From Pectinatus brassicae (GTDB taxonomy: Bacteria > Bacillota > Negativicutes > Selenomonadales > Selenomonadaceae), in NCBI RefSeq assembly GCF_014201835.1, contig NZ_JACHFH010000020.1, positions 1 through 55,580 on the forward strand: 55,580 bases of DNA, in the 5' to 3' direction. Of the stretch, positions 1-55,580 are shown piece by piece. The notes under the pieces are model-generated. The model worked only from the letters and a program-made list of their open reading frames with translations. It ran no database searches and was not told the DNA's origin. The first letter of the stretch is position 1. Every line of letters starts with the position of its first letter. The position numbers were made by a program, and so were the translations under genes.

Positions 1-82
1 CACTTTCCTTTTATCAATATGGTTAAATAGACTGTACTACATTGCAATAAAAGAAAATAGGGCTTATGTTGAATTGTTTAAC
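1..82. other. AT-rich flank left of the CRISPR array
   Basis: Eighty-two bases before the first degenerate repeat. I see no complete gene, hairpin or promoter that I can defend here. It may be the trailer side of the array. Confidence 0.4.
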
Positions 83-777
83 ACGTTATATATAGCAGCA
101 TGTAATGTAAATTATAAGGACGGTTTACAAAGATAACTTTACCGATGTGTTTGGAATCTAGCAGCATGTAATGTAAATCGGTAATGCATGCGTGTATGGT
201 AATGCACGCTTGTAGTTTGGAATCTAGCAGCATGTAATGTAAATAAACAGGCAATAACAACACTTATAGAAGTGTAATTTGTTTGGAATCTAGCAGCATG
301 TAATGTAAATGTGGAAAATAATAAAGAGGGATATAAAGACAAAAGCGTTTGGAATCTAGCAGCATGTAATGTAAATCTTTAACATGATGTATTCTTGACT
401 TGTCAAAGTAAGGTTTGGAATCTAGCAGCATGTAATGTAAATAAATAATTTCGATATTTACTAGCAAGTGTACTGTTAGTTTGGAATCTAGCAGCATGTA
501 ATGTAAATAAATCAGTTGAAACTTCATAATTTACAGTTAGTATTAGTTTGGAATCTAGCAGCATGTAATGTAAATCGTGTTTTATGCCTTCTTGATTACA
601 GTATGATGCACATAGTTTGGAATCTAGCAGCATGTAATGTAAATTGCACAAGACATGTCTAAATTTATGCAGGAAGCTAAGTTTGGAATCTAGCAGCATG
701 TAATGTAAATGCGACGATAATCTACAGCCGCCCCCGCAAGCTTCGAAGTTTGGAATCTAGCAGCATGTAATGTAAGA
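83..777 (-). CRISPR. CRISPR array, 11 repeats and 10 spacers, no cas genes in window
   Basis: A 30-bp repeat (plus strand starts GTTTGGAATC, ends TAATGTAAAT) recurs at 149, 215, 281, 347, 413, 479, 546, 615 and 681. Degenerate copies lie at 83-112 (first ten bases lost) and 748-777 (last two bases changed). Spacers are 36-39 nt. Read on the minus strand the repeat ends in CCAAAC, like the 3' end of many type I-B repeats. The badly eroded copy at 83-112 then sits at the trailer end, so transcription from right to left is inferred. No cas gene is visible, so the array is either an orphan or its cas operon lies left of the window. The 30-bp repeat with 36-nt spacers suits a class 1 system; the subtype is a guess. 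Confidence 0.97.
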
Positions 778-792
778 ATTTAAAATTGGGAT

Positions 793-846
793 AAAAAAAC
801 TGACCATCAATAATTAGATTTTTAGGTCTAATTATTGATGGTCAGT
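793..846 (-). terminator. Intrinsic terminator of the Rrf2 gene, next to the CRISPR array
   Basis: A perfect 20-bp stem (799-818 with 827-846) has an 8-nt loop and, on the minus strand, is followed directly by six T (798-793). It lies 46 bp after the Rrf2 stop codon and 21 bp before the first CRISPR repeat. A dual role as part of the array leader cannot be excluded. Confidence 0.85.
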
Positions 847-892
847 TCATAAATTGCAATAGGCGGTACTTTTATTGATTATCAAATAAGAG

Positions 893-1327
893 TTAAATAG
901 AAAATCTTTTTTTCATATCATTTATAATATCTGCTATAGTAATTTTTTTCATTTCATTTTCCATAGAATGCTGTATTTGCAATAGTTTGTTATCTAACAC
1001 AGAATGAATGTTATTGCCAATAGGGCACGCTGGATTAGGATTTTCATGAAAATGGAATAACTGGCCATTTTCAACACATTCTACAGCTAAATATATATCA
1101 AATAAAGTTATATTCTCAATTGATTTTGTTATAGATGTTCCGCCACTGCCGCGAGTGACTTGAATAAGGTCAGCATTTTTAAGTTGTTTTAAAAGCTTGC
1201 GAATTACAACAGGATTTACATTCACACTGCCAGCAAGAAAATCACTTGTTATTTTATGTTTTTTTTGAAAGATATAAATACAAGTTAAAACATGAATTGC
1301 TATAGTAAATCTACTTGAAATTTGCAT
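893..1327 (-). CDS. Rrf2 family transcriptional regulator (YwnA-like)
   Basis: 144 aa with an N-terminal winged helix typical of Rrf2 proteins (start MQISSRFTIAIHVL; recognition region VNPVVIRKLLKQLKNADLI, then the wing GSGGTS). The C-terminal half has a single cysteine (ACPIGN), not the three-cysteine cluster of IscR or NsrR, so an Fe-S cluster is unlikely. The nearest familiar pattern is YwnA, whose gene neighbours an NAD(P)-binding protein in Bacillus; the same pairing is seen here. The gene lies 94 bp downstream of the oxidoreductase on the same strand and ends at a strong terminator. It probably represses the upstream gene through the two operators at 2094-2156 (inference). A GGGAGA ribosome site precedes the start. 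Confidence 0.88.
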   Translation of the reverse strand: MQISSRFTIAIHVLTCIYIFQKKHKITSDFLAGSVNVNPVVIRKLLKQLKNADLIQVTRGSGGTSITKSIENITLFDIYLAVECVENGQLFHFHENPNPACPIGNNIHSVLDNKLLQIQHSMENEMKKITIADIINDMKKRFSI

Positions 1328-1421
1328 AATTGATAATTCTCCCTATTTTAATACTTAATAACTTAAAATAGCATAAGAATGCGATTATGTCCAGTGGTAA
1401 TATGGTATTTTAAATAAAGTA

Positions 1422-2051
1422 TTATTCCGACAAAACACTTATTCTTTGTTGAATATGCTTGCCTTTTAGAGCTTCATCAATCATGGCTATAGCATAATCT
1501 GAATAACTAATAAAACTTTCGCCTTTTGAATTCAAAGTAAATTCTTCACCAGCAAGAATATATTTACCAGTTTTTGTACCTGTGGCCTGAAAATCAGCGG
1601 CAGGACTAATATATGTCCAGTTTACATCATTTCTTTGACGAAGTTCTTTTAAGGATTTAGCCATAGCAAAAGCTACTGGTTTAAAGGAATCGGGAAAATC
1701 AGGAGCGTCTGAAATAGCGGTAGTATGTTGTTTATCAGTATAAAGACTACCAGCCCCACCAACAATAAGAAGACGCACTTGGGAATTACTTAATAAATCA
1801 CAGAGTTTTTTTAGTGAAGTGCTATGCTGAGGTAGAGCTTCTTCTGTCCAGCCGCCAAAGGCATCAATTATAACATTAAAATTTTTGATATCATCTATAG
1901 TTAAATCAAATAAATCTTTTTGAATTACTGATTGAGTGGCTGATTTATTTTTATTTCTTACAATAGCAGTAGTATCTAAACCTCTTTCCACAGCTTCTTT
2001 TGCGATGAGTTGTCCTGCTTTGCCATTGGCACCAATAACTGCAATTTTCAT
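1422..2051 (-). CDS. NAD(P)-binding oxidoreductase (YwnB/NmrA-like, atypical SDR)
   Basis: 209 aa. The N-terminus shows a Rossmann dinucleotide motif (VIGANGKAG), followed by the IDAFGG and LLIVGGAGSLY strands of the atypical short-chain dehydrogenase family that includes YwnB and NmrA-type sensors. There is no canonical YxxxK pair, as is usual for this subgroup; the substrate is unknown. It would act in the cytoplasm in redox or electrophile stress (family-level inference). It is the first gene of a two-gene minus-strand unit with the Rrf2 regulator, starts after an AGGAGAT ribosome site, and has twin inverted-repeat operators upstream. Confidence 0.85.
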   Translation of the reverse strand: MKIAVIGANGKAGQLIAKEAVERGLDTTAIVRNKNKSATQSVIQKDLFDLTIDDIKNFNVIIDAFGGWTEEALPQHSTSLKKLCDLLSNSQVRLLIVGGAGSLYTDKQHTTAISDAPDFPDSFKPVAFAMAKSLKELRQRNDVNWTYISPAADFQATGTKTGKYILAGEEFTLNSKGESFISYSDYAIAMIDEALKGKHIQQRISVLSE

Positions 2052-2084
2052 TTTGATGATCTCCTTTTTATAAATAAATTAATT

Positions 2085-2114
2085 TATATAGCGTTGTAAT
2101 TATTATTGTTACAA
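2085..2114 (-). promoter_or_regulatory. Predicted promoter of the oxidoreductase gene
   Basis: On the minus strand a -35 box TTGTAA (2114-2109) is separated by 18 bp from a -10 box TATATA (2090-2085). The -35 box is one arm of the promoter-proximal operator, so regulator binding would block polymerase. Confidence 0.5.
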
Positions 2115-2156
2115 TAAAATGATAATTCTTTTTTGTTGTAATGTCAATGGTTACAA
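2094..2156. promoter_or_regulatory. Twin operator TTGTAA-N9-TTACAA, two copies 42 bp apart
   Basis: Two identical dyads with 6-bp arms and 9-bp spacers lie at 2094-2114 and 2136-2156. Their start-to-start distance is 42 bp, about four helical turns, so both face the same side of the DNA. The first overlaps the -35 box of the oxidoreductase promoter. They lie between the divergent oxidoreductase and hslO genes. The neighbouring Rrf2 protein is the obvious candidate to bind them; this is inference. Confidence 0.7.
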
Positions 2157-2234
2157 TAAAAATAAATTTATAAATAATATTGATATAATTTTGTGTAGTA
2201 TAATGAAACTATAATAATGATGAGGGTGGATTTT

Positions 2235-3038
2235 ATGTCTGATTATATTTTACGAGCCATTGATAACAAGAGTGAAATAAGGGCTTTTGCGGCAATTATG
2301 ACAGATACGTGTCAACGGGCGCAGAAAATACATGCATTATCGCCAGTGGTATCTTCTGATATGAATAAGTTGTTAATCACAGCGGCTATTATGCAGCTGA
2401 TGGAAAAGAATGATGATGCTTTAATAAGTCTACAGCTTAGCGGTCGGGAAAACAAAGTGAATTTAAACGCAGTAGCAACAGCTGACGGCTATTTAAAGTG
2501 CAGTGCCATAGTTGGAACAATGAATGAAAAAAATATGCAGTCAGAGCTAAAAGAGGGCTTTTTAAAACTAGTACGGGATATAGGCATGCGTGAACCATAT
2601 ATAAGTACAGTTCAAGTAAAAGATAATAATTTGGGACAAGCTGTGCAGGATTATTATGCACAAAGTGAGCAGGTAGAAAGCTATGTCATTTTTAGCGATA
2701 ATAATGATGAATATATGGGACTTATTGTTCAATTACTGCCTAATGCCAAAGCAGAAACGATAGAGAATTTAAAAAAACAATTTGCTGAGCTGGATTGGCA
2801 GAATATTTCTGCACTGGGGGCTATACTGGAAAAATTGTCGCTGAAGATAGTTGATAAGCAGATGGTTAAGTATAAGTGCAATTGTTCACGCGAGCAAATG
2901 GGAAAAGCCCTTATAAGTTTAGGTAAAGAGCAATTACAAAGTCTTATAGATGATGGGGAACCATTGGAGATGGGATGTCGTTTTTGTAAAAAAACATATA
3001 CTTTTACAATTGCTGATTTACATGATCTTGTTGTATAA
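2235..3038 (+). CDS. hslO: Hsp33 redox-regulated chaperone
   Basis: 267 aa from ATG 2235, chosen because GAGGGTGG lies 5-7 nt before it; in-frame ATGs at 2217 and 2220 lack a ribosome site. Hsp33 is a cytoplasmic holdase that binds unfolding proteins when oxidised. The redox switch is clear near the C-terminus: a CxC pair (KCNCSREQ) and a CxxC pair (CRFCKKTY) that bind zinc when reduced. The N-terminal domain begins DYILRAID as in the family, and length is slightly under the usual 290 aa. It is a single gene ended by a hairpin at 3078-3110. It sits divergent to a probable oxidative or electrophile stress operon. Confidence 0.95.
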   Translation: MSDYILRAIDNKSEIRAFAAIMTDTCQRAQKIHALSPVVSSDMNKLLITAAIMQLMEKNDDALISLQLSGRENKVNLNAVATADGYLKCSAIVGTMNEKNMQSELKEGFLKLVRDIGMREPYISTVQVKDNNLGQAVQDYYAQSEQVESYVIFSDNNDEYMGLIVQLLPNAKAETIENLKKQFAELDWQNISALGAILEKLSLKIVDKQMVKYKCNCSREQMGKALISLGKEQLQSLIDDGEPLEMGCRFCKKTYTFTIADLHDLVV

Positions 3039-3077
3039 TAGTAGTCCTGTGCAAATATGGTTTATATAGTAAAAACG

Positions 3078-3110
3078 AATCAATGGTACGTGTTATCATT
3101 GATTTTTCTT
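3078..3110 (+). terminator. Terminator after hslO
   Basis: AATCAATG (3078-3085) pairs with CATTGATT (3097-3104) across an 11-nt loop and runs into TTTCTT. Confidence 0.7.
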
Positions 3111-3173
3111 GTGTAATAAAAATTAACTTAATAACATTAATGAGTGAAAGTCAAATTATTTATAAGCAGGAAA

Positions 3174-3221
3174 ACTCAATATATTGTAGAAATACATATA
3201 AAAATACACTATATATTGAAT
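3174..3221. promoter_or_regulatory. Tandem NrdR boxes upstream of nrdJ
   Basis: Two 16-bp sites resemble the NrdR-box consensus acaCwAtATaTwGtgt: cores CAATATATTG (3177-3186) and CTATATATTG (3209-3218). They are 32 bp apart start to start, the three-turn phasing typical of NrdR. They lie 14 bp or more before the predicted -35 box. NrdR represses ribonucleotide reductase genes when dATP is plentiful (established). The rest of the 303-bp gap holds the hslO terminator and the nrdJ promoter; no B12 riboswitch is visible. Confidence 0.8.
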
Positions 3222-3234
3222 AATAGTCATGAAA

Positions 3235-3263
3235 TTGCACTAAAATACGGGTGGCAATAATAA
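3235..3263 (+). promoter_or_regulatory. Predicted nrdJ promoter
   Basis: TTGCAC (3235-3240), 17-bp spacer, TAATAA (3258-3263), just downstream of the NrdR boxes. The gene starts about 75 bp later. Confidence 0.45.
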
Positions 3264-3341
3264 ATAAATTTTATTATAATAACAAAGCTAATTAAAAATA
3301 ATTATTAAATAAGAATTACTTGACTATAAGGAGCGAGTTTT

Positions 3342-5594
3342 TTGGAAAAATGGTATGAGAATGAAATAGGTAAAAATATTTTGCAGGCAAAATATTATCA
3401 TGTGGGAGAAAATGATCCGCAGGATTTTATTAATCGTGTGGCTTCGATATTTTCGCCTGAAGTGAAAATATCAATGCATGAGTATCTGGAAGATGGCTCT
3501 GTATGCCCTGCTGGACGTACTTTATATGCAACAGGTGCTAAGGGGAAATTTAAGGCAAGTTTAAGTAACTGTTATATATTGCCTTCACCTGAAGATAATA
3601 TTGAATCTATTTTTAAAATCAATGCTGAAATTGCCCGTATTTTTTCTTATGGCGGTGGTATTGGGGTTAATATTAGCAATTTGCGTCCCAAAGAAAGTAG
3701 TGTTAATAATGCGGCTCGTACATCGACTGGCGCAGTATCTTTTTTAAAAATTTTTGACTCTACAGGTGAAGTAATAAGCCAAAATGGCCGTCGCGGAGCG
3801 ATGATGGTGGGACTTAACTGTGATCATCCAGATATTTACGAATTTTTGCATATGAAGCAGCATAATGAAAAACTTGCATCAATGAATATTTCTATATTAT
3901 TTAAAGATGATTTTATGAAAGCAGTAACAAATAATGAAGAATACGAACTAAAATTTGATGTTGCAGCTACCGGTGAACAAGTCAGAAAAAAAATAAATGC
4001 CGCAGACTTTTTTGATGAATATTGTAAAACACAGTGGGATTGGGGCGACCCAGGAGCATTGTTTGTCGATAGACTTAACGACTACACATTATTGAGTGGT
4101 TATGATGATTATAATATTGAGATAACTAATCCTTGTGGGGAATTTGGTGGTAATGCTTATAATTCCTGTAACCTTATGAGCGTTAATCTTTATAATTTTA
4201 TTGATGATAAATTTGCTGATGCTCCAAAGCTTAATGAAGAAACTTTTGCAAAGGCTGTATCTACAGCAGTACGGGCACTTGATGAGGTACTTGATTATGG
4301 TTATGAAACACAGCCACTCGATGCCAACCGTAAATGTATTGACGATTGGCGTAGTGTCGGCTTGGGGTTATTTGGCGTTGCAGATGCACTTATCGCCATG
4401 AAGCTTAAATATGGCAGTGATGATGCCAATGCTTTTATTGGTCAGGCTATGCGTCTGATGTTTATCGAGGCGGCTCGTACATCAGCACAAATGGCTAAAG
4501 AAAAGGGCACGTTTGGTCGTTATGATTGGAAAAAAACATTAAAGTCACCGCTTGTAAAATTATTGCAAAAAGAAGCGCCGGATGTTTATGCACTTATCAA
4601 GGAAAATGGCTTAAGAAATGGCACATTGCTAGCCATTGCCCCAACGGGTACAATATCGCTGCTTATGGGTGTATTTTCAGGCGGTTGTGAGCCGTTATAT
4701 AAAATGAGTTATATGCGTACTACCCATAAAATGGAAGGTGATAATAAAGCGTTTAAAGTATATGCACATTCCATAAAGGATTTACTGGATTATAATGAGC
4801 TTAGTTATGATACTGCCGATGAAGAAATTAAAAAGAGATTTCCATGGATTATTGAAAGCCATGAGGTACCATATTTAAATCGTGTTAAATTGCAGGCTGT
4901 AATGCAGAAATATGTTGACAATTCGATATCTTCAACTGTTAATTTGCGCAGTGATGCCACAGTGGATGATATCAAGCGGATTTATTTAGCGGCATGGAAA
5001 GCTAATTGTAAAGGTATTACTGTATTTCGCGATGGCTGTAAACGCGGCAATATTCTTGGCGTAACAGATGAAAAAAAATCATCAATAGAATATGATTCCA
5101 TACAACCGAAAAAAAGAGACGATATTGCCCGTCTTGATGGTACTACACTGGTTCGCCATACTTCCTGTGTGGATAAGATGTATATTACAATCAATAAGAC
5201 AGCATCGGGTCAGGTATTTGAAGTGTTTACTAATGCATCCGGTGGCTGTGCCAGCAATATTGCTACGATTACACGTTTAACATCATTGGCACTGCGCTCA
5301 GGTGTCAGCGTCAAGCAGATAATAAAACAGCTGGCAGTAAGTAAGTGTTCGGCTTGTCAGGCACTTATCCGTGATGGCAGAAAAGATATTTCTTTGTCAT
5401 GCGGTAACGCTATAGCTTCAGCCTTGATGGAAGTATATAATGAAACACAGACCAAAAAAGATGAAGAAACATATGTGGATAAAAGTGAAGATGCATCTAT
5501 AAATAAAAAATGTCCAGAGTGTGGACATTATACATTGCGCCCGGAGGGAAATTGTGTGACTTGTACCTATTGCGGCTGGTCTAAATGTGAATAA
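3342..5594 (+). CDS. nrdJ: Adenosylcobalamin-dependent ribonucleotide reductase, class II
   Basis: 750 aa from TTG 3342, with AAGGAG 8 nt upstream. It reduces ribonucleotides to deoxyribonucleotides using a radical generated from adenosylcobalamin, so it needs no oxygen. Visible family marks are the NPCGE active-site motif, the substrate-site APTGTIS loop, an SNCYI cysteine region near residue 85, and the TSCxDKxYIT accessory domain near residue 605. A C-terminal zinc ribbon (CPECG, CTYCGWSKC) probably re-reduces the active site. It is monocistronic, with a terminator at 5619-5665. Control is probably by NrdR through the boxes at 3174-3221. The cbi genes at 13998 supply part of the cofactor pathway. 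Confidence 0.95.
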   Translation: MEKWYENEIGKNILQAKYYHVGENDPQDFINRVASIFSPEVKISMHEYLEDGSVCPAGRTLYATGAKGKFKASLSNCYILPSPEDNIESIFKINAEIARIFSYGGGIGVNISNLRPKESSVNNAARTSTGAVSFLKIFDSTGEVISQNGRRGAMMVGLNCDHPDIYEFLHMKQHNEKLASMNISILFKDDFMKAVTNNEEYELKFDVAATGEQVRKKINAADFFDEYCKTQWDWGDPGALFVDRLNDYTLLSGYDDYNIEITNPCGEFGGNAYNSCNLMSVNLYNFIDDKFADAPKLNEETFAKAVSTAVRALDEVLDYGYETQPLDANRKCIDDWRSVGLGLFGVADALIAMKLKYGSDDANAFIGQAMRLMFIEAARTSAQMAKEKGTFGRYDWKKTLKSPLVKLLQKEAPDVYALIKENGLRNGTLLAIAPTGTISLLMGVFSGGCEPLYKMSYMRTTHKMEGDNKAFKVYAHSIKDLLDYNELSYDTADEEIKKRFPWIIESHEVPYLNRVKLQAVMQKYVDNSISSTVNLRSDATVDDIKRIYLAAWKANCKGITVFRDGCKRGNILGVTDEKKSSIEYDSIQPKKRDDIARLDGTTLVRHTSCVDKMYITINKTASGQVFEVFTNASGGCASNIATITRLTSLALRSGVSVKQIIKQLAVSKCSACQALIRDGRKDISLSCGNAIASALMEVYNETQTKKDEETYVDKSEDASINKKCPECGHYTLRPEGNCVTCTYCGWSKCE

Positions 5595-5618
5595 ATATTA
5601 TAGTAAATAATATTATGT

Positions 5619-5665
5619 CCGTATTACTATTAAATTTCATTATTAATAGTAATACGGGCTTTTTT
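5619..5665 (+). terminator. Terminator after nrdJ
   Basis: A 15-bp perfect stem (5619-5633 with 5643-5657), GC closing at the base, is followed by GC and six T. Confidence 0.9.
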
Positions 5666-5792
5666 GTAAGATGAATATTTACAAAAATAAAATATTTTTA
5701 TAAATTTAAAATATTAGTAGAACTTTTAGGAGGTAAAAATAAAAATTTAGGGAAATATTTAAAGTGTATTAATTTAGGAAAGGTTGGATAAT

Positions 5793-7507
5793 ATGGAGGT
5801 TATTAACAATTTAAGAGTCAGGTATAAAGCGGCAATCATGATTATAATTGCTACAATAGGTATGATAACGGTAGGGTATACAGGTTATACATATCTATAT
5901 AAAAGCCAGCTGGCAATGGAGGCGATCTACTCCAATAATTTGCAAGCGGTACAACATTTAAGCAAGGCTATAGTTGATACCAGAGTAGTGCAGAGCCGGA
6001 CTTTGCAAACGGTAATCGAGACAAAGCCGGAAAAACTGGCTCAACGCAAAGATGATTTTTTGAAATTCAGTAAAAACTATGAGGGGGAATGGGAGGCCTA
6101 TACTAAGATAGCATCGCCGGCAGGAAAAGAAAAATTGGCAGCAGCGCAAAGTCACTGGAATGATTATAAAGCGACAATGATGGATATTATAAATTTATCG
6201 TTGCAGGGTAAAAAAGAGGAAGCGGCAGCCTTATATGAAACAAAAGGTGCCTCAACGATGATTGCAATTCGCGATAACCTCAATGAGCTGCAAAAGATCG
6301 AAGATAGCTCAGCTAAAGCCATTAATGAGAATAATAAGCAAGATTCCAAGTCAGCCTTACATAATATGATTATAAAGACAGTGCTTGTTTTCATAGTGTT
6401 GCTTGTTTTTTGTTTGTGGTTTGTAAAACAAATTATTACACCACTTAACGATATGATACATACTTGTAAAAAGCTCAGTGATGGCTATTATCGTATTGAT
6501 GGACAAACGTCAGTACGCGGTGATGAATTTGGTGATATGGAAAGAATGCTGTGGCAGATGCAGGAGAGTTTGATTAAATTTTTGCATCGAATGAATGATT
6601 CTATTGAACATGTGGCGGCATCCTCAGAAGAATTAACAGCCAGCTCCATGCAATCAGCACAGGCAGCGACAGATGTAGCTAAATCAGCAGAAAAGGCATC
6701 ATCGCTGGTAGAAGAACATAAAGTATCAGTGACACGTGGCAGAAGCTCGGTGAATGAAGTTAACATATCTATCCAAAATATCCATAAAGAATCAGATACC
6801 GTAGTAGGTTATGCTCATTCTGTTGTAAATTATGTTACAGAGGGCAATGGTGTCATTGATAAATCTGTTACAAAAATAAAGACAGTGGAAAATACAGTTT
6901 CATCATCAACTGATATGGTGGAAACATTAGGTGACAGTTCACAGGCAATAGGACAGATTATTGAAACTATTTCAAGCATTGCCGGACAGACCAATTTATT
7001 AGCACTTAATGCAGCCATAGAGGCAGCTCGCGCTGGCGAAAATGGCAAGGGGTTTGCTGTGGTGTAGCTGAAGAGGTAAGAAAACTAGCGGAACAGTCGC
7101 AGACAGCAGCGGCACAGATTACTGAGCTTATAAGCAAAATTCAGTCGGATACGGCTAATGCAGTTACAGCTATGCAGCGTGGACGCAGTGAGGTTGCTGA
7201 AGGAGCAAAATCAGTAGAAGAACTGCGCAGTATGTTCAGTAAAATTGATGGCTTGATAAATAATGTAACGCAGCAAATGGACAAAATGGCACAGGCCGTT
7301 AATAAGGTAACGCAAAATGCTGCCAGCATTTCACGCGAGGTCGATAATATTGATACGGACAGTAACAAGGTAGCGGGAGAGATACAGACGGTATCAGCTG
7401 CTATGCAGCATCAATCGGCTACGACTGAGGAAATTGCTTCTGCCAGTGAAGCATTGGCTCAACTAGCACAGGAAACACAGGAAGAATTGCATAAATTTAA
7501 ATTCTAA
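5793..7507 (+). pseudogene. Methyl-accepting chemotaxis protein, frameshifted
   Basis: Two reading frames make one receptor. The first (5793-7067) has an N-terminal membrane helix (about residues 11-32), a periplasmic four-helix sensor, a second helix ([19 protein letters not shown]), a HAMP domain, and the start of the signalling hairpin, where [13 protein letters not shown] is the conserved tip. Right after GKGFAVV the frame hits TAG (7065-7067). The second frame resumes the family sequence ([12 protein letters not shown]) and runs to 7507. A 2-nt GT insertion at 7061-7066 explains this: removing it restores about 570 codons. Start ATG 5793 follows AGGAAAGG; TTG 5784 is too close to it. It may be a true mutation, phase variation or a sequencing error. 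Confidence 0.9.
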
Positions 7508-7512
7508 AATAT

Positions 7513-7554
7513 AATGGCCCCGTTATTTGGCATATGCTAAATAACGGGGCCATT
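7513..7554. terminator. Hairpin after the chemotaxis receptor
   Basis: A perfect 16-bp GC-rich stem (7513-7528 with 7539-7554) with a 10-nt loop follows the stop codon by 5 bp. The T tract is poor (TTTGTG), but the stem is strong. Confidence 0.7.
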
Positions 7555-7661
7555 TGTGTGGAGGGTACATATCAAAAAAATGAAATTGATATTTATTATC
7601 AACTCAATAATAACAAATAATTATTTAATAGTCAAATGATAACAATAAATTTTATAATAAC

Positions 7662-7690
7662 AAAAAAGCATACTCGTAAGAGTATGCTTT
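7662..7690 (-). terminator. Terminator of tRNA-Leu
   Basis: On the minus strand an 11-bp stem (7690-7680 with 7675-7665), TTAC loop, ends in a T run. It lies 13 bp beyond the CCA end of the tRNA. Confidence 0.85.
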
Positions 7691-7702
7691 AATAATCTAA
7701 TT

Positions 7703-7786
7703 TGGTGCGGAAGACAGGACTTGAACCTGCACTCCGGAGGAACTAGATCCTAAGTCTAGCGCGTCTGCCAATTCCGCCACTTCCGC
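7703..7786 (-). tRNA. tRNA-Leu (anticodon TAG)
   Basis: The minus strand folds as a class II tRNA with acceptor GCGGAAG/CTTCCGC, anticodon loop CTTAGGA (anticodon TAG, reads CUN leucine codons), a long variable arm, the GTTCAAGTC T-loop and an encoded CCA end. Class II length (84 nt with CCA) fits tRNA-Leu. It has its own terminator and no adjacent tRNA. Confidence 0.97.
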
Positions 7787-7839
7787 ATCGAAGACAATTA
7801 TACAGTGTTTATCTTAAATAGTCAATACATATTGTAAAA

Positions 7840-8385
7840 TTATTTAAGATATTTTTGTCGTAGCATAAATTTTCGTTTCATTGCTGTTATAAAATCGGCA
7901 GCAGCCTGTAAATCATCAGCATCGGGATGCAAGGCTGCATTGGCCCATCTTTTTTTATTGCGGTCATTAGCTGTATGCGGGTCATCAGGAGAACCTTGTT
8001 CTCGTCTTGCTAAAAGTGCGGGATTTATTTTGCCCTGTGAAGCAAATGTTCCAAGAATAGTGCAACCTTCACCTAGATAATTAGCGGCTCTGGCAAAGGC
8101 TGTTACAGCATGTTCACTGTATTTTTCAGCACCGTGTGTCTGGAATAATATTACTTCTTTATTGGAAAGTTGTCCCAATATTTTTTTGCTTTTGGGATCA
8201 GGACCACCACGCGATAGCCAATAGCCAACCATAATTACATCATAATCGGCGAAGGAAAAATCAGCAGAGATGTTGTTAATAGAGTAAATATCACCTTCAT
8301 TATCATCAAGAGCATTATTAAGGGCACAAGCGATTTGTTTGGTATTACCAGTATTACTGGAATAAATTGTAAGCCATTTTTTCAT
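7840..8385 (-). CDS. Flavodoxin family protein
   Basis: 181 aa. The N-terminus carries the FMN phosphate-binding loop SSNTGNT (residues 9-15) after a beta strand, and DYDVIMVGYW is the second flavodoxin strand. It probably carries electrons in the cytoplasm; the partner is unknown. The C-terminal third is basic and not diagnostic. It lies about 60 bp downstream of the ferredoxin on the same strand, so the two may be co-transcribed and pass electrons together (inference). It starts after AAAAGGAA. Confidence 0.85.
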   Translation of the reverse strand: MKKWLTIYSSNTGNTKQIACALNNALDDNEGDIYSINNISADFSFADYDVIMVGYWLSRGGPDPKSKKILGQLSNKEVILFQTHGAEKYSEHAVTAFARAANYLGEGCTILGTFASQGKINPALLARREQGSPDDPHTANDRNKKRWANAALHPDADDLQAAADFITAMKRKFMLRQKYLK

Positions 8386-8444
8386 AGATAAAGAATTCCT
8401 TTTATCAACTTAATATTTTTTGTGTGCGTATTATACTAATATAT

Positions 8445-9134
8445 TCAATCTGATATTATTTTACCATCGGTAGAAATTACAGTTATCTGCCATGGAATAA
8501 ATTTACCGCTTTGCTGCAGTGCGTTTTTAGCAGCATTTTCAAGGCCGCCGCAACAGGGAACTTCCATGCGTACGATGGATAAGCTTTTTATGTTATTGCT
8601 TTTTAATATGGCCGTAAGTTTTTCCGTATAATCACCTTCGTCAAGTTTGGGACAGCCGATGAGGGTGATATGATTTTTAATGAATTCATCATGAAAAGCG
8701 GCATAAGAAAAAGCTGTGCAATCCGCGGCAATGAGCAGGTTGGCATTATCAAAATATGGAGCTGAAACAGGTACGAGTTTTATTTGGACAGGCCACTGCT
8801 GCAGCTGGCTAATACTGCTCATAGTATTTTGTGGTGTATTAGCTCGCGGGGTAAAGGTTTTAACAGCAGAGCCGGGGCAGGTAAAAGCAGTTTTTTTGTG
8901 TGCCTGGGCTTTTTTGACCGCTGCTTCATCATATGCCGGTGCTTCCCGTTCTTCAAAGGAAATGGCGTTTTGCGGGCAGGCGGGCAGACAGTCACCGAGT
9001 CCGTCACAATAATGTTCGTGGATCAGTTCAGCCTTATTGTTTATTAGGGCGATAGCACCTTCGTGGCAGGCATCAACGCAGATGCCGCAGCCATTGCATT
9101 TTTCTTTATCAATTTTTATTATTTTTCGCAGCAT
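8445..9134 (-). CDS. 4Fe-4S ferredoxin-domain protein with C-terminal redox domain
   Basis: 229 aa. An N-terminal ferredoxin domain has one full cluster motif (CNGCGICVDAC, from residue 14) and a second that lacks its second cysteine (CDGLGDCLPAC, leucine in that place), a pattern I recognise from related bacterial ferredoxins. The rest contains IAADCTAFSY, IGCPKLD and PCCGGLENA, cysteine motifs that could bind another cofactor; I do not know its exact role. It is divergent from a Crp/Fnr-type gene that may control it, and is followed by the flavodoxin. The start follows AGAAAGGA. Confidence 0.8.
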   Translation of the reverse strand: MLRKIIKIDKEKCNGCGICVDACHEGAIALINNKAELIHEHYCDGLGDCLPACPQNAISFEEREAPAYDEAAVKKAQAHKKTAFTCPGSAVKTFTPRANTPQNTMSSISQLQQWPVQIKLVPVSAPYFDNANLLIAADCTAFSYAAFHDEFIKNHITLIGCPKLDEGDYTEKLTAILKSNNIKSLSIVRMEVPCCGGLENAAKNALQQSGKFIPWQITVISTDGKIISD

Positions 9135-9239
9135 AAAAATAATCCTTTCTTTTTAAAAAACATTTTCTTGTCATTATTTATATATTTTATTATAATATAA
9201 TAAAAATATCGGTTGTAAATATAACAAAAGGTGAAAAAG

Positions 9240-9962
9240 ATGAAGAAAATTTTTTCGTTTGGTGAGAATAATAGTGTCGAATTATTGCAAGAGCATATGC
9301 CTGTAATAAAAAGTTCACCATTATTTATAGGAGCTTCAGAAAAAGAAATAAATTCGATGTTAACCTGCTTAGGTGGAACTATTGCAAAATGTGATAAGGA
9401 CAAATATATTTTTCATGCCAATGATAATATAACTGATATGGGGCTTGTATTATCGGGAAGCCTGCGGCTGGAACGCAATGATTATTGGGGAAATCGCAGC
9501 ATTTTAAGTTATGTCGGCCGCGGTGAGATATTTGGGGAAGTATTTGCTTGTGAACCGTTATTGTCAACGAGCATAAGTGCTGTTGCCAATGAAGAATCAA
9601 TGATATTATTTATGAATGTACAGCGTATTGCTACAATGTGCGGCAATAACTGTATTTATCATTCCCAGCTCATACATAATCTGCTGTCGGTAATGGCAAA
9701 AAAAGCTTATATGCTGACATCAAAAATAAACCATGTGTCAAAGCGCACTACACGAGAAAAATTGTTGTCATATTTTTCTGAACAAGTACTTTTGTCGGGT
9801 AGTACGGAATTTTCTATTCCTTTCAGCCGACAGGAATTAGCAGATTTCTTGTCTGTTAACCGCAGTGCGATGTGCGTGGAATTATCGAAAATGCAGACTG
9901 ATGGTATAATTAATTTTAATAAGAATAGATTTGAATTGCTTACTGATGAAAATCCAATGTGA
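9240..9962 (+). CDS. Crp/Fnr family transcriptional regulator
   Basis: 240 aa from ATG 9240, 8 nt after AAAAGG; a GTG at 9231 overlaps that site and is less likely. Residues 20-140 form a cyclic-nucleotide-binding-type beta roll (GLVLSGSLRLER, GRGEIFGEV). The C-terminus is a Crp-type winged helix (FSRQELADFLSVNRSAMCVEL). It lacks an Fnr-like N-terminal cysteine cluster. Divergence from the ferredoxin/flavodoxin pair suggests it activates them, perhaps as an HcpR- or redox-type sensor; the effector is not known. Confidence 0.85.
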   Translation: MKKIFSFGENNSVELLQEHMPVIKSSPLFIGASEKEINSMLTCLGGTIAKCDKDKYIFHANDNITDMGLVLSGSLRLERNDYWGNRSILSYVGRGEIFGEVFACEPLLSTSISAVANEESMILFMNVQRIATMCGNNCIYHSQLIHNLLSVMAKKAYMLTSKINHVSKRTTREKLLSYFSEQVLLSGSTEFSIPFSRQELADFLSVNRSAMCVELSKMQTDGIINFNKNRFELLTDENPM

Positions 9963-10002
9963 ATTAACTGATAACTTCGATATTTATAAAATGTTTTCCT
10001 GT

Positions 10003-10045
10003 AAAAAAATACCTTATCATGAAAAAACATGATAAGGTATTTTTT
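10003..10045. terminator. Bidirectional terminator between Crp/Fnr gene and exonuclease
   Basis: A stem of 17 or more base pairs (10005-10021 with 10028-10044), with A and T tracts at its ends, ends both convergent transcripts. The exonuclease stop codon lies at 10044-10046, inside its right arm. Confidence 0.9.
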
Positions 10046-10604
10046 AATATTTAAAGGGCTGTTTAGTTAAACCAATTTTGCTGATAAGCGTATCAAAATC
10101 AGCGGCATTTATTGTACGTCCGGCAACTAATGGGATTTTAGCACATACCTTGGCATCATCCAGAGCATCATGATGGGAGAATTTTATATTGAAAAAATCG
10201 CCTATGGTATTTAATTTATGATTATATAAATCCGGCCAGACTTTTTGTGAAATCTTTACTGTACAGCAGGTATCAAATTTTATTTTTGGCAGATTATATT
10301 CCTGCATGCAATAGCGCATTACTGACATATCAAAAGAAGCATTATGGGCAATGACAGTTCTGTTCTCCATTATTTGGCGCAGCTGGGGAAATATATCGGC
10401 AAAAGTAGGTGCATTTTTTACCATATCTATAGTGATACCGTTAATAGCGACATTTTGCGGCGTAAAGACTGTTTGGGGTGGTTTTATCAGTGTACTGTAG
10501 GAGCTGGCCATATGGCCAGCCTGAATATCAACTAGTGCTACACTACAGGCGCTGTTGCGCTCACTGGTAGCCGTTTCAAAATCGATAGCGACAAAATTCA
10601 TCAT
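10044..10604 (-). CDS. DEDDh 3'-5' exonuclease (DnaQ/PolC-like)
   Basis: 186 aa with the exonuclease motifs in order: FVAIDFETA (Asp/Glu of motif I), HNASFDMSVM (motif II), and HHDALDDAKVCA (His and Asp of motif III). The fold is that of DNA polymerase III epsilon and the PolC exonuclease domain, but no polymerase or helicase domain is attached. It would remove nucleotides from 3' ends in DNA or RNA; the exact role (proofreading or repair) cannot be told. Two adjacent ATG codons start the gene. It is single, with a hairpin on each side. Confidence 0.92.
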   Translation of the reverse strand: MMNFVAIDFETATSERNSACSVALVDIQAGHMASSYSTLIKPPQTVFTPQNVAINGITIDMVKNAPTFADIFPQLRQIMENRTVIAHNASFDMSVMRYCMQEYNLPKIKFDTCCTVKISQKVWPDLYNHKLNTIGDFFNIKFSHHDALDDAKVCAKIPLVAGRTINAADFDTLISKIGLTKQPFKY

Positions 10605-10627
10605 GGGGAAATATCCTTTCTAAGGCA

Positions 10628-10676
10628 TTTAAGCCGCACTATTATTGCACTTATCAGCAATAATAATGCGGCTTAA
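10628..10676. terminator. Hairpin between nfnB and exonuclease genes
   Basis: A 21-bp stem with one mismatch (10628-10648 with 10656-10676). There is no long T tract on either strand, so termination is probable but unproven. Confidence 0.55.
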
Positions 10677-10697
10677 ATTATATTGTTTTAGGAATGC

Positions 10698-12095
10698 TTA
10701 TTTGTTTTTTAAATATTCATCAATAGCTGCAGCGGCCTTCTTACCAGCCCCCATCGCCAATATTACAGTAGCAGCACCAGTTACGATATCACCGCCGGCA
10801 AATACACCAGGTTTACTGGTAGCACCGGTTTCTTCATCAGCAACAATATTGCCGCGTTTATTGGTCTGCATATCAGGTGTAGTAGACTGTACCAATGGAT
10901 TTGGTCCTTGTCCAATAGCTACGATCACAGTATCAACATCTAAATTAAATTCAGAGCCGGCAACAGCTACAGGACGACGTCGTCCGGAGTCATCCGGTTC
11001 ACCAAGTTCCATTTTGATGCAGCGCAATTTTTCAACATTACCATTGTCATCACCGAGAATTTCTACGGGATTATTGAGAAGTTTAAAATCAATGCCCTCA
11101 GCCTTAGCATGATGCACTTCTTCCAAACGAGCCGGCAGTTCTTTTTCACTTCTGCGATAAACAATGTAGACATGTTCAGCACCAAGGCGCAAAGAAGTGC
11201 GGGCAGCATCCATGGCAACATTACCACCACCGATTACGGCAACATTTTTACCGACTTTAAGCGGAGTATGATATTCAGGGAATTTATAAGCTTTCATTAA
11301 ATTGCAGCGAGTAAGAAATTCGTTGGCTGAATAAACACCGTTTAAATTTTCACCGGCGATATGCATAAAGCTTGGCAATCCAGCGCCGGTAGCGATGAAT
11401 ACAGCGCTAAAGCCTTCTTCTTCCATCAATTCATCAACAGTATATAATTTACCGATAACTGAGTTGAATTCGATTTCTACACCGAGTTTTTTTAGATTAT
11501 CAATTTCTACTTTAACTACTTTTTCTTTTGGCAGACGGAATTCTGGAATGCCGTATGATAATACACCACCAGCTTTATGTAAAGCTTCAAAAATAGTTAC
11601 TTTATAGCCCATTTTAGCAAGTTCGCCAGCAGCCGATAAACCAGCCGGACCTGAGCCGATGATGGCAACTTTTTTGGCATCAGCAGCATATGTAATAGGT
11701 TTGACTTCATTTTTAGCAGCTAAAGCACGGTCGGCAGCAAATCTTTCTAGGCGGCCAATAGCGACAGGTTCGCCTTTAATGCCAAGCACGCAGTGCATTT
11801 CACATTGATTTTCCTGCGGGCATACACGACCACAGATAGCAGGAAGTGCATTGGATTCATTTATCACACCAATGGCACCGTCGAAATCGCCGGTTTTCAT
11901 CTTGGAAATAAAGCCGGGAATATCTATTTGTACAGGACAGCCTTGTACGCAGCGTGGATTAGGACAGCTTAGGCAGCGATTGGCTTCGGCAATTGCTGTT
12001 TCTTCGTCGTAGCCAAGTGCTACTTCATCAAAATTATGTGCGCGAACCTGAGCGTCTTGTTCAGGCATAGCATGCTTGGTCATTTGTAAGGCCAT
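10698..12095 (-). CDS. nfnB: NADH-dependent ferredoxin:NADP+ oxidoreductase, large subunit
   Basis: 465 aa, similar in layout to the glutamate synthase small subunit. Two cysteine clusters near the N-terminus (CLSCPNPRC, CGRVCPQENQC) hold 4Fe-4S centres, followed by a FAD motif (IIGSGPAGLSAAGE) and an NADP(H) motif (VIGGGNVAMDAA). Together with the adjacent NfnA homologue this points to the electron-bifurcating transhydrogenase NfnAB, which makes NADPH from NADH plus reduced ferredoxin. A GltD or SudA role is the alternative, but no GltB is present. Its ATG directly follows the nfnA stop codon, so translation is coupled. Confidence 0.88.
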   Translation of the reverse strand: MALQMTKHAMPEQDAQVRAHNFDEVALGYDEETAIAEANRCLSCPNPRCVQGCPVQIDIPGFISKMKTGDFDGAIGVINESNALPAICGRVCPQENQCEMHCVLGIKGEPVAIGRLERFAADRALAAKNEVKPITYAADAKKVAIIGSGPAGLSAAGELAKMGYKVTIFEALHKAGGVLSYGIPEFRLPKEKVVKVEIDNLKKLGVEIEFNSVIGKLYTVDELMEEEGFSAVFIATGAGLPSFMHIAGENLNGVYSANEFLTRCNLMKAYKFPEYHTPLKVGKNVAVIGGGNVAMDAARTSLRLGAEHVYIVYRRSEKELPARLEEVHHAKAEGIDFKLLNNPVEILGDDNGNVEKLRCIKMELGEPDDSGRRRPVAVAGSEFNLDVDTVIVAIGQGPNPLVQSTTPDMQTNKRGNIVADEETGATSKPGVFAGGDIVTGAATVILAMGAGKKAAAAIDEYLKNK

Positions 12096-12944
12096 TTATA
12101 GGACCTCCTTGATTTTGGTTAAATTGCAAACGTGATCTGATTCCACTTTTTCTTTATCCTTATACATACGTTGGCGTGATAAAAGACCAGCAAAGTCAAC
12201 TAAATGCCCGTCAAATTCCGGGCCATCAACGCAGGCAAATTTTATTTCATCACCAATTTTTACACGACAGCCGCCGCACATACCAGTGCCATCAACCATA
12301 ATTGGGTTGAGACTGACAACTGTTTTTATATTATAGGGACGGGTAGCTTCGACAACACTGCGCATCATCACTACAGGACCGATAGCAACTACTTCATTAA
12401 TTTTTTCACCGCGGTCAATAATTTGCTGCAGAGCGGTGGTGACAAAACCTTTTATGCCATAGGAGCCATCATCGGTAGTAATAAGGACTTCATCGCTTAC
12501 GGCACGCATTTCATCTTCTAAAATTAATATGTCTTTATTTTTAGCACCCATTATGGAGATAACTTTGTTGCCAGCTTCATGCATACCGCGGGCTATTGGA
12601 TGAATTGGGGCAACACCAATACCACCGCCGATGCAGACGACAGTCCCCATGTTTTTTTCGATGTGGGTTTTCTTGCCTAAAGGAGCAACGACATCAAGGA
12701 TACATTCGCCTTCATTTAATTGGGCTAAAAGTGAGGTGCCTGCACCAACTTCTTGGAAAACAATGGTTACAGAGCCTTTTTCGCGATTAAAATCAGCAAT
12801 TGTTAACGGCAGACGTTCGCCTTCTTCATTAGTACGGATTATTAAAAATTGACCAGGTTCAGCTTTTTTTGCTATACGAGGAGCTTCAATCTCAAATAGC
12901 CATACACTGGGAGAAAGCAGTTCTTTTTTCAAAATTTTATTCAT
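12096..12944 (-). CDS. nfnA: NADH-dependent ferredoxin:NADP+ oxidoreductase, small subunit
   Basis: 282 aa of the dihydroorotate-dehydrogenase electron-transfer (PyrK-like) family. It has a FAD-binding barrel (RLPLTIADFN), an NAD-binding motif (CIGGGIGVAPI), and a C-terminal 2Fe-2S site (GMCGGCRVKI then FACVDG). It is paired with nfnB with no gap. It lies 112 bp after metF on the same strand, so NADPH or NADH supply for folate chemistry may be linked (inference). GAGGG precedes the start. Confidence 0.88.
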   Translation of the reverse strand: MNKILKKELLSPSVWLFEIEAPRIAKKAEPGQFLIIRTNEEGERLPLTIADFNREKGSVTIVFQEVGAGTSLLAQLNEGECILDVVAPLGKKTHIEKNMGTVVCIGGGIGVAPIHPIARGMHEAGNKVISIMGAKNKDILILEDEMRAVSDEVLITTDDGSYGIKGFVTTALQQIIDRGEKINEVVAIGPVVMMRSVVEATRPYNIKTVVSLNPIMVDGTGMCGGCRVKIGDEIKFACVDGPEFDGHLVDFAGLLSRQRMYKDKEKVESDHVCNLTKIKEVL

Positions 12945-13056
12945 TTTTTTCCCTCTTTTAAAAATCTAGTCTATAATATGAACTGAATAGTAAATATGCT
13001 ATTACTATAACACAAAAAAATAATAATTTAAATAAGAGCCAATTGTTAGTAGAAAA

Positions 13057-13797
13057 CTAAGCAAAAATTCCCTGCATATATTCGACTAAATCAGCGCGGA
13101 TAGGCATGATGTACATATTGCTATTATGTTTGGTGACAAAATCCCTGACTTTACGTGCAAATTCGATATTCCATTCTAAAGTTGGCTCAAAATCTTTGGG
13201 GAAAACAACATTATTCTTTGTTTCCCAATAGCTTACCGAGCGTTCGGATAAAACAGGTGAGATACCCCAATAAATATTGCTGCCTTCGAGCATTTCGGCA
13301 TACATTTCCATATAACGCAAATCAAAAAAAGGCTGAGTGAAAAAACCACAGGCTCCAGCCTGAATTTTGCGGCGGATATGATATAATTCCTGACGCATGC
13401 TTGAGCGGTATTGGTCAATACCCGCATAAACATTTATTTCCGGCATTTCATCATGAAATTTGCGGATTATATCGGTGCTGATGGTGGGATAAACTTTGTG
13501 AGCCATGCTTTGCGGCGGGTCACCGGTTATTACAAGAACATCGTTTATTTTATGGGAATGCAGATATTCCTGCATTGGCAGTTTGTCATTAAGGTTGATA
13601 TCAAGAGCACGGATATGGGGCATAGCTTTAAACCCATGCTCCTGAGCAAGCTTAGCTCCTTCCCAGCTATGGGTTTCAAAGCGTAACAGCTCCGGAATGT
13701 TTATTAGATCAATAGGGAAAGTATTATCTTTTATTTGCTGCAGCTCATTTGCTAAAATTTCTTTATCACGTGGTATAAGCTCGACGGAAATAGCCAT
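13057..13797 (-). CDS. metF: 5,10-methylenetetrahydrofolate reductase, short form
   Basis: 246 aa, about 40-50 residues shorter than typical MetF. It keeps the TIM-barrel marks of the family: VELIPRD near the start, VLVITGDPP (folate/FAD region, about residue 88), and GACGFFTQPFFD (about residue 148). It would reduce methylene-THF to methyl-THF for methionine synthesis. The missing length is mostly at the N-terminus. A GGAGGT site precedes the start. No SAM riboswitch or T-box is visible upstream. Nfn follows on the same strand. Confidence 0.85.
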   Translation of the reverse strand: MAISVELIPRDKEILANELQQIKDNTFPIDLINIPELLRFETHSWEGAKLAQEHGFKAMPHIRALDINLNDKLPMQEYLHSHKINDVLVITGDPPQSMAHKVYPTISTDIIRKFHDEMPEINVYAGIDQYRSSMRQELYHIRRKIQAGACGFFTQPFFDLRYMEMYAEMLEGSNIYWGISPVLSERSVSYWETKNNVVFPKDFEPTLEWNIEFARKVRDFVTKHNSNMYIMPIRADLVEYMQGIFA

Positions 13798-13901
13798 ATA
13801 TTAACCTCCAGTATATTTTTATAATATATTGTAACTAAAAAATAAGACAAAGTCCAATATAAATAAATGATAATATGTATAGAAGTTAACAAAATAAAAA
13901 G

Positions 13902-13940
13902 GTCGGTTAAATTGCCCGACGATACTAATTTTGCTATAAT
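13902..13940 (+). promoter_or_regulatory. Promoter of the cobalamin operon with a dyad over the -35 box
   Basis: TTGCCC (13912-13917), 17-bp spacer, TATAAT (13935-13940) forms a good promoter for cbiF. GTCGG (13902-13906) and CCGAC (13916-13920) form an inverted repeat that overlaps the -35 box and could be an operator. On the minus strand the same dyad is followed by CTTTTTA and might instead be a weak terminator. No cobalamin riboswitch is seen. Confidence 0.55.
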
Positions 13941-13997
13941 AAAGCGATGATAAAAATAACATAAATGTTTGCGAAATTTGGAAGGAGTTATTATATA

Positions 13998-14771
13998 ATG
14001 AATAAAGTTCATATTGTCGGGGCCGGTCCAGGTGACCCTGAACTTATAACAGTTAAGGGGCAGCGTCTTTTACAGGAAGCGGATGTGATAATTTATGCGG
14101 GGTCATTGGTAAATCCGGCGCTGCTCGATTATGCCAAAGCCCAGTGCAAAATATATAATAGTGCTTCAATGACCTTGCAGGATGTTGTAGAAGTTGTAAA
14201 AAATGCTGTAGCTGATGATTTGCAGGTAGTTCGCTTACATACAGGAGATCCGGCTATTTATGGTGCTATTCAGGAACAGATGGACGAATTTAAAAAGCTT
14301 TCAATAGATTATGAAGTTGTTCCAGGAGTAAGTTCATTTTTAGCTTCGGCAGCAGCTTTAAAGCAAGAATATACTCTGCCGGAAATTTCTCAAACAGTTA
14401 TAATAACGAGAAATGCTGGTCGCACACCAGTGCCGGAAAAAGAAAACTTGAAGTCACTGGCCGCACATAATGCGACAATGTGTATTTTTCTGAGTGTCCA
14501 TATGCTCAATGATGTAGTAAAAGAGCTTATTGCTGGCGGCTATAAAGAAGATACGCCAATTGCTATTGTGCAAAAAGCGTCCTGGCCGGAACAAAAAATA
14601 GTACGTGGCCGGCTAAACGATATTGTGGGAAAAGTTGGTAAGGAAGATATAACACGCACAGCGATGATTGTTGTTGGTGAATGCCTTGATACTGATTATG
14701 CTTTATCACGCCTTTATGCGCCGGAATTTACGCATATGTATCGTAAAGGAACCGATTCAGAGGGTAAGTGA
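13998..14771 (+). CDS. cbiF: Cobalt-precorrin-4 C11-methyltransferase
   Basis: 257 aa from ATG 13998 (GGAAGGAG 10 nt upstream); an in-frame upstream ATG at 13965 has no ribosome site. It methylates C-11 of the corrin precursor using SAM. The SAM-dependent tetrapyrrole methylase fold is clear: VHIVGAGPGDPELIT at the start, VRLHTGDPAIYGA near residue 80, and VVPGVSSFLA near residue 105. First gene of a tightly packed operon whose other members are all corrin-ring enzymes; cbiG overlaps its stop codon region. Confidence 0.95.
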   Translation: MNKVHIVGAGPGDPELITVKGQRLLQEADVIIYAGSLVNPALLDYAKAQCKIYNSASMTLQDVVEVVKNAVADDLQVVRLHTGDPAIYGAIQEQMDEFKKLSIDYEVVPGVSSFLASAAALKQEYTLPEISQTVIITRNAGRTPVPEKENLKSLAAHNATMCIFLSVHMLNDVVKELIAGGYKEDTPIAIVQKASWPEQKIVRGRLNDIVGKVGKEDITRTAMIVVGECLDTDYALSRLYAPEFTHMYRKGTDSEGK

Positions 14772-14779
14772 GGCATATT

Positions 14780-15832
14780 ATGAAATATGCAGTTATTGCT
14801 GTTACTGTTAACGGTGTAAAAATAGCTCAACAACTCAAGAATGCCGCAATTGGTGAAATTACTGTTTTTGCTAAGGCATCACTGTCTAGTGATGAAAATA
14901 TCCGGACGTTTACTAAAATGCGGGAATTAATGAAAGAAATATTTTTCGCCTATGATGCGTTGGTATTTTGCTGCGCAACAGGTATTGCTGTACGCATGGT
15001 AGCACCATATATAAACAGTAAGGATAAAGACCCGGCAGTTGTAGTGGTCGATGAGCAGGCTAACTTTGCTATAAGCTTGTTGTCCGGGCATTTGGGCGGG
15101 GCTAATGAATTTACTGGCAGGATAGCTGGAATTTTACAGGCTGTGCCGGTTATAACTACAGCAACAGATGTTAATGGACTCATTGCGCCAGATATTATAG
15201 CCCGTAAATTAAATCTTCGTGTTGAGCCGTTGGCAGCAATAAAGCTTGTTAATAGCAAATTGCTGGAAAAGGGAAAAATACCTTATTATATAGATGAAAA
15301 ATGGCCAAGGAAGGATTTTTATCGGGAATATTTACAGCAATATGGTATAAAAGCACAGTTTGTTGATGTTGGCGAAGCAGAAGCGGTGGAAAAACCCTGC
15401 GTATTTATAACGCAGCAGGATATTAACAGTGAAGATGTCTTATTACTGAAAAAAAATAAACTGATTGCCGGTGTTGGCTGTCGGCGTGGTGTAGCAGCTC
15501 AGCAGATTGAAAAATGTCTGCAGCAGGCCTGCAAACAGATTAATTATGAGATAGAAGATATAAAACTTATTGCCAGTGCTTATTTGAAGGCTGATGAACA
15601 AGGAATACTGCAGACTGCGCAAAAATATAATATACAATTACAATTTTATGAAGCAGATATCTTAAAGAAAGCAGTTTTAGATTATGGACTTAGTGAATCG
15701 GTTTTTGTAAAAAAACAGATTGGTGTGGGTAATGTTTGCGAAGCGGCAGCTTTGGCAAATGGACATAGCAAATTAATATTAAATAAAACGAAATTTGAGA
15801 AAGTGACGGTAGCTTTAGCATGGGAAAAATAA
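14780..15832 (+). CDS. cbiG: Cobalt-precorrin-5A hydrolase
   Basis: 350 aa from ATG 14780; a GTG at 14768 overlapping the cbiF stop is possible. CbiG opens the delta-lactone of cobalt-precorrin-5A and releases acetaldehyde in the anaerobic B12 route. The N-terminal part has LVFCCATGIAVRMVAPYI and SLLSGHLGGANE, characteristic of the family, and the C-terminal domain begins IAGVGCRRG. The presence of CbiG argues for the anaerobic (early cobalt) pathway. Confidence 0.93.
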   Translation: MKYAVIAVTVNGVKIAQQLKNAAIGEITVFAKASLSSDENIRTFTKMRELMKEIFFAYDALVFCCATGIAVRMVAPYINSKDKDPAVVVVDEQANFAISLLSGHLGGANEFTGRIAGILQAVPVITTATDVNGLIAPDIIARKLNLRVEPLAAIKLVNSKLLEKGKIPYYIDEKWPRKDFYREYLQQYGIKAQFVDVGEAEAVEKPCVFITQQDINSEDVLLLKKNKLIAGVGCRRGVAAQQIEKCLQQACKQINYEIEDIKLIASAYLKADEQGILQTAQKYNIQLQFYEADILKKAVLDYGLSESVFVKKQIGVGNVCEAAALANGHSKLILNKTKFEKVTVALAWEK

Positions 15833-16557
15833 CAGTTATAGGGATTGGACCGGGAAATCTTGATGACATGACACCAAGAGCACATAAAGCAATAGTAGCA
15901 GCTGATACAGTAGCTGGCTATAATACATATATAAAGTTGGTGGAATCATTACTAAATGGTAAAAATATTATTGGCACAGGAATGATGCAGGAAATCGACC
16001 GCTGCAAAATGGCATTGAATGAGGCAGTAAAAGGTCATGATGTGGCAGTTGTATCAAGCGGTGATGCCGGGGTATACGGTATGGCTGGCCTTGTGCTGGA
16101 ATTATTATTGCAAATGCCGCAGGCAGATCGTCCACAGATGGATATAATACCAGGCATAAGTGCAGTTAATGCAGCAGCAGCAGTGCTGGGCGCACCACTT
16201 ATGCATGATTTTGCCGTTATAAGCCTTAGTGATTTATTGACACCATGGGAACTTATTAAAAAAAGAGCAGCCTTTGCTGCTCAGGGCGATTTTGTTATTG
16301 CCCTTTATAATCCTAAAAGTCGCAAACGTGTTGAACATATAGAAGAAATAAGAAAAATTCTGCTTGAATATAAATCAGGACAGACGCCGGTAGGTATTGT
16401 TCGTGGGGCAACACGTGATAATGAAAGTGTTACTATTTCTGACTTGGAAAACTTTACTAAGGAAGATATTGATATGTTTTCACTGGTCATTATTGGCAAT
16501 AGTAATACCTATGTGCAGGATAATACGATGATAACACCGCGAGGCTATAAATTATGA
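15820..16557 (+). CDS. cbiH: Cobalt-precorrin-3B C17-methyltransferase
   Basis: 245 aa; ATG 15820 overlaps the end of cbiG by 13 bp. It is a tetrapyrrole methylase with the ring-contraction enzyme signature: VIGIGPGNLDDMT at the start, VVSSGDAGVYGMAG near residue 80, and IPGISAVNAAAA near residue 108. In the anaerobic pathway it methylates C-17 and contracts the ring (CobJ in the aerobic naming). Translation is coupled to both neighbours. Confidence 0.94.
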   Translation: MGKITVIGIGPGNLDDMTPRAHKAIVAADTVAGYNTYIKLVESLLNGKNIIGTGMMQEIDRCKMALNEAVKGHDVAVVSSGDAGVYGMAGLVLELLLQMPQADRPQMDIIPGISAVNAAAAVLGAPLMHDFAVISLSDLLTPWELIKKRAAFAAQGDFVIALYNPKSRKRVEHIEEIRKILLEYKSGQTPVGIVRGATRDNESVTISDLENFTKEDIDMFSLVIIGNSNTYVQDNTMITPRGYKL

Positions 16558-17321
16558 TTTTTTTGGCGGCTGGTACGCAGGATGCCCGTGAAATTGCGCT
16601 CCTGCTGTTAGAAAAAGGCTATGAAGTAACAGCCTCGGTTGTTAGTGAATATGGTAAGATTTTATTGCAGGAGCAGAAAAATCTTACTGTAATCGAAAAA
16701 ATGCTTGATGAAAAACTGCTTAGGGAATGTTTGCAAAATAGTAAAGTAAATATTTTTATAGATGCCAGTCATCCTTATGCTGTAAATATATCAAAAACAG
16801 CGATGCAGGTTTGTGAAGAGCTGGGAATTGTTTATATCCGTTATGAACGTCCCATAACAGCTTTGCCGCAGTATGATAAATTATATAAGGTGGAATCGTT
16901 TGAGGCAGCGGCAGTTAAAGCTTTTGAATTAGGCGATAATGTGTTTTTAACGACAGGAAGCCGCCATCTGCGGGAATTTACCGACTGCCGCAAAGAAAAT
17001 CAGCAGCTTACAGTAAGAGTATTACCAGCACTCGAATCAGTGCAGGCTTGTATCAATGAAAAAATTAGCCTGAAAGATATAATTGCTATGCAGGGACCAT
17101 TTTCCCATGCTTTAAATAAAGCTATGTATGCACAGACAAAGGCACAGGTTGTGGTAATGAAAAACAGTGGTAAACTTGGTGGAACCGATACTAAAATTAC
17201 CGCAGCTATTGAGGCAGGACTAGCATTAATTGTCATTGACAGACCGCAGATAAAATATAAAAATATATTTACAGATAAAGAAGCATTGCTAAAAAAAATA
17301 GGGCAAAGTATAGTTGATTAA
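16554..17321 (+). CDS. cbiJ: Cobalt-precorrin-6A reductase
   Basis: 255 aa starting at an ATGA overlap with cbiH. It reduces precorrin-6A with NADPH (CobK/CbiJ). The N-terminus FLAAGTQDAREIALLL and the motif DASHPYAVNISKTA (about residue 64) are family marks; the second half has AMQGPFSHALNKAM and KNSGKLGGTDTKI. It is the last gene of the cbiF-cbiG-cbiH-cbiJ unit; the remaining B12 genes are outside the window. Confidence 0.93.
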   Translation: MIFLAAGTQDAREIALLLLEKGYEVTASVVSEYGKILLQEQKNLTVIEKMLDEKLLRECLQNSKVNIFIDASHPYAVNISKTAMQVCEELGIVYIRYERPITALPQYDKLYKVESFEAAAVKAFELGDNVFLTTGSRHLREFTDCRKENQQLTVRVLPALESVQACINEKISLKDIIAMQGPFSHALNKAMYAQTKAQVVVMKNSGKLGGTDTKITAAIEAGLALIVIDRPQIKYKNIFTDKEALLKKIGQSIVD

Positions 17322-17424
17322 AAAATAAAGCTGGATTTTTTTTATTCCTGAGCTATAATATATTGTGCATATTAATAATACAGTTAAATGCAGGTATATT
17401 TTATATGGAGAGGGTTGTCACAAG

Positions 17425-18060
17425 ATGCATTTACCAGTATATCAAACGATAGCTGTTGATTTGGCTACGCGTATAACAGAATATGAGTTTTTAGTAGGGG
17501 CTAAATTATCCGGCCGCACCCTGCTGGCCAGCCAATATTCTGTGTCCCCTGAAACTATCCGCAAGGCGGTAGTTATGCTGAAAGATGCCGGTGTTGTACA
17601 GGTATCACAGGGGCGGGAGATTCTTGTAATATCACGTGAGTGTGCTGCAAAATTTCTTACGCATCAAAAGCAGCTGCATTCGGTATATTCATTACGGCAG
17701 GAATTAGAATTGTTATTGAAGGAAAAAGAAGACATAGATACGCGTTTTCGTAAGGTTACGACAGAGATTGCATCTTATTCCGATAGATTAAAAAATATTC
17801 AGCCATATAATCCCTTAGAAATTATCGTTACTGCTGAATCAGGTCTAGAAGGAAAAACTTTACGGGATTTAGCTTTTCGGGAAATGACAGGAACCTTAGT
17901 TATTGCTGTACGCCGTGATAAGGAAATGTTCATAGCACCTGATCCTAATATAGTTTTGTGGAAGGATGATCGTCTTGTTGTTATTGGGGCGGTTGATAAA
18001 TTAGAGAAGCTGAATGCATTTTTTGCTGGGAATAATAAAAAATTGGATTATTGCAGTTAA
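17425..18060 (+). CDS. GntR-family regulator with RCK_C domain (BusR-like)
   Basis: 211 aa from ATG 17425, with GGAGAGGG about 10 nt upstream; the longer frame from 17365 lacks a ribosome site. Residues 1-70 are a GntR winged helix (SPETIRKAVVMLKDAGVVQVSQG). About 80-125 look like a coiled coil, and 128-205 match a TrkA/RCK_C domain (LEGKTLRDL, DRLVVIGAVDKLEKL). The same domain order occurs in BusR, which senses c-di-AMP through RCK_C and represses betaine uptake genes. Here the next operon is a glycine-betaine ABC transporter, so the same role is likely. A terminator separates the two. Confidence 0.85.
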   Translation: MHLPVYQTIAVDLATRITEYEFLVGAKLSGRTLLASQYSVSPETIRKAVVMLKDAGVVQVSQGREILVISRECAAKFLTHQKQLHSVYSLRQELELLLKEKEDIDTRFRKVTTEIASYSDRLKNIQPYNPLEIIVTAESGLEGKTLRDLAFREMTGTLVIAVRRDKEMFIAPDPNIVLWKDDRLVVIGAVDKLEKLNAFFAGNNKKLDYCS

Positions 18061-18079
18061 TAAATAGCTATTATATTGA

Positions 18080-18125
18080 GAGGCTGTCGCACGTTAGTAA
18101 ATATGTGCGTCAGTCTCATTTTTTT
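18080..18125 (+). terminator. Terminator after the BusR-like gene
   Basis: A 13-bp stem with one mismatch and one wobble (18080-18092 with 18105-18117) is followed by seven T. Downstream, up to the betaine promoter, I see only an AT-rich dyad (18171-18177 with 18185-18191) of unclear meaning. Confidence 0.85.
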
Positions 18126-18354
18126 ACAGGAAAATAGCAGTTTTTTAAAGAATAATTAGAATTATGAAAAAATAACTAACTATGAGTTATTAAAAAAATA
18201 TATAAAAGTGTAAACAAGAACCTCGGAAAAATTGTAGGGAAAACCAATGATAATACTGAAAATGCGGCATGCATAGGCTGATAAAAAATAAAAATATAAT
18301 TGTTAACTTTGTGCTTTAAAATAGCATTCTATTACTATTACAGAAGATTGAAAT

Positions 18355-18394
18355 TTGCCAAATAACAACCTTTGTGATATAATTAGAGTTGTTA
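18355..18394 (+). promoter_or_regulatory. Promoter and bipartite operator of the betaine transporter operon
   Basis: TTGCCA (18355-18360), 17-bp spacer, TATAAT (18378-18383). Around the -10 box an inverted repeat TAACAAC (18363-18369) and GTTGTTA (18388-18394) is separated by 18 bp. BusR is known to recognise bipartite sites, and the regulator gene is next door, so this is a strong operator candidate (inference). Confidence 0.7.
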
Positions 18395-18426
18395 GTTTTG
18401 AAATAAAGAATCATCAGGGGGAATAT

Positions 18427-19644
18427 ATGAGCGTTAAGATAAAAGTAGAAAATTTAACGAAAGTTTTTGGGAAAAAGGTCAAACAGGCATTGGAGCTTTC
18501 TAACCAAAATAAAGAAAAAGATGAGATAGTACGCAAAACAAAAGCCACAGTAGCTGTAAACAATGTCAATTTTTCGATTAATGAAGGAGAGATATTTGTT
18601 ATAATGGGACTTTCCGGTAGTGGTAAATCCACACTGGTGCGTTTACTTAATAGATTGATTGAGCCTACAGCTGGTAGTATATATTTAGATAATATGGATG
18701 TTTCTAAACTATCTAAAAATGATTTACGTGAAGTCCGTCGTACAAAAATGAGTATGGTATTTCAGGGATTTGCCCTTTTTCCGCATAGAACTGTATTGCA
18801 AAATACTGAATATGGTTTGGAAGTGCGTGGTGTTGCACCTGATGAGCGCACTAAAATTGCTGAAAATGCCTTGGATCGATCAGGCTTGCTGGCATATAAA
18901 AATCAGTATCCTCACCAATTGTCCGGTGGCATGCAGCAGCGTGTAGGTTTAGCGCGGGCACTTGCTAATGACCCAGAAATTTTATTAATGGATGAATCAT
19001 TTTCAGCACTTGACCCGTTGATTCGTGGTGATATGCAGGATGAATTAATGGACTTACAGGAGCAGATGAAAAAAACCATTATTTTCATTACGCATGATTT
19101 GAATGAAGCGTTAAAAATAGGTGATCGCATCGCCATTATGAAGGATGGTAAGGTGGTTCAAATTGGTACTGGTGAAGAAATACTGACTAATCCGGCTAAT
19201 GAATATGTACGTCGTTTTGTTGAGGGCGTTGATAGGACAAAAATACTTAATGTTGAGCATATAATGTCCAAGCCGCGTGCTATTATCAATGTTGATAAAG
19301 CAGGGCTGCATTTGGCAATGAATAGGATGGTAACGAGTGATTTTCCTTTTTTGATTCTTACGAATTCACATCATGAGTTTTTAGGTTATATCACGGACAG
19401 AGACACGGCATTAGCTATTAAGAAAAAAGGTGCAAATGCTAATTATAAAGATATAGTAAAAACAGATATGCATATAGTAGCACTTGATACACCGATACCA
19501 AAGATATACCGTTATTTATTATCAAAAGGAAATCTGCCGGTAGTAGTTATGGACAATAATGCTATTCGTGGTGTAATAATGCGCAGAAATGTTATAGAAT
19601 TATTGTCTTCTGTGGCGCAAGAAGAGATAAGCGAGGTGGTTTGA
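18427..19644 (+). CDS. opuAA: Glycine betaine/proline ABC transporter, ATP-binding protein
   Basis: 405 aa from ATG 18427 (AGGGGG upstream); a TTG at 18355 is actually part of the promoter. ATPase residues are intact: Walker A GLSGSGKST, signature LSGGMQQRVG, Walker B ILLMDE. The first 60 residues carry the ProV-type insert. The C-terminal 120 residues are a CBS pair (MSKPRAIINVDKAG, LGYITDRDTALAI), which in OpuA senses ionic strength. It powers uptake of compatible solutes at the inner membrane. The symbol follows OpuA naming by similarity. Confidence 0.92.
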   Translation: MSVKIKVENLTKVFGKKVKQALELSNQNKEKDEIVRKTKATVAVNNVNFSINEGEIFVIMGLSGSGKSTLVRLLNRLIEPTAGSIYLDNMDVSKLSKNDLREVRRTKMSMVFQGFALFPHRTVLQNTEYGLEVRGVAPDERTKIAENALDRSGLLAYKNQYPHQLSGGMQQRVGLARALANDPEILLMDESFSALDPLIRGDMQDELMDLQEQMKKTIIFITHDLNEALKIGDRIAIMKDGKVVQIGTGEEILTNPANEYVRRFVEGVDRTKILNVEHIMSKPRAIINVDKAGLHLAMNRMVTSDFPFLILTNSHHEFLGYITDRDTALAIKKKGANANYKDIVKTDMHIVALDTPIPKIYRYLLSKGNLPVVVMDNNAIRGVIMRRNVIELLSSVAQEEISEVV

Positions 19645-20504
19645 TGAGTTCTATTTTAGCAATACTGCCTCATATTGACTTGGCAGGTAAAGTAGAAAGT
19701 TTAACAAGCTTTTTAACCACGGCATGGAGTCCGTTGTTTGATGGAATACAGACCGTCGGCAATGGTATGAATGATGCTCTGACCGGATTTTTGCAGGCTG
19801 TTCCGCCGGCAGTGTTTGTTGTAGTTTTTGTACTGTTTGCCTACTGGATCAATAGAAAAAGAAAAAGTTTTGGTTTAGCTGTTTTTACGTTTATTGGATT
19901 GTGGTTTATTTATAATCAGGGACTCTGGCCAGCTTTTATTGATACATTATCCTTGATTATAATATCAAGCCTGTTATCAATTGTTTTGGGTGTACCTATT
20001 GGTATTATTATGTCAAAAAATGATACAGCCCAGGCAATAATAAAACCCATACTTGATTTTATGCAGACGATGCCGGCTTTTGTATATCTGATACCGGCTG
20101 TAGCCTTCTTTGGTATTGGTGTTGTGCCGGGGATATTTGCTTCTATTATATTTGCGTTGCCGCCAACGGTTCGCTTTACAAATCTGGGAATACGTCAGGT
20201 ACCAAAGGAACTTACAGAAGCTGCTGATTCTTATGGCAGTACCGAATGGCAAAAGCTTGTAAAATTAGATTTGCCAATAGCCAGACCAACTATAATGGCG
20301 GGAATAAATCAGACCGTAATGTTGTCGTTATCAATGGTTGTAATAGCATCGATGATTGGGGCACCGGGATTAGGACGTGATGTCCTTTCAGCATTGCAGC
20401 GGGCACAGGTAGGTAATGGTTTCGTGGCAGGTTTAGGCATTGTTATATTGGCTATTATTATTGATCGACTAGCACAACGACTAAATAAGAATATAAAAAA
20501 CTAA
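19644..20504 (+). CDS. opuAB: Glycine betaine/proline ABC transporter, permease
   Basis: 286 aa from ATG 19644, whose A is the last base of the opuAA stop codon; GAGGTGG lies upstream. At least six hydrophobic segments are visible, and the EAA loop that docks to the ATPase is present (ELTEAADSYGSTEWQKLVKLDLP, around residue 190). ProW/OpuAB family. The solute-binding protein is a separate lipoprotein gene after about 70 bp, not fused as in lactococcal OpuABC. Confidence 0.92.
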   Translation: MSSILAILPHIDLAGKVESLTSFLTTAWSPLFDGIQTVGNGMNDALTGFLQAVPPAVFVVVFVLFAYWINRKRKSFGLAVFTFIGLWFIYNQGLWPAFIDTLSLIIISSLLSIVLGVPIGIIMSKNDTAQAIIKPILDFMQTMPAFVYLIPAVAFFGIGVVPGIFASIIFALPPTVRFTNLGIRQVPKELTEAADSYGSTEWQKLVKLDLPIARPTIMAGINQTVMLSLSMVVIASMIGAPGLGRDVLSALQRAQVGNGFVAGLGIVILAIIIDRLAQRLNKNIKN

Positions 20505-20576
20505 GTGCATTTATTTGCATAGGATGATGGAAATGCAATTAAAGATAGTTCTATATAAACTAAGGAGGCGTTGTAT

Positions 20577-21470
20577 TTGTTTACAGCAAAATGGAAACGT
20601 ATTATAACAGCAGGACTAAGTGTCAGTATGGCAGCACTGTTACTGGCAGGCTGCGGCGGTAATGATAGTGGCAGCAGTAAAACTTCTGATAAAAAAGAAG
20701 TGAAACTCAGCTATGTGGAATGGGATACTGAGGTAGCATCGACAAACGTTGTAGCTACAGTACTTAGAGACCTTGGCTACAAAGTAGAAGTAACACCGCT
20801 TGATAATGCTGTTATGTGGCAGGCAGTAGCGACTGGTAAATCTGACGGCATGGTAGCAGCATGGCTGCCAACAACTCATAGTGCGCAATATAAAAAATAT
20901 GGCAAAGATGTAGAAAATCTTGGCCCTAATTTAAAAGGTGCTAAAGTAGGTTTGGTTGTACCGCAATATATGAAAGCCGATTCCATTGCTGATTTAAAAG
21001 ATCAGGCCGGCAAAAAAATAACTGGTATTGAAGCTGGTGCTGGCGTATGTATGAAAGCGGAAAATGCTATTAAGGAATATCCTAATCTTAACGGCTGGGA
21101 ATTAGAAACATCGTCTTCCGGTGCTATGGTTACAGCATTGGGTCGTGCCATAAAAGATAAAAAAGATATTATTATCACAGGCTGGACACCACATTGGATG
21201 TTTGCAACCTATAAATTAAAATATCTTGAAGATCCTAAAGGTGTATTTGGCAAAGAAGAACAGATTCATACTATTGTACGCAAAGATTTGAAAAAAGATA
21301 TGCCGGATGTTTATACTGTTCTTGATAACTTTAATTGGACAGTGGAAGATATTAACGCGGTTATGCTTGATATATCAAAAGGGATGAAGCCGGAAGAAGC
21401 TGCACAAAAATGGGTGAAAGCTCATCCTGATAAAGTAGCTGAATGGACTAAAGGTATAAGTAAAAAATAA
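20577..21470 (+). CDS. opuAC: Glycine betaine ABC transporter, substrate-binding lipoprotein
   Basis: 297 aa from TTG 20577, 8 nt after AAGGAGG; TTG 20571 is too close. A lipoprotein signal (hydrophobic segment, lipobox LLAGC) anchors it at the cell envelope. The mature part has conserved aromatic stretches that form the betaine box in the family (YVEWDTEVA, AAWLPTTHS, ITGWTPHWMF). It is the third gene of the operon and ends in a terminator. Confidence 0.92.
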   Translation: MFTAKWKRIITAGLSVSMAALLLAGCGGNDSGSSKTSDKKEVKLSYVEWDTEVASTNVVATVLRDLGYKVEVTPLDNAVMWQAVATGKSDGMVAAWLPTTHSAQYKKYGKDVENLGPNLKGAKVGLVVPQYMKADSIADLKDQAGKKITGIEAGAGVCMKAENAIKEYPNLNGWELETSSSGAMVTALGRAIKDKKDIIITGWTPHWMFATYKLKYLEDPKGVFGKEEQIHTIVRKDLKKDMPDVYTVLDNFNWTVEDINAVMLDISKGMKPEEAAQKWVKAHPDKVAEWTKGISKK

Positions 21471-21482
21471 AAGACTTTATAA

Positions 21483-21517
21483 AAACTGGGGCAATTTAAT
21501 TGTCTCAGTTTTTTTAA
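21483..21517 (+). terminator. Terminator of the betaine operon
   Basis: A 12-bp stem with two mismatches or wobbles (21483-21494 with 21500-21511) is followed by a long T run. Confidence 0.8.
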
Positions 21518-21612
21518 TTTGCAGGGATATTTGTTAATGATTAATATATGATATACTAATAGTATTATGAAAAAATACAGTAAGTAACTATAGAGAAGTT
21601 TTGGAGGAAGAA

Positions 21613-22629
21613 ATGTTAACTTTAGGGATAGAATCAAGCTGTGATGAAACATCTATTGCTATTATAAAAGAAGGTCGGGAAATTTTAGCAAATGTAATAT
21701 CAACACAGATACCAATACATCAAAAGTTTGGTGGTGTTGTGCCAGAAATTGCATCGCGCAAGCATATAGTAAATATAATGCCGGTACTCGATGAGGCACT
21801 GCAAAAGGCCGATAAAAAACTTTCTGATATCGACCAGATAGCCGTAGCCTATGGACCGGGGCTGGTTGGGGCACTGCTGGTCGGTGTTTCGGCAGCGAAG
21901 GCATTAGCCTATTCACTAGATGTGCCGCTTATTCCTGTAAATCACTTGGAAGGTCATATTTTTGCTAATTTTTTATCACATCCGCAATTGGAACCGCCGT
22001 TTTTAGCCTTGGTTGTATCGGGGGGGCATACGGCGCTGGTTAATATGAAAGATTATAATAAATTTTCATTAATGGGTGAGACACGTGATGATGCGGCAGG
22101 AGAGGCTTTTGATAAAGTGGCGCGTTTATTGGGACTACCATATCCGGGCGGACCGCAGATAGATAGATTGGCTAAAGACGGTAATCCTGATGCTATAGAT
22201 TTTCCTAAAGCTTTGATGGAAAAAAATAATTATGAATTTAGTTTTAGTGGGTTAAAGTCAGCAGTAATAAATTATATCCACAATGCAAAGCAAAAATCCA
22301 TAGAAATAAATGGTGCAGATGTTGCGGCTTCCTTTCAAAAGACTGTAATAGACATATTGGTATACAAAGCAATTACAGCAGCCCAAAAGGCCAACATGAA
22401 TACAATTGTACTGGCTGGCGGTGTGGCTGCCAACAGTATGCTCGAAGCAAAACTTATGGAGCAGTGTGCGCAGAATGATATCAAATTTTATTATCCCAGC
22501 AAGATCCTTTGTACCGATAATGCAGCAATGATAGCCTGCCGTGGTTATTATCAATCGCTAAAAGGGAAATTTGCTGATATGGATTTAAATGCTGTGCCGC
22601 ATCTTACCCTGACCGACTGGGAAGAATAA
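21613..22629 (+). CDS. tsaD: tRNA N6-adenosine threonylcarbamoyltransferase
   Basis: 338 aa from ATG 21613 with GGAGGA just upstream. TsaD transfers threonylcarbamoyl to A37 of ANN-decoding tRNAs. Signature stretches are GIESSCDETS, the metal-binding histidines in SRKHI and NHLEGH, ALVVSGGHTALV and LAGGVAANS. No tsaB, tsaE or rimI is next to it here. It is followed by its own terminator. Confidence 0.96.
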   Translation: MLTLGIESSCDETSIAIIKEGREILANVISTQIPIHQKFGGVVPEIASRKHIVNIMPVLDEALQKADKKLSDIDQIAVAYGPGLVGALLVGVSAAKALAYSLDVPLIPVNHLEGHIFANFLSHPQLEPPFLALVVSGGHTALVNMKDYNKFSLMGETRDDAAGEAFDKVARLLGLPYPGGPQIDRLAKDGNPDAIDFPKALMEKNNYEFSFSGLKSAVINYIHNAKQKSIEINGADVAASFQKTVIDILVYKAITAAQKANMNTIVLAGGVAANSMLEAKLMEQCAQNDIKFYYPSKILCTDNAAMIACRGYYQSLKGKFADMDLNAVPHLTLTDWEE

Positions 22630-22635
22630 AAACAG

Positions 22636-22678
22636 AAAGCTGTATGCATGTAATTACTATATGTGTACAGCTTTTTTT
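22636..22678 (+). terminator. Terminator after tsaD
   Basis: AAAGCTGTA (22636-22644) pairs with TACAGCTTT (22666-22674), with further partial pairing inside, then a T run. Confidence 0.8.
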
Positions 22679-22721
22679 ATTAATACAGGATTAATTATTG
22701 ATTTTTATACTTCTTGCTGGT

Positions 22722-22756
22722 ATCATTAAATATGAATTATATTCATATTTAATGAT
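22722..22756. promoter_or_regulatory. Perfect 16-bp dyad over the predicted promoter of the radical SAM genes
   Basis: The arms 22722-22737 and 22741-22756 are perfectly complementary around a 3-nt centre. TTGATT, 17 bp, TATCAT (-10 at 22721-22726) is a plausible promoter, so the dyad would begin at the -10 box and end 25 bp before the start codon. It could be an operator for an iron or heme regulator, or a 5' mRNA hairpin. No decision is possible by eye. Confidence 0.5.
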
Positions 22757-22781
22757 ATTATTATGGGAGATTAAAAATTTT

Positions 22782-23960
22782 ATGATAAGTGTTACTAAGC
22801 TTTTATTTGCTACTGAATATTATGGCGATAGTTTGCGTTATACAAAAGGCGCACGTCATGCTAAAAACGGTGTACATGAAGGTGCCGGCCCGGTAGTGGT
22901 ATGGAATTGTACACGTACATGCAATTTGAAATGCCGCCACTGTTATATGGATTCTGACGCTAAAAAATATACGAATGAATTAAGTACTGAGGAAGCTAAG
23001 CAGTTTATTGATGATTTAGCTGATTTTAAAGTTCCGGTATTGTTATTTTCTGGCGGCGAACCTTTAATTCGTCCTGATTTTTTTGAGCTGGCAGATTATG
23101 CCGCTAAAAAGGGAATTCGTCCAACACTTTCAACCAATGGCACGCTTATTACACGGGAATACGCTCAGCGTATCAAAGATATTGGTGTGGGGTATGTAGG
23201 TATTTCCCTAGATGGTTTACGGGAAGTAAATGATAAATTCCGTGGCAAAGATGGCGCTTTTGAAGCAGCTATGAAGGGAATTGAAAATTGTGTAGCCGTA
23301 GGACAGCGGGTAGGACTCCGTTTCACAATAAATCAGCATAATTTACAGGAATTGGAAAACATCTTTGATTTTATCGAAGCAGAAAATATCAACCGCGTAT
23401 GTTTTTATCATCTTGTATATTCTGGTCGTGGAACGCAGATGATGGATGAAGATGTTTTTCCGCAACAGTCCCGTGAAGCTATGGATATAATAATAAAGAG
23501 AACGCTTGACTTTGAAGCACGTGGCTTGAAAAAAGAAATTCTTACAGTAGACAACCATTGTGATGGCGTATATATGTATTTAAAGGCAAAAGCTGAAGGT
23601 AATGAAGCTTTGGCTGAGCAGATAAAAAAATATACGTTTTATAATGGCGGCAATCGTTCAGGTATTGCTTTTGGTGAAGTCGACCCAATGGGCTATGTAC
23701 ATCCTGACCAGTTTACGCAGTATTATACCTTTGGCAATGTACGCGACAGAAAATTCGGTGATATTTGGAGTGATACATCTAATCCGATTATGGCTGGACT
23801 TAAAGATAGAAAATCATTACTTACTGGCCGTTGTAGTAAGTGTAAATTTCTTGATGTCTGCAATGGTAATTTCCGTACACGGGCTGAGGCAAGAAATGAC
23901 AGTTTCTGGGCGGAAGACCCATCCTGTTACCTGACTGATGAAGAAATCGGTATAAAATAA
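22782..23960 (+). CDS. Radical SAM/SPASM protein, NirJ1 type (heme pathway-like)
   Basis: 392 aa from ATG 22782; a longer frame has no ribosome site. The radical SAM cluster motif CNLKCRHC lies near residue 45 and the SAM motif SGGEP near residue 86. A C-terminal SPASM-type cysteine set (CSKCKFLDVC) would bind a second Fe-S centre. The opening VTKLLFATEYYGDSLRY and the genes' pairing match the NirJ1/NirJ2 couple annotated as heme d1 or alternative-heme (AhbC/AhbD) enzymes, which remove or oxidise porphyrin side chains. The actual substrate here is not known. Confidence 0.82.
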   Translation: MISVTKLLFATEYYGDSLRYTKGARHAKNGVHEGAGPVVVWNCTRTCNLKCRHCYMDSDAKKYTNELSTEEAKQFIDDLADFKVPVLLFSGGEPLIRPDFFELADYAAKKGIRPTLSTNGTLITREYAQRIKDIGVGYVGISLDGLREVNDKFRGKDGAFEAAMKGIENCVAVGQRVGLRFTINQHNLQELENIFDFIEAENINRVCFYHLVYSGRGTQMMDEDVFPQQSREAMDIIIKRTLDFEARGLKKEILTVDNHCDGVYMYLKAKAEGNEALAEQIKKYTFYNGGNRSGIAFGEVDPMGYVHPDQFTQYYTFGNVRDRKFGDIWSDTSNPIMAGLKDRKSLLTGRCSKCKFLDVCNGNFRTRAEARNDSFWAEDPSCYLTDEEIGIK

Positions 23961-23977
23961 TAATTATAGTGGATGAT

Positions 23978-24022
23978 AATTTCTAAGTTTCAGATATTGG
24001 ATTTATCTGGAATTTAGAAATT
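23978..24022 (+). other. Two-step hairpin between the radical SAM genes
   Basis: AATTTCTAA (23978-23986) pairs with TTAGAAATT (24014-24022), and inside it CAGATA (23991-23996) pairs with TATCTG (24004-24009), with 4-nt internal loops on both sides. It has no T tract, so it may be an mRNA processing or stability element rather than a terminator. Confidence 0.45.
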
Positions 24023-24054
24023 TATTTGTCTGGAGATAAATAAAGGAGCAAACA

Positions 24055-25053
24055 ATGATAATTTCCTGGAATACAACCAATGCCTGCAATATGTTTTGTG
24101 ACCATTGTTATCGTGACGCAGGCTGCAAGGCTGATGAAGAATTAAATACAGCTGAGGCAAAAACATTATTAGACCAGATCGCTAAAGCTGGTTTTAAAAT
24201 TATGATTTTTTCGGGTGGGGAGCCGTTAACACGCCCTGATATAGTTGAGTTGGTACAGCACGCGACAAGTGTCGGGCTGCGCTCCGTATTTGGAACTAAT
24301 GGAACACTTATAACAGAAGAAATGGCCCAGAAATTAAAAGATGCTGGGGCTATGGGCATGGGGATATCACTTGATTCCATGGATATAGAAAAGCATAATA
24401 AATTTCGTAAATTTGATGGAGCGTGGGAAGGTGCTGTACGCGGTATGAGAAATTGCCGCAAAGTGGGACTGCCCTTTCAAATACATACAACGGTTATGGA
24501 GTGGAATCAGCACGAACTAGAAACTATAACTGATTTTGCCGTAGCTGAGGGAGCCGTAGCGCATCATTTCTTTTTCTTAGTACCGACAGGCAGGGCTAAA
24601 ACCATTGAGGCTGAATCGTTACGGGCACGGGCCTACGAAGATGTTTTAACCCGTATTATGAAAAAACAGCAGGAAGTGGACATTGAATTGAAACCAACCT
24701 GTGCCCCACAGTTTATTCGAATTGCAGACCAAATGGGGGTAAAAACACGTTTTCGTCGTGGCTGTCTGGCAGGGACATCTTATTGTATTATAAGTCCGCG
24801 TGGTAAGGTGCAGCCCTGTGCTTATTTGAATATGGAACTTGGTGATGTACGCGAAACGCCATTCGATGAAATCTGGAAAAATAATGAAGTTTTAAATACA
24901 TTGCGCACATTGGAATTTAAAGGCGGCTGTGGCAGCTGCAAATATAAAAATTCCTGCGGTGGCTGTAGGGCCAGAGCAGCGTATTATCATGATGGTGATT
25001 ACATGGCAGAAGAACCTTGGTGCCTGTATCATGGACGAGAAGGCCAAGCATGA
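24055..25053 (+). CDS. Radical SAM/SPASM protein, NirJ2 type (heme pathway-like)
   Basis: 332 aa; start ATG follows AAAGGAGC. Radical SAM cluster CNMFCDHC at about residues 9-16 and SGGEP near 59; the C-terminal SPASM region has CAYLNM, CGSCKYKNSCGGC and a final WCLYH. The sequence matches the NirJ2 partner of the preceding NirJ1-type gene. In Ahb-type heme synthesis AhbC and AhbD act one after the other on siroheme-derived porphyrins; a similar two-step role is inferred. Neither siroheme decarboxylase nor other heme genes are nearby. Confidence 0.82.
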   Translation: MIISWNTTNACNMFCDHCYRDAGCKADEELNTAEAKTLLDQIAKAGFKIMIFSGGEPLTRPDIVELVQHATSVGLRSVFGTNGTLITEEMAQKLKDAGAMGMGISLDSMDIEKHNKFRKFDGAWEGAVRGMRNCRKVGLPFQIHTTVMEWNQHELETITDFAVAEGAVAHHFFFLVPTGRAKTIEAESLRARAYEDVLTRIMKKQQEVDIELKPTCAPQFIRIADQMGVKTRFRRGCLAGTSYCIISPRGKVQPCAYLNMELGDVRETPFDEIWKNNEVLNTLRTLEFKGGCGSCKYKNSCGGCRARAAYYHDGDYMAEEPWCLYHGREGQA

Positions 25054-25076
25054 TGAAAGGTTCTTTAAAAAAACTA

Positions 25077-25105
25077 TTGACAAATAAACAATAAAGCATT
25101 ATAGT
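25077..25105 (+). promoter_or_regulatory. Strong promoter of the T-box transcript
   Basis: TTGACA (25077-25082), 17-bp spacer, TATAGT (25100-25105). Immediately downstream the octamer ATGTAACT occurs three times (25106, 25123, 25131). Confidence 0.8.
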
Positions 25106-25140
25106 ATGTAACTAAAGAAAACATGTAACTATGTAACTAC

Positions 25141-25413
25141 AATGAAAAAATCTAATGATGGGAAAGAGTAACTATATCTCACTTGAATTAGCAGAGAGCT
25201 GGTTTATAGCTGAAAGACCGGTATTCAACGATAAGTGAAAATCCTCCCGGAAGAAAGACACTGAAATCTATTAGGTGTCGGCGGTTGTTCCTCGTTATCG
25301 GAAACGCGTATGTTAGTACGTTGATGAGTGCCATATAGTTGTAAAACTGTATGGAATTTGGGTGGTAACTCGGAGAATATATATCCGTCCCTTATTTAAG
25401 GGGCGGTTTTTTT
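25141..25413 (+). promoter_or_regulatory. T-box riboswitch upstream of a BASS transporter
   Basis: Stem I holds the AGTAAC motif (25167-25172), AGAGAGCTGG and GCTGAAAG. The 3' side reads TGAA then AAT or ATC then CTCC (25236-25247), the specifier position. The antiterminator has GAGT (25326-25329) opposite ACTC (25368-25371), and the TGGT bulge (25363-25366) binds the tRNA CCA end. The terminator stem 25385-25393 with 25398-25406 ends in seven T. The specifier register is ambiguous (AAT Asn or ATC Ile). The bulge T calls for a discriminator A, which fits tRNA-Ile better than tRNA-Asn. Uncharged tRNA would switch the transporter on. Confidence 0.9.
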
Positions 25414-25527
25414 ATATTTATTTATAATTTAGCTAAATATATGAAGGCAAATAGTAATAATGATTCTGCAATTATTTATGCGCGCAAATAATAAGCAGAT
25501 GTATTTTAACAAAAGAGGTATAAGAAA

Positions 25528-26508
25528 ATGAATTTTATGAAAAAAGCAAGTGGCTTCTTGTCAAAAAATACGACATCACTAATTGTTTTAGTAGCTATTA
25601 TCACATTTTTTGTTCCCCAATTATTTGCGTGGGTAAAAGGTAATGTCCAGATTGCTGTTTTAGCCGTTATAATGTTTTCCATGGGAGTTACGATTACTAC
25701 TGATGATTTTAAATTGCTGGCAAAGCGTCCTTTTGATATTTGTATTGGTGCTATTGCCCAGTTTACAATTATGCCATTAGTAGCGTATTTTATTGCAGTC
25801 ATTTTTAATTTGCCTAATGATATTGCTTTGGGAATTATTTTAGTAGGCTGTTGTCCAGGCGGAATGTCTTCAAATATAATGACTTTTTTGTGCCGTGGTG
25901 ATGTGCCATATTCAGTAGGCATGTCTACTGTATCAACTTTGTTGGCACCGCTTATGACACCATTTCTGGTTTTGATGCTGGCGGGTGAACGTGTGGCGAT
26001 TCCTACGCTGGGGATGTTTATTACAATAATGGAAGCTGTATTAATCCCAGTACTTTTAGGATTTTACTTGAATTATAAATTCAGTAATAGTGATAATTTT
26101 AAACAAATGCAGCAAATCATGCCGGGAATTGCTGTAATTGGTTTTGCGCTTATAATTGGTGGTGTTGTATCGGTGCAGGGGGCAAGATTCTTTACTTCAA
26201 GCTTGGTGATTTTTGTAGTAGTTGCAGCACATAATGCTATTGGCTTTGTACTTGGTTATATTGTTGGCCGTTTCTTTAAATTTTCTGTGGCTAAAAAACG
26301 TACACTTTCTATTGAAGTCGGCATGCAAAATGCTGGACTTGGTACAGGCTTGGCCATGGCTCATTTTGCGGCAATTCCGCAGGCTGCGGTCGTTACGGCT
26401 GTAGCCTGTGTATGGCAGTCAATAGCAGGAACAGCATTATCAACATTGTTTAGAAAGTATGATGATAAAAAATCAGTAGCTTTTGCTAAAAAACAGGTTT
26501 CAGCCTGA
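25528..26508 (+). CDS. Bile acid:sodium symporter family (BASS) transporter
   Basis: 326 aa, with about nine to ten hydrophobic segments. The BASS crossover motifs CCPGGMSSN (about residue 112) and EVGMQNAGLG (about residue 263) are present, with sodium-site residues conserved. Related bacterial proteins (PanS, YocS) move small organic acids such as ketopantoate or related keto acids, not bile salts as such. The T-box leader links expression to starvation for an amino acid, which makes a 2-oxo acid or amino-acid-related substrate likely (inference). It sits alone between the T-box and a terminator. Confidence 0.88.
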   Translation: MNFMKKASGFLSKNTTSLIVLVAIITFFVPQLFAWVKGNVQIAVLAVIMFSMGVTITTDDFKLLAKRPFDICIGAIAQFTIMPLVAYFIAVIFNLPNDIALGIILVGCCPGGMSSNIMTFLCRGDVPYSVGMSTVSTLLAPLMTPFLVLMLAGERVAIPTLGMFITIMEAVLIPVLLGFYLNYKFSNSDNFKQMQQIMPGIAVIGFALIIGGVVSVQGARFFTSSLVIFVVVAAHNAIGFVLGYIVGRFFKFSVAKKRTLSIEVGMQNAGLGTGLAMAHFAAIPQAAVVTAVACVWQSIAGTALSTLFRKYDDKKSVAFAKKQVSA

Positions 26509-26529
26509 TAGCGATAAAATTAACTTGAA

Positions 26530-26557
26530 AAACCTGCCGCAATGGCAGGTTTTTTTT
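26530..26557 (+). terminator. Terminator after the BASS transporter
   Basis: A 9-bp stem AAACCTGCC/GGCAGGTTT with a 5-nt loop runs into eight T. Confidence 0.92.
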
Positions 26558-26565
26558 GGTATATC

Positions 26566-26595
26566 TTGTATTATAATAAGTAATGCTGTTATAAT
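26566..26595 (+). promoter_or_regulatory. Predicted promoter of the DUF362 gene
   Basis: TTGTAT (26566-26571), 18-bp spacer, TATAAT (26590-26595). This would leave a 5' leader of about 110 nt containing the structured element at 26623-26689. Confidence 0.55.
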
Positions 26596-26622
26596 ATGTA
26601 AGTGATACTTATTATTAGGAGA

Positions 26623-26689
26623 ATATTGACCTTATTGGATTATACTCCAATGATAATGTCAGGGGAAAGACATTATTAAAAGTCAATAT
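26623..26689 (+). ncRNA. Three-way-junction RNA element upstream of the DUF362 gene
   Basis: Three perfect helices close on one junction: P1 ATATTGAC (26623-26630) with GTCAATAT (26682-26689); P2 ATTGGA (26634-26639) with TCCAAT (26646-26651); P3 ATAATGTC (26653-26660) with GACATTAT (26669-26676), loop AGGGGAAA. The element ends 5 nt before the ribosome site. ACTCC in P2 (26644-26648) is also complementary to GGAGT of the ribosome site (26701-26705), allowing an alternative fold that hides it. I do not recognise it as a known riboswitch class. Confidence 0.65.
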
Positions 26690-26711
26690 ATATAGGAGAA
26701 GGAGTGTTTTT

Positions 26712-27839
26712 ATGACAAAATCAAAGGTTTATTTTACCGATATGCGGGTTCACCCCGGTAAGGCCAATTTACTGCAAAAATTAGATAAGCTTATAAAAAA
26801 AGCAGGTATTGAAAATATTGATTTTAATGATAAATTTGCTGCTTTGAAAATTCATTTCGGTGAATATGGAAATTTATCATTTTTACGTCCCAATTATGCT
26901 AAGGTAGTAGCAGATGCTGTAAAAGAAGCTGGTGGCAAACCATTTTTAACTGATTGTAATACTCTTTATGTCGGCAGCCGCAAAGAGGCATTGGAACATC
27001 TGGACACAGCTAACCTAAATGGTTTTGGGCCGATGACAACAGGCTGCCAAAATATCATTGCTGATGGCTTAAAAGGTACTGATGAAGTAGAAGTTCCTGT
27101 AGTAAACGGCGAATATGTAAAAAATGCCAAAATTGGCCGTGCGTTAATGGATGCAGATATTATTATCACTCTTACGCATTTTAAAGGTCATGAAATGACC
27201 GGTTTTGGCGGTGCAATAAAAAATATCGGTATGGGCGGCGGTTCGCGTGCCGGAAAGATGGAAATGCATTGTGAAGGCAAGCCAAGTGTTAAAGAAGATA
27301 AATGCATTGGCTGTGGTATGTGCGCTAAGACTTGCGCGCATGGCGCACCGATTATTGCAGACAGGAAATGTCATATTGATGAAGAAAAATGTGTAGGCTG
27401 TGGTCGCTGCATTGGTGTCTGCCCTACTAATGCCATCATTCCTACTAATTGGAATGCCGGCAAGATGGTAAATCTTAAAATGGCAGAATATGCTCAGGCT
27501 GTTTTACATGGTCGTCCTCATTTTCATATAAGTCTTATTGTTGATGTTTCACCAAATTGTGACTGCCATAGTGAAAATGATGCGGCAATTGTGCCTAATA
27601 TTGGTATGCTGGCATCGTTTGATCCCGTGGCTATTGACCAGGCTTGCGCTGATTTAGTAAATAAAGCACCAGTTATTAGTAATTCAGCATTGGGTGAAAA
27701 TTTACAGGCTAATCCAGGCGATGAGCATAAACATGATCATTTCCATAATAACCACCCTGATACAGAATGGGAATCATGTCTTGACCATTGTGAAAAAATA
27801 GGTCTTGGAACCCGTCAGTATGAATTAATAACAATGTAA
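26712..27839 (+). CDS. DUF362 domain-containing 4Fe-4S protein
   Basis: 375 aa. The DUF362 domain surrounds a two-cluster ferredoxin module at about residues 195-240 (CIGCGMCAKTC, CVGCGRCIGVC), and a HKHDHFHNNH histidine-rich tail lies near residue 340. The GHEMTGFGGAIKNIGMGGGSR stretch typifies DUF362. The function is unknown; redox or electron transfer in the cytoplasm is likely. Two purine-rich ribosome sites (GGAGAAGGAG) precede the start. The leader carries the structured element at 26623-26689. Confidence 0.9.
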   Translation: MTKSKVYFTDMRVHPGKANLLQKLDKLIKKAGIENIDFNDKFAALKIHFGEYGNLSFLRPNYAKVVADAVKEAGGKPFLTDCNTLYVGSRKEALEHLDTANLNGFGPMTTGCQNIIADGLKGTDEVEVPVVNGEYVKNAKIGRALMDADIIITLTHFKGHEMTGFGGAIKNIGMGGGSRAGKMEMHCEGKPSVKEDKCIGCGMCAKTCAHGAPIIADRKCHIDEEKCVGCGRCIGVCPTNAIIPTNWNAGKMVNLKMAEYAQAVLHGRPHFHISLIVDVSPNCDCHSENDAAIVPNIGMLASFDPVAIDQACADLVNKAPVISNSALGENLQANPGDEHKHDHFHNNHPDTEWESCLDHCEKIGLGTRQYELITM

Positions 27840-27877
27840 AAAACAGGTATAGATAATTGTGATTATTTATGCTTTGA

Positions 27878-27924
27878 AAAAATCCACCTTGAATATAGAT
27901 TATATATATTCAAGGTGGATTTTT
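27878..27924. terminator. Terminator after the DUF362 gene
   Basis: A perfect 20-bp stem (27878-27897 with 27905-27924), with A and T tracts at the ends, probably ends both the DUF362 gene and the convergent TauE-family operon. Confidence 0.9.
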
Positions 27925-28013
27925 CTTTAAATATTTATTATAGAAAAGGTATTGATAATATCGCGTTGATTTTTGTATAGTGTGTTAAATTAATATTTTA
28001 TACTTTAGATTAT

Positions 28014-28766
28014 TTATAGTATGTTTGTTAGCATTTTTATTGCGACTATATATAGTAGTATAGCAATAATAATTTTTATATGTTTATTTTTAAGTTTTTT
28101 ACTCATTAACCAAGCGCCTAAAAGAGCGCCTGCAACTGAACCTATTGTTGTGAAAATTAATAAGGTGTAATTTAAATTTCCTATAGATGCATGACTTAAA
28201 AATCCTGAAAGTGACGAAAAAATGACAATAAATGATGTTGTTCCTGAGGCTTTTTTGGGCGAAATGCTCATCCATATAAATATAGGAATAATAATATTTC
28301 CTCCGCCGATTCCTAAAAGCCCGGATAAAAAACCAACACCACTACCAATTAGTAGACCTTTAAGAAATATAAGCTTTTCTTTTATCAAGTGATGTTCATC
28401 ATAATTAGATTTTTTTTTATAGAATAACATCATAGTTGCAGCAAAAATAAGAAATATGATAAATAATAATATTAATTTATCACGTGGTATAAATTGACTG
28501 GTATATACTCCTATAGGAGAACAAATTGCTGCTGCAATTAAAGTTGGAAAGGCTATTTTCCATAAAATAAGTTTTTTATTATTAAATGTAATTGATGCCA
28601 ATATCATTGCAATTACATTTAATAATAAAGCAGTACTCATAGCAACATGAATATTAATTCCTAATAACATATAAAGTGGAATTAATATAAATGCAGCACC
28701 TAATCCAGCTGAGGTCAAAATAGTTGTAACGATAAATGTAATTATTCCAGCTGTTATTTCAATCAT
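28014..28766 (-). CDS. TauE/SafE family membrane transporter
   Basis: 250 aa with about eight hydrophobic segments. The repeated family motif is visible: SAGLGAAFILIPLY at the start and LSGLLGIGGGNIIIPIFIW after the mid-point. TauE/SafE proteins export sulfite, sulfoacetate or related anions, or import sulfur compounds; the substrate here is not known. It is the last gene of the minus-strand operon with FmdE, a thioredoxin-like protein and a permease. GGAGA lies before the start. Confidence 0.88.
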   Translation of the reverse strand: MIEITAGIITFIVTTILTSAGLGAAFILIPLYMLLGINIHVAMSTALLLNVIAMILASITFNNKKLILWKIAFPTLIAAAICSPIGVYTSQFIPRDKLILLFIIFLIFAATMMLFYKKKSNYDEHHLIKEKLIFLKGLLIGSGVGFLSGLLGIGGGNIIIPIFIWMSISPKKASGTTSFIVIFSSLSGFLSHASIGNLNYTLLIFTTIGSVAGALLGAWLMSKKLKNKHIKIIIAILLYIVAIKMLTNIL

Positions 28767-28821
28767 TTTTTCTCCTTAAGCTGAATATAGTCTAATTTCT
28801 AAGCATACTATAATATTTAGC

Positions 28822-29427
28822 TTATTTACTTTTTTCAGCACAAGGTATGCATATTTTCTTACCGTTAATGTTTTGAAGTTTATGGGAAAAAACACGTTCT
28901 CCACACATTTCACATATTTCAGTATCAAAATTACCTTTTTTCTTCTTAAATGGGTAATTAAAAATAGGACTTATTAATAAAAAATCATCTTCACTTCTAT
29001 TCATAACACCAGATAATAGTGGGTCAATAATATTAGATGGGATATTTTGAGGTAAAATACCTTGTTTGCGTTGTTGAACAAACGGTGATTGCAGCATTTT
29101 TTCAAAAAAATCTGGTTTTAACTGAATACGAACAGCCTTTTCGTTCTCAGTATCAACTAGTGTAAATGCCATTTTTCCATAATACGATTTTTTAATATTA
29201 CTTTTGCCATAAGTACATCCTGTAATGGTCATTAATCCATCAACAAAGCAACCAGCAGCATGATCATTTCCTGTTTCTGCAATCAAAAATAACTCTTTAT
29301 CTTTTGAACGGATTACATTTAATTGATTCATTGCAGCTGCTCCAGCTCTAAGACCTAATGGCATTGCAGGACACTTATGTCCATGAAACTCAAGGCCAAG
29401 TTGTAGAAATTCTTTTGCATTAATCAT
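28822..29427 (-). CDS. FmdE family protein
   Basis: 201 aa. The N-terminal domain has the FmdE motif GHKCPAMPLGLRAGAAAM and the GCTYGKSN stretch. The C-terminal 35 residues form a zinc ribbon (CEMCGERVF then CIPCAEK). The name comes from a subunit of formylmethanofuran dehydrogenase, but no other subunit is nearby and this is not a methanogen. In bacteria the family's job is uncertain, with metal or sulfur-linked roles suggested. It lies 55 bp before TauE and 22 bp after the thioredoxin-like gene. Confidence 0.88.
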   Translation of the reverse strand: MINAKEFLQLGLEFHGHKCPAMPLGLRAGAAAMNQLNVIRSKDKELFLIAETGNDHAAGCFVDGLMTITGCTYGKSNIKKSYYGKMAFTLVDTENEKAVRIQLKPDFFEKMLQSPFVQQRKQGILPQNIPSNIIDPLLSGVMNRSEDDFLLISPIFNYPFKKKKGNFDTEICEMCGERVFSHKLQNINGKKICIPCAEKSK

Positions 29428-29449
29428 AGTGCGAATACCTCCCTTTAGG

Positions 29450-29677
29450 TTATAATAACTGTTTTATTTCATCCTTAGATAGTACTTTACCTGAAATTTT
29501 AACTTTACCATCTATAACTAAAGCTGGTGTACTCATTATTCCATATTGCATAATTTGTTTTATATCTTTAACTTCTTTAATATGGGCATTTATACTCTTT
29601 TCGTTAACAGCCTGCTCGGTTGCTGTGTATAATTTTTTACATTTTTCACAACCCATTCCTAAAATTTCAATATTCAT
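29450..29677 (-). CDS. Small thioredoxin-fold protein (redox-active disulfide protein 2)
   Basis: 75 aa from ATG 29677, with GAAAGGA upstream; the nine residues added by an earlier ATG are not part of the family. The active-site pair CEKC stands at residues 9-12 (LGMGCEKCKKL), and MSTPALVIDG has the cis-proline typical of thioredoxins. Such genes often accompany ArsR regulators and UPF0718 permeases, as here. It may reduce a partner protein or bind a metal. It starts 1 nt after the stop of the ArsR remnant. Confidence 0.9.
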   Translation of the reverse strand: MNIEILGMGCEKCKKLYTATEQAVNEKSINAHIKEVKDIKQIMQYGIMSTPALVIDGKVKISGKVLSKDEIKQLL

Positions 29678-29678
29678 T

Positions 29679-29986
29679 TTAATTTTCCTTTCGTAATATA
29701 TCATTTATATTTTGTTTTAAGGGTTTTTTAGAAATCTTAAATAATTCTGTTCTATTTCTATTAGTAATAGAATAAATAATATGTTTTCTGTCTGTACGTG
29801 AATTAATTAAGATCTTTTTTGTTTGTAAACACTGGGATAAATTAGACTATTCAATATTTAAATATTCATTATATTACATACACATAATTCATTATTTTCC
29901 AGTAGATATATGATTTTTATACGAATAGGATTCCCAATACATTTTAATAAATCTGCGGATAATTTAATAATAATATTATCTAACAT
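29679..29986 (-). pseudogene. ArsR/SmtB family regulator, degraded
   Basis: Read on the minus strand from ATG 29986, the frame begins MLDNIIIKLSADLL and continues CIGNPIRIKIIYLLENNE to ELCVCNIMNI, an unmistakable ArsR N-terminus with the metal-binding ELCVC helix, then meets TAA. In the next frame the expected helix continues as LNIE, a TAG stop, SNLSQCLQT, then NSRTDRKHIIYSI and on to a natural stop at 29679. So one frameshift and one nonsense codon (CAG to TAG) interrupt a gene of about 102 codons. It lies between the permease and the thioredoxin-like gene. It was probably the repressor of this operon. Confidence 0.85.
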
Positions 29987-29995
29987 AAGTTATCC

Positions 29996-30943
29996 TTATA
30001 TTAATATATTAAATAAATATCCAGTAAATAATATGCTGACAAATAAAATAGCTACAAATATAATTAAAAGAGGTGTTTTTAGTACATTTTTTAATATAAT
30101 CATTTCTGGAAAACTTAATGCTGTTACTGCCATCATAAAAGCTAAGGCAGTTCCCAAGCTTAATCCTTTTTGAATTAGAACAGTAATAATCGGTATTATT
30201 CCAGCGGCATTAGAATATAATGGGACTCCAATTAAAACGGCTAATGGTACTGCGATGATACTATCTTTTCCAGCATATTTTACTAGTAAATCTGCAGGGG
30301 CATATCCATGAATAAATCCTCCAAGAGCAATCGCAATAATAATATAAATTGATATTTTTTTCATTATTTGTTTTGTATAGTTTAACGCATAATTAATCCT
30401 GTCTTTTATTGATTGATCTGGAATTTTATTTTCTCCAAGTTTCATTTCGTAAACATAATCTTGTACGAATCGTTCTAATTTTAGTTTTCCCATGATTATT
30501 CCAGCTATTATAGCAATAGTAAGTCCGGAAATTATATAAATTAACATAATTTTCCAACCTAATAGTCCCCATAACATTATAACTGCAACTTCGTTAACCA
30601 TAGGAGAAGCTATTAAAAAAGAAAATGTAATACCTAAGGGCACACCTGATTCTATAAATCCAATAAAAACTGGTACTGCAGAACAAGAACAAAATGGTGT
30701 TACTATTCCTAAGAGTGCAGCTATAATATTGCCCCAGAAGTGATGCTTGCTATTTAATATTTTTTTTGTTTTTTCAGCTGGAAAATAAGAACGTAAAATA
30801 GATACAAAAAATATTATAATAATCAGCATAAGGAAAATCTTTATGCTTTCATAAACAAAAAAATTAAGTGCAGTGCCTAACATACTATTGGAAGATAATT
30901 TTAACAAACTATAAACCATTGTATCTGCTATTGTTTGTAACAT
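29996..30943 (-). CDS. UPF0718-type permease (ArsP-like)
   Basis: 315 aa with about eight membrane segments. The diagnostic loop GIVTPFCSCSAVPVFIGF lies near residue 100, and GVPLYSNAAGIIPI forms the second conserved region. Members of this permease family include ArsP exporters of organoarsenicals. Together with an ArsR remnant and a thioredoxin-like protein, transport of a thiol-reactive metalloid or a sulfur compound is likely (inference). The start codon lies in a duplicated 29-bp unit. Confidence 0.88.
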   Translation of the reverse strand: MLQTIADTMVYSLLKLSSNSMLGTALNFFVYESIKIFLMLIIIIFFVSILRSYFPAEKTKKILNSKHHFWGNIIAALLGIVTPFCSCSAVPVFIGFIESGVPLGITFSFLIASPMVNEVAVIMLWGLLGWKIMLIYIISGLTIAIIAGIIMGKLKLERFVQDYVYEMKLGENKIPDQSIKDRINYALNYTKQIMKKISIYIIIAIALGGFIHGYAPADLLVKYAGKDSIIAVPLAVLIGVPLYSNAAGIIPIITVLIQKGLSLGTALAFMMAVTALSFPEMIILKNVLKTPLLIIFVAILFVSILFTGYLFNILI

Positions 30944-30996
30944 ATTATTAAGACTCCTTTTTTTATTAACATATTATTAAGACTCCTTTTTTTATT
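30939..30996. repeat. 29-bp tandem duplication carrying the permease start signals
   Basis: Two identical 29-bp units (30939-30967 and 30968-30996) each contain, on the minus strand, AGGAG, 9 nt, ATG. The downstream copy (lower coordinates) starts the permease. The other opens a 14-codon frame (ATG 30972) that ends past the permease start in another frame. A third partial copy begins at 30997. Confidence 0.95.
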
Positions 30997-31030
30997 AACA
31001 TATTATAATATTATAATATGTTAAAGTCAA
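30997..31030 (-). promoter_or_regulatory. Promoter and 26-bp palindromic operator of the permease operon
   Basis: On the minus strand TTGACT (31030-31025), 17 bp, TATAAT (31007-31002) is a near-consensus promoter. A perfect 26-bp palindrome at 30997-31022 covers the spacer and -10 box, as ArsR-type operators often do. The start of transcription would fall just before the duplicated start signals. Confidence 0.75.
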
Positions 31031-31103
31031 GCGTAAATAATATTAAAAAAATAAACAAATTTATCACTATTTTGTTGTTTCATATCAATTTTATGAATAA
31101 GTA

Positions 31104-31138
31104 TAAGAAAAGCACCTGCTGTAGATAAATACAGGTGC
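31104..31138 (-). terminator. Probable terminator of the universal stress protein gene
   Basis: GCACCTG (31112-31118) and CAGGTGC (31132-31138) form a stem. On the minus strand it is followed by TTTTCTT. The remaining gap up to 31030 shows no gene. Confidence 0.6.
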
Positions 31139-31176
31139 CTCAGCAAGACATAGATAAGTGTAGCTGTACCTGTTTT

Positions 31177-31623
31177 TTAATGCACCATCATTACAGAACA
31201 AATTTTGCTTTCGATCATGGCCTGACTAACACTGCCTAGAACAATGGCTTCTGCCGGATTAAGACCGCGTGTTCCCATTATAATCAAATCGGGTGATAGT
31301 TTTTGGGCGAATTCTAAAATAACTTTGCGCGGAGGACCTACTTCCACATGGCAGGTGGTTCTTTCCTGTATATCAGAAGGAAGTTTATTGAAAATGCGTT
31401 GTAGTACAATTTCACCATTTTCTTTTAAAGTGTTTTTTACGTCATCGGGTAAATCTTCCTCTTTGATATGATGCTGAGGCATTGGTCCATTGCGCAACTC
31501 AGCAGCATATAAAAGAAATAAAGTGGCATTAGTAGTATGAGCCAACGCAGCAGCTTTTAGGGCGGCTCGCTCTGAAGAGGCCGATCCGTCGATCGGAATG
31601 AGAAAACTTTTAAAAGATTCCAT
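31177..31623 (-). CDS. Universal stress protein, UspA family
   Basis: 148 aa from ATG 31623, which has AAGGAGCG 8 nt upstream; the earlier ATG 31647 does not. The fold is recognised by SFLIPIDGSASSERA at the start and the ATP-binding motif GTRGLNPAEAIVLGSVS near the C-terminus. It binds ATP in the cytoplasm and supports stress survival; the specific role is unknown. It stands alone. Confidence 0.93.
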   Translation of the reverse strand: MESFKSFLIPIDGSASSERAALKAAALAHTTNATLFLLYAAELRNGPMPQHHIKEEDLPDDVKNTLKENGEIVLQRIFNKLPSDIQERTTCHVEVGPPRKVILEFAQKLSPDLIIMGTRGLNPAEAIVLGSVSQAMIESKICSVMMVH

Positions 31624-31746
31624 GTAAGTATCGCTCCTTTTAACCATATTATATAGATAGAAATTCCCTATATTTTTAAAATTACCTGCAAATATTAGAA
31701 ATATTGCAGTAGGTGCATTTGTTAAGCCAATAAAGGCTATATTATT

Positions 31747-32598
31747 TTAAGCGAGGCCAATTTCTTCACGTTTACGTTCAGTAAAGCGGATGCGGCTGGA
31801 ATAACCGAACGATTTAGCATATTCAACAGCTTCATCAACATAGGCACCGCAATCTTCCGGCTTATGGGCATCGGATGAGGTGATAATAGGCAGTTTATAT
31901 TCAGCGGCTATTTTCATAAAGTCTGGATAGGGTGAAATTTCTTTTATCGGATAGCGATAATAGGTGCCTGTATTAATATCAACAACCATATCGGCTTTTT
32001 TTAAGGCTTCTGCCACGCGAATTAAATATGGTTTCACATCAAAGTCTGGCAGGAACTTAAATAGACGAATATTAAAGGGATGACCAAGCACATCGTATAG
32101 GCTGGCGTCACAGAGTTTTTCAACTTCCTGTGTGTACCATTCATAAATATCCTGCAAGTTGTGTTTATTCCATTCATCTTTTATTTGGGATGAATCATAG
32201 GCCCAGCCATGTAGAAAATGTATGGAGCCGATTATATAATCGAACTTATATTTATTTAATATATTACGAACCTTATCTTGGTTTTGAAAATTACATACTT
32301 CTATGCCAAGTTTTACTGGATAATTTTTATCTTTCAATTCATTTATAAAATCAATATAAGTTTGCAAGGAACATTTAAATTTATTGGTCTGCAGCCATTT
32401 TTTTTGGAATTGACCGATATAAGAATCATCGCAGATAACATCTTCATAATATAAGTCCTTAAAATCGGTAAAACCATGGGTGTGTTCAGAGATACCTATT
32501 TCACTGATGCCACGCTTTTTAGCACTATCAAAGAAGCCCTGTACCCAGTTTAAATCATAGGAACCATATTCAAAATGCATATGATAATCTAATTTCAT
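31747..32598 (-). CDS. PHP-domain phosphoesterase (histidinol-phosphatase-like)
   Basis: 283 aa. Metal-binding motifs of the PHP family are in order: DYHMHFE (residues 4-10), GISEHTHGF, GSIHFLHGW, LGHPFNI, SSDAHKPEDCG. HisK-type histidinol phosphatases share this layout, but no his genes are nearby and other sugar- or nucleotide-phosphate substrates are possible. It starts 2 nt after the stop of the HAD gene, with the ribosome site inside that gene, so the two are co-translated. Confidence 0.88.
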   Translation of the reverse strand: MKLDYHMHFEYGSYDLNWVQGFFDSAKKRGISEIGISEHTHGFTDFKDLYYEDVICDDSYIGQFQKKWLQTNKFKCSLQTYIDFINELKDKNYPVKLGIEVCNFQNQDKVRNILNKYKFDYIIGSIHFLHGWAYDSSQIKDEWNKHNLQDIYEWYTQEVEKLCDASLYDVLGHPFNIRLFKFLPDFDVKPYLIRVAEALKKADMVVDINTGTYYRYPIKEISPYPDFMKIAAEYKLPIITSSDAHKPEDCGAYVDEAVEYAKSFGYSSRIRFTERKREEIGLA

Positions 32599-32600
32599 TA

Positions 32601-33410
32601 TTAGGCATCTCCCTTATAGGTGTTTTGCAGATAGGTTTTTATGGTTTTTGTTACGCCGTGCTGATTATTGGAAGGAGCTATGTACTTGGCAATTGATTTT
32701 ACTTCATCGACTGCGTTATCCATAGCATAACTTTCACCGACGGCTTTGAGCATTTCACAGTCATTATAAAAATCACCGAAAGCCATGCATTCTTCTGGTT
32801 TTATATCGAGCATCGACTGAATTTTTTGAATGGCAATGCCTTTATTGATATTTTGCGGCATTATATCGACCCAGACAGCTGATGCCATAACAACCTGGAC
32901 ATCAGCTTTATATTTTTCTAGTTGATTATAGGCCGTATGAATGGCCTTATTATTATCACAATCGCAGACAGATATTTTTATTATAGGATCAGTTATTTGG
33001 CTGAAATCATCAATTAACTGGTGACGTGTGTAATATTTTGCCATTTCGTCGATAAAGGGTTGATATTTGTCTACGATATAGCTGCCCTGACACGTACATA
33101 CTACCGTATAAACACCGGGAAGCGAAGTAGCCGCAGCTATTAAGGAATCAGTGAGTTCGGCAGGCAGACTGGAGGATGATAATAGCTTATCACCCTTAGA
33201 CACCATGGTGCCGTTTTCAGCAATGAATAACCAGTCATCTTTGTATTTGGAGAATTGATGTACAAGAGCATCATGCTGGCGGCCGCTGGCTGGTGAAAAA
33301 ATAATATTGCGTTTTTTAAGTTCCATTATTATCTCATCAAAATCATGGGGCAGATTACCACAATCATCGAGTAATGTACCATCCATATCAGAAATTATCC
33401 ATTTTATCAT
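32601..33410 (-). CDS. HAD superfamily Cof-type phosphatase
   Basis: 269 aa. HAD motif I DMDGTLLDD is at the start, and the late motif FGDFYNDCEML lies near residue 214. The cap domain between them is of the Cof (IIB) type. Such enzymes dephosphorylate sugar phosphates or cofactor precursors; the substrate here is unknown. It is the first gene of a two-gene unit with the PHP protein. Confidence 0.9.
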   Translation of the reverse strand: MIKWIISDMDGTLLDDCGNLPHDFDEIIMELKKRNIIFSPASGRQHDALVHQFSKYKDDWLFIAENGTMVSKGDKLLSSSSLPAELTDSLIAAATSLPGVYTVVCTCQGSYIVDKYQPFIDEMAKYYTRHQLIDDFSQITDPIIKISVCDCDNNKAIHTAYNQLEKYKADVQVVMASAVWVDIMPQNINKGIAIQKIQSMLDIKPEECMAFGDFYNDCEMLKAVGESYAMDNAVDEVKSIAKYIAPSNNQHGVTKTIKTYLQNTYKGDA

Positions 33411-33571
33411 TGTAAAATTCTCCTATGTTAAATTTATATCCATTATAGCATAAAGCATTGTAAATGCCAGTTTATATCTGCCAAATATGCTGCTGTATGC
33501 TGAAAAATTACTATAAAATAATTTACAGTAAATAAATAAACTATAACATTATAATCTTTTGTCAATTATTA

Positions 33572-33606
33572 TTTACACTATATGTTTTCGTCTGTTATAC
33601 TATAAT
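33572..33606 (+). promoter_or_regulatory. Predicted promoter of the ClpX-like gene
   Basis: TTTACA (33572-33577), 18 bp, TATACT (33596-33601), with an overlapping TATAAT (33601-33606). The rest of the 329-bp gap (33411-33739) is AT-rich. About 130 nt of leader follow, with a repeated GCTGTTACT (33658 and 33711) but no clear riboswitch. Confidence 0.45.
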
Positions 33607-33739
33607 ATAAGGTAAATATAATATTTTATCGACAAGCAGTTAATAGTAATTGCCGTAGCTGTTACTTAATAGGCTGAAAAAATAATAGTGTTTTATAACA
33701 ATATTATTTGGCTGTTACTAGGGAAAGAAGGAATTTAAA

Positions 33740-35065
33740 ATGGCTCAAAACGATTTGCATCATGTATGCAGTTTTTGTAAGCGTGATATAAAAATAACAA
33801 GTCAATATGACTTACCAATTTATGACCCGCAGACAGGCTTTGCAATTTGTAAAAATTGCATAAAAGACATTTATCAGTTGATTACTGATAATGAAGAAGA
33901 AAATGCTAAAATAGACAGACAAAGATTTATTAATGATTTGGACAGTGTGCTCGATAAAAATCGTCCGCATATTATTAAAGAATACCTTGATGAATATATT
34001 GTCAACCAGGACCATGCCAAGAAAATATTGGCGGTTGCTGTTTATAATCATTACAAACGCATGAAATGCATGGATAAAAAAGATAATGTAGATATCGAAA
34101 AATCCAATGTAATTATGATGGGACCGTCTGGTTGTGGTAAGACAGCAATGCTGTCACATTTAGCTAAATTGCTTGATATACCATTTGCGGTTACTGATGC
34201 TTCCAGCTTGACTGAAGCAGGGTTCGTTGGTGCTGATGTTGAAGTTGCTGTTCGTAATTTGTATTATGCAGCTAATAAGGACATTGAAAGAACGGAACAT
34301 GGCATTATTTACTTGGATGAATTTGATAAAATAGCCAGAAAATCAGGCGAAAATAATTCTATTACAGCAGATCCCGGCCATGAAGGTGTACAGCAGGCAC
34401 TTTTAAAAATGCTTGAGGGGAATGTCGTGGAATTTACAGCCAGAGGCCAAAGAAAACATCCAGAAGCACCAACTACTAAAATTGATACCACGAATATTTT
34501 ATTTATAGTTGGCGGGGCCTTTGTTGGCATTGAAAAAATTGTTGAAAGACGCTTGAAAAGCAATGATTCATCCATCGGATTTGGTGCTCAGGTAAAAGAC
34601 AAGAATGAAGACAGTAAATATGATGAATTAATAAAGCAGGTAACACCGGAAGACTTAATGAAATTTGGGATAATTCCTGAAATAATCGGTCGCCTGCCAA
34701 TTATTTGTACTTTAGGAACTCTTGATGAAGATGCTTTACTGCGTATTTTGACTGAACCAAAAAATGCGCCGGTTAAACAGTATGAAAAATTGATGTCCGT
34801 AGATAATGTTACGTTGAAATTTACTGAAGAAGCGCTGCGGGCTGTGTCTAAAAAGGCTATCGCCCGCAAAACTGGTGCGCGCAGTCTAAAAGGAATTTTA
34901 GAAGAAGCCATGCTTGATATTATGTATGAACTTCCTAAATCAAAGGAAAAACGCCAGGTAACAATTACCGCAGAGTGTATCGAAAAAAATGCTGCGCCGC
35001 AAATAGAAGTCTTAGCTTCAAATGAAGATGATTCAGTTGAAGAAAAAGATAATTTTGCTGGGTGA
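33740..35065 (+). CDS. ClpX-like AAA+ ATPase
   Basis: 441 aa. An N-terminal zinc finger has four cysteines (10, 13, 37, 40). The AAA+ core has Walker A GPSGCGKT (128-135), pore loop GFVG (161-164; GYVG in ClpX), Walker B IYLDEFDK (190-197), an RKH pore loop (238-240), an arginine finger in IGRLP, and sensor 2 GARSL. The IGF loop that docks ClpX to ClpP is kept (279-281). It is clearly ClpX family but diverges from ordinary ClpX, especially in the finger and linker, and clpP and tig are absent nearby. It may be a second, specialised ClpX. It is coupled to a deformylase-like gene. Confidence 0.85.
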   Translation: MAQNDLHHVCSFCKRDIKITSQYDLPIYDPQTGFAICKNCIKDIYQLITDNEEENAKIDRQRFINDLDSVLDKNRPHIIKEYLDEYIVNQDHAKKILAVAVYNHYKRMKCMDKKDNVDIEKSNVIMMGPSGCGKTAMLSHLAKLLDIPFAVTDASSLTEAGFVGADVEVAVRNLYYAANKDIERTEHGIIYLDEFDKIARKSGENNSITADPGHEGVQQALLKMLEGNVVEFTARGQRKHPEAPTTKIDTTNILFIVGGAFVGIEKIVERRLKSNDSSIGFGAQVKDKNEDSKYDELIKQVTPEDLMKFGIIPEIIGRLPIICTLGTLDEDALLRILTEPKNAPVKQYEKLMSVDNVTLKFTEEALRAVSKKAIARKTGARSLKGILEEAMLDIMYELPKSKEKRQVTITAECIEKNAAPQIEVLASNEDDSVEEKDNFAG

Positions 35066-35071
35066 TAAAAA

Positions 35072-35542
35072 ATGATAAAACCAGTACTAATATTGGGGAA
35101 TGATGACTTATACCAAAAGAGTCTGCCAGTGGGAAGCACTGAAGATATTACCAATATTGCAGCTGATTTGCAGGACACTTTAGCTGCTTGTCGAACACAA
35201 AATATAATGGCACTCACTGCACCGCAGATTGGTATAAAAAAGCGCATCATCTATATGCATATAGATGAACCAATTATATTCATAAATCCGCAATTGGTTT
35301 TTCCTATGCCGATGCTGCAGGAGGTTTGGACCAAGTCCCAGTCAATGCCGGGATTGTCGGTAAAGGTAAGACGCTATGAGCAGTGCAATGTTCATTTTAT
35401 GGATATAAACGGCCAAAAGCAGATTTTTTATCTGCAGGGTGAGCTGGCCAGCCTTATGCAGCAAAAATATGATTATCTTGAAGGAATACTGGCGACGATG
35501 CGCACTATTGACAGCAGATCATTTAAATTAATACAGTCTTAA
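35072..35542 (+). CDS. Peptide deformylase homologue lacking all catalytic residues
   Basis: 156 aa with the overall deformylase layout: a motif I remnant ALTAPQIG (47-54), FINPQLV, a motif II remnant PGLSV, and a motif III remnant QQKYDYLEG. The three metal ligands and catalytic acid are gone: cysteine to G94, histidines to Q131 and Y135, glutamate to K132. So it cannot be a normal deformylase. It starts 6 nt after the ClpX-like stop codon, so the two are made together. It may have kept only peptide binding, for example as an adaptor that recognises formyl-Met or other N-termini (speculative). Confidence 0.85.
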   Translation: MIKPVLILGNDDLYQKSLPVGSTEDITNIAADLQDTLAACRTQNIMALTAPQIGIKKRIIYMHIDEPIIFINPQLVFPMPMLQEVWTKSQSMPGLSVKVRRYEQCNVHFMDINGQKQIFYLQGELASLMQQKYDYLEGILATMRTIDSRSFKLIQS

Positions 35543-35557
35543 TAACAGATATAATTA

Positions 35558-35602
35558 AAAGTCAGACTTAGAAAACTATAGCAGTGGATAAGTCTGGCTT
35601 TT
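35558..35602 (+). terminator. Terminator after the pseudo-deformylase
   Basis: A 13-bp stem with one wobble (35558-35570 with 35589-35601) is followed by TTG; the T tract is short. Confidence 0.65.
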
Positions 35603-35697
35603 GCTATAGGTGGACTTTTTGTAACTTACTCACAGATAAATAATAAAATATTATATATAATAAGTTTCAGTTAGAAAATATCAGAGGAGGAATTTTT

Positions 35698-38172
35698 ATG
35701 AAGACGGTTATTATTGGTGGGGTTGCCGGCGGTGCTACTACTGCAGCCAGATTAAGACGACGCGATGAGTCCATGCAGATAGTGGTTTTGGAAAAAGGGC
35801 AATATATATCCTATGCCAATTGCGGACTTCCTTATTATATAGGTGATGTAATACAAGATCGGGAAAAACTATTGGTGCAGACGCCAGAAAAAATGCGCGA
35901 TAAATTTAATATTGACATTCGTGTAGAAAATGAAGTTATGCGCATTGAACCTGAAAAGAAAGTGGTAATGGTAAAAAATCTGCAGACAGGTGAAGAATAC
36001 CAGGAAAGTTATGATAAGTTGGTTATAGCTACTGGTTCGTCACCACTCAGACCACCGATTCCCGGTATAGAAAGTAAGCATATTAAGACTTTGTGGACCA
36101 TTCCTGACACCGACATCATTAAGCAGATTGTGACCGATAAAAAACCGCAGGAAGCGGTAGTTATCGGCGGAGGCTTTATCGGGTTGGAAATGGCAGAAAA
36201 TCTGCATGAAGCAGGTATTAAGGTTACATTGATTGAAGCACTTGATCAGGTAATGGCACCTGTTGATAAAGAACTGGCGCAGCTTTTGCATGAAAATATC
36301 GTACAAAATGATGTTGAGCTGATATTATCCGATGGTGTAAAGTCTTTTGAAGAACAGGCTGATAAAACAGTGATAAAGCTAAATAGTGGCAGGGAAGTAG
36401 CAGCTGAGCTGATTGTTTTATCAATTGGCGTTCGTCCCAACAGTGCTTTGGCTAAAGAGGCTGGATTGGCACTCAACCAACGCGGCGGTATAATTGTTGA
36501 TGAATATATGCAGACCGATAAAAAAGATATATATGCTGTTGGTGATGTCATTGAGGTAAATGAACCTATTTTAAAGGGACGCACCATGATTCCATTAGCA
36601 GGACCAGCTAATAAGCAGGCACGAATATGTGCCGATAATATCGTCGGTGATGCTAAGCGTTATGAAGGAACATATGGTACAGCTATTGCTCAGGTATTTG
36701 ATATGAATGCTGCCAGTGTCGGTATGAATGAAAAAACACTGCAGCGTATGGGGAAACAAAAAAATCAGGATTATTATGTGGCGCTTATCAGTCAAAAATC
36801 ACATGCCGGATATTATCCTGATGCCGAAAATATGATTTTAAAAATGTTATTTACTGCGGCAGGAAAAATACTTGGGGCGCAGATTGTCGGACAGGCAGGT
36901 GTCGATAAAAGAATTGATACTATTGCCTCAGTAATGCAGCTTAATGGTGATATATACGGTTTGCAGCAGCTGGAACTTGCCTATGCACCGCCGTTTTCAT
37001 CGGCGAAAGATCCGGTTAATATGCTGGGTTTTGTTGCTGGAAATATTTTAAATGGCTTGGTTAAATTTGTCAGCACAAGTGAATTTGATGAGTTGAAAAC
37101 GGATGAAAATACCGTTGTTTTAGATATAACCGAAGACATCGAATACATGGTTTATCATATCGAAGGAGCTGTCCATATTCCTTGGGGGCAGTTGCGGCAG
37201 CAGCTTAACGAGCTTGATAAAAATAAGAAAATAGTAGTTTATTGTGCTATCGGCGTTCGCTCATATAATGCGGCCAGAACCTTGATGCAGGAAGGATTTA
37301 GCGATGTCTATGTGCTTGAAGGAGGTACGGGTTTTTACAAATCACAGCATTTTGTTAAGCCCAATATTGCAGCTGCGGTGAAGAGTGTAAGTAAAACAGC
37401 AGAAGAAGAAAAAAAAGACGAAATACCGCAAATAGATATAAAATCACTTGATTGTACAGGATTGCAGTGCCCAGGTCCAATAATGCGGGTAAATCAGACT
37501 GTTAATAAAATGAATGCTGGCGAAATAGTCAAAGTGGCTGCTACTGATATGGGTTTTATTCGCGATATTTCATCATGGTGTGAAAAAACAGGTAATACAC
37601 TGGTTAAAAGCGAACGCGATGGAAAAAAATATCTGGCCTATATTCGTAAGGGACAGTCAGATACAGTGGTGAAGGCTCAGCCAGCAGCAGTTAATGCAGC
37701 ACCTAAAGGCAAGACTATGGTCGTATTTAGTAACGATCTTGATAAGGCGTTTGCATCATTTATAATTGCTAACGGTGCAGCTGCTATGGGACGGCCAGTC
37801 ACGATGTTCTTTACTTTTTGGGGTCTTAATATACTGCGCAGGAATAATCCACCGGCAGTAAAAAAATCGTTTATCGAAAAAATGTTTGGCTCGATGATGC
37901 CGCAGGGTGTTGATAAACTTACTATCTCCAAGATGAACATGGGTGGCATGGGGACAAAGATGATGAAAAAAATAATGAAGGATAAAAATGTTGCTTCATT
38001 AGATGAACTCATCGCCCAGGCTCAAGCTAATGGCGTAAAAATGATCGCCTGCACAATGTCAATGGATGTAATGGGGATTAAAAAAGAAGAATTAATTGAT
38101 GGTGTGGAATTCGGTGGTGTAGCTGCTTATTTGGGCGAAGCGGAAGATTCCAATGTAAATTTATTTATTTAA
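35698..38172 (+). CDS. CoA-disulfide reductase fused to rhodanese, TusA and DsrE-like domains
   Basis: 824 aa. Residues 1-445 are a flavoprotein disulfide reductase with FAD motif IIGGVAGGATTAAR, redox Cys42 (SYANCGLPYY) and NAD motif VIGGGFIGLEMAE. About 460-555 are a rhodanese with active Cys516 (YCAIGVRS). About 580-655 are TusA-like with CP motif at Cys591 (LQCPGP). About 670-824 are DsrE/F-like with Cys785. This arrangement suggests that persulfide sulfur is passed along one chain while CoA or polysulfide is reduced. A strong GGAGG precedes the ATG. It is alone, convergent with a Crp-type gene. Length is far beyond plain CoA-disulfide reductases (about 440-550). Confidence 0.92.
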   Translation: MKTVIIGGVAGGATTAARLRRRDESMQIVVLEKGQYISYANCGLPYYIGDVIQDREKLLVQTPEKMRDKFNIDIRVENEVMRIEPEKKVVMVKNLQTGEEYQESYDKLVIATGSSPLRPPIPGIESKHIKTLWTIPDTDIIKQIVTDKKPQEAVVIGGGFIGLEMAENLHEAGIKVTLIEALDQVMAPVDKELAQLLHENIVQNDVELILSDGVKSFEEQADKTVIKLNSGREVAAELIVLSIGVRPNSALAKEAGLALNQRGGIIVDEYMQTDKKDIYAVGDVIEVNEPILKGRTMIPLAGPANKQARICADNIVGDAKRYEGTYGTAIAQVFDMNAASVGMNEKTLQRMGKQKNQDYYVALISQKSHAGYYPDAENMILKMLFTAAGKILGAQIVGQAGVDKRIDTIASVMQLNGDIYGLQQLELAYAPPFSSAKDPVNMLGFVAGNILNGLVKFVSTSEFDELKTDENTVVLDITEDIEYMVYHIEGAVHIPWGQLRQQLNELDKNKKIVVYCAIGVRSYNAARTLMQEGFSDVYVLEGGTGFYKSQHFVKPNIAAAVKSVSKTAEEEKKDEIPQIDIKSLDCTGLQCPGPIMRVNQTVNKMNAGEIVKVAATDMGFIRDISSWCEKTGNTLVKSERDGKKYLAYIRKGQSDTVVKAQPAAVNAAPKGKTMVVFSNDLDKAFASFIIANGAAAMGRPVTMFFTFWGLNILRRNNPPAVKKSFIEKMFGSMMPQGVDKLTISKMNMGGMGTKMMKKIMKDKNVASLDELIAQAQANGVKMIACTMSMDVMGIKKEELIDGVEFGGVAAYLGEAEDSNVNLFI

Positions 38173-38230
38173 ACATAAAATACGAGGTTGTTGTATCGGA
38201 AAAGGTACAACAGCCTCGTATTTTATGTTT
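38171..38230. terminator. Long hairpin between the reductase fusion and the Crp-type gene
   Basis: A 25-bp stem with one wobble (38171-38195 with 38206-38230) starts just inside the stop codon of the fusion gene. It is a likely terminator for one or both convergent genes. Confidence 0.8.
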
Positions 38231-38232
38231 AA

Positions 38233-38308
38233 AAAGCCGTCCCTTCAGGGAAGGTGGCTTGACGAAGTCAAGTCAACCCATCAGGCACCTAAAATTCAAC
38301 TAGCACAA
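38233..38308. repeat. Interspersed intergenic repeat, copy 1 (short)
   Basis: It starts AAAGCCGTCCCT, has small hairpins TCCCTTCAGGGA and CTTGACGAAGTCAAG, then ATCAGGCA and CTAAAATT. The same landmarks in the same order recur at 39035-39213. It looks like an intergenic, multi-hairpin repeat family. This copy lacks the later hairpins. Confidence 0.8.
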
Positions 38309-38314
38309 TGCGAG

Positions 38315-38986
38315 TTATATTAATTTATTTAAGCCGGACTTGTCAATGATTTTTATTTGGCCGCGTGATAAATGTACTAATCCTTCAGTAGAGAAATATT
38401 TGAGCATGCGGGAAACGACTTCACGGGCACTGCCCATTAGCTTGGCTATTTGTTCGTGGGTCATATGGAGTGTATCAGAGGTGGTGTTTTTGCTTTCACT
38501 TAGTAAAAATAAGGCCAGCCTTTTATCAAAACTCATAAATAATATTTGCTGCAATGTCCACATGGCATCGGCAAAACGTTCGGTAGCTTCTTTATAGGCA
38601 AATGCTTCAAGATAGATGTTTTCTTTCATTACTTGGGCAAAAGCAGCTGGTGCGATGATTAGTATATCTGAGTCGGTAATTGAATCAATATAAATATCAA
38701 AGGTAATGCTCTGTAAGACGCAGGTGGCCGCCAGTAGGCATAAATCATTTTTATTCAACCGATACAAGGTGACTTCCCGTCCATCAACTGAATTAATATA
38801 GATGCGCAATGAGCCGGATTTTACAAATAATATTCCCATGCATTCAGAACCACTGGCATGGATAAAATCATTGGAAGAATAGTGAACAATCCGAGAACTA
38901 TCAATAAGCGTCTGTTGCTGTCCAGATGATAATTTATCCCAGCAGTCAATATGGCTTTTTAAAAGCAAACGTATTTCTTCTTGCAT
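38315..38986 (-). CDS. Crp/Fnr family transcriptional regulator
   Basis: 223 aa with a cyclic-nucleotide-type sensor domain (FVKSGSLRIYI, LNKNDLCLL) and a C-terminal Crp helix-turn-helix (THEQIAKLMGSAREVVSRMLKYF). A lone cysteine pair is not arranged as in Fnr. Neighbouring CoA-disulfide reductase-type genes next to such regulators suggest control of sulfur or redox genes (inference). It is flanked on both sides by the same intergenic repeat. Start follows AAAAAGGA. Confidence 0.87.
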   Translation of the reverse strand: MQEEIRLLLKSHIDCWDKLSSGQQQTLIDSSRIVHYSSNDFIHASGSECMGILFVKSGSLRIYINSVDGREVTLYRLNKNDLCLLAATCVLQSITFDIYIDSITDSDILIIAPAAFAQVMKENIYLEAFAYKEATERFADAMWTLQQILFMSFDKRLALFLLSESKNTTSDTLHMTHEQIAKLMGSAREVVSRMLKYFSTEGLVHLSRGQIKIIDKSGLNKLI

Positions 38987-39034
38987 AGTATATTCCTTTT
39001 TGTATTGTGTTAGTTAATAAAATAGTATGGTCTT

Positions 39035-39213
39035 AAAGCCGTCCCTGCACGGTGTGTACTGTATCTCTAAAAATGCTAAAGCATTAAGAGCTAACAGCAT
39101 AGGGAAGGTGACTTGACGAAGTCGAGTTGGAAGGGTTAACCCCTCAGGCAGCTTTGCTGCCAGCTCCCCTCAAGGGGAGCCTTTCAGGTATCTAAAATTT
39201 AAATAGTACAAAT
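39035..39213. repeat. Interspersed intergenic repeat, copy 2 (long)
   Basis: It shares with copy 1 the AAAGCCGTCCCT start, GGAAGGTG, CTTGACGAAGTC, CTCAGGCA and CTAAAATT. It has two extra hairpins GGCAGCTTTGCTGCC and CTCCCCTCAAGGGGAG and an extra insert at about 39048-39100. Same orientation as copy 1. The remainder of the gap 38987-39235 holds the Crp-type gene's promoter region, which I cannot define. Confidence 0.8.
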
Positions 39214-39235
39214 AGAATTCCTTTATATATTTAAA

Positions 39236-40945
39236 TTATTGAGCCGGAGCAAAACGTATCTGCGTATCGTAGTTCTTGCCCTGCACCATACGGGGACGAG
39301 TTGCATTAAATAACGGGTTTATAATACTTTTAGCCGGTTTATATTCTGTGGTTTTAATGTCAGCGATATCAAGGACCGTGTGAATCATATCATCGGTCAT
39401 ATAGGGGCGTTGTACAGCATTTTTAATAGCAAGCCATTTAGCAGGATAAGCCTGTTTGAATTTATCTGAAGCCCACATAATCATGGGAACTTCCAGCATG
39501 TAGTGATTGGGATTTTCTTCGACATGACCGGCAAAGTTACTGTTGTCATCGTAGACTGTCTCACCATGGTCAGGCAGATAAATTATAATAGCATTTTGCT
39601 GCTTAAATTTATCAATTATACCGCTTACTATATAATCATTATAATATAAAGCATTAGTATATTGCGCTAAAACAACTTTTTTTTCATCGGAGACATTACG
39701 CGGGATATCGTTTTTACTGAATTTGGAGAAAATATAAGGAAATCTTTTATAATAAAGGCTGTGTCCGCCCATTAGATGTATTACATAAAAATTCTTGACG
39801 GCATGATTGGCAATAGCCTTATCAACAATGGGGAATAAAGCACCATCAAGAGTATTGGAAGCTTCGTGGGAATCACGTACGCTGGTGAATTGATGTACCG
39901 TGCTGCGGTTAGCATAAAGCAGGGCAACATTGCCCCATATACCGGAGCTTTCCTGATTGGATAGCCAGTAGGTTTTATAGCCGGCTTGCTGCATGATATC
40001 AATAAGATTATTGTATTGATACCAGGGCTTTTGTGACTCAGCATCACAAAAGGTGAATAAATCACGCAGTACAGCGACGGTAGTAGAATGTGGACTAATA
40101 CAATCCTTAAAAACAGCCAGCTGTTGATTTTTGTTTAAATTATCAAGATTGGGTGTATTGGGCAAAGGGTAGCCATATAAATGCATATGGTTGCGGTTGG
40201 TGGCTTCGCCCAATATAAAGACAATATTGGGGATAGTGCTGTTATTAGCAGTGATGTCTTTGCTGGCAGCCATTTTGTTGTTGAGTTCACCATAGCTTTT
40301 CATGTTAGCAACAGCCGTTTGGGCTGAGGCATATACCCTGACAATGGGAATATCAAGATCATTGCTTTTGATAAAAGGTTTATAATTATTTACTAAGCAG
40401 ACACCAGATAAAATTCCCAGGACAATAATACAGCCCATTATATAGCCGAGACGCGGCTGGTATATTTTTAGATGAGTTTTTGCCAGAAAATTTTTTTGTA
40501 AAATAAAAGTGAACAGAGCAAAAATAAATGTATAAATAAGCCAATGCCAGCCGATATACATTTGAAAAAATTCGCTGGCCTCTTCACTATTCGTTTCAAG
40601 CAGCGCAGTTATTATGCCGGCACCGACTGGGGCATTGTAATTGTAAAATGAAAAAAATTCGGCCAGACATAATAGCGCACAAATATAAAAAATACTATTG
40701 CTTAAGATTTTGCGAATTATTCCTGAGGGAATAGCGGTTAATATAATACTTATTATTAGTGTTACTGCCAGCAGAAATAAGCCATCTAACAGCATGAGCT
40801 TATATTCTTGTATTTGCCAAAGGGAACGGGCAATAGAAAAATAATTAAATAAAAACAAGCCGATTATAAAACCCATATTATTTTTTAATACATTGTGCCA
40901 TGCAGGCTGCTGCAATATTGCTGCAAATTTTTTTATTATATTCAT
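39236..40945 (-). CDS. Phosphoethanolamine transferase (sulfatase fold, EptA/CptA-like)
   Basis: 569 aa from ATG 40945, which has GAGGT 6 nt upstream; a frame extending to 41125 has no ribosome site. Five hydrophobic N-terminal segments anchor a periplasmic alkaline-phosphatase-type domain. Catalytic features are FILGEATNRNHM, a nucleophile threonine in SPHSTTVAV, YLPDHGETVYDD and HVEENPNH. It probably adds phosphoethanolamine to lipid A or LPS core, which implies an outer membrane. Divergent from valS. Confidence 0.88.
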   Translation of the reverse strand: MNIIKKFAAILQQPAWHNVLKNNMGFIIGLFLFNYFSIARSLWQIQEYKLMLLDGLFLLAVTLIISIILTAIPSGIIRKILSNSIFYICALLCLAEFFSFYNYNAPVGAGIITALLETNSEEASEFFQMYIGWHWLIYTFIFALFTFILQKNFLAKTHLKIYQPRLGYIMGCIIVLGILSGVCLVNNYKPFIKSNDLDIPIVRVYASAQTAVANMKSYGELNNKMAASKDITANNSTIPNIVFILGEATNRNHMHLYGYPLPNTPNLDNLNKNQQLAVFKDCISPHSTTVAVLRDLFTFCDAESQKPWYQYNNLIDIMQQAGYKTYWLSNQESSGIWGNVALLYANRSTVHQFTSVRDSHEASNTLDGALFPIVDKAIANHAVKNFYVIHLMGGHSLYYKRFPYIFSKFSKNDIPRNVSDEKKVVLAQYTNALYYNDYIVSGIIDKFKQQNAIIIYLPDHGETVYDDNSNFAGHVEENPNHYMLEVPMIMWASDKFKQAYPAKWLAIKNAVQRPYMTDDMIHTVLDIADIKTTEYKPAKSIINPLFNATRPRMVQGKNYDTQIRFAPAQ

Positions 40946-41088
40946 CGTTTTACCTCGTATTAATGAAGAAAGCATTGTTAAATTTTCGTTAATATTATAA
41001 CACTTTTTGCAAAAAGAAAAATAATATATTATACAGTAATAAAATGAATATAGGGCTGGAAGTTGTTTTTTCATGTGGTTTATGATAA

Positions 41089-41345
41089 TATAATGGCATT
41101 GAAATATATTATCGGCAATGAACAAGAGTGTATAAATGGAGAGCTTACAGAGAAAAAGTTATTAGCTGAGAGACTTTTGCCTGGAAATTTATATTGTAGC
41201 TTGGGAGCTTTTGTGATGAATGAATAGTAGTTACAAACGCGGATGCGGCGTTAAGCTGATAAGCTTTGCCTTTGGGCAGAGAAATTTAGGTGGTACCACG
41301 GAAGTTTACTCTTTCGTCCTTATTAGGACGGAGGAGTTTTTTATA
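41089..41345 (+). promoter_or_regulatory. T-box riboswitch of valS
   Basis: TATAAT (41089-41094) begins the transcript. Stem I carries the AGAGTG motif and a 3' side with specifier GTA (valine, 41196-41198). The T-box sequence AGGTGGTACCACGG (41288-41301) has the TGGT bulge (41291-41294), which fits tRNA-Val with discriminator A. A terminator (41309-41342) precedes the gene. Uncharged tRNA-Val allows transcription. Confidence 0.92.
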
Positions 41346-41360
41346 TTTAGGAGGTAAATA

Positions 41361-44018
41361 ATGCAGGAAACAAATATTCCAAAGGTCTATGACCCACAGA
41401 GCTTTGAAAAAAAATGGTATAAATTTTGGGAAGATAATAAGCTTTTTCATGCTGAAGTAGAAAAGGATAAGAAACCTTATAGTATAGTAATACCGCCGCC
41501 AAATGTAACAGGACAATTACATATGGGGCATGCTATGGATAATACACTTCAGGATATATTGATTCGTTTTCGCCGTATGCAGGGATATAACACTTTGTGG
41601 ATGCCGGGCTGTGACCATGCAGGGATTGCAACACAGGCTAAAGTCGATGCAGCGCTTAGAGAAGAAGGTACATCACGTCATGAAATTGGTCGTGAAAAAT
41701 TTGTAGAACGCGCTTGGCAGTGGAAAGAAAAATATGGCAGCCGTATTATGTATCAACTGCGTTCTTTAGGATCGTCATGTGATTGGGACAGAGAACGTTT
41801 TACCATGGATGAAGGCTGTTCCAAGGCAGTACGTGAAGTCTTTGTTAAATTATATGAAGAGGGACTTATTTATCAAGGAACAAGAATAACTAACTGGTGC
41901 CCGCATTGTAATACGGCACTTAGCGATATTGAAGTAGAACATGAAAATGAAATAGGACATTTATACCATATTCGTTATCAGGTTGAAGGTACTGATAAAT
42001 TTGTAGAAATAGCTACCACTAGACCGGAAACAATGTTTGGTGATACTGGCGTGGCAGTGCATCCTGAAGACGGACGATATAAAAATTTAATTGGCAAAAC
42101 ATTAATATTGCCATTAGTAAACCGTAAAATTCCATTATTTGCTGATGATTACGTTGATCCGGAATTTGGTACAGGTGCTGTTAAAGTTACTCCGGCACAT
42201 GACCCTAATGACTTTGAAATGGGACAGCGTCATAAATTAGAACAGATTCTCGTTATAAACAGCGATGGTACTATGTCAGAAAACACCGGGAAATATGCCG
42301 GTATGGATCGTTATGACTGTCGTAAACAATTGATAGCAGATTTAAAAGAACAGGGATTTTTACTGAGCATTGAAGAACATGAACATGCTGTTGGTCATTG
42401 TTCACGCTGTGATACCACTGTTGAACCGATGATTTCCAAGCAATGGTTCGTAAAAATGGAATCTTTGGCAAAACCAGCGATTGAAGCTGTAAAAAGTGGT
42501 AAAATAGAATTTGTACCAGAAAGATTTACTAAAATTTATTGCAATTGGCTGGAAAATATTCGCGACTGGTGCATTTCCCGTCAATTATGGTGGGGTCATC
42601 AGATACCGGCATGGTATTGTGAGGAATGTGGTGAAACGGTAGTTTCTCGTGAGGATGATGTAGCTATTTGCCCGAAATGTGGCAGCCATAAATTAAGACG
42701 TGATGAAGATGTTCTTGATACCTGGTTTAGTTCTGGACTGTGGCCATTTGAAACAATGGGCTGGCCGGAAGAAACTGAAGAATTAAAACAGTTCTATCCA
42801 ACAAGCGTACTTGTTACCGGCTATGATATTATATTTTTCTGGGTAGCCCGCATGGTAATGATGGGACTGAAATTTGGTAAGGATATTCCGTTTAAACATG
42901 TATTTATCCATGGCTTGGTACGTGATTCCCAAGGCCGCAAGATGAGTAAATCTTTGGGTAATGGTATTGATCCGGTAGAAGTAATTGAAAAATACGGTGC
43001 CGATACTTTGCGGTTCATGCTTATCACTGGTAATACACCGGGGAATGATATGCGTTTTTATTGGGAAAGAGTGGAAAGTGCCAGAAATTTTGCCAATAAA
43101 TTATGGAATGCATCACGTTTTATGCTTATGAACCTAGAAGGCTTTGATAAAGATTTTATACCAGATAATAGTGAATATACTTTGGCGGACAAATGGATAT
43201 TTAGCCGTTATGCTCATACTGCCAAGTCAGTAACAAGACAGCTGGAAAACTTCGAGCTTGGTGAAGCGGCTCGCTCGTTATATGAATTTATTTGGAATGA
43301 ATTCTGCGATTGGTATATTGAACTCAGTAAAGCACGTCTTTATGATGATGCCAACCAACAGCAAAGAAAAGTTGCCCAATATGTTTTAGGCTATGTCTTA
43401 GAACATACTTTGCGTTTATTGCATCCGTTTATGCCGTTTATTACCGAAGAAATCTGGCAGCATATACCACATGAAGGCAATAGTATTATGACCAGTGTAT
43501 GGCCAGAAGATGAAAATGCTAAGATCGATGATACAGCTGAAAGTAATATGATTGCCATAATGGAAACAATAAAAGCAATTCGTAATATGCGGGCTGAAGT
43601 CAATGCAGCACCAAGTAAAAAAAGTGAAGTGATTTTGCATTTCACAGATAGATCTTTACAGTCTATGGTAAAAGATAATGAGGGATATTTGCAGACTTTG
43701 GCATCGGCTGAAACTGTAAATGTTTGGACAGATGACAGCAATAAACCGGAAAACGCTATGGCGGCGGTCGTTAAGGGGATTGAAATATATCTGCCATTAG
43801 CAGGTCTTATTGATGTAGAAAAAGAAACAGCACGTCTTACTAAAGAATTAACTAAATTGGAAAAAGAAATAGATCGTCTTGTTAAAAAACTTTCCAATGA
43901 AGGATTTTTGGCTAAGGCTCCGGCTGATGTTGTAGAAAAAGAGAAGGAGAAGCAGGTCGGTTATGCTAACAAAAAGGCAGCAGTAGAAGAACGTTTGGCA
44001 TATTTAGCTGATTTGTGA
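41361..44018 (+). CDS. valS: Valyl-tRNA synthetase
   Basis: 885 aa, the usual length. Class I signatures: HMGH ([14 protein letters not shown], about residue 49) and KMSKS ([11 protein letters not shown], about residue 528). The editing domain ([12 protein letters not shown]) is present, and the last 60 residues form the coiled-coil arm ([17 protein letters not shown]). AGGAGG lies 7 nt before the start. Expression is controlled by the T-box leader. folC follows after 7 nt. Confidence 0.97.
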
Positions 44019-44025
44019 TAGTGGG

Positions 44026-45330
44026 ATGAATTATCAAGAAGCTTTAGAGTACCTTAATGAACTTAATAAATTTGGTACGAAAATGGGATTGGAGCGCATT
44101 AAGCGCTTGGTCGAACTCTTAGATGAACCGCATTTAAAATATAAAACAGTTCATATTACAGGCACTAATGGCAAAGGGTCAACCTGCGCTATGGTAAGCG
44201 AAATTCTTCGGCAATCAGGCATAAAAACAGGACTTTATACATCACCGCATCTGTATTCTTATACAGAACGCATACAGATTAATGGCGTAGCAGTTTCGGA
44301 AGAGGTATTTGCTAATTGTATAAGTGTGGTAAAGCCTTTTGTTGAGCAAATGATTGAAGAAGGAATGGAATCACCTACGCAGTTTGAAGTGTTAACAGCA
44401 GCAGCGTTTTTATGTTTTGCTTTAAATGAGGTAGAGTATGCTGTAATTGAAGTTGGTTTGGGCGGACTGCTTGATTCTACTAATGTTGTAGAACCGGAAG
44501 TGTCAGTTATAACCAATGTAGCTTTTGAACATGCCCAATTTTGTGGCGGAACCCTGGAGGGGATTGCCCATCACAAGGCAGGAATAATAAAAGACAATGT
44601 GCCGGTTGTTACTGATGCTAAAGGGATGACATTGGAAATTCTGCATGAGGAAGCAACCAAGAAAAACACAGATTTATTTATTGAAGATATTGATTTTGCG
44701 GCGGGGTTTTTACGTGATGAAGAAAACAAGCAGGTAATCTCCTTTGCCTCGCAGATAATCGGTGTGGCTACAGAATTTAAGCTTAATCTATTAGGAATAC
44801 ACCAAATTAGAAATTCGGCCTTGGCAATTATGACAGCCTATTTATTGTCGAATGATGAAGAGCGAATTACCTCAGAAGCAGTAAAAAAAGCACTTTCTGG
44901 TGTAAAATGGCCGGGACGTTTTGAATATTTTTGTGTTTCCGATAAACAGATGATTATTGATGGAGCACATAATCCGGCAGGTATGTCAATGCTGCGGCAA
45001 AATCTTGATCGATATTTTCCTGGCGAGCAAAGAGTGTTTTTGCTGGGAATATTGGGCGATAAGGACATTGATGTCATGATTAAGACATTGTTGCGCCCAG
45101 ACGATGTGGTTGTAGCTACAGTGCCAGATTCAGCGCGCAGCTCAGATCCTAGTGACTGGGTCTCTAAGCTGAATGTGAAATATGTACAGATAGAAAAAGA
45201 CCGGCAGCAGGCGCTGACAAAGGCTATGGGGTTAACACAACGTGACGCTGTGCTGTGTATGACAGGGTCTCTATATCTTATTGGTGAACTGCGCCATGAA
45301 ATTTGTGAATTAATTAAAACTAAAAAATAA
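44026..45330 (+). CDS. folC: Folylpolyglutamate synthase/dihydrofolate synthase
   Basis: 434 aa. ATP loop TGTNGKGSTCAM near residue 45, Mur-ligase-like LGGLLDSTNVV and DGAHNPAGM. It adds glutamates to folates in the cytoplasm. It starts 7 nt after valS and is probably read from the same T-box-controlled transcript. A hairpin at 45334-45373 follows. Confidence 0.95.
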   Translation: MNYQEALEYLNELNKFGTKMGLERIKRLVELLDEPHLKYKTVHITGTNGKGSTCAMVSEILRQSGIKTGLYTSPHLYSYTERIQINGVAVSEEVFANCISVVKPFVEQMIEEGMESPTQFEVLTAAAFLCFALNEVEYAVIEVGLGGLLDSTNVVEPEVSVITNVAFEHAQFCGGTLEGIAHHKAGIIKDNVPVVTDAKGMTLEILHEEATKKNTDLFIEDIDFAAGFLRDEENKQVISFASQIIGVATEFKLNLLGIHQIRNSALAIMTAYLLSNDEERITSEAVKKALSGVKWPGRFEYFCVSDKQMIIDGAHNPAGMSMLRQNLDRYFPGEQRVFLLGILGDKDIDVMIKTLLRPDDVVVATVPDSARSSDPSDWVSKLNVKYVQIEKDRQQALTKAMGLTQRDAVLCMTGSLYLIGELRHEICELIKTKK

Positions 45331-45333
45331 ATA

Positions 45334-45373
45334 TTAAGGCAAAATGATACTTAGAAAATTCATTTTGCCTTAA
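45334..45373 (+). terminator. Hairpin after folC
   Basis: A perfect 14-bp stem (45334-45347 with about 45360-45373) is followed by AATAAAAG, not a T tract. Possible weak terminator. Confidence 0.5.
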
Positions 45374-45401
45374 TAAAAGTTAAGAATTATTTAGGTGATA
45401 T

Positions 45402-46709
45402 ATGAATATTTTCAGAAAAAAAATATATGCGCAGGATTGCAAAAAGATGATGTTTTATTCATTGCTGCTAACGGTGTTTTTTTTGCCATTTAGTGATGCA
45501 ATAGCAACATATACATTATTTTTGGGATGGTTCTTTTTTATTATAAAAATATTTTTTTCTGGCTGGCAGTGGCGAAAAACTATGCTGGATTTTCCGATAG
45601 TTGTTTTTGCTGTTATGGGGATACTCTCAGTAATCAATGCTCCGGAAAAAATGTTCAGCATATATAATTGGACGCATTTGGTAGGCAGATATATACTTAT
45701 ATATTATCTGACAATACAGACAATAACGGAAAAAAAACAGATTAAGGAAATCCTGTTGACGGCAGCAGTGGCAGCAGCAGGGGTGATAGCTTATGGATTT
45801 ATTCAATACATAGTGGGAATTAATACGGCAGTTATGGGCTGGACAGATAGACGGGCCTTTCCGGAAATGACGATGCGTATATATTCTACATTGCAAAATC
45901 CTAACTTGTTGGCTGGTTATCTTGATATGTTTTTAGCAATGGTTTTTGCAATACTTGTTACGATCCAAGAGAAAAAAATAAGAATTTTCTTAGGGGCATT
46001 TTTTATATTAGGATTGATATGCTTAGGCTTAACATATGCTCGCGGTGCATTTTTCAGCATTGCTATCGTTATTGCTGGTTATGGGATTTGCTATAATAGA
46101 AAAATATTATTGCCATTCATTGTATTATTGGCAGTGGGTTTATATGCTGATACGACATTGTTGGATAGGCTTACATCGGTCTTTGGCACCTTGGATTCAT
46201 CAGCGGAACTGCGCCTTGGTTTATGGGAAAGCACTATTGCCATGATTTTAGATCATCCGTTATTAGGCATTGGCTGGGGTATGTATTATTTTGTTTACCC
46301 CACATATGATTTTTATATGCAGGGACATTTTATAAAAATTGTACATGCTCATAATATGTATTTAAATATTACGGCAGAGATTGGGATTATTGGTTTTTTA
46401 GCTTTTGTTGTTTGCATGTTTATGCCGATATATCAGGGGATGCGCAAATATAAACGATTGACATCCAAATTTTTACGTGGGACATTGTTAGGCTGTAGTT
46501 TGGCATTTATTGCTTTAGCAATTAATGGTTTGACTGATTATGTATTATTCAATACTAATTTATCAATGATTTTTTGGTTTTTATTGGCAGTAGCAGTTGT
46601 TGTGTTGGAAGGTAATTCAATGCAGCAAGTGGAACAAGAGCTTGCTAAGCGTCATGTTGGATTGACGTCATTACCAGATTTTCCGTATGAACAGTTTAGA
46701 AATAAATAA
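45402..46709 (+). CDS. O-antigen ligase/polymerase family membrane protein
   Basis: 435 aa with about ten to twelve hydrophobic segments. The Wzy_C region is visible: LGLTYARGAFFS, then GLWESTIAMILDHPLLGIGWG and HAHNMYLNITAEIGIIGF, which are typical for WaaL/Wzy proteins. It would attach or polymerise O-antigen or another glycan at the inner membrane. The ribosome site is weak (AGGTG). No other glycan genes are near. It may be an orphan ligase. Confidence 0.87.
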   Translation: MNIFRKKIYAQDCKKMMFYSLLLTVFFLPFSDAIATYTLFLGWFFFIIKIFFSGWQWRKTMLDFPIVVFAVMGILSVINAPEKMFSIYNWTHLVGRYILIYYLTIQTITEKKQIKEILLTAAVAAAGVIAYGFIQYIVGINTAVMGWTDRRAFPEMTMRIYSTLQNPNLLAGYLDMFLAMVFAILVTIQEKKIRIFLGAFFILGLICLGLTYARGAFFSIAIVIAGYGICYNRKILLPFIVLLAVGLYADTTLLDRLTSVFGTLDSSAELRLGLWESTIAMILDHPLLGIGWGMYYFVYPTYDFYMQGHFIKIVHAHNMYLNITAEIGIIGFLAFVVCMFMPIYQGMRKYKRLTSKFLRGTLLGCSLAFIALAINGLTDYVLFNTNLSMIFWFLLAVAVVVLEGNSMQQVEQELAKRHVGLTSLPDFPYEQFRNK

Positions 46710-46786
46710 AAAGCATAATTACTTCTAATAAATGTATTTTTTTTTATTTAATTTAAAAGTAATTTTGGATATGGAAGGATATATAA

Positions 46787-47410
46787 ATGAAAGATATTTC
46801 TAAAGCAACTATTGATAGATTACCTTTATATTTACGCACTTTACGTATGGCTCAAGATGAGGGACTTGATGTGATTTCCTCTGAAGAATTGGGCCGTCGT
46901 TTAGAAATAACACCAGAACAAATACGCAAAGATTTGGCTTCCTTTGGTCAATTTGGCAAAAAAGGTGTCGGCTATTATGTAAATGAATTAAAAAAAAGTA
47001 TCAGCAGTATATTGGGCCTTGATAATCATTGGAATATGGCTATTGTTGGTATAGGCCACTTAGGCTCAGCTTTAGCTAATCATCACAGCTTTATATCGTT
47101 AGGGTTTAATTTAGTGGCATTATTTGATCATGATCCGGCAATAGTCGGTAAGACAATAAATCATGTAAAAGTAGAAGATGTTGCTGATTTAGAAAAACGC
47201 GTAAAAGAACTAAATATACATATTGGGATTATTACGGTGCCGGGACAATTTGCCCAAGATGTTGCCGATAGATTGGTCAAAGCCAAAATAAGAGGAATTT
47301 GGAATTTTGCACCAATCAGAATGAAGGTTCCTGATACGATGCACATTGTAAATGAAGATTTATCTATAGGACTATCAGGACTGTCTTACCATATAAGCAG
47401 AAAATTCTAA
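46787..47410 (+). CDS. rex: Redox-sensing transcriptional repressor Rex
   Basis: 207 aa. A winged-helix N-terminus (SKATIDRLPLYLRTL, GITPEQ-like ITPEQIRKDLASFGQFGKKGVGY) is followed by a Rossmann NADH-binding domain (AIVGIGHLGSALANH). Rex leaves its operators when NADH rises and so opens fermentation genes. It lies directly upstream of the propionate operon, where a Rex site overlaps the promoter. GGAAGGA precedes the start. Confidence 0.96.
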   Translation: MKDISKATIDRLPLYLRTLRMAQDEGLDVISSEELGRRLEITPEQIRKDLASFGQFGKKGVGYYVNELKKSISSILGLDNHWNMAIVGIGHLGSALANHHSFISLGFNLVALFDHDPAIVGKTINHVKVEDVADLEKRVKELNIHIGIITVPGQFAQDVADRLVKAKIRGIWNFAPIRMKVPDTMHIVNEDLSIGLSGLSYHISRKF

Positions 47411-47559
47411 AGATATAATCTTAAGATGATAAAAATACATTAAGGCAATGTATATAAGGAATGCGCGGGCTTTTTTTATTAAATTGCTTGACGGGTTTAT
47501 TATCTGGTGGTATGCTAACACATGTGGAAATATGGTGTTTTGTTGTACAAGTAACTATA

Positions 47560-47600
47560 AATGATTCGAATACTTACTATAGGGTTTGATTATAGTTACT
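47560..47600. promoter_or_regulatory. 11-bp inverted repeat upstream of the propionate operon
   Basis: AGTAACTATAA (47560-47570) and TTATAGTTACT (47590-47600) are perfect arms with a 19-bp gap, lying 28 bp upstream of the Rex site. An operator for an unknown regulator or a hairpin; TTGTACAA at 47553-47560 abuts it. Confidence 0.5.
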
Positions 47601-47627
47601 GTTTACAATAGCATCATAAGAGGGGCC

Positions 47628-47656
47628 TTGTGAAAAATTTCATTAAGGCATAATAT
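47628..47656 (+). promoter_or_regulatory. Rex operator and promoter of the propionate operon
   Basis: TTGTGAAAAATTTCATTAA (47628-47646) matches the Rex consensus TTGTGAAAWWTTTCACAA with a perfect left half. The left half is also the -35 box TTGTGA, with TAATAT (47651-47656) as the -10 box after 17 bp. Repression at low NADH and release at high NADH is predicted. The rest of 47411-47627 shows only the dyad at 47560-47600. Confidence 0.8.
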
Positions 47657-47690
47657 ATATTTTGTTGATTTATGGGGAGGAGAAGATTTA

Positions 47691-49193
47691 ATGATTGACA
47701 TTCGCGATCGCGTACGCAATAAGGAATTGCAATCTAAGATCGTTAGTGCCGAAGAAGCCGCTGCTTACATCAAGCCTAATATGAATGTGGCAACTAGCGG
47801 TTTTACTCCGTCAGGTTATGTGAAGGCTGTTCCAACAGCGCTTGCTAAACGCATGGAGAAGGAACCTTTTAAAATTAACTTATGGACAGGTGCATCGACT
47901 GGTATTGAAGAAGATGGTGCTTTAGCAAAGGTTAATGGCATTAATGTACGCATGCCATATCAGACTAACAAAGAACTCAGAAATCGTGTTAATAGCGGTG
48001 ATGTAGAATATATTGACATGCATTTGAGTGAATCTGCACAGTTTGCTCGTTATGGATATATGGGTGGCGGTATTGATGTAGCGATCGTAGAAGCTTGTGC
48101 AATAACAGAAGAAGGCAACATCATACCGACAACTTCATTGGGAAATAGTGCTTCTTATGTACAACAGGCTGATGTTGTAATCGTAGAAGTTAATACGACC
48201 CAGCCATTGGAACTTGAAGGTATGCATGATATATATGTACCACTTGATCCACCACATCGTTTACCTATTCCGATAGTTAAACCAAATGACCGTATTGGTA
48301 CTCCATACATACCATGCAGTCCTGATAAAATTAAATTCATTGTACCATGTGACATAAAAGACCATACACGTCCATTGGGTGAAATTGATGATTGTGCAAA
48401 GGCCATGTCCAGTCATATCATTGAATTACTTAACAATGAAATTAAAGAAGGACGCATGCCGGCAAATCTGTTGCCATTACAATCTGGTGTTGGGAATGTA
48501 GCTAATGCTGTTATCCACGGATTTGTGGAATCAGATTTGAAAGATTTGTCAGTTTACACTGAAGTAATTCAAGACGGTATGTTTGATTTAATTGATGCTG
48601 GTAAATTAAGCTTTGCTTCTGGAACAGCATTCTCACCTTCACCGGAAGGTTTGGATCGTTTTTATAAAAATATCAAAGAATATAGAAAACATCTGATGCT
48701 TCGTCCAGAGGAAATTTCCAACAGTCCTGAAGTGGCACGCCGCATTGGTGTTATTGCTATGAATACAGCTATTGAATGTGATATTTATGGCAATGTAAAT
48801 TCTACTCATATAATGGGTACAAAAATGATGAATGGTATTGGCGGCTCTGGAGACTTTGCCCGCAATGCTTATTTGACCATTTTCTGTACAGGTTCCACTG
48901 CTAAAGGCGGTGCGATTTCTTCAATAGTTCCTTTCTGTTCACATATCGACCATACAGAACATGATGTTGATATCATTGTAACTGAACAGGGTTTAGCTGA
49001 TTTGCGTGGTTTGTCTCCAAGACAACGTGCAAAAGTAATTATTGAAAAATGCGCTCATCCTGATTACAAACCAATGCTGCTTGATTATTATGAAAGAGCT
49101 GTAACTGCAACTAAAAATGCGCAGACTCCACATATTATAAGTGAAGCTTTGTCATGGCACGAAAAGTTTGTTGAAACAGGTTCCATGAAATAA
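47691..49193 (+). CDS. Acetyl-CoA hydrolase/transferase family, succinate CoA-transferase
   Basis: 500 aa of the Cat1/ScpC family. GVGNVANAV and GGSGDFARNAYLTIF are family motifs. In the methylmalonyl-CoA route such an enzyme moves CoA from propionyl-CoA to succinate, forming succinyl-CoA and propionate. Its position as first gene before the mutase supports this role over acetate use. Strong ribosome site GGGGAGGAG. Codon use shows many preferred codons, suggesting high expression. Confidence 0.88.
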   Translation: MIDIRDRVRNKELQSKIVSAEEAAAYIKPNMNVATSGFTPSGYVKAVPTALAKRMEKEPFKINLWTGASTGIEEDGALAKVNGINVRMPYQTNKELRNRVNSGDVEYIDMHLSESAQFARYGYMGGGIDVAIVEACAITEEGNIIPTTSLGNSASYVQQADVVIVEVNTTQPLELEGMHDIYVPLDPPHRLPIPIVKPNDRIGTPYIPCSPDKIKFIVPCDIKDHTRPLGEIDDCAKAMSSHIIELLNNEIKEGRMPANLLPLQSGVGNVANAVIHGFVESDLKDLSVYTEVIQDGMFDLIDAGKLSFASGTAFSPSPEGLDRFYKNIKEYRKHLMLRPEEISNSPEVARRIGVIAMNTAIECDIYGNVNSTHIMGTKMMNGIGGSGDFARNAYLTIFCTGSTAKGGAISSIVPFCSHIDHTEHDVDIIVTEQGLADLRGLSPRQRAKVIIEKCAHPDYKPMLLDYYERAVTATKNAQTPHIISEALSWHEKFVETGSMK

Positions 49194-49236
49194 TAGCTGA
49201 AAAATAGAAAAACTAATTGTTGAAATTTAGTTTACC

Positions 49237-49254
49237 AATCAGAGTAATCTGATT
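49237..49254 (+). other. Small hairpin with GTAA loop before the mutase gene
   Basis: AATCAGA (49237-49243), GTAA, TCTGATT (49248-49254) forms a stable hairpin, 16 nt upstream of the mutase ribosome site. Possibly an mRNA processing or stability site. Confidence 0.4.
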
Positions 49255-49284
49255 AAATAAAAGATCCAGGAGGAATAAATAACT

Positions 49285-50937
49285 ATGAGCACTGAAAAAG
49301 AAAAGATCCAAGCTGAATTAGATGCGTATAATGCCAGCGTCGAAAAAGCCGTTGCAAAATTTCCGGAACGTCCTAACCTTCCAGAACAACGTCTTTACAC
49401 TCCCCTTGACATTAAAGATACAGACTATGCTGATGAAGTAAGCTTCCCAGGTGTATATCCTTATACCCGTGGCGTTCAGCCTACAATGTACCGTGGTCGT
49501 TTCTGGACTATGCGTATGTATGCAGGTTTCTCCACAGCAGAAGAATCCAATAAACGTTATCGTTACTTAATCGAATCCGGTGCATCAGGACTTTCCTGCG
49601 CATTCGATTTACCTACTCAAATCGGTTATGACTCTGATGATGCTATTTCCGAAGGTGAAGTTGGTAAAGTTGGGGTTGCTATTGACTCCTTAGCTGATAT
49701 GGAAGTTCTTTTCGACAAAATTGACCTCGGTAAAGTTTCCACTTCTATGACTATCAATGCACCAGCATCCGTATTACTCGCAATGTACATTGCAGTAGCA
49801 GAAAAACAGGGTGTTGCAGCTGATCAGCTTAAAGGTACCATTCAAAATGATATCTTAAAAGAATATGCTGCTCGTGGAACATATATTTTCCCACCTCGTC
49901 CTTCCATGCGTCTTATCACCAATATTTTTGAATATTGCTCACAAAATGTACCAAAATGGAATACAATTTCTATTTCTGGTTACCATATCCGTGAAGCTGG
50001 TTCAACAGCTGCTCAGGAAATCGCATTTACCATCAGCGATGGTATTGCTTACGTTGAAGCTGCAATCAAAGCAGGTCTTGACGTTGATGCTTTTGCTGGC
50101 CGTCTTTCTTTCTTCTGGAATGCACATAACAACCTCTTAGAAGAAGTTGCTAAATTCCGTGCTTCCCGCCGTATTTGGGCAAAAGTTATGAAAGAACGTT
50201 TCAACTCTAAAAAAGAAAAATCCATGAAACTTCGTTTCCATACCCAGACAGCAGGCTCAATGCTTACAGCTCAACAGCCTAATAACAACATCGTTCGTGT
50301 TGCGCTTCAGACTGCAGCTGCAGTAATGGGTGGAACCCAGTCCCTTCATACCAATTCCCGTGATGAAGCTTTGGCACTTCCTACTGAAGAATCAGTTATG
50401 GTTGCTCTTCGTACCCAGCAAATCGTTGCTTATGAAAGTGGCTTAGCTGATGTTATTGATCCTTTAGCAGGTTCTTACTATGTTGAATCAATGACCAACA
50501 AAATTGAAGCAGAAGCTTGGGATTACATCAAGAAAATTGATGAAATCGGTGGTGCTGTTTCAGCTATCGAAAAAGGCTATATTCAAAAAGAAATTCAAGA
50601 CAGTGCTTACAAATGGCAGATGGATGTTGAATCCGGTGCAAAAGTTATTGTCGGCGTAAATAAATTCCAGGTTGAAGAAAAACCTGTTGAAGGACTTTTA
50701 CGTGTAGATGCTTCTGTTGGCGAAAAACAGAAAGCAAAACTGGCTGAAATGAAAGCTGGTCGTGACAATGATGCAGTTAAAGCTGCTCTTGCTGCTCTTG
50801 AAAATGCTTGTAAAGACGAAAATGAAAATCTTATGCCTCATATTCTCGGCGCAGTTAGAACCTATGCTACACTTGGTGAAATTTGCGGCGTAATGCGTAA
50901 AGTATTTGGTGAATACGAAGCACATACAAATTTATAA
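49285..50937 (+). CDS. Methylmalonyl-CoA mutase, large (catalytic) subunit
   Basis: 550 aa covering the TIM-barrel catalytic domain only; the B12 domain is a separate gene next door. Motifs: [30 protein letters not shown] at residues 52-81, [21 protein letters not shown]. With the small protein it converts succinyl-CoA to methylmalonyl-CoA using adenosylcobalamin. CGT, CTT and TTC codons are frequent, as in highly expressed genes. AGGAGG precedes the start. Splitting of the mutase into two chains is usual in this lineage and archaea. Confidence 0.95.
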
Positions 50938-50963
50938 TATAGAGATTCTCGGAGGGACTAATG

Positions 50964-51356
50964 ATGGAAAAACGTATCAGAGTATTAGTTGCAAAACCTG
51001 GACTTGACGGTCATGACCGCGGAGCTAAAGTTGTAGCTCGCGCTCTTCGTGATGCTGGTTTTGAAGTTATATATACCGGCCTTCGCCAAACACCAGAACA
51101 AATCGCTGAAGCTGCACTTCAGGAAGATGTTAATGTAGTTGCTATGAGTATTTTATCAGGCGCTCATCCACATCTTTTCCCTAAAGTTGTAGAACTTGTT
51201 CGTGCTAATGGCATGAACGACACTCTTATCGTTGGCGGCGGTGTTATTCCTGAAGGCGATATCCCAGCTCTTAAAGAAGCTGGCATTGCTGAAGTATTCA
51301 CACCTGGTACCCCAACTGGTAACATTGTTGAATTTATCAAAGCAAACGTAAAATAA
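50964..51356 (+). CDS. Methylmalonyl-CoA mutase, B12-binding subunit
   Basis: 130 aa from ATG 50964 (GGAGGG 7 nt before; ATG 50961 also possible). The cobalamin-binding motif DGHDRGAK (DxHxxG) is at about residues 15-22; [12 protein letters not shown] and [10 protein letters not shown] complete the B12 domain. It is the partner of the 550-aa mutase chain. It binds the B12 that the cbi genes help make. Confidence 0.96.
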
Positions 51357-51366
51357 AAAAACGTAT

Positions 51367-51397
51367 TCTTGCCCTCTTATCTGTTGAGAGGGCAAGA
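51367..51397 (+). terminator. Hairpin between the B12 subunit and meaB
   Basis: TCTTGCCCTCT (51367-51377) and AGAGGGCAAGA (51387-51397) form a perfect 11-bp stem, then TGTTT. A partial terminator could lower meaB expression relative to the mutase. A smaller hairpin ATACG/CGTAT follows at about 51403-51425. Confidence 0.6.
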
Positions 51398-51450
51398 TGT
51401 TTATACGGTTGATTATTAATCGTATAAAGACATATTAAGGTGGTGTTAGC

Positions 51451-52392
51451 ATGGATATAGTAAAAGATCTTTTAAATGGTTCTCGTTTGGCGTTATCACG
51501 TACCATTACTGCTATTGAAAATGAGTATGATGAAGCCGTTGACATAATGAAAGAGCTTTATCCACATACTGGGCACGCCTTTGTCCTTGGTATTACCGGA
51601 CCTCCTGGTGCCGGCAAATCAACGATGACAGATAAACTTGCAAGAGCTTATCGTAATATGGGAAAAACCGTTGGTATTATTGCGGTTGACCCCACAAGTC
51701 CGTTTTCCGGTGGTGCTATTTTAGGTGACCGTATCAGAATGAACAGTCTTACACTTGATGAAGGCGTATTCATTCGCAGTATGGGCACACGTGGCAGCCT
51801 TGGTGGCTTGTCCCATAAAACAGCTGATGCCGTGAAAGCACTTGATGCTTTTGGTAAAGATGTTATTTTTGTTGAAACTGTTGGTGTTGGTCAATCGGAA
51901 GTCGATATTGTAAAAGCAGCAGATACGACAATGGTAGTACTTATACCAGGAATGGGTGATGATATTCAGGCTATCAAAGCCGGGATATTAGAAATAGGCG
52001 ATGTTTTTGCCATTAATAAAGCTGATCATGATGGTGCTGATAAGCTTCAGATGGAGCTTAATATGATGCTTGATCTTGATGGTGAAATGAAAGAATGGCG
52101 TCCGCCTATTCAAAAAGTCATTGCTAGTCAGGGTGAAGGTATTAATGAACTTGTCGCACAATTAGACAAGCATTATTCTTATATAAAAGAAAATGGCGTA
52201 CTCGAACAAAGACGTCATGAAAGAACAAGAACTGAATTGATGGAGCTGTTAAATGCATCCATTGGTAGATATATTACTAATAGTATAGTAAAAACGGGTC
52301 GCCTTGATAACTATCTCGAAGATATAAAATCGCGTGCCAATGACCCATATACAATAGTTCGCAGCTTGCTTGACGAACTGTTAGTAAAATAA
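51451..52392 (+). CDS. meaB: Methylmalonyl-CoA mutase-associated GTPase
   Basis: 313 aa. P-loop GPPGAGKST near residue 51, VDPTSPFSGGAILGDRIRM and VETVGVGQSE as switch regions, and NKADHDGADK as base-recognition motif (NKxD). MeaB loads and protects B12 in the mutase. Its place between mutase and epimerase agrees. Confidence 0.96.
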   Translation: MDIVKDLLNGSRLALSRTITAIENEYDEAVDIMKELYPHTGHAFVLGITGPPGAGKSTMTDKLARAYRNMGKTVGIIAVDPTSPFSGGAILGDRIRMNSLTLDEGVFIRSMGTRGSLGGLSHKTADAVKALDAFGKDVIFVETVGVGQSEVDIVKAADTTMVVLIPGMGDDIQAIKAGILEIGDVFAINKADHDGADKLQMELNMMLDLDGEMKEWRPPIQKVIASQGEGINELVAQLDKHYSYIKENGVLEQRRHERTRTELMELLNASIGRYITNSIVKTGRLDNYLEDIKSRANDPYTIVRSLLDELLVK

Positions 52393-52420
52393 ATATAAAG
52401 ATTTGCAGGAGGCTATATAA

Positions 52421-52834
52421 ATGTTTAAAGTAGAATGTGTTGACCATATTGGTATTGCTGTGCCAAATTTAGAAGAAGCTAAACAGTTCTATACTGATGT
52501 ATTAGGTTTAGAATGTACTGGTGAAGAAGAAGTTGCTGAACAAAAAGTAAAAACTGCTTTTATCCCTACAGGTGAAGCAGAAGTAGAACTTTTAGAATCT
52601 ACCTCTCCAGATGGTCCTATTGCTAAATTCTTAGAAAAAAATGGCGGTCGTCAGGGTATTCAGCATATCGCTCTTCGTGTTGATGATATTGAAGCTGCTA
52701 TTGCTGATCTTACAGCTAAAGGCGTTCGCATGATTGATGCAAAACCTCGTAAAGGTGCTGGCGGAACTTCTATCGCTTTCATGCATCCTAAAGCAAGCGG
52801 CGTATTGCTCGAACTTTGCCAACGCAATAAATAA
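52421..52834 (+). CDS. mce: Methylmalonyl-CoA epimerase
   Basis: 137 aa glyoxalase-fold protein. VDHIGIAVPNLEEA and GIQHIALRVDDIEAA carry the metal histidines, and GVLLELCQ the glutamate. It interconverts the R and S forms of methylmalonyl-CoA between the mutase and the decarboxylase. AGGAGG lies 9 nt before the start. Confidence 0.96.
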   Translation: MFKVECVDHIGIAVPNLEEAKQFYTDVLGLECTGEEEVAEQKVKTAFIPTGEAEVELLESTSPDGPIAKFLEKNGGRQGIQHIALRVDDIEAAIADLTAKGVRMIDAKPRKGAGGTSIAFMHPKASGVLLELCQRNK

Positions 52835-52921
52835 TTTTAGTATACAAAATATTACTGCCAATAGTATAATAGACATATTGCCGATAAAAAATAATATCAG
52901 GTAATTTAAGGAGGTATAACT

Positions 52922-54451
52922 TTGGCCACAGTTCAAGAAAGAATCGACCTCATGAATGAAAAAAGAGAACATATCATGCAGGGTGGCGGTGCAAAACGTG
53001 TTGAAAAACAGCACGCTAAAGGAAAATTAACAGCTCGTGAACGTATAGATTTATTATTCGATGAAGGCACATTCGTCGAATTAGATCAATTTGTAAAACA
53101 TCGTTGTACAAATTTTGGTCAGGAAAAGAAAGATTTACCAGCTGAAGGTGTTGTAACTGGTTATGGTACCGTTGATGGTCGTTTAGTATACGCATTTGCT
53201 CAGGATTTCACTGTTGAAGGTGGTTCCCTTGGTGAAATGCATGCTAAAAAAATCTGGAAAGTACAAGATTTAGCAATGAAAATGGGCGCACCAATAATCG
53301 GTATCAATGATTCCGGTGGGGCTCGTATTCAGGAAGCTGTAGACGCATTAGGCGGTTACGGCGGTATTTTCCTTAGAAATACCATGGCATCAGGCGTTAT
53401 TCCACAGATTTCCGTAATCATGGGACCATGTGCCGGCGGCGCAGTTTATTCTCCAGCATTAACAGATTTTATCTACATGGTAAAAAATACCAGCCAGATG
53501 TTTATAACAGGTCCTGCTGTTATAAAATCCGTTACAGCTGAAGAGGTTTCTGCTGAACAATTAGGCGGCGCAATGACTCATAACAGCACCTCCGGTGTTG
53601 CTCACTTTGCTGCTGAAAACGAACAGGATTGTATTGAACAGATTCGTTATTTGCTTAGCTTCCTGCCAAGCAATAATATGGATGATGCACCTGAAGTAAA
53701 TACTGGTGATGATCCTTCCCGTATGGACGAATCCTTAAATACAGTTGTTCCTGATAATCCTAATATGCCATATGATATGAAAGATGTAATTCGTTCGCTC
53801 GTTGACAATGGTGAATTTTATGAATCCCAACCGTATTATGCACAAAATATCATTACCTGCTTTGCCCATTTTGATGGCCGCAGCGTAGGTATAATTGCCA
53901 ACCAGCCTAATAATATGGCCGGCTGTCTTGATATCAATGCATCTGATAAATCATCAAGATTTATTCGTTTCTGCGATGCTTTCAATATTCCAATCGTAAA
54001 CCTTGTTGACGTTCCGGGCTTCTTACCAGGAACAGACCAGGAATATGGCGGAATCATTCGTCATGGTGCAAAAATGCTTTATGCTTATAGTGAAGCATCT
54101 GTTCCTAAAATTACAGTAATTACACGTAAAGCATATGGCGGATCTTACTTGGCAATGTGTTCACGTGAATTAGGTGCAGACCAGGTAATCGCTTGGCCTA
54201 CAGCTGAAATTGCTGTTATGGGACCTGCTGGTGCGGCAAATATTATTTTCCGCAGAGATCCTGACGTAAAAGAAAAAACACAGCAATATGTTGATGAATT
54301 TGCTACACCTTATAAAGCAGCAGAACGTGGTATTGTTGATATGGTTATTGAACCATGTGAAACCAGACCGCGTATTATTACAGCACTTAATATGCTCTCG
54401 AGCAAACGTGAAGATCGCCCAGCTAAGAAACATGGTAATGTACCATTATAA
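52922..54451 (+). CDS. mmdA: Methylmalonyl-CoA decarboxylase, alpha (carboxyltransferase) subunit
   Basis: 509 aa from TTG 52922 with AAGGAGG 7 nt upstream. Acyl-CoA carboxyltransferase fold: KLTARERIDLLFDEGTF, GINDSGGARIQE, GPCAGGAVYSPA, VDVPGFLPGT, RKAYGGSYLAM. It moves the carboxyl of methylmalonyl-CoA to biotin on the gamma subunit. In Veillonella the complex pumps Na+ while making propionyl-CoA. The beta (membrane) subunit is not in the window. TATAAT at 52865-52870 may be an internal promoter. Confidence 0.94.
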   Translation: MATVQERIDLMNEKREHIMQGGGAKRVEKQHAKGKLTARERIDLLFDEGTFVELDQFVKHRCTNFGQEKKDLPAEGVVTGYGTVDGRLVYAFAQDFTVEGGSLGEMHAKKIWKVQDLAMKMGAPIIGINDSGGARIQEAVDALGGYGGIFLRNTMASGVIPQISVIMGPCAGGAVYSPALTDFIYMVKNTSQMFITGPAVIKSVTAEEVSAEQLGGAMTHNSTSGVAHFAAENEQDCIEQIRYLLSFLPSNNMDDAPEVNTGDDPSRMDESLNTVVPDNPNMPYDMKDVIRSLVDNGEFYESQPYYAQNIITCFAHFDGRSVGIIANQPNNMAGCLDINASDKSSRFIRFCDAFNIPIVNLVDVPGFLPGTDQEYGGIIRHGAKMLYAYSEASVPKITVITRKAYGGSYLAMCSRELGADQVIAWPTAEIAVMGPAGAANIIFRRDPDVKEKTQQYVDEFATPYKAAERGIVDMVIEPCETRPRIITALNMLSSKREDRPAKKHGNVPL

Positions 54452-54469
54452 TAAAGGGGTGACTAACTG

Positions 54470-54616
54470 ATGTCTAATAACAATAATGCAGTCAGCGAAG
54501 AAATTGTTGCAGTAATAACTGCAGCTGTTGAAGCTATAATTGGCAAAAAAGTTGCAGCAATACGTATTAAACGTAATGATGCATGGACTATGGCAGCTCG
54601 TCGTAGCGCAGTTTAA
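54470..54616 (+). CDS. Small OadG-related subunit (MmdE-like)
   Basis: 48 aa, translation MSNNNNAVSEEIVAVITAAV then EAIIGKKVAAIRIKRNDAWT, ending MAARRSAV. It resembles the C-terminal tail of decarboxylase delta subunits and the small epsilon subunit MmdE of Veillonella (about 55 aa), which stabilises the complex. The ribosome site AAAGGGG and position between mmdA and mmdC support a real gene. A full-length delta subunit is not present here. Confidence 0.85.
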   Translation: MSNNNNAVSEEIVAVITAAVEAIIGKKVAAIRIKRNDAWTMAARRSAV

Positions 54617-54699
54617 TCTTGACTAAAAGCTTGGCTGACGAATTTTCGTAAAATATATGACAAGCTAAAAAAAAGAATATATTTATGGGGGAATATCTC

Positions 54700-55086
54700 G
54701 TGAAAAAATTTAACATTACTGTAAATGGTAATTCTTATGAAGTTGAAATCGAAGAAGTAAAAGGCGGCGCAGCTCCAGTTGCAGCAGCTCCAGCTCCTGT
54801 AGCAGCACCTGCTCCTAAAGCAGCAGCTCCTGCACCTAAAGCAGCACCTGCTCCAGCAGCAGCTCCTGCCGGCGCTAGCACAATTGCAGCTCCTATGCCT
54901 GGTAAAATCGTAAAAGTTATTGCAACTGTAGGTCAGGCTGTAAATGCTGGCGATGTTGTACTTATTCTTGAAGCTATGAAAATGCAGAACGAAATCACTG
55001 CTCCTGCAGCAGGTACAGTTCAGGCTATCAATGTTGAAGCAGGACAGAGTGTTAAAGTTGGCGAATCAATGGTCGTTCTCGGCTGA
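54700..55086 (+). CDS. mmdC: Methylmalonyl-CoA decarboxylase, gamma (biotin carrier) subunit
   Basis: 128 aa from GTG 54700 with GGGGGAA about 7 nt upstream; an ATG at 54685 overlaps that site. An alanine/proline-rich flexible linker (about residues 25-65) leads to a biotinyl domain with the EAMKM attachment site. The biotin carries CO2 between mmdA and the membrane beta subunit. It is the last gene of the operon here; a terminator and an IS30 gene follow. Confidence 0.95.
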   Translation: MKKFNITVNGNSYEVEIEEVKGGAAPVAAAPAPVAAPAPKAAAPAPKAAPAPAAAPAGASTIAAPMPGKIVKVIATVGQAVNAGDVVLILEAMKMQNEITAPAAGTVQAINVEAGQSVKVGESMVVLG

Positions 55087-55158
55087 TTTTGATTTTAAAT
55101 ATTTTATCTATTAAAACGCAATTAACTTTATGATTTTATATAAAGTTTTATCTTGGAA

Positions 55159-55190
55159 AAAACTCCTATCATTATGATGGGAGTTTTTTT
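55159..55190 (+). terminator. Terminator of the propionate operon
   Basis: A 14-bp stem with one wobble (55159-55172 with 55174-55187), AT tracts at the ends, then a T run. It shows that the operon ends after mmdC. Confidence 0.85.
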
Positions 55191-55271
55191 ATTTTCTTTG
55201 TAAATTTATAATTAAATATCTTCGTAAATTGCAATAGCAAATTGAACAAAATTTCCAATCTATAATAACTT

Positions 55272-55580
55272 TCAACAAGCATATATCTTATCCAAGAATG
55301 TATCAAAGAGATCCTCTGGTGTATGGTAGCCCAGCACCCGTCTTGGACGGCTGTTGAGCTCGTCGGCGAAGGATAAGATTTCTTCGTCGGTGTACTTCTC
55401 AATGGATTCGCCTTTTGGAATGTAATCACGCAGCATGCCGTTGTGACGCTCGTTACGCGGCCGCTCCCAGGAACTGTATGGGTGCGCAAAGTAAACCCTT
55501 GTACCCCAGGATTCAGCGTTGGAGAAGGTCTCAAACTCCGGTCCGTTGTCTGCCGTTATCGTCTTGAACACTTGAGCAAA
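55272..55580 (-). mobile_element. IS30-family transposase, C-terminal part (runs off the window)
   Basis: About 103 residues of the C-terminal half are visible and continue past 55580. TITADNGPEF holds a catalytic Asp. SSWERPRNERHNGMLRDYIP holds the conserved Glu region, and NSRPRRVLGYHTPEDLF is the IS30 ending. The DNA is clearly richer in GC than its neighbours, indicating transfer. The IS end should lie between 55191 and 55260; GTAAATTGCAATAGCAAATT (55215-55234) is a possible inverted repeat, not verified. Confidence 0.93.

Follow-up and report, generated by a model that had tools for sequence, protein, structure and literature searches.

A family-wide second ClpX unfoldase of the Selenomonadaceae and a probably non-catalytic deformylase homologue encoded behind it in Pectinatus brassicae

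The IGF loop of canonical ClpX is the site of docking on ClpP. Deformylase structures show the formyl group bound at the metal, with the peptide paired to the strand of motif I, and the complex of deformylase with the ribosome is established. Extra clpX copies that lie away from clpP and have divergent functions are described for Myxococcus xanthus (ClpX1-3), according to the accessible part of the report (PMC11423568). For the N-terminal formyl-methionine of nascent proteins, a bacterial fMet/N-recognin has been postulated in the excerpted text of one study (PMC4745127), and a 2026 review, in its accessible part, names candidate proteases for this question (PMC13234167). Among the titles and abstract openings of the open-access matches listed, we could not find any description of a second ClpX of the Selenomonadaceae or of a gene pair such as the one reported here, and the open-access searches returned no paper on a deformylase pseudoenzyme and none on Pectinatus with clpX.

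The second ClpX of the Selenomonadaceae

The DNA analysed here (the window) is a stretch of 55,580 nucleotides from P. brassicae. One of its genes, clpX2, encodes an unfoldase of the ClpX type, with the following features.

33740..35065 (+): clpX2, second ClpX unfoldase of the Selenomonadaceae, 441 aa, full-length
33767..33859 (+): N-terminal four-cysteine zinc finger of clpX2 (C10, C13, C37, C40), with a longer loop than in canonical ClpX
34121..34144 (+): Walker A GPSGCGKT of clpX2 (canonical GPTGSGKT), in 94 of 94 distinct ClpX2 frames, compared with six ClpX1
34214..34243 (+): pore-1 loop GFVG of clpX2 (canonical GYVG), in 94 of 94 frames, compared with six ClpX1
34364..34396 (+): ClpX2 signature TADPGHEGVQQ (canonical TRDVSGEGVQQ), from comparison with six ClpX1
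34568..34585 (+): IGF loop of clpX2, in 93 of 94 frames
35060..35065 (+): GGGTGA, end of clpX2 including the stop codon, by comparison possibly Shine-Dalgarno-like for the gene that follows

The product exceeds both NCBIfam clpX cut-offs (518 against 359 bits, and 488.1 against 370.75 bits), and its four cysteines, Walker A and B, pore-1 GFVG, RKH, IGF, GRLP and TGAR are all present. An earlier note, made from the letters of the window, had described an ATPase that keeps the zinc finger, the Walker motifs, the pore loops and the IGF loop, and the motif comparison agrees with it. Relative to six canonical ClpX1 proteins of the family, ClpX2 has a longer zinc-finger loop, GFVG in place of GYVG and TADPGHE in place of TRDVSGE; by E. 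coli numbering, we take the TADPGHEGVQQ site to be the pore-2 region.

These features are conserved in the 94 distinct ClpX2 frames that were collected. GPSGCGKT, GFVG, TADPGHE and RKH occur in every one of them, although the figure for the TADPGHEGVQQ signature is partly circular because the frames were picked by GHEGVQQ. By functional element, Walker A, Walker B, the pore-1 aromatic, RKH, the arginine finger and sensor II are found in 94, 94, 94, 94, 93 and 91 frames, respectively, an IGF-type loop and GRLP in 93 each, and TGAR in 91. The four cysteines are recognized in 89 frames; of the five others, four start after the zinc finger and one is odd in that region. PADLOC gave only weak AAA-type matches for ClpX2 (best E-value 1.1e-8) and none for the downstream deformylase homologue, and in PHROGs ClpX2 matched phrog_4339, a large family of unknown function (312.7 bits), as a general relative.

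With the P. brassicae protein as the query (E ≤ 1e-140), ClpX2 was detected in 105 of the 107 Selenomonadaceae and in none of the 145 other genomes, in a sample of 252 genomes of the class that are at least 90% complete (the family total being taken from the genome table). In the phylum sample, 11 of 398 genomes matched at E ≤ 1e-130, all of them Selenomonadaceae. Relatives of ClpX2 score 512–855 bits, against 427.5 bits for the best ClpX outside the family among the matches listed; the orthologues are 84–87% identical in four other Pectinatus and 66–78% identical in the remaining family genomes listed. A nucleotide pattern for the signature hit 88 stretches in named genomes, and the 80 matches listed all carry Selenomonadaceae-type titles, namely Selenomonas, Anaerovibrio, Mitsuokella, Megamonas, Propionispira, Pectinatus and Centipeda, together with unclassified Selenomonadaceae, Selenomonadales or Veillonellaceae; because the pattern was derived from ClpX2 itself, its absence elsewhere holds solely for the exact signature.

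In a tree of eight ClpX2 and 36 other ClpX sequences, ClpX2 is split off with a support of 100 and a length of 1.09, and is not joined to the family's own ClpX1, which rules out a recent duplication of the canonical clpX of the family.

The two family genomes in which ClpX2 was missed at E ≤ 1e-140 (G069 and G101) are single-contig assemblies of one genus, g8, whose other listed members have it. These absences, probably losses, mean that at least these two bacteria can do without ClpX2. No operon partner was seen to be conserved: clpX2 is usually without a same-strand partner, and the largest groups of downstream neighbours lie on the opposite strand. Operators of the CtsR or CIRCE heat-shock type were matched neither upstream of clpX2 at four Pectinatus loci nor in the region of the canonical clpX of P. 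brassicae.

The gene pair in Pectinatus

Six nucleotides after the clpX2 stop codon and on the same strand, in agreement with the earlier note, a deformylase-like frame begins, which is called PDF2 here.

35072..35542 (+): PDF2, predicted non-catalytic peptide deformylase homologue, 156 aa, frame open over the full length
35201..35233 (+): degenerate motif I, NIM--ALTAPQIG (relatives AGRAIAAPQIG), from alignment with relatives
35327..35356 (+): degenerate motif II, WTKSQSMPGL (relatives WDDCMSLPGL), C to S at 89, from alignment with relatives
35453..35485 (+): degenerate motif III, LMQQKYDYLEG (relatives QHEYDHLEG), with H131Q, E132K and H135Y, from alignment with relatives

The clpX2 genes of P. 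haikarae and P. cerevisiiphilus end in GGGGTGA, that of P. frisingensis ends in GGATGA, and in a fifth Pectinatus genome (G067), which has no PDF2, the end is GGATAA. By its letters, this end may act as the Shine-Dalgarno sequence for PDF2, and PDF2 is probably translated together with clpX2.

PDF2 orthologues (E ≤ 1e-30) exist in only seven of 151 family genomes. In P. haikarae (G034), P. cerevisiiphilus (G005) and P. frisingensis (G054), PDF2 stands directly behind clpX2 as in P. brassicae, and in G015, G024 and G048 the two genes are on different contigs. Of 119 ClpX2 loci, seven show the pair; they come from four of the five Pectinatus genomes, and no other genus had it (some genomes are included twice, and 109 of the 119 loci show at least 500 nt downstream). 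In G067, PDF2 was found neither behind clpX2 nor elsewhere in the genome at E ≤ 1e-30; since the trees within Pectinatus are weakly supported (48–96%), this species may have lost PDF2 or may never have had it.

The PDF2 of P. haikarae, P. cerevisiiphilus and P. frisingensis, 56–60% identical to that of P. brassicae, keep all of the catalytic residues (WDDCMSLP, QHEYDHLEG). With the catalytic residues complete in three of the four Pectinatus PDF2 and the fifth species without the gene, the dead active site, as read from the alignment, is private to P. brassicae among the pairs. In the phylum, a profile of the active-type PDF2 matched 20 of 299 genomes (E ≤ 1e-25), so that this kind of deformylase is sporadic there. 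Seventeen of the 20 matches keep the Cys, His, Glu and His residues, including L235 and L236, which have canonical def motifs; the other three are P. brassicae itself, L223, whose sequence was not extracted, and L234, which has no motif III in the alignment. A search of named genomes with the P. brassicae PDF2 as the query gave no relative.

Both canonical counterparts are present elsewhere in the P. brassicae genome. The canonical clpX, 50% identical to clpX2, lies beside clpP, and its neighbour on the other side is presumably lon; in this genome, the only one checked in this respect, one clpP-family gene was found. Besides PDF2 there are two further deformylase-family (PF01327) loci. The intact def (EGCLS, QHEIDHLEG) lies between what we take to be fmt and priA. 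The other (L048:4365-4778, plus strand) is a third deformylase-family gene of 137 aa, which keeps QHEIDH, has ENCLS as motif II and lacks the usual PQ in motif I.

Several side observations concern the neighbourhood. Downstream of the pair, an 824-aa fusion of pyridine-nucleotide disulphide reductase, rhodanese, TusA and DsrE-like domains is encoded at 35698-38172 (+); in G067, the same flavoprotein fusion gene follows clpX2 itself. A Crp/Fnr-type regulator with cNMP-binding and HTH domains (38315-38986, minus strand) is convergent to the fusion gene, and a sulfatase-family protein (PF00884) is encoded at 39236-41125 (-). In P. haikarae and P. cerevisiiphilus, a sulfatase-like gene comes directly after PDF2, with no fusion gene between. 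In P. cerevisiiphilus C18 (G005; L095/L096), a Lon query matched two overlapping pieces in different frames, owing to an assembly error or a real frameshift.

The altered active site of PDF2 and the selection on it

PDF2 matches PF01327 (Pep_deformylase) with 95.4 bits (E-value 3.5e-27; cut-off 22.8), and six NCBIfam deformylase models below their cut-offs (best, 65.4 against 190 bits). The top 50 Foldseek hits of its structural model were all deformylases, and the AlphaFold models of P. brassicae PDF2 and of the P. haikarae control, built from equally shallow alignments, have mean pLDDT values of 66 and 68 and do not tell a sound active site from a damaged one, for which reason they are given no weight here. 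In PHROGs, PDF2 matched a phage deformylase family (65.5 bits), as a general relative. A phage origin was rejected, no viral relative having been found, and so was a plasmid origin, five plasmid records being 36–47% identical.

In P. brassicae PDF2, the metal ligands Cys, His and His are replaced by S89, Q131 and Y135, and the catalytic Glu by K132. The earlier note had reported losses at Q131, K132 and Y135, which hold, and had placed the lost cysteine at G94; the ligand position is S89 instead (DDCMS to TKSQS), position 94 being Gly in all four Pectinatus PDF2. Damage to motif I, absent from that note, consists of the loss of two residues (GR) and an A-to-T change at 49. From these replacements, P. 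brassicae PDF2 would have no deformylase activity.

The changes are concentrated in the catalytic motifs. Six relatives, including G024 and G048 with 98% identity to each other, agree at 65 positions, and P. brassicae PDF2 differs from them at 14; 10 of these fall among the 17 invariant positions in motifs I–III (defined as 8, 5 and 5 columns) and four among the 48 elsewhere (Fisher p = 6.6e-5). Outside the motifs, it is 57–62% identical to its siblings, which are 67–71% identical to one another.

Omega was estimated with a home-made codon model of the MG94 type, on a six-taxon set (G048 left out) and a genus-only set. For the whole gene on the P. brassicae branch, it was 0.14 (six taxa) and 0.19 (genus), with omega = 1 rejected at p = 0.003 and 0.010, and with G054 as the test branch, as a control, it was 0.05. 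For the non-motif part, the values were 0.007 and 0.13 (omega = 1 rejected at p = 0.0008 and 0.005); the spread between the taxon sets makes the estimates rough and that for the non-motif part unstable. The P. brassicae branch did not differ significantly from the background in any run (p = 0.23–0.59). A branch average mixes the time before and after the catalytic loss, which it thus cannot date. The protein branch of P. brassicae is long (0.61, or 0.53 without the motifs, against 0.11–0.25 for the siblings), so that partial relaxation outside the motifs is possible. Homology over its length, together with the whole-gene omega of 0.14–0.19 and the rejection of neutrality, marks PDF2 as a real coding frame, and the P. 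brassicae copy does not look like simple decay or a neutral pseudogene. The earlier note had named a genome without another clpX, a pair confined to one strain and a recent decay without purifying selection as findings that would speak against it; with the pair in four Pectinatus, the canonical clpX and def elsewhere in the genome and neutrality of the non-motif part rejected, none of these was found.

Interpretation and comparison with known systems

The best explanation, to which we give a probability of about 0.6, is that ClpX2 is a family-wide second unfoldase, present since the ancestor of the Selenomonadaceae, and that the PDF2 of P. brassicae is a constrained pseudoenzyme encoded behind it. 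ClpX2 would most likely form a hexamer, dock on the single ClpP of the cell, as its conserved IGF loops suggest, and handle a set of substrates different from that of canonical ClpX, because the two differ in the zinc-finger domain and in the regions of the pore loops. The accessory deformylase gene, ancestrally of the active type, would have come to lie behind clpX2 in Pectinatus; in P. brassicae, with two other deformylase-family genes remaining, catalysis would have been lost and the rest of PDF2 kept under purifying selection. The role of the pseudoenzyme would most simply be a protein–protein contact that was kept, be it to the ribosome, to ClpX2 or to another partner. The damage to both the metal site and motif I favours such a retained non-catalytic protein, which PDF2 probably is, and leaves decay as the main rival.

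Under decay in progress, PDF2 would be redundant in Pectinatus, the P. brassicae copy functionless and G067 the end state. The two other PF01327 loci, the lack of PDF2 in G067 and the P. brassicae branch being the longest of the Pectinatus PDF2 are in keeping with this, whereas the clustering of the changes in the motifs, with 44 of the 48 other invariant positions kept, the rejection of omega = 1 for the non-motif part and the frame open along its full length argue against it, and we consider it unlikely. PDF2 might instead keep a role at the ribosome surface unrelated to ClpX2, in which, as an inert competitor, it would slow deformylation or shield nascent chains; the conserved positions outside the catalytic motifs and the known binding of deformylases to the ribosome agree with this idea, which we nevertheless rate as improbable.

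The earlier note had proposed an adaptor: PDF2 would recognize N-terminal (formyl-)Met or nascent chains and deliver them to ClpX2–ClpP, as an fMet/N-recognin might. The only positive support for it, as far as the sequences go, is the gene order, which is the same in four Pectinatus with a close and possibly Shine-Dalgarno-coupled junction, and the retention of the fold, PDF2 having been kept under constraint without catalysis. However, the deformylase is intact in three of the four pairs, one Pectinatus has no PDF2 and no other genus places it beside clpX2, so that the conserved system of unfoldase and dead deformylase envisaged there is not borne out. The co-occurrence expected of an adaptor is not seen either (PDF2 in 7 of 151 family genomes, ClpX2 in 105 of 107, adjacent only in four Pectinatus), and in the 11 of the 18 PDF2-bearing genomes outside the family that were also surveyed for ClpX, there is a single, canonical-scoring ClpX. 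Motif I being damaged along with the metal site, binding of (formyl-)Met peptides by P. brassicae PDF2 is argued against, which weakens the notion that the pseudo-enzyme still binds them. Moreover, ClpXP is called an unlikely fMet/N-recognin because its in vitro activity is independent of N-terminal formylation (PMC4745127, excerpted text). On balance, the adaptor is a doubtful candidate with little chance of being right. Its boldest form, in which PDF2, by losing the metal centre, became a dedicated substrate receptor of ClpX2–ClpP that reads N-termini or ribosome-bound nascent chains and is the missing fMet/N-recognin, the active deformylases that its sisters encode at this position representing the ancestral, competing enzyme, would be more speculative still, and we regard it as very improbable.

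The second ClpX is thus the broader and firmer result, and the combination of an unfoldase with a dead deformylase is the one-species state of a four-species pair. ClpX2 is a near-universal second ClpX of one family, with conserved changes in the N-domain and the pore-loop regions and an intact ClpP-docking loop, and in the one genome checked there is a single ClpP to share with canonical ClpX; it would offer a natural experiment on changes of substrate choice in AAA+ unfoldases. As active-type sisters of the PDF2 pseudoenzyme occupy the same place in relatives, what survives the loss of the metal site in a metallo-deformylase is directly testable.

Among the known systems, the accessory PF01327 deformylases with D(D/S)C(M/F)S as motif II belong to the same family as PDF2; in the alignment (one further row of which ends before motif III), only the P. 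brassicae protein has lost the Cys, both His, the Glu and two residues of motif I. The postulated fMet/N-recognin is a hypothetical analogue, through which the recognition of formyl-Met would be coupled to an AAA+ protease. Canonical ClpX (E. coli PDB chains) aligns with ClpX2 over most of its length, sharing Walker A and B, RKH, IGF, GRLP and TGAR, and the zinc finger is found in both ClpX2 and the canonical ClpX of P. brassicae itself; the longer zinc-finger loop, GFVG and TADPGHE set ClpX2 apart, as does its position, for canonical clpX lies beside clpP, whereas clpX2 lies away from it and is confined to the Selenomonadaceae in the samples. M. xanthus ClpX1-3, likened here by description, provide a precedent for a specialised second ClpX; that bacterium has two ClpP according to the accessible text (PMC11423568), whereas P. 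brassicae has one clpP-family gene.
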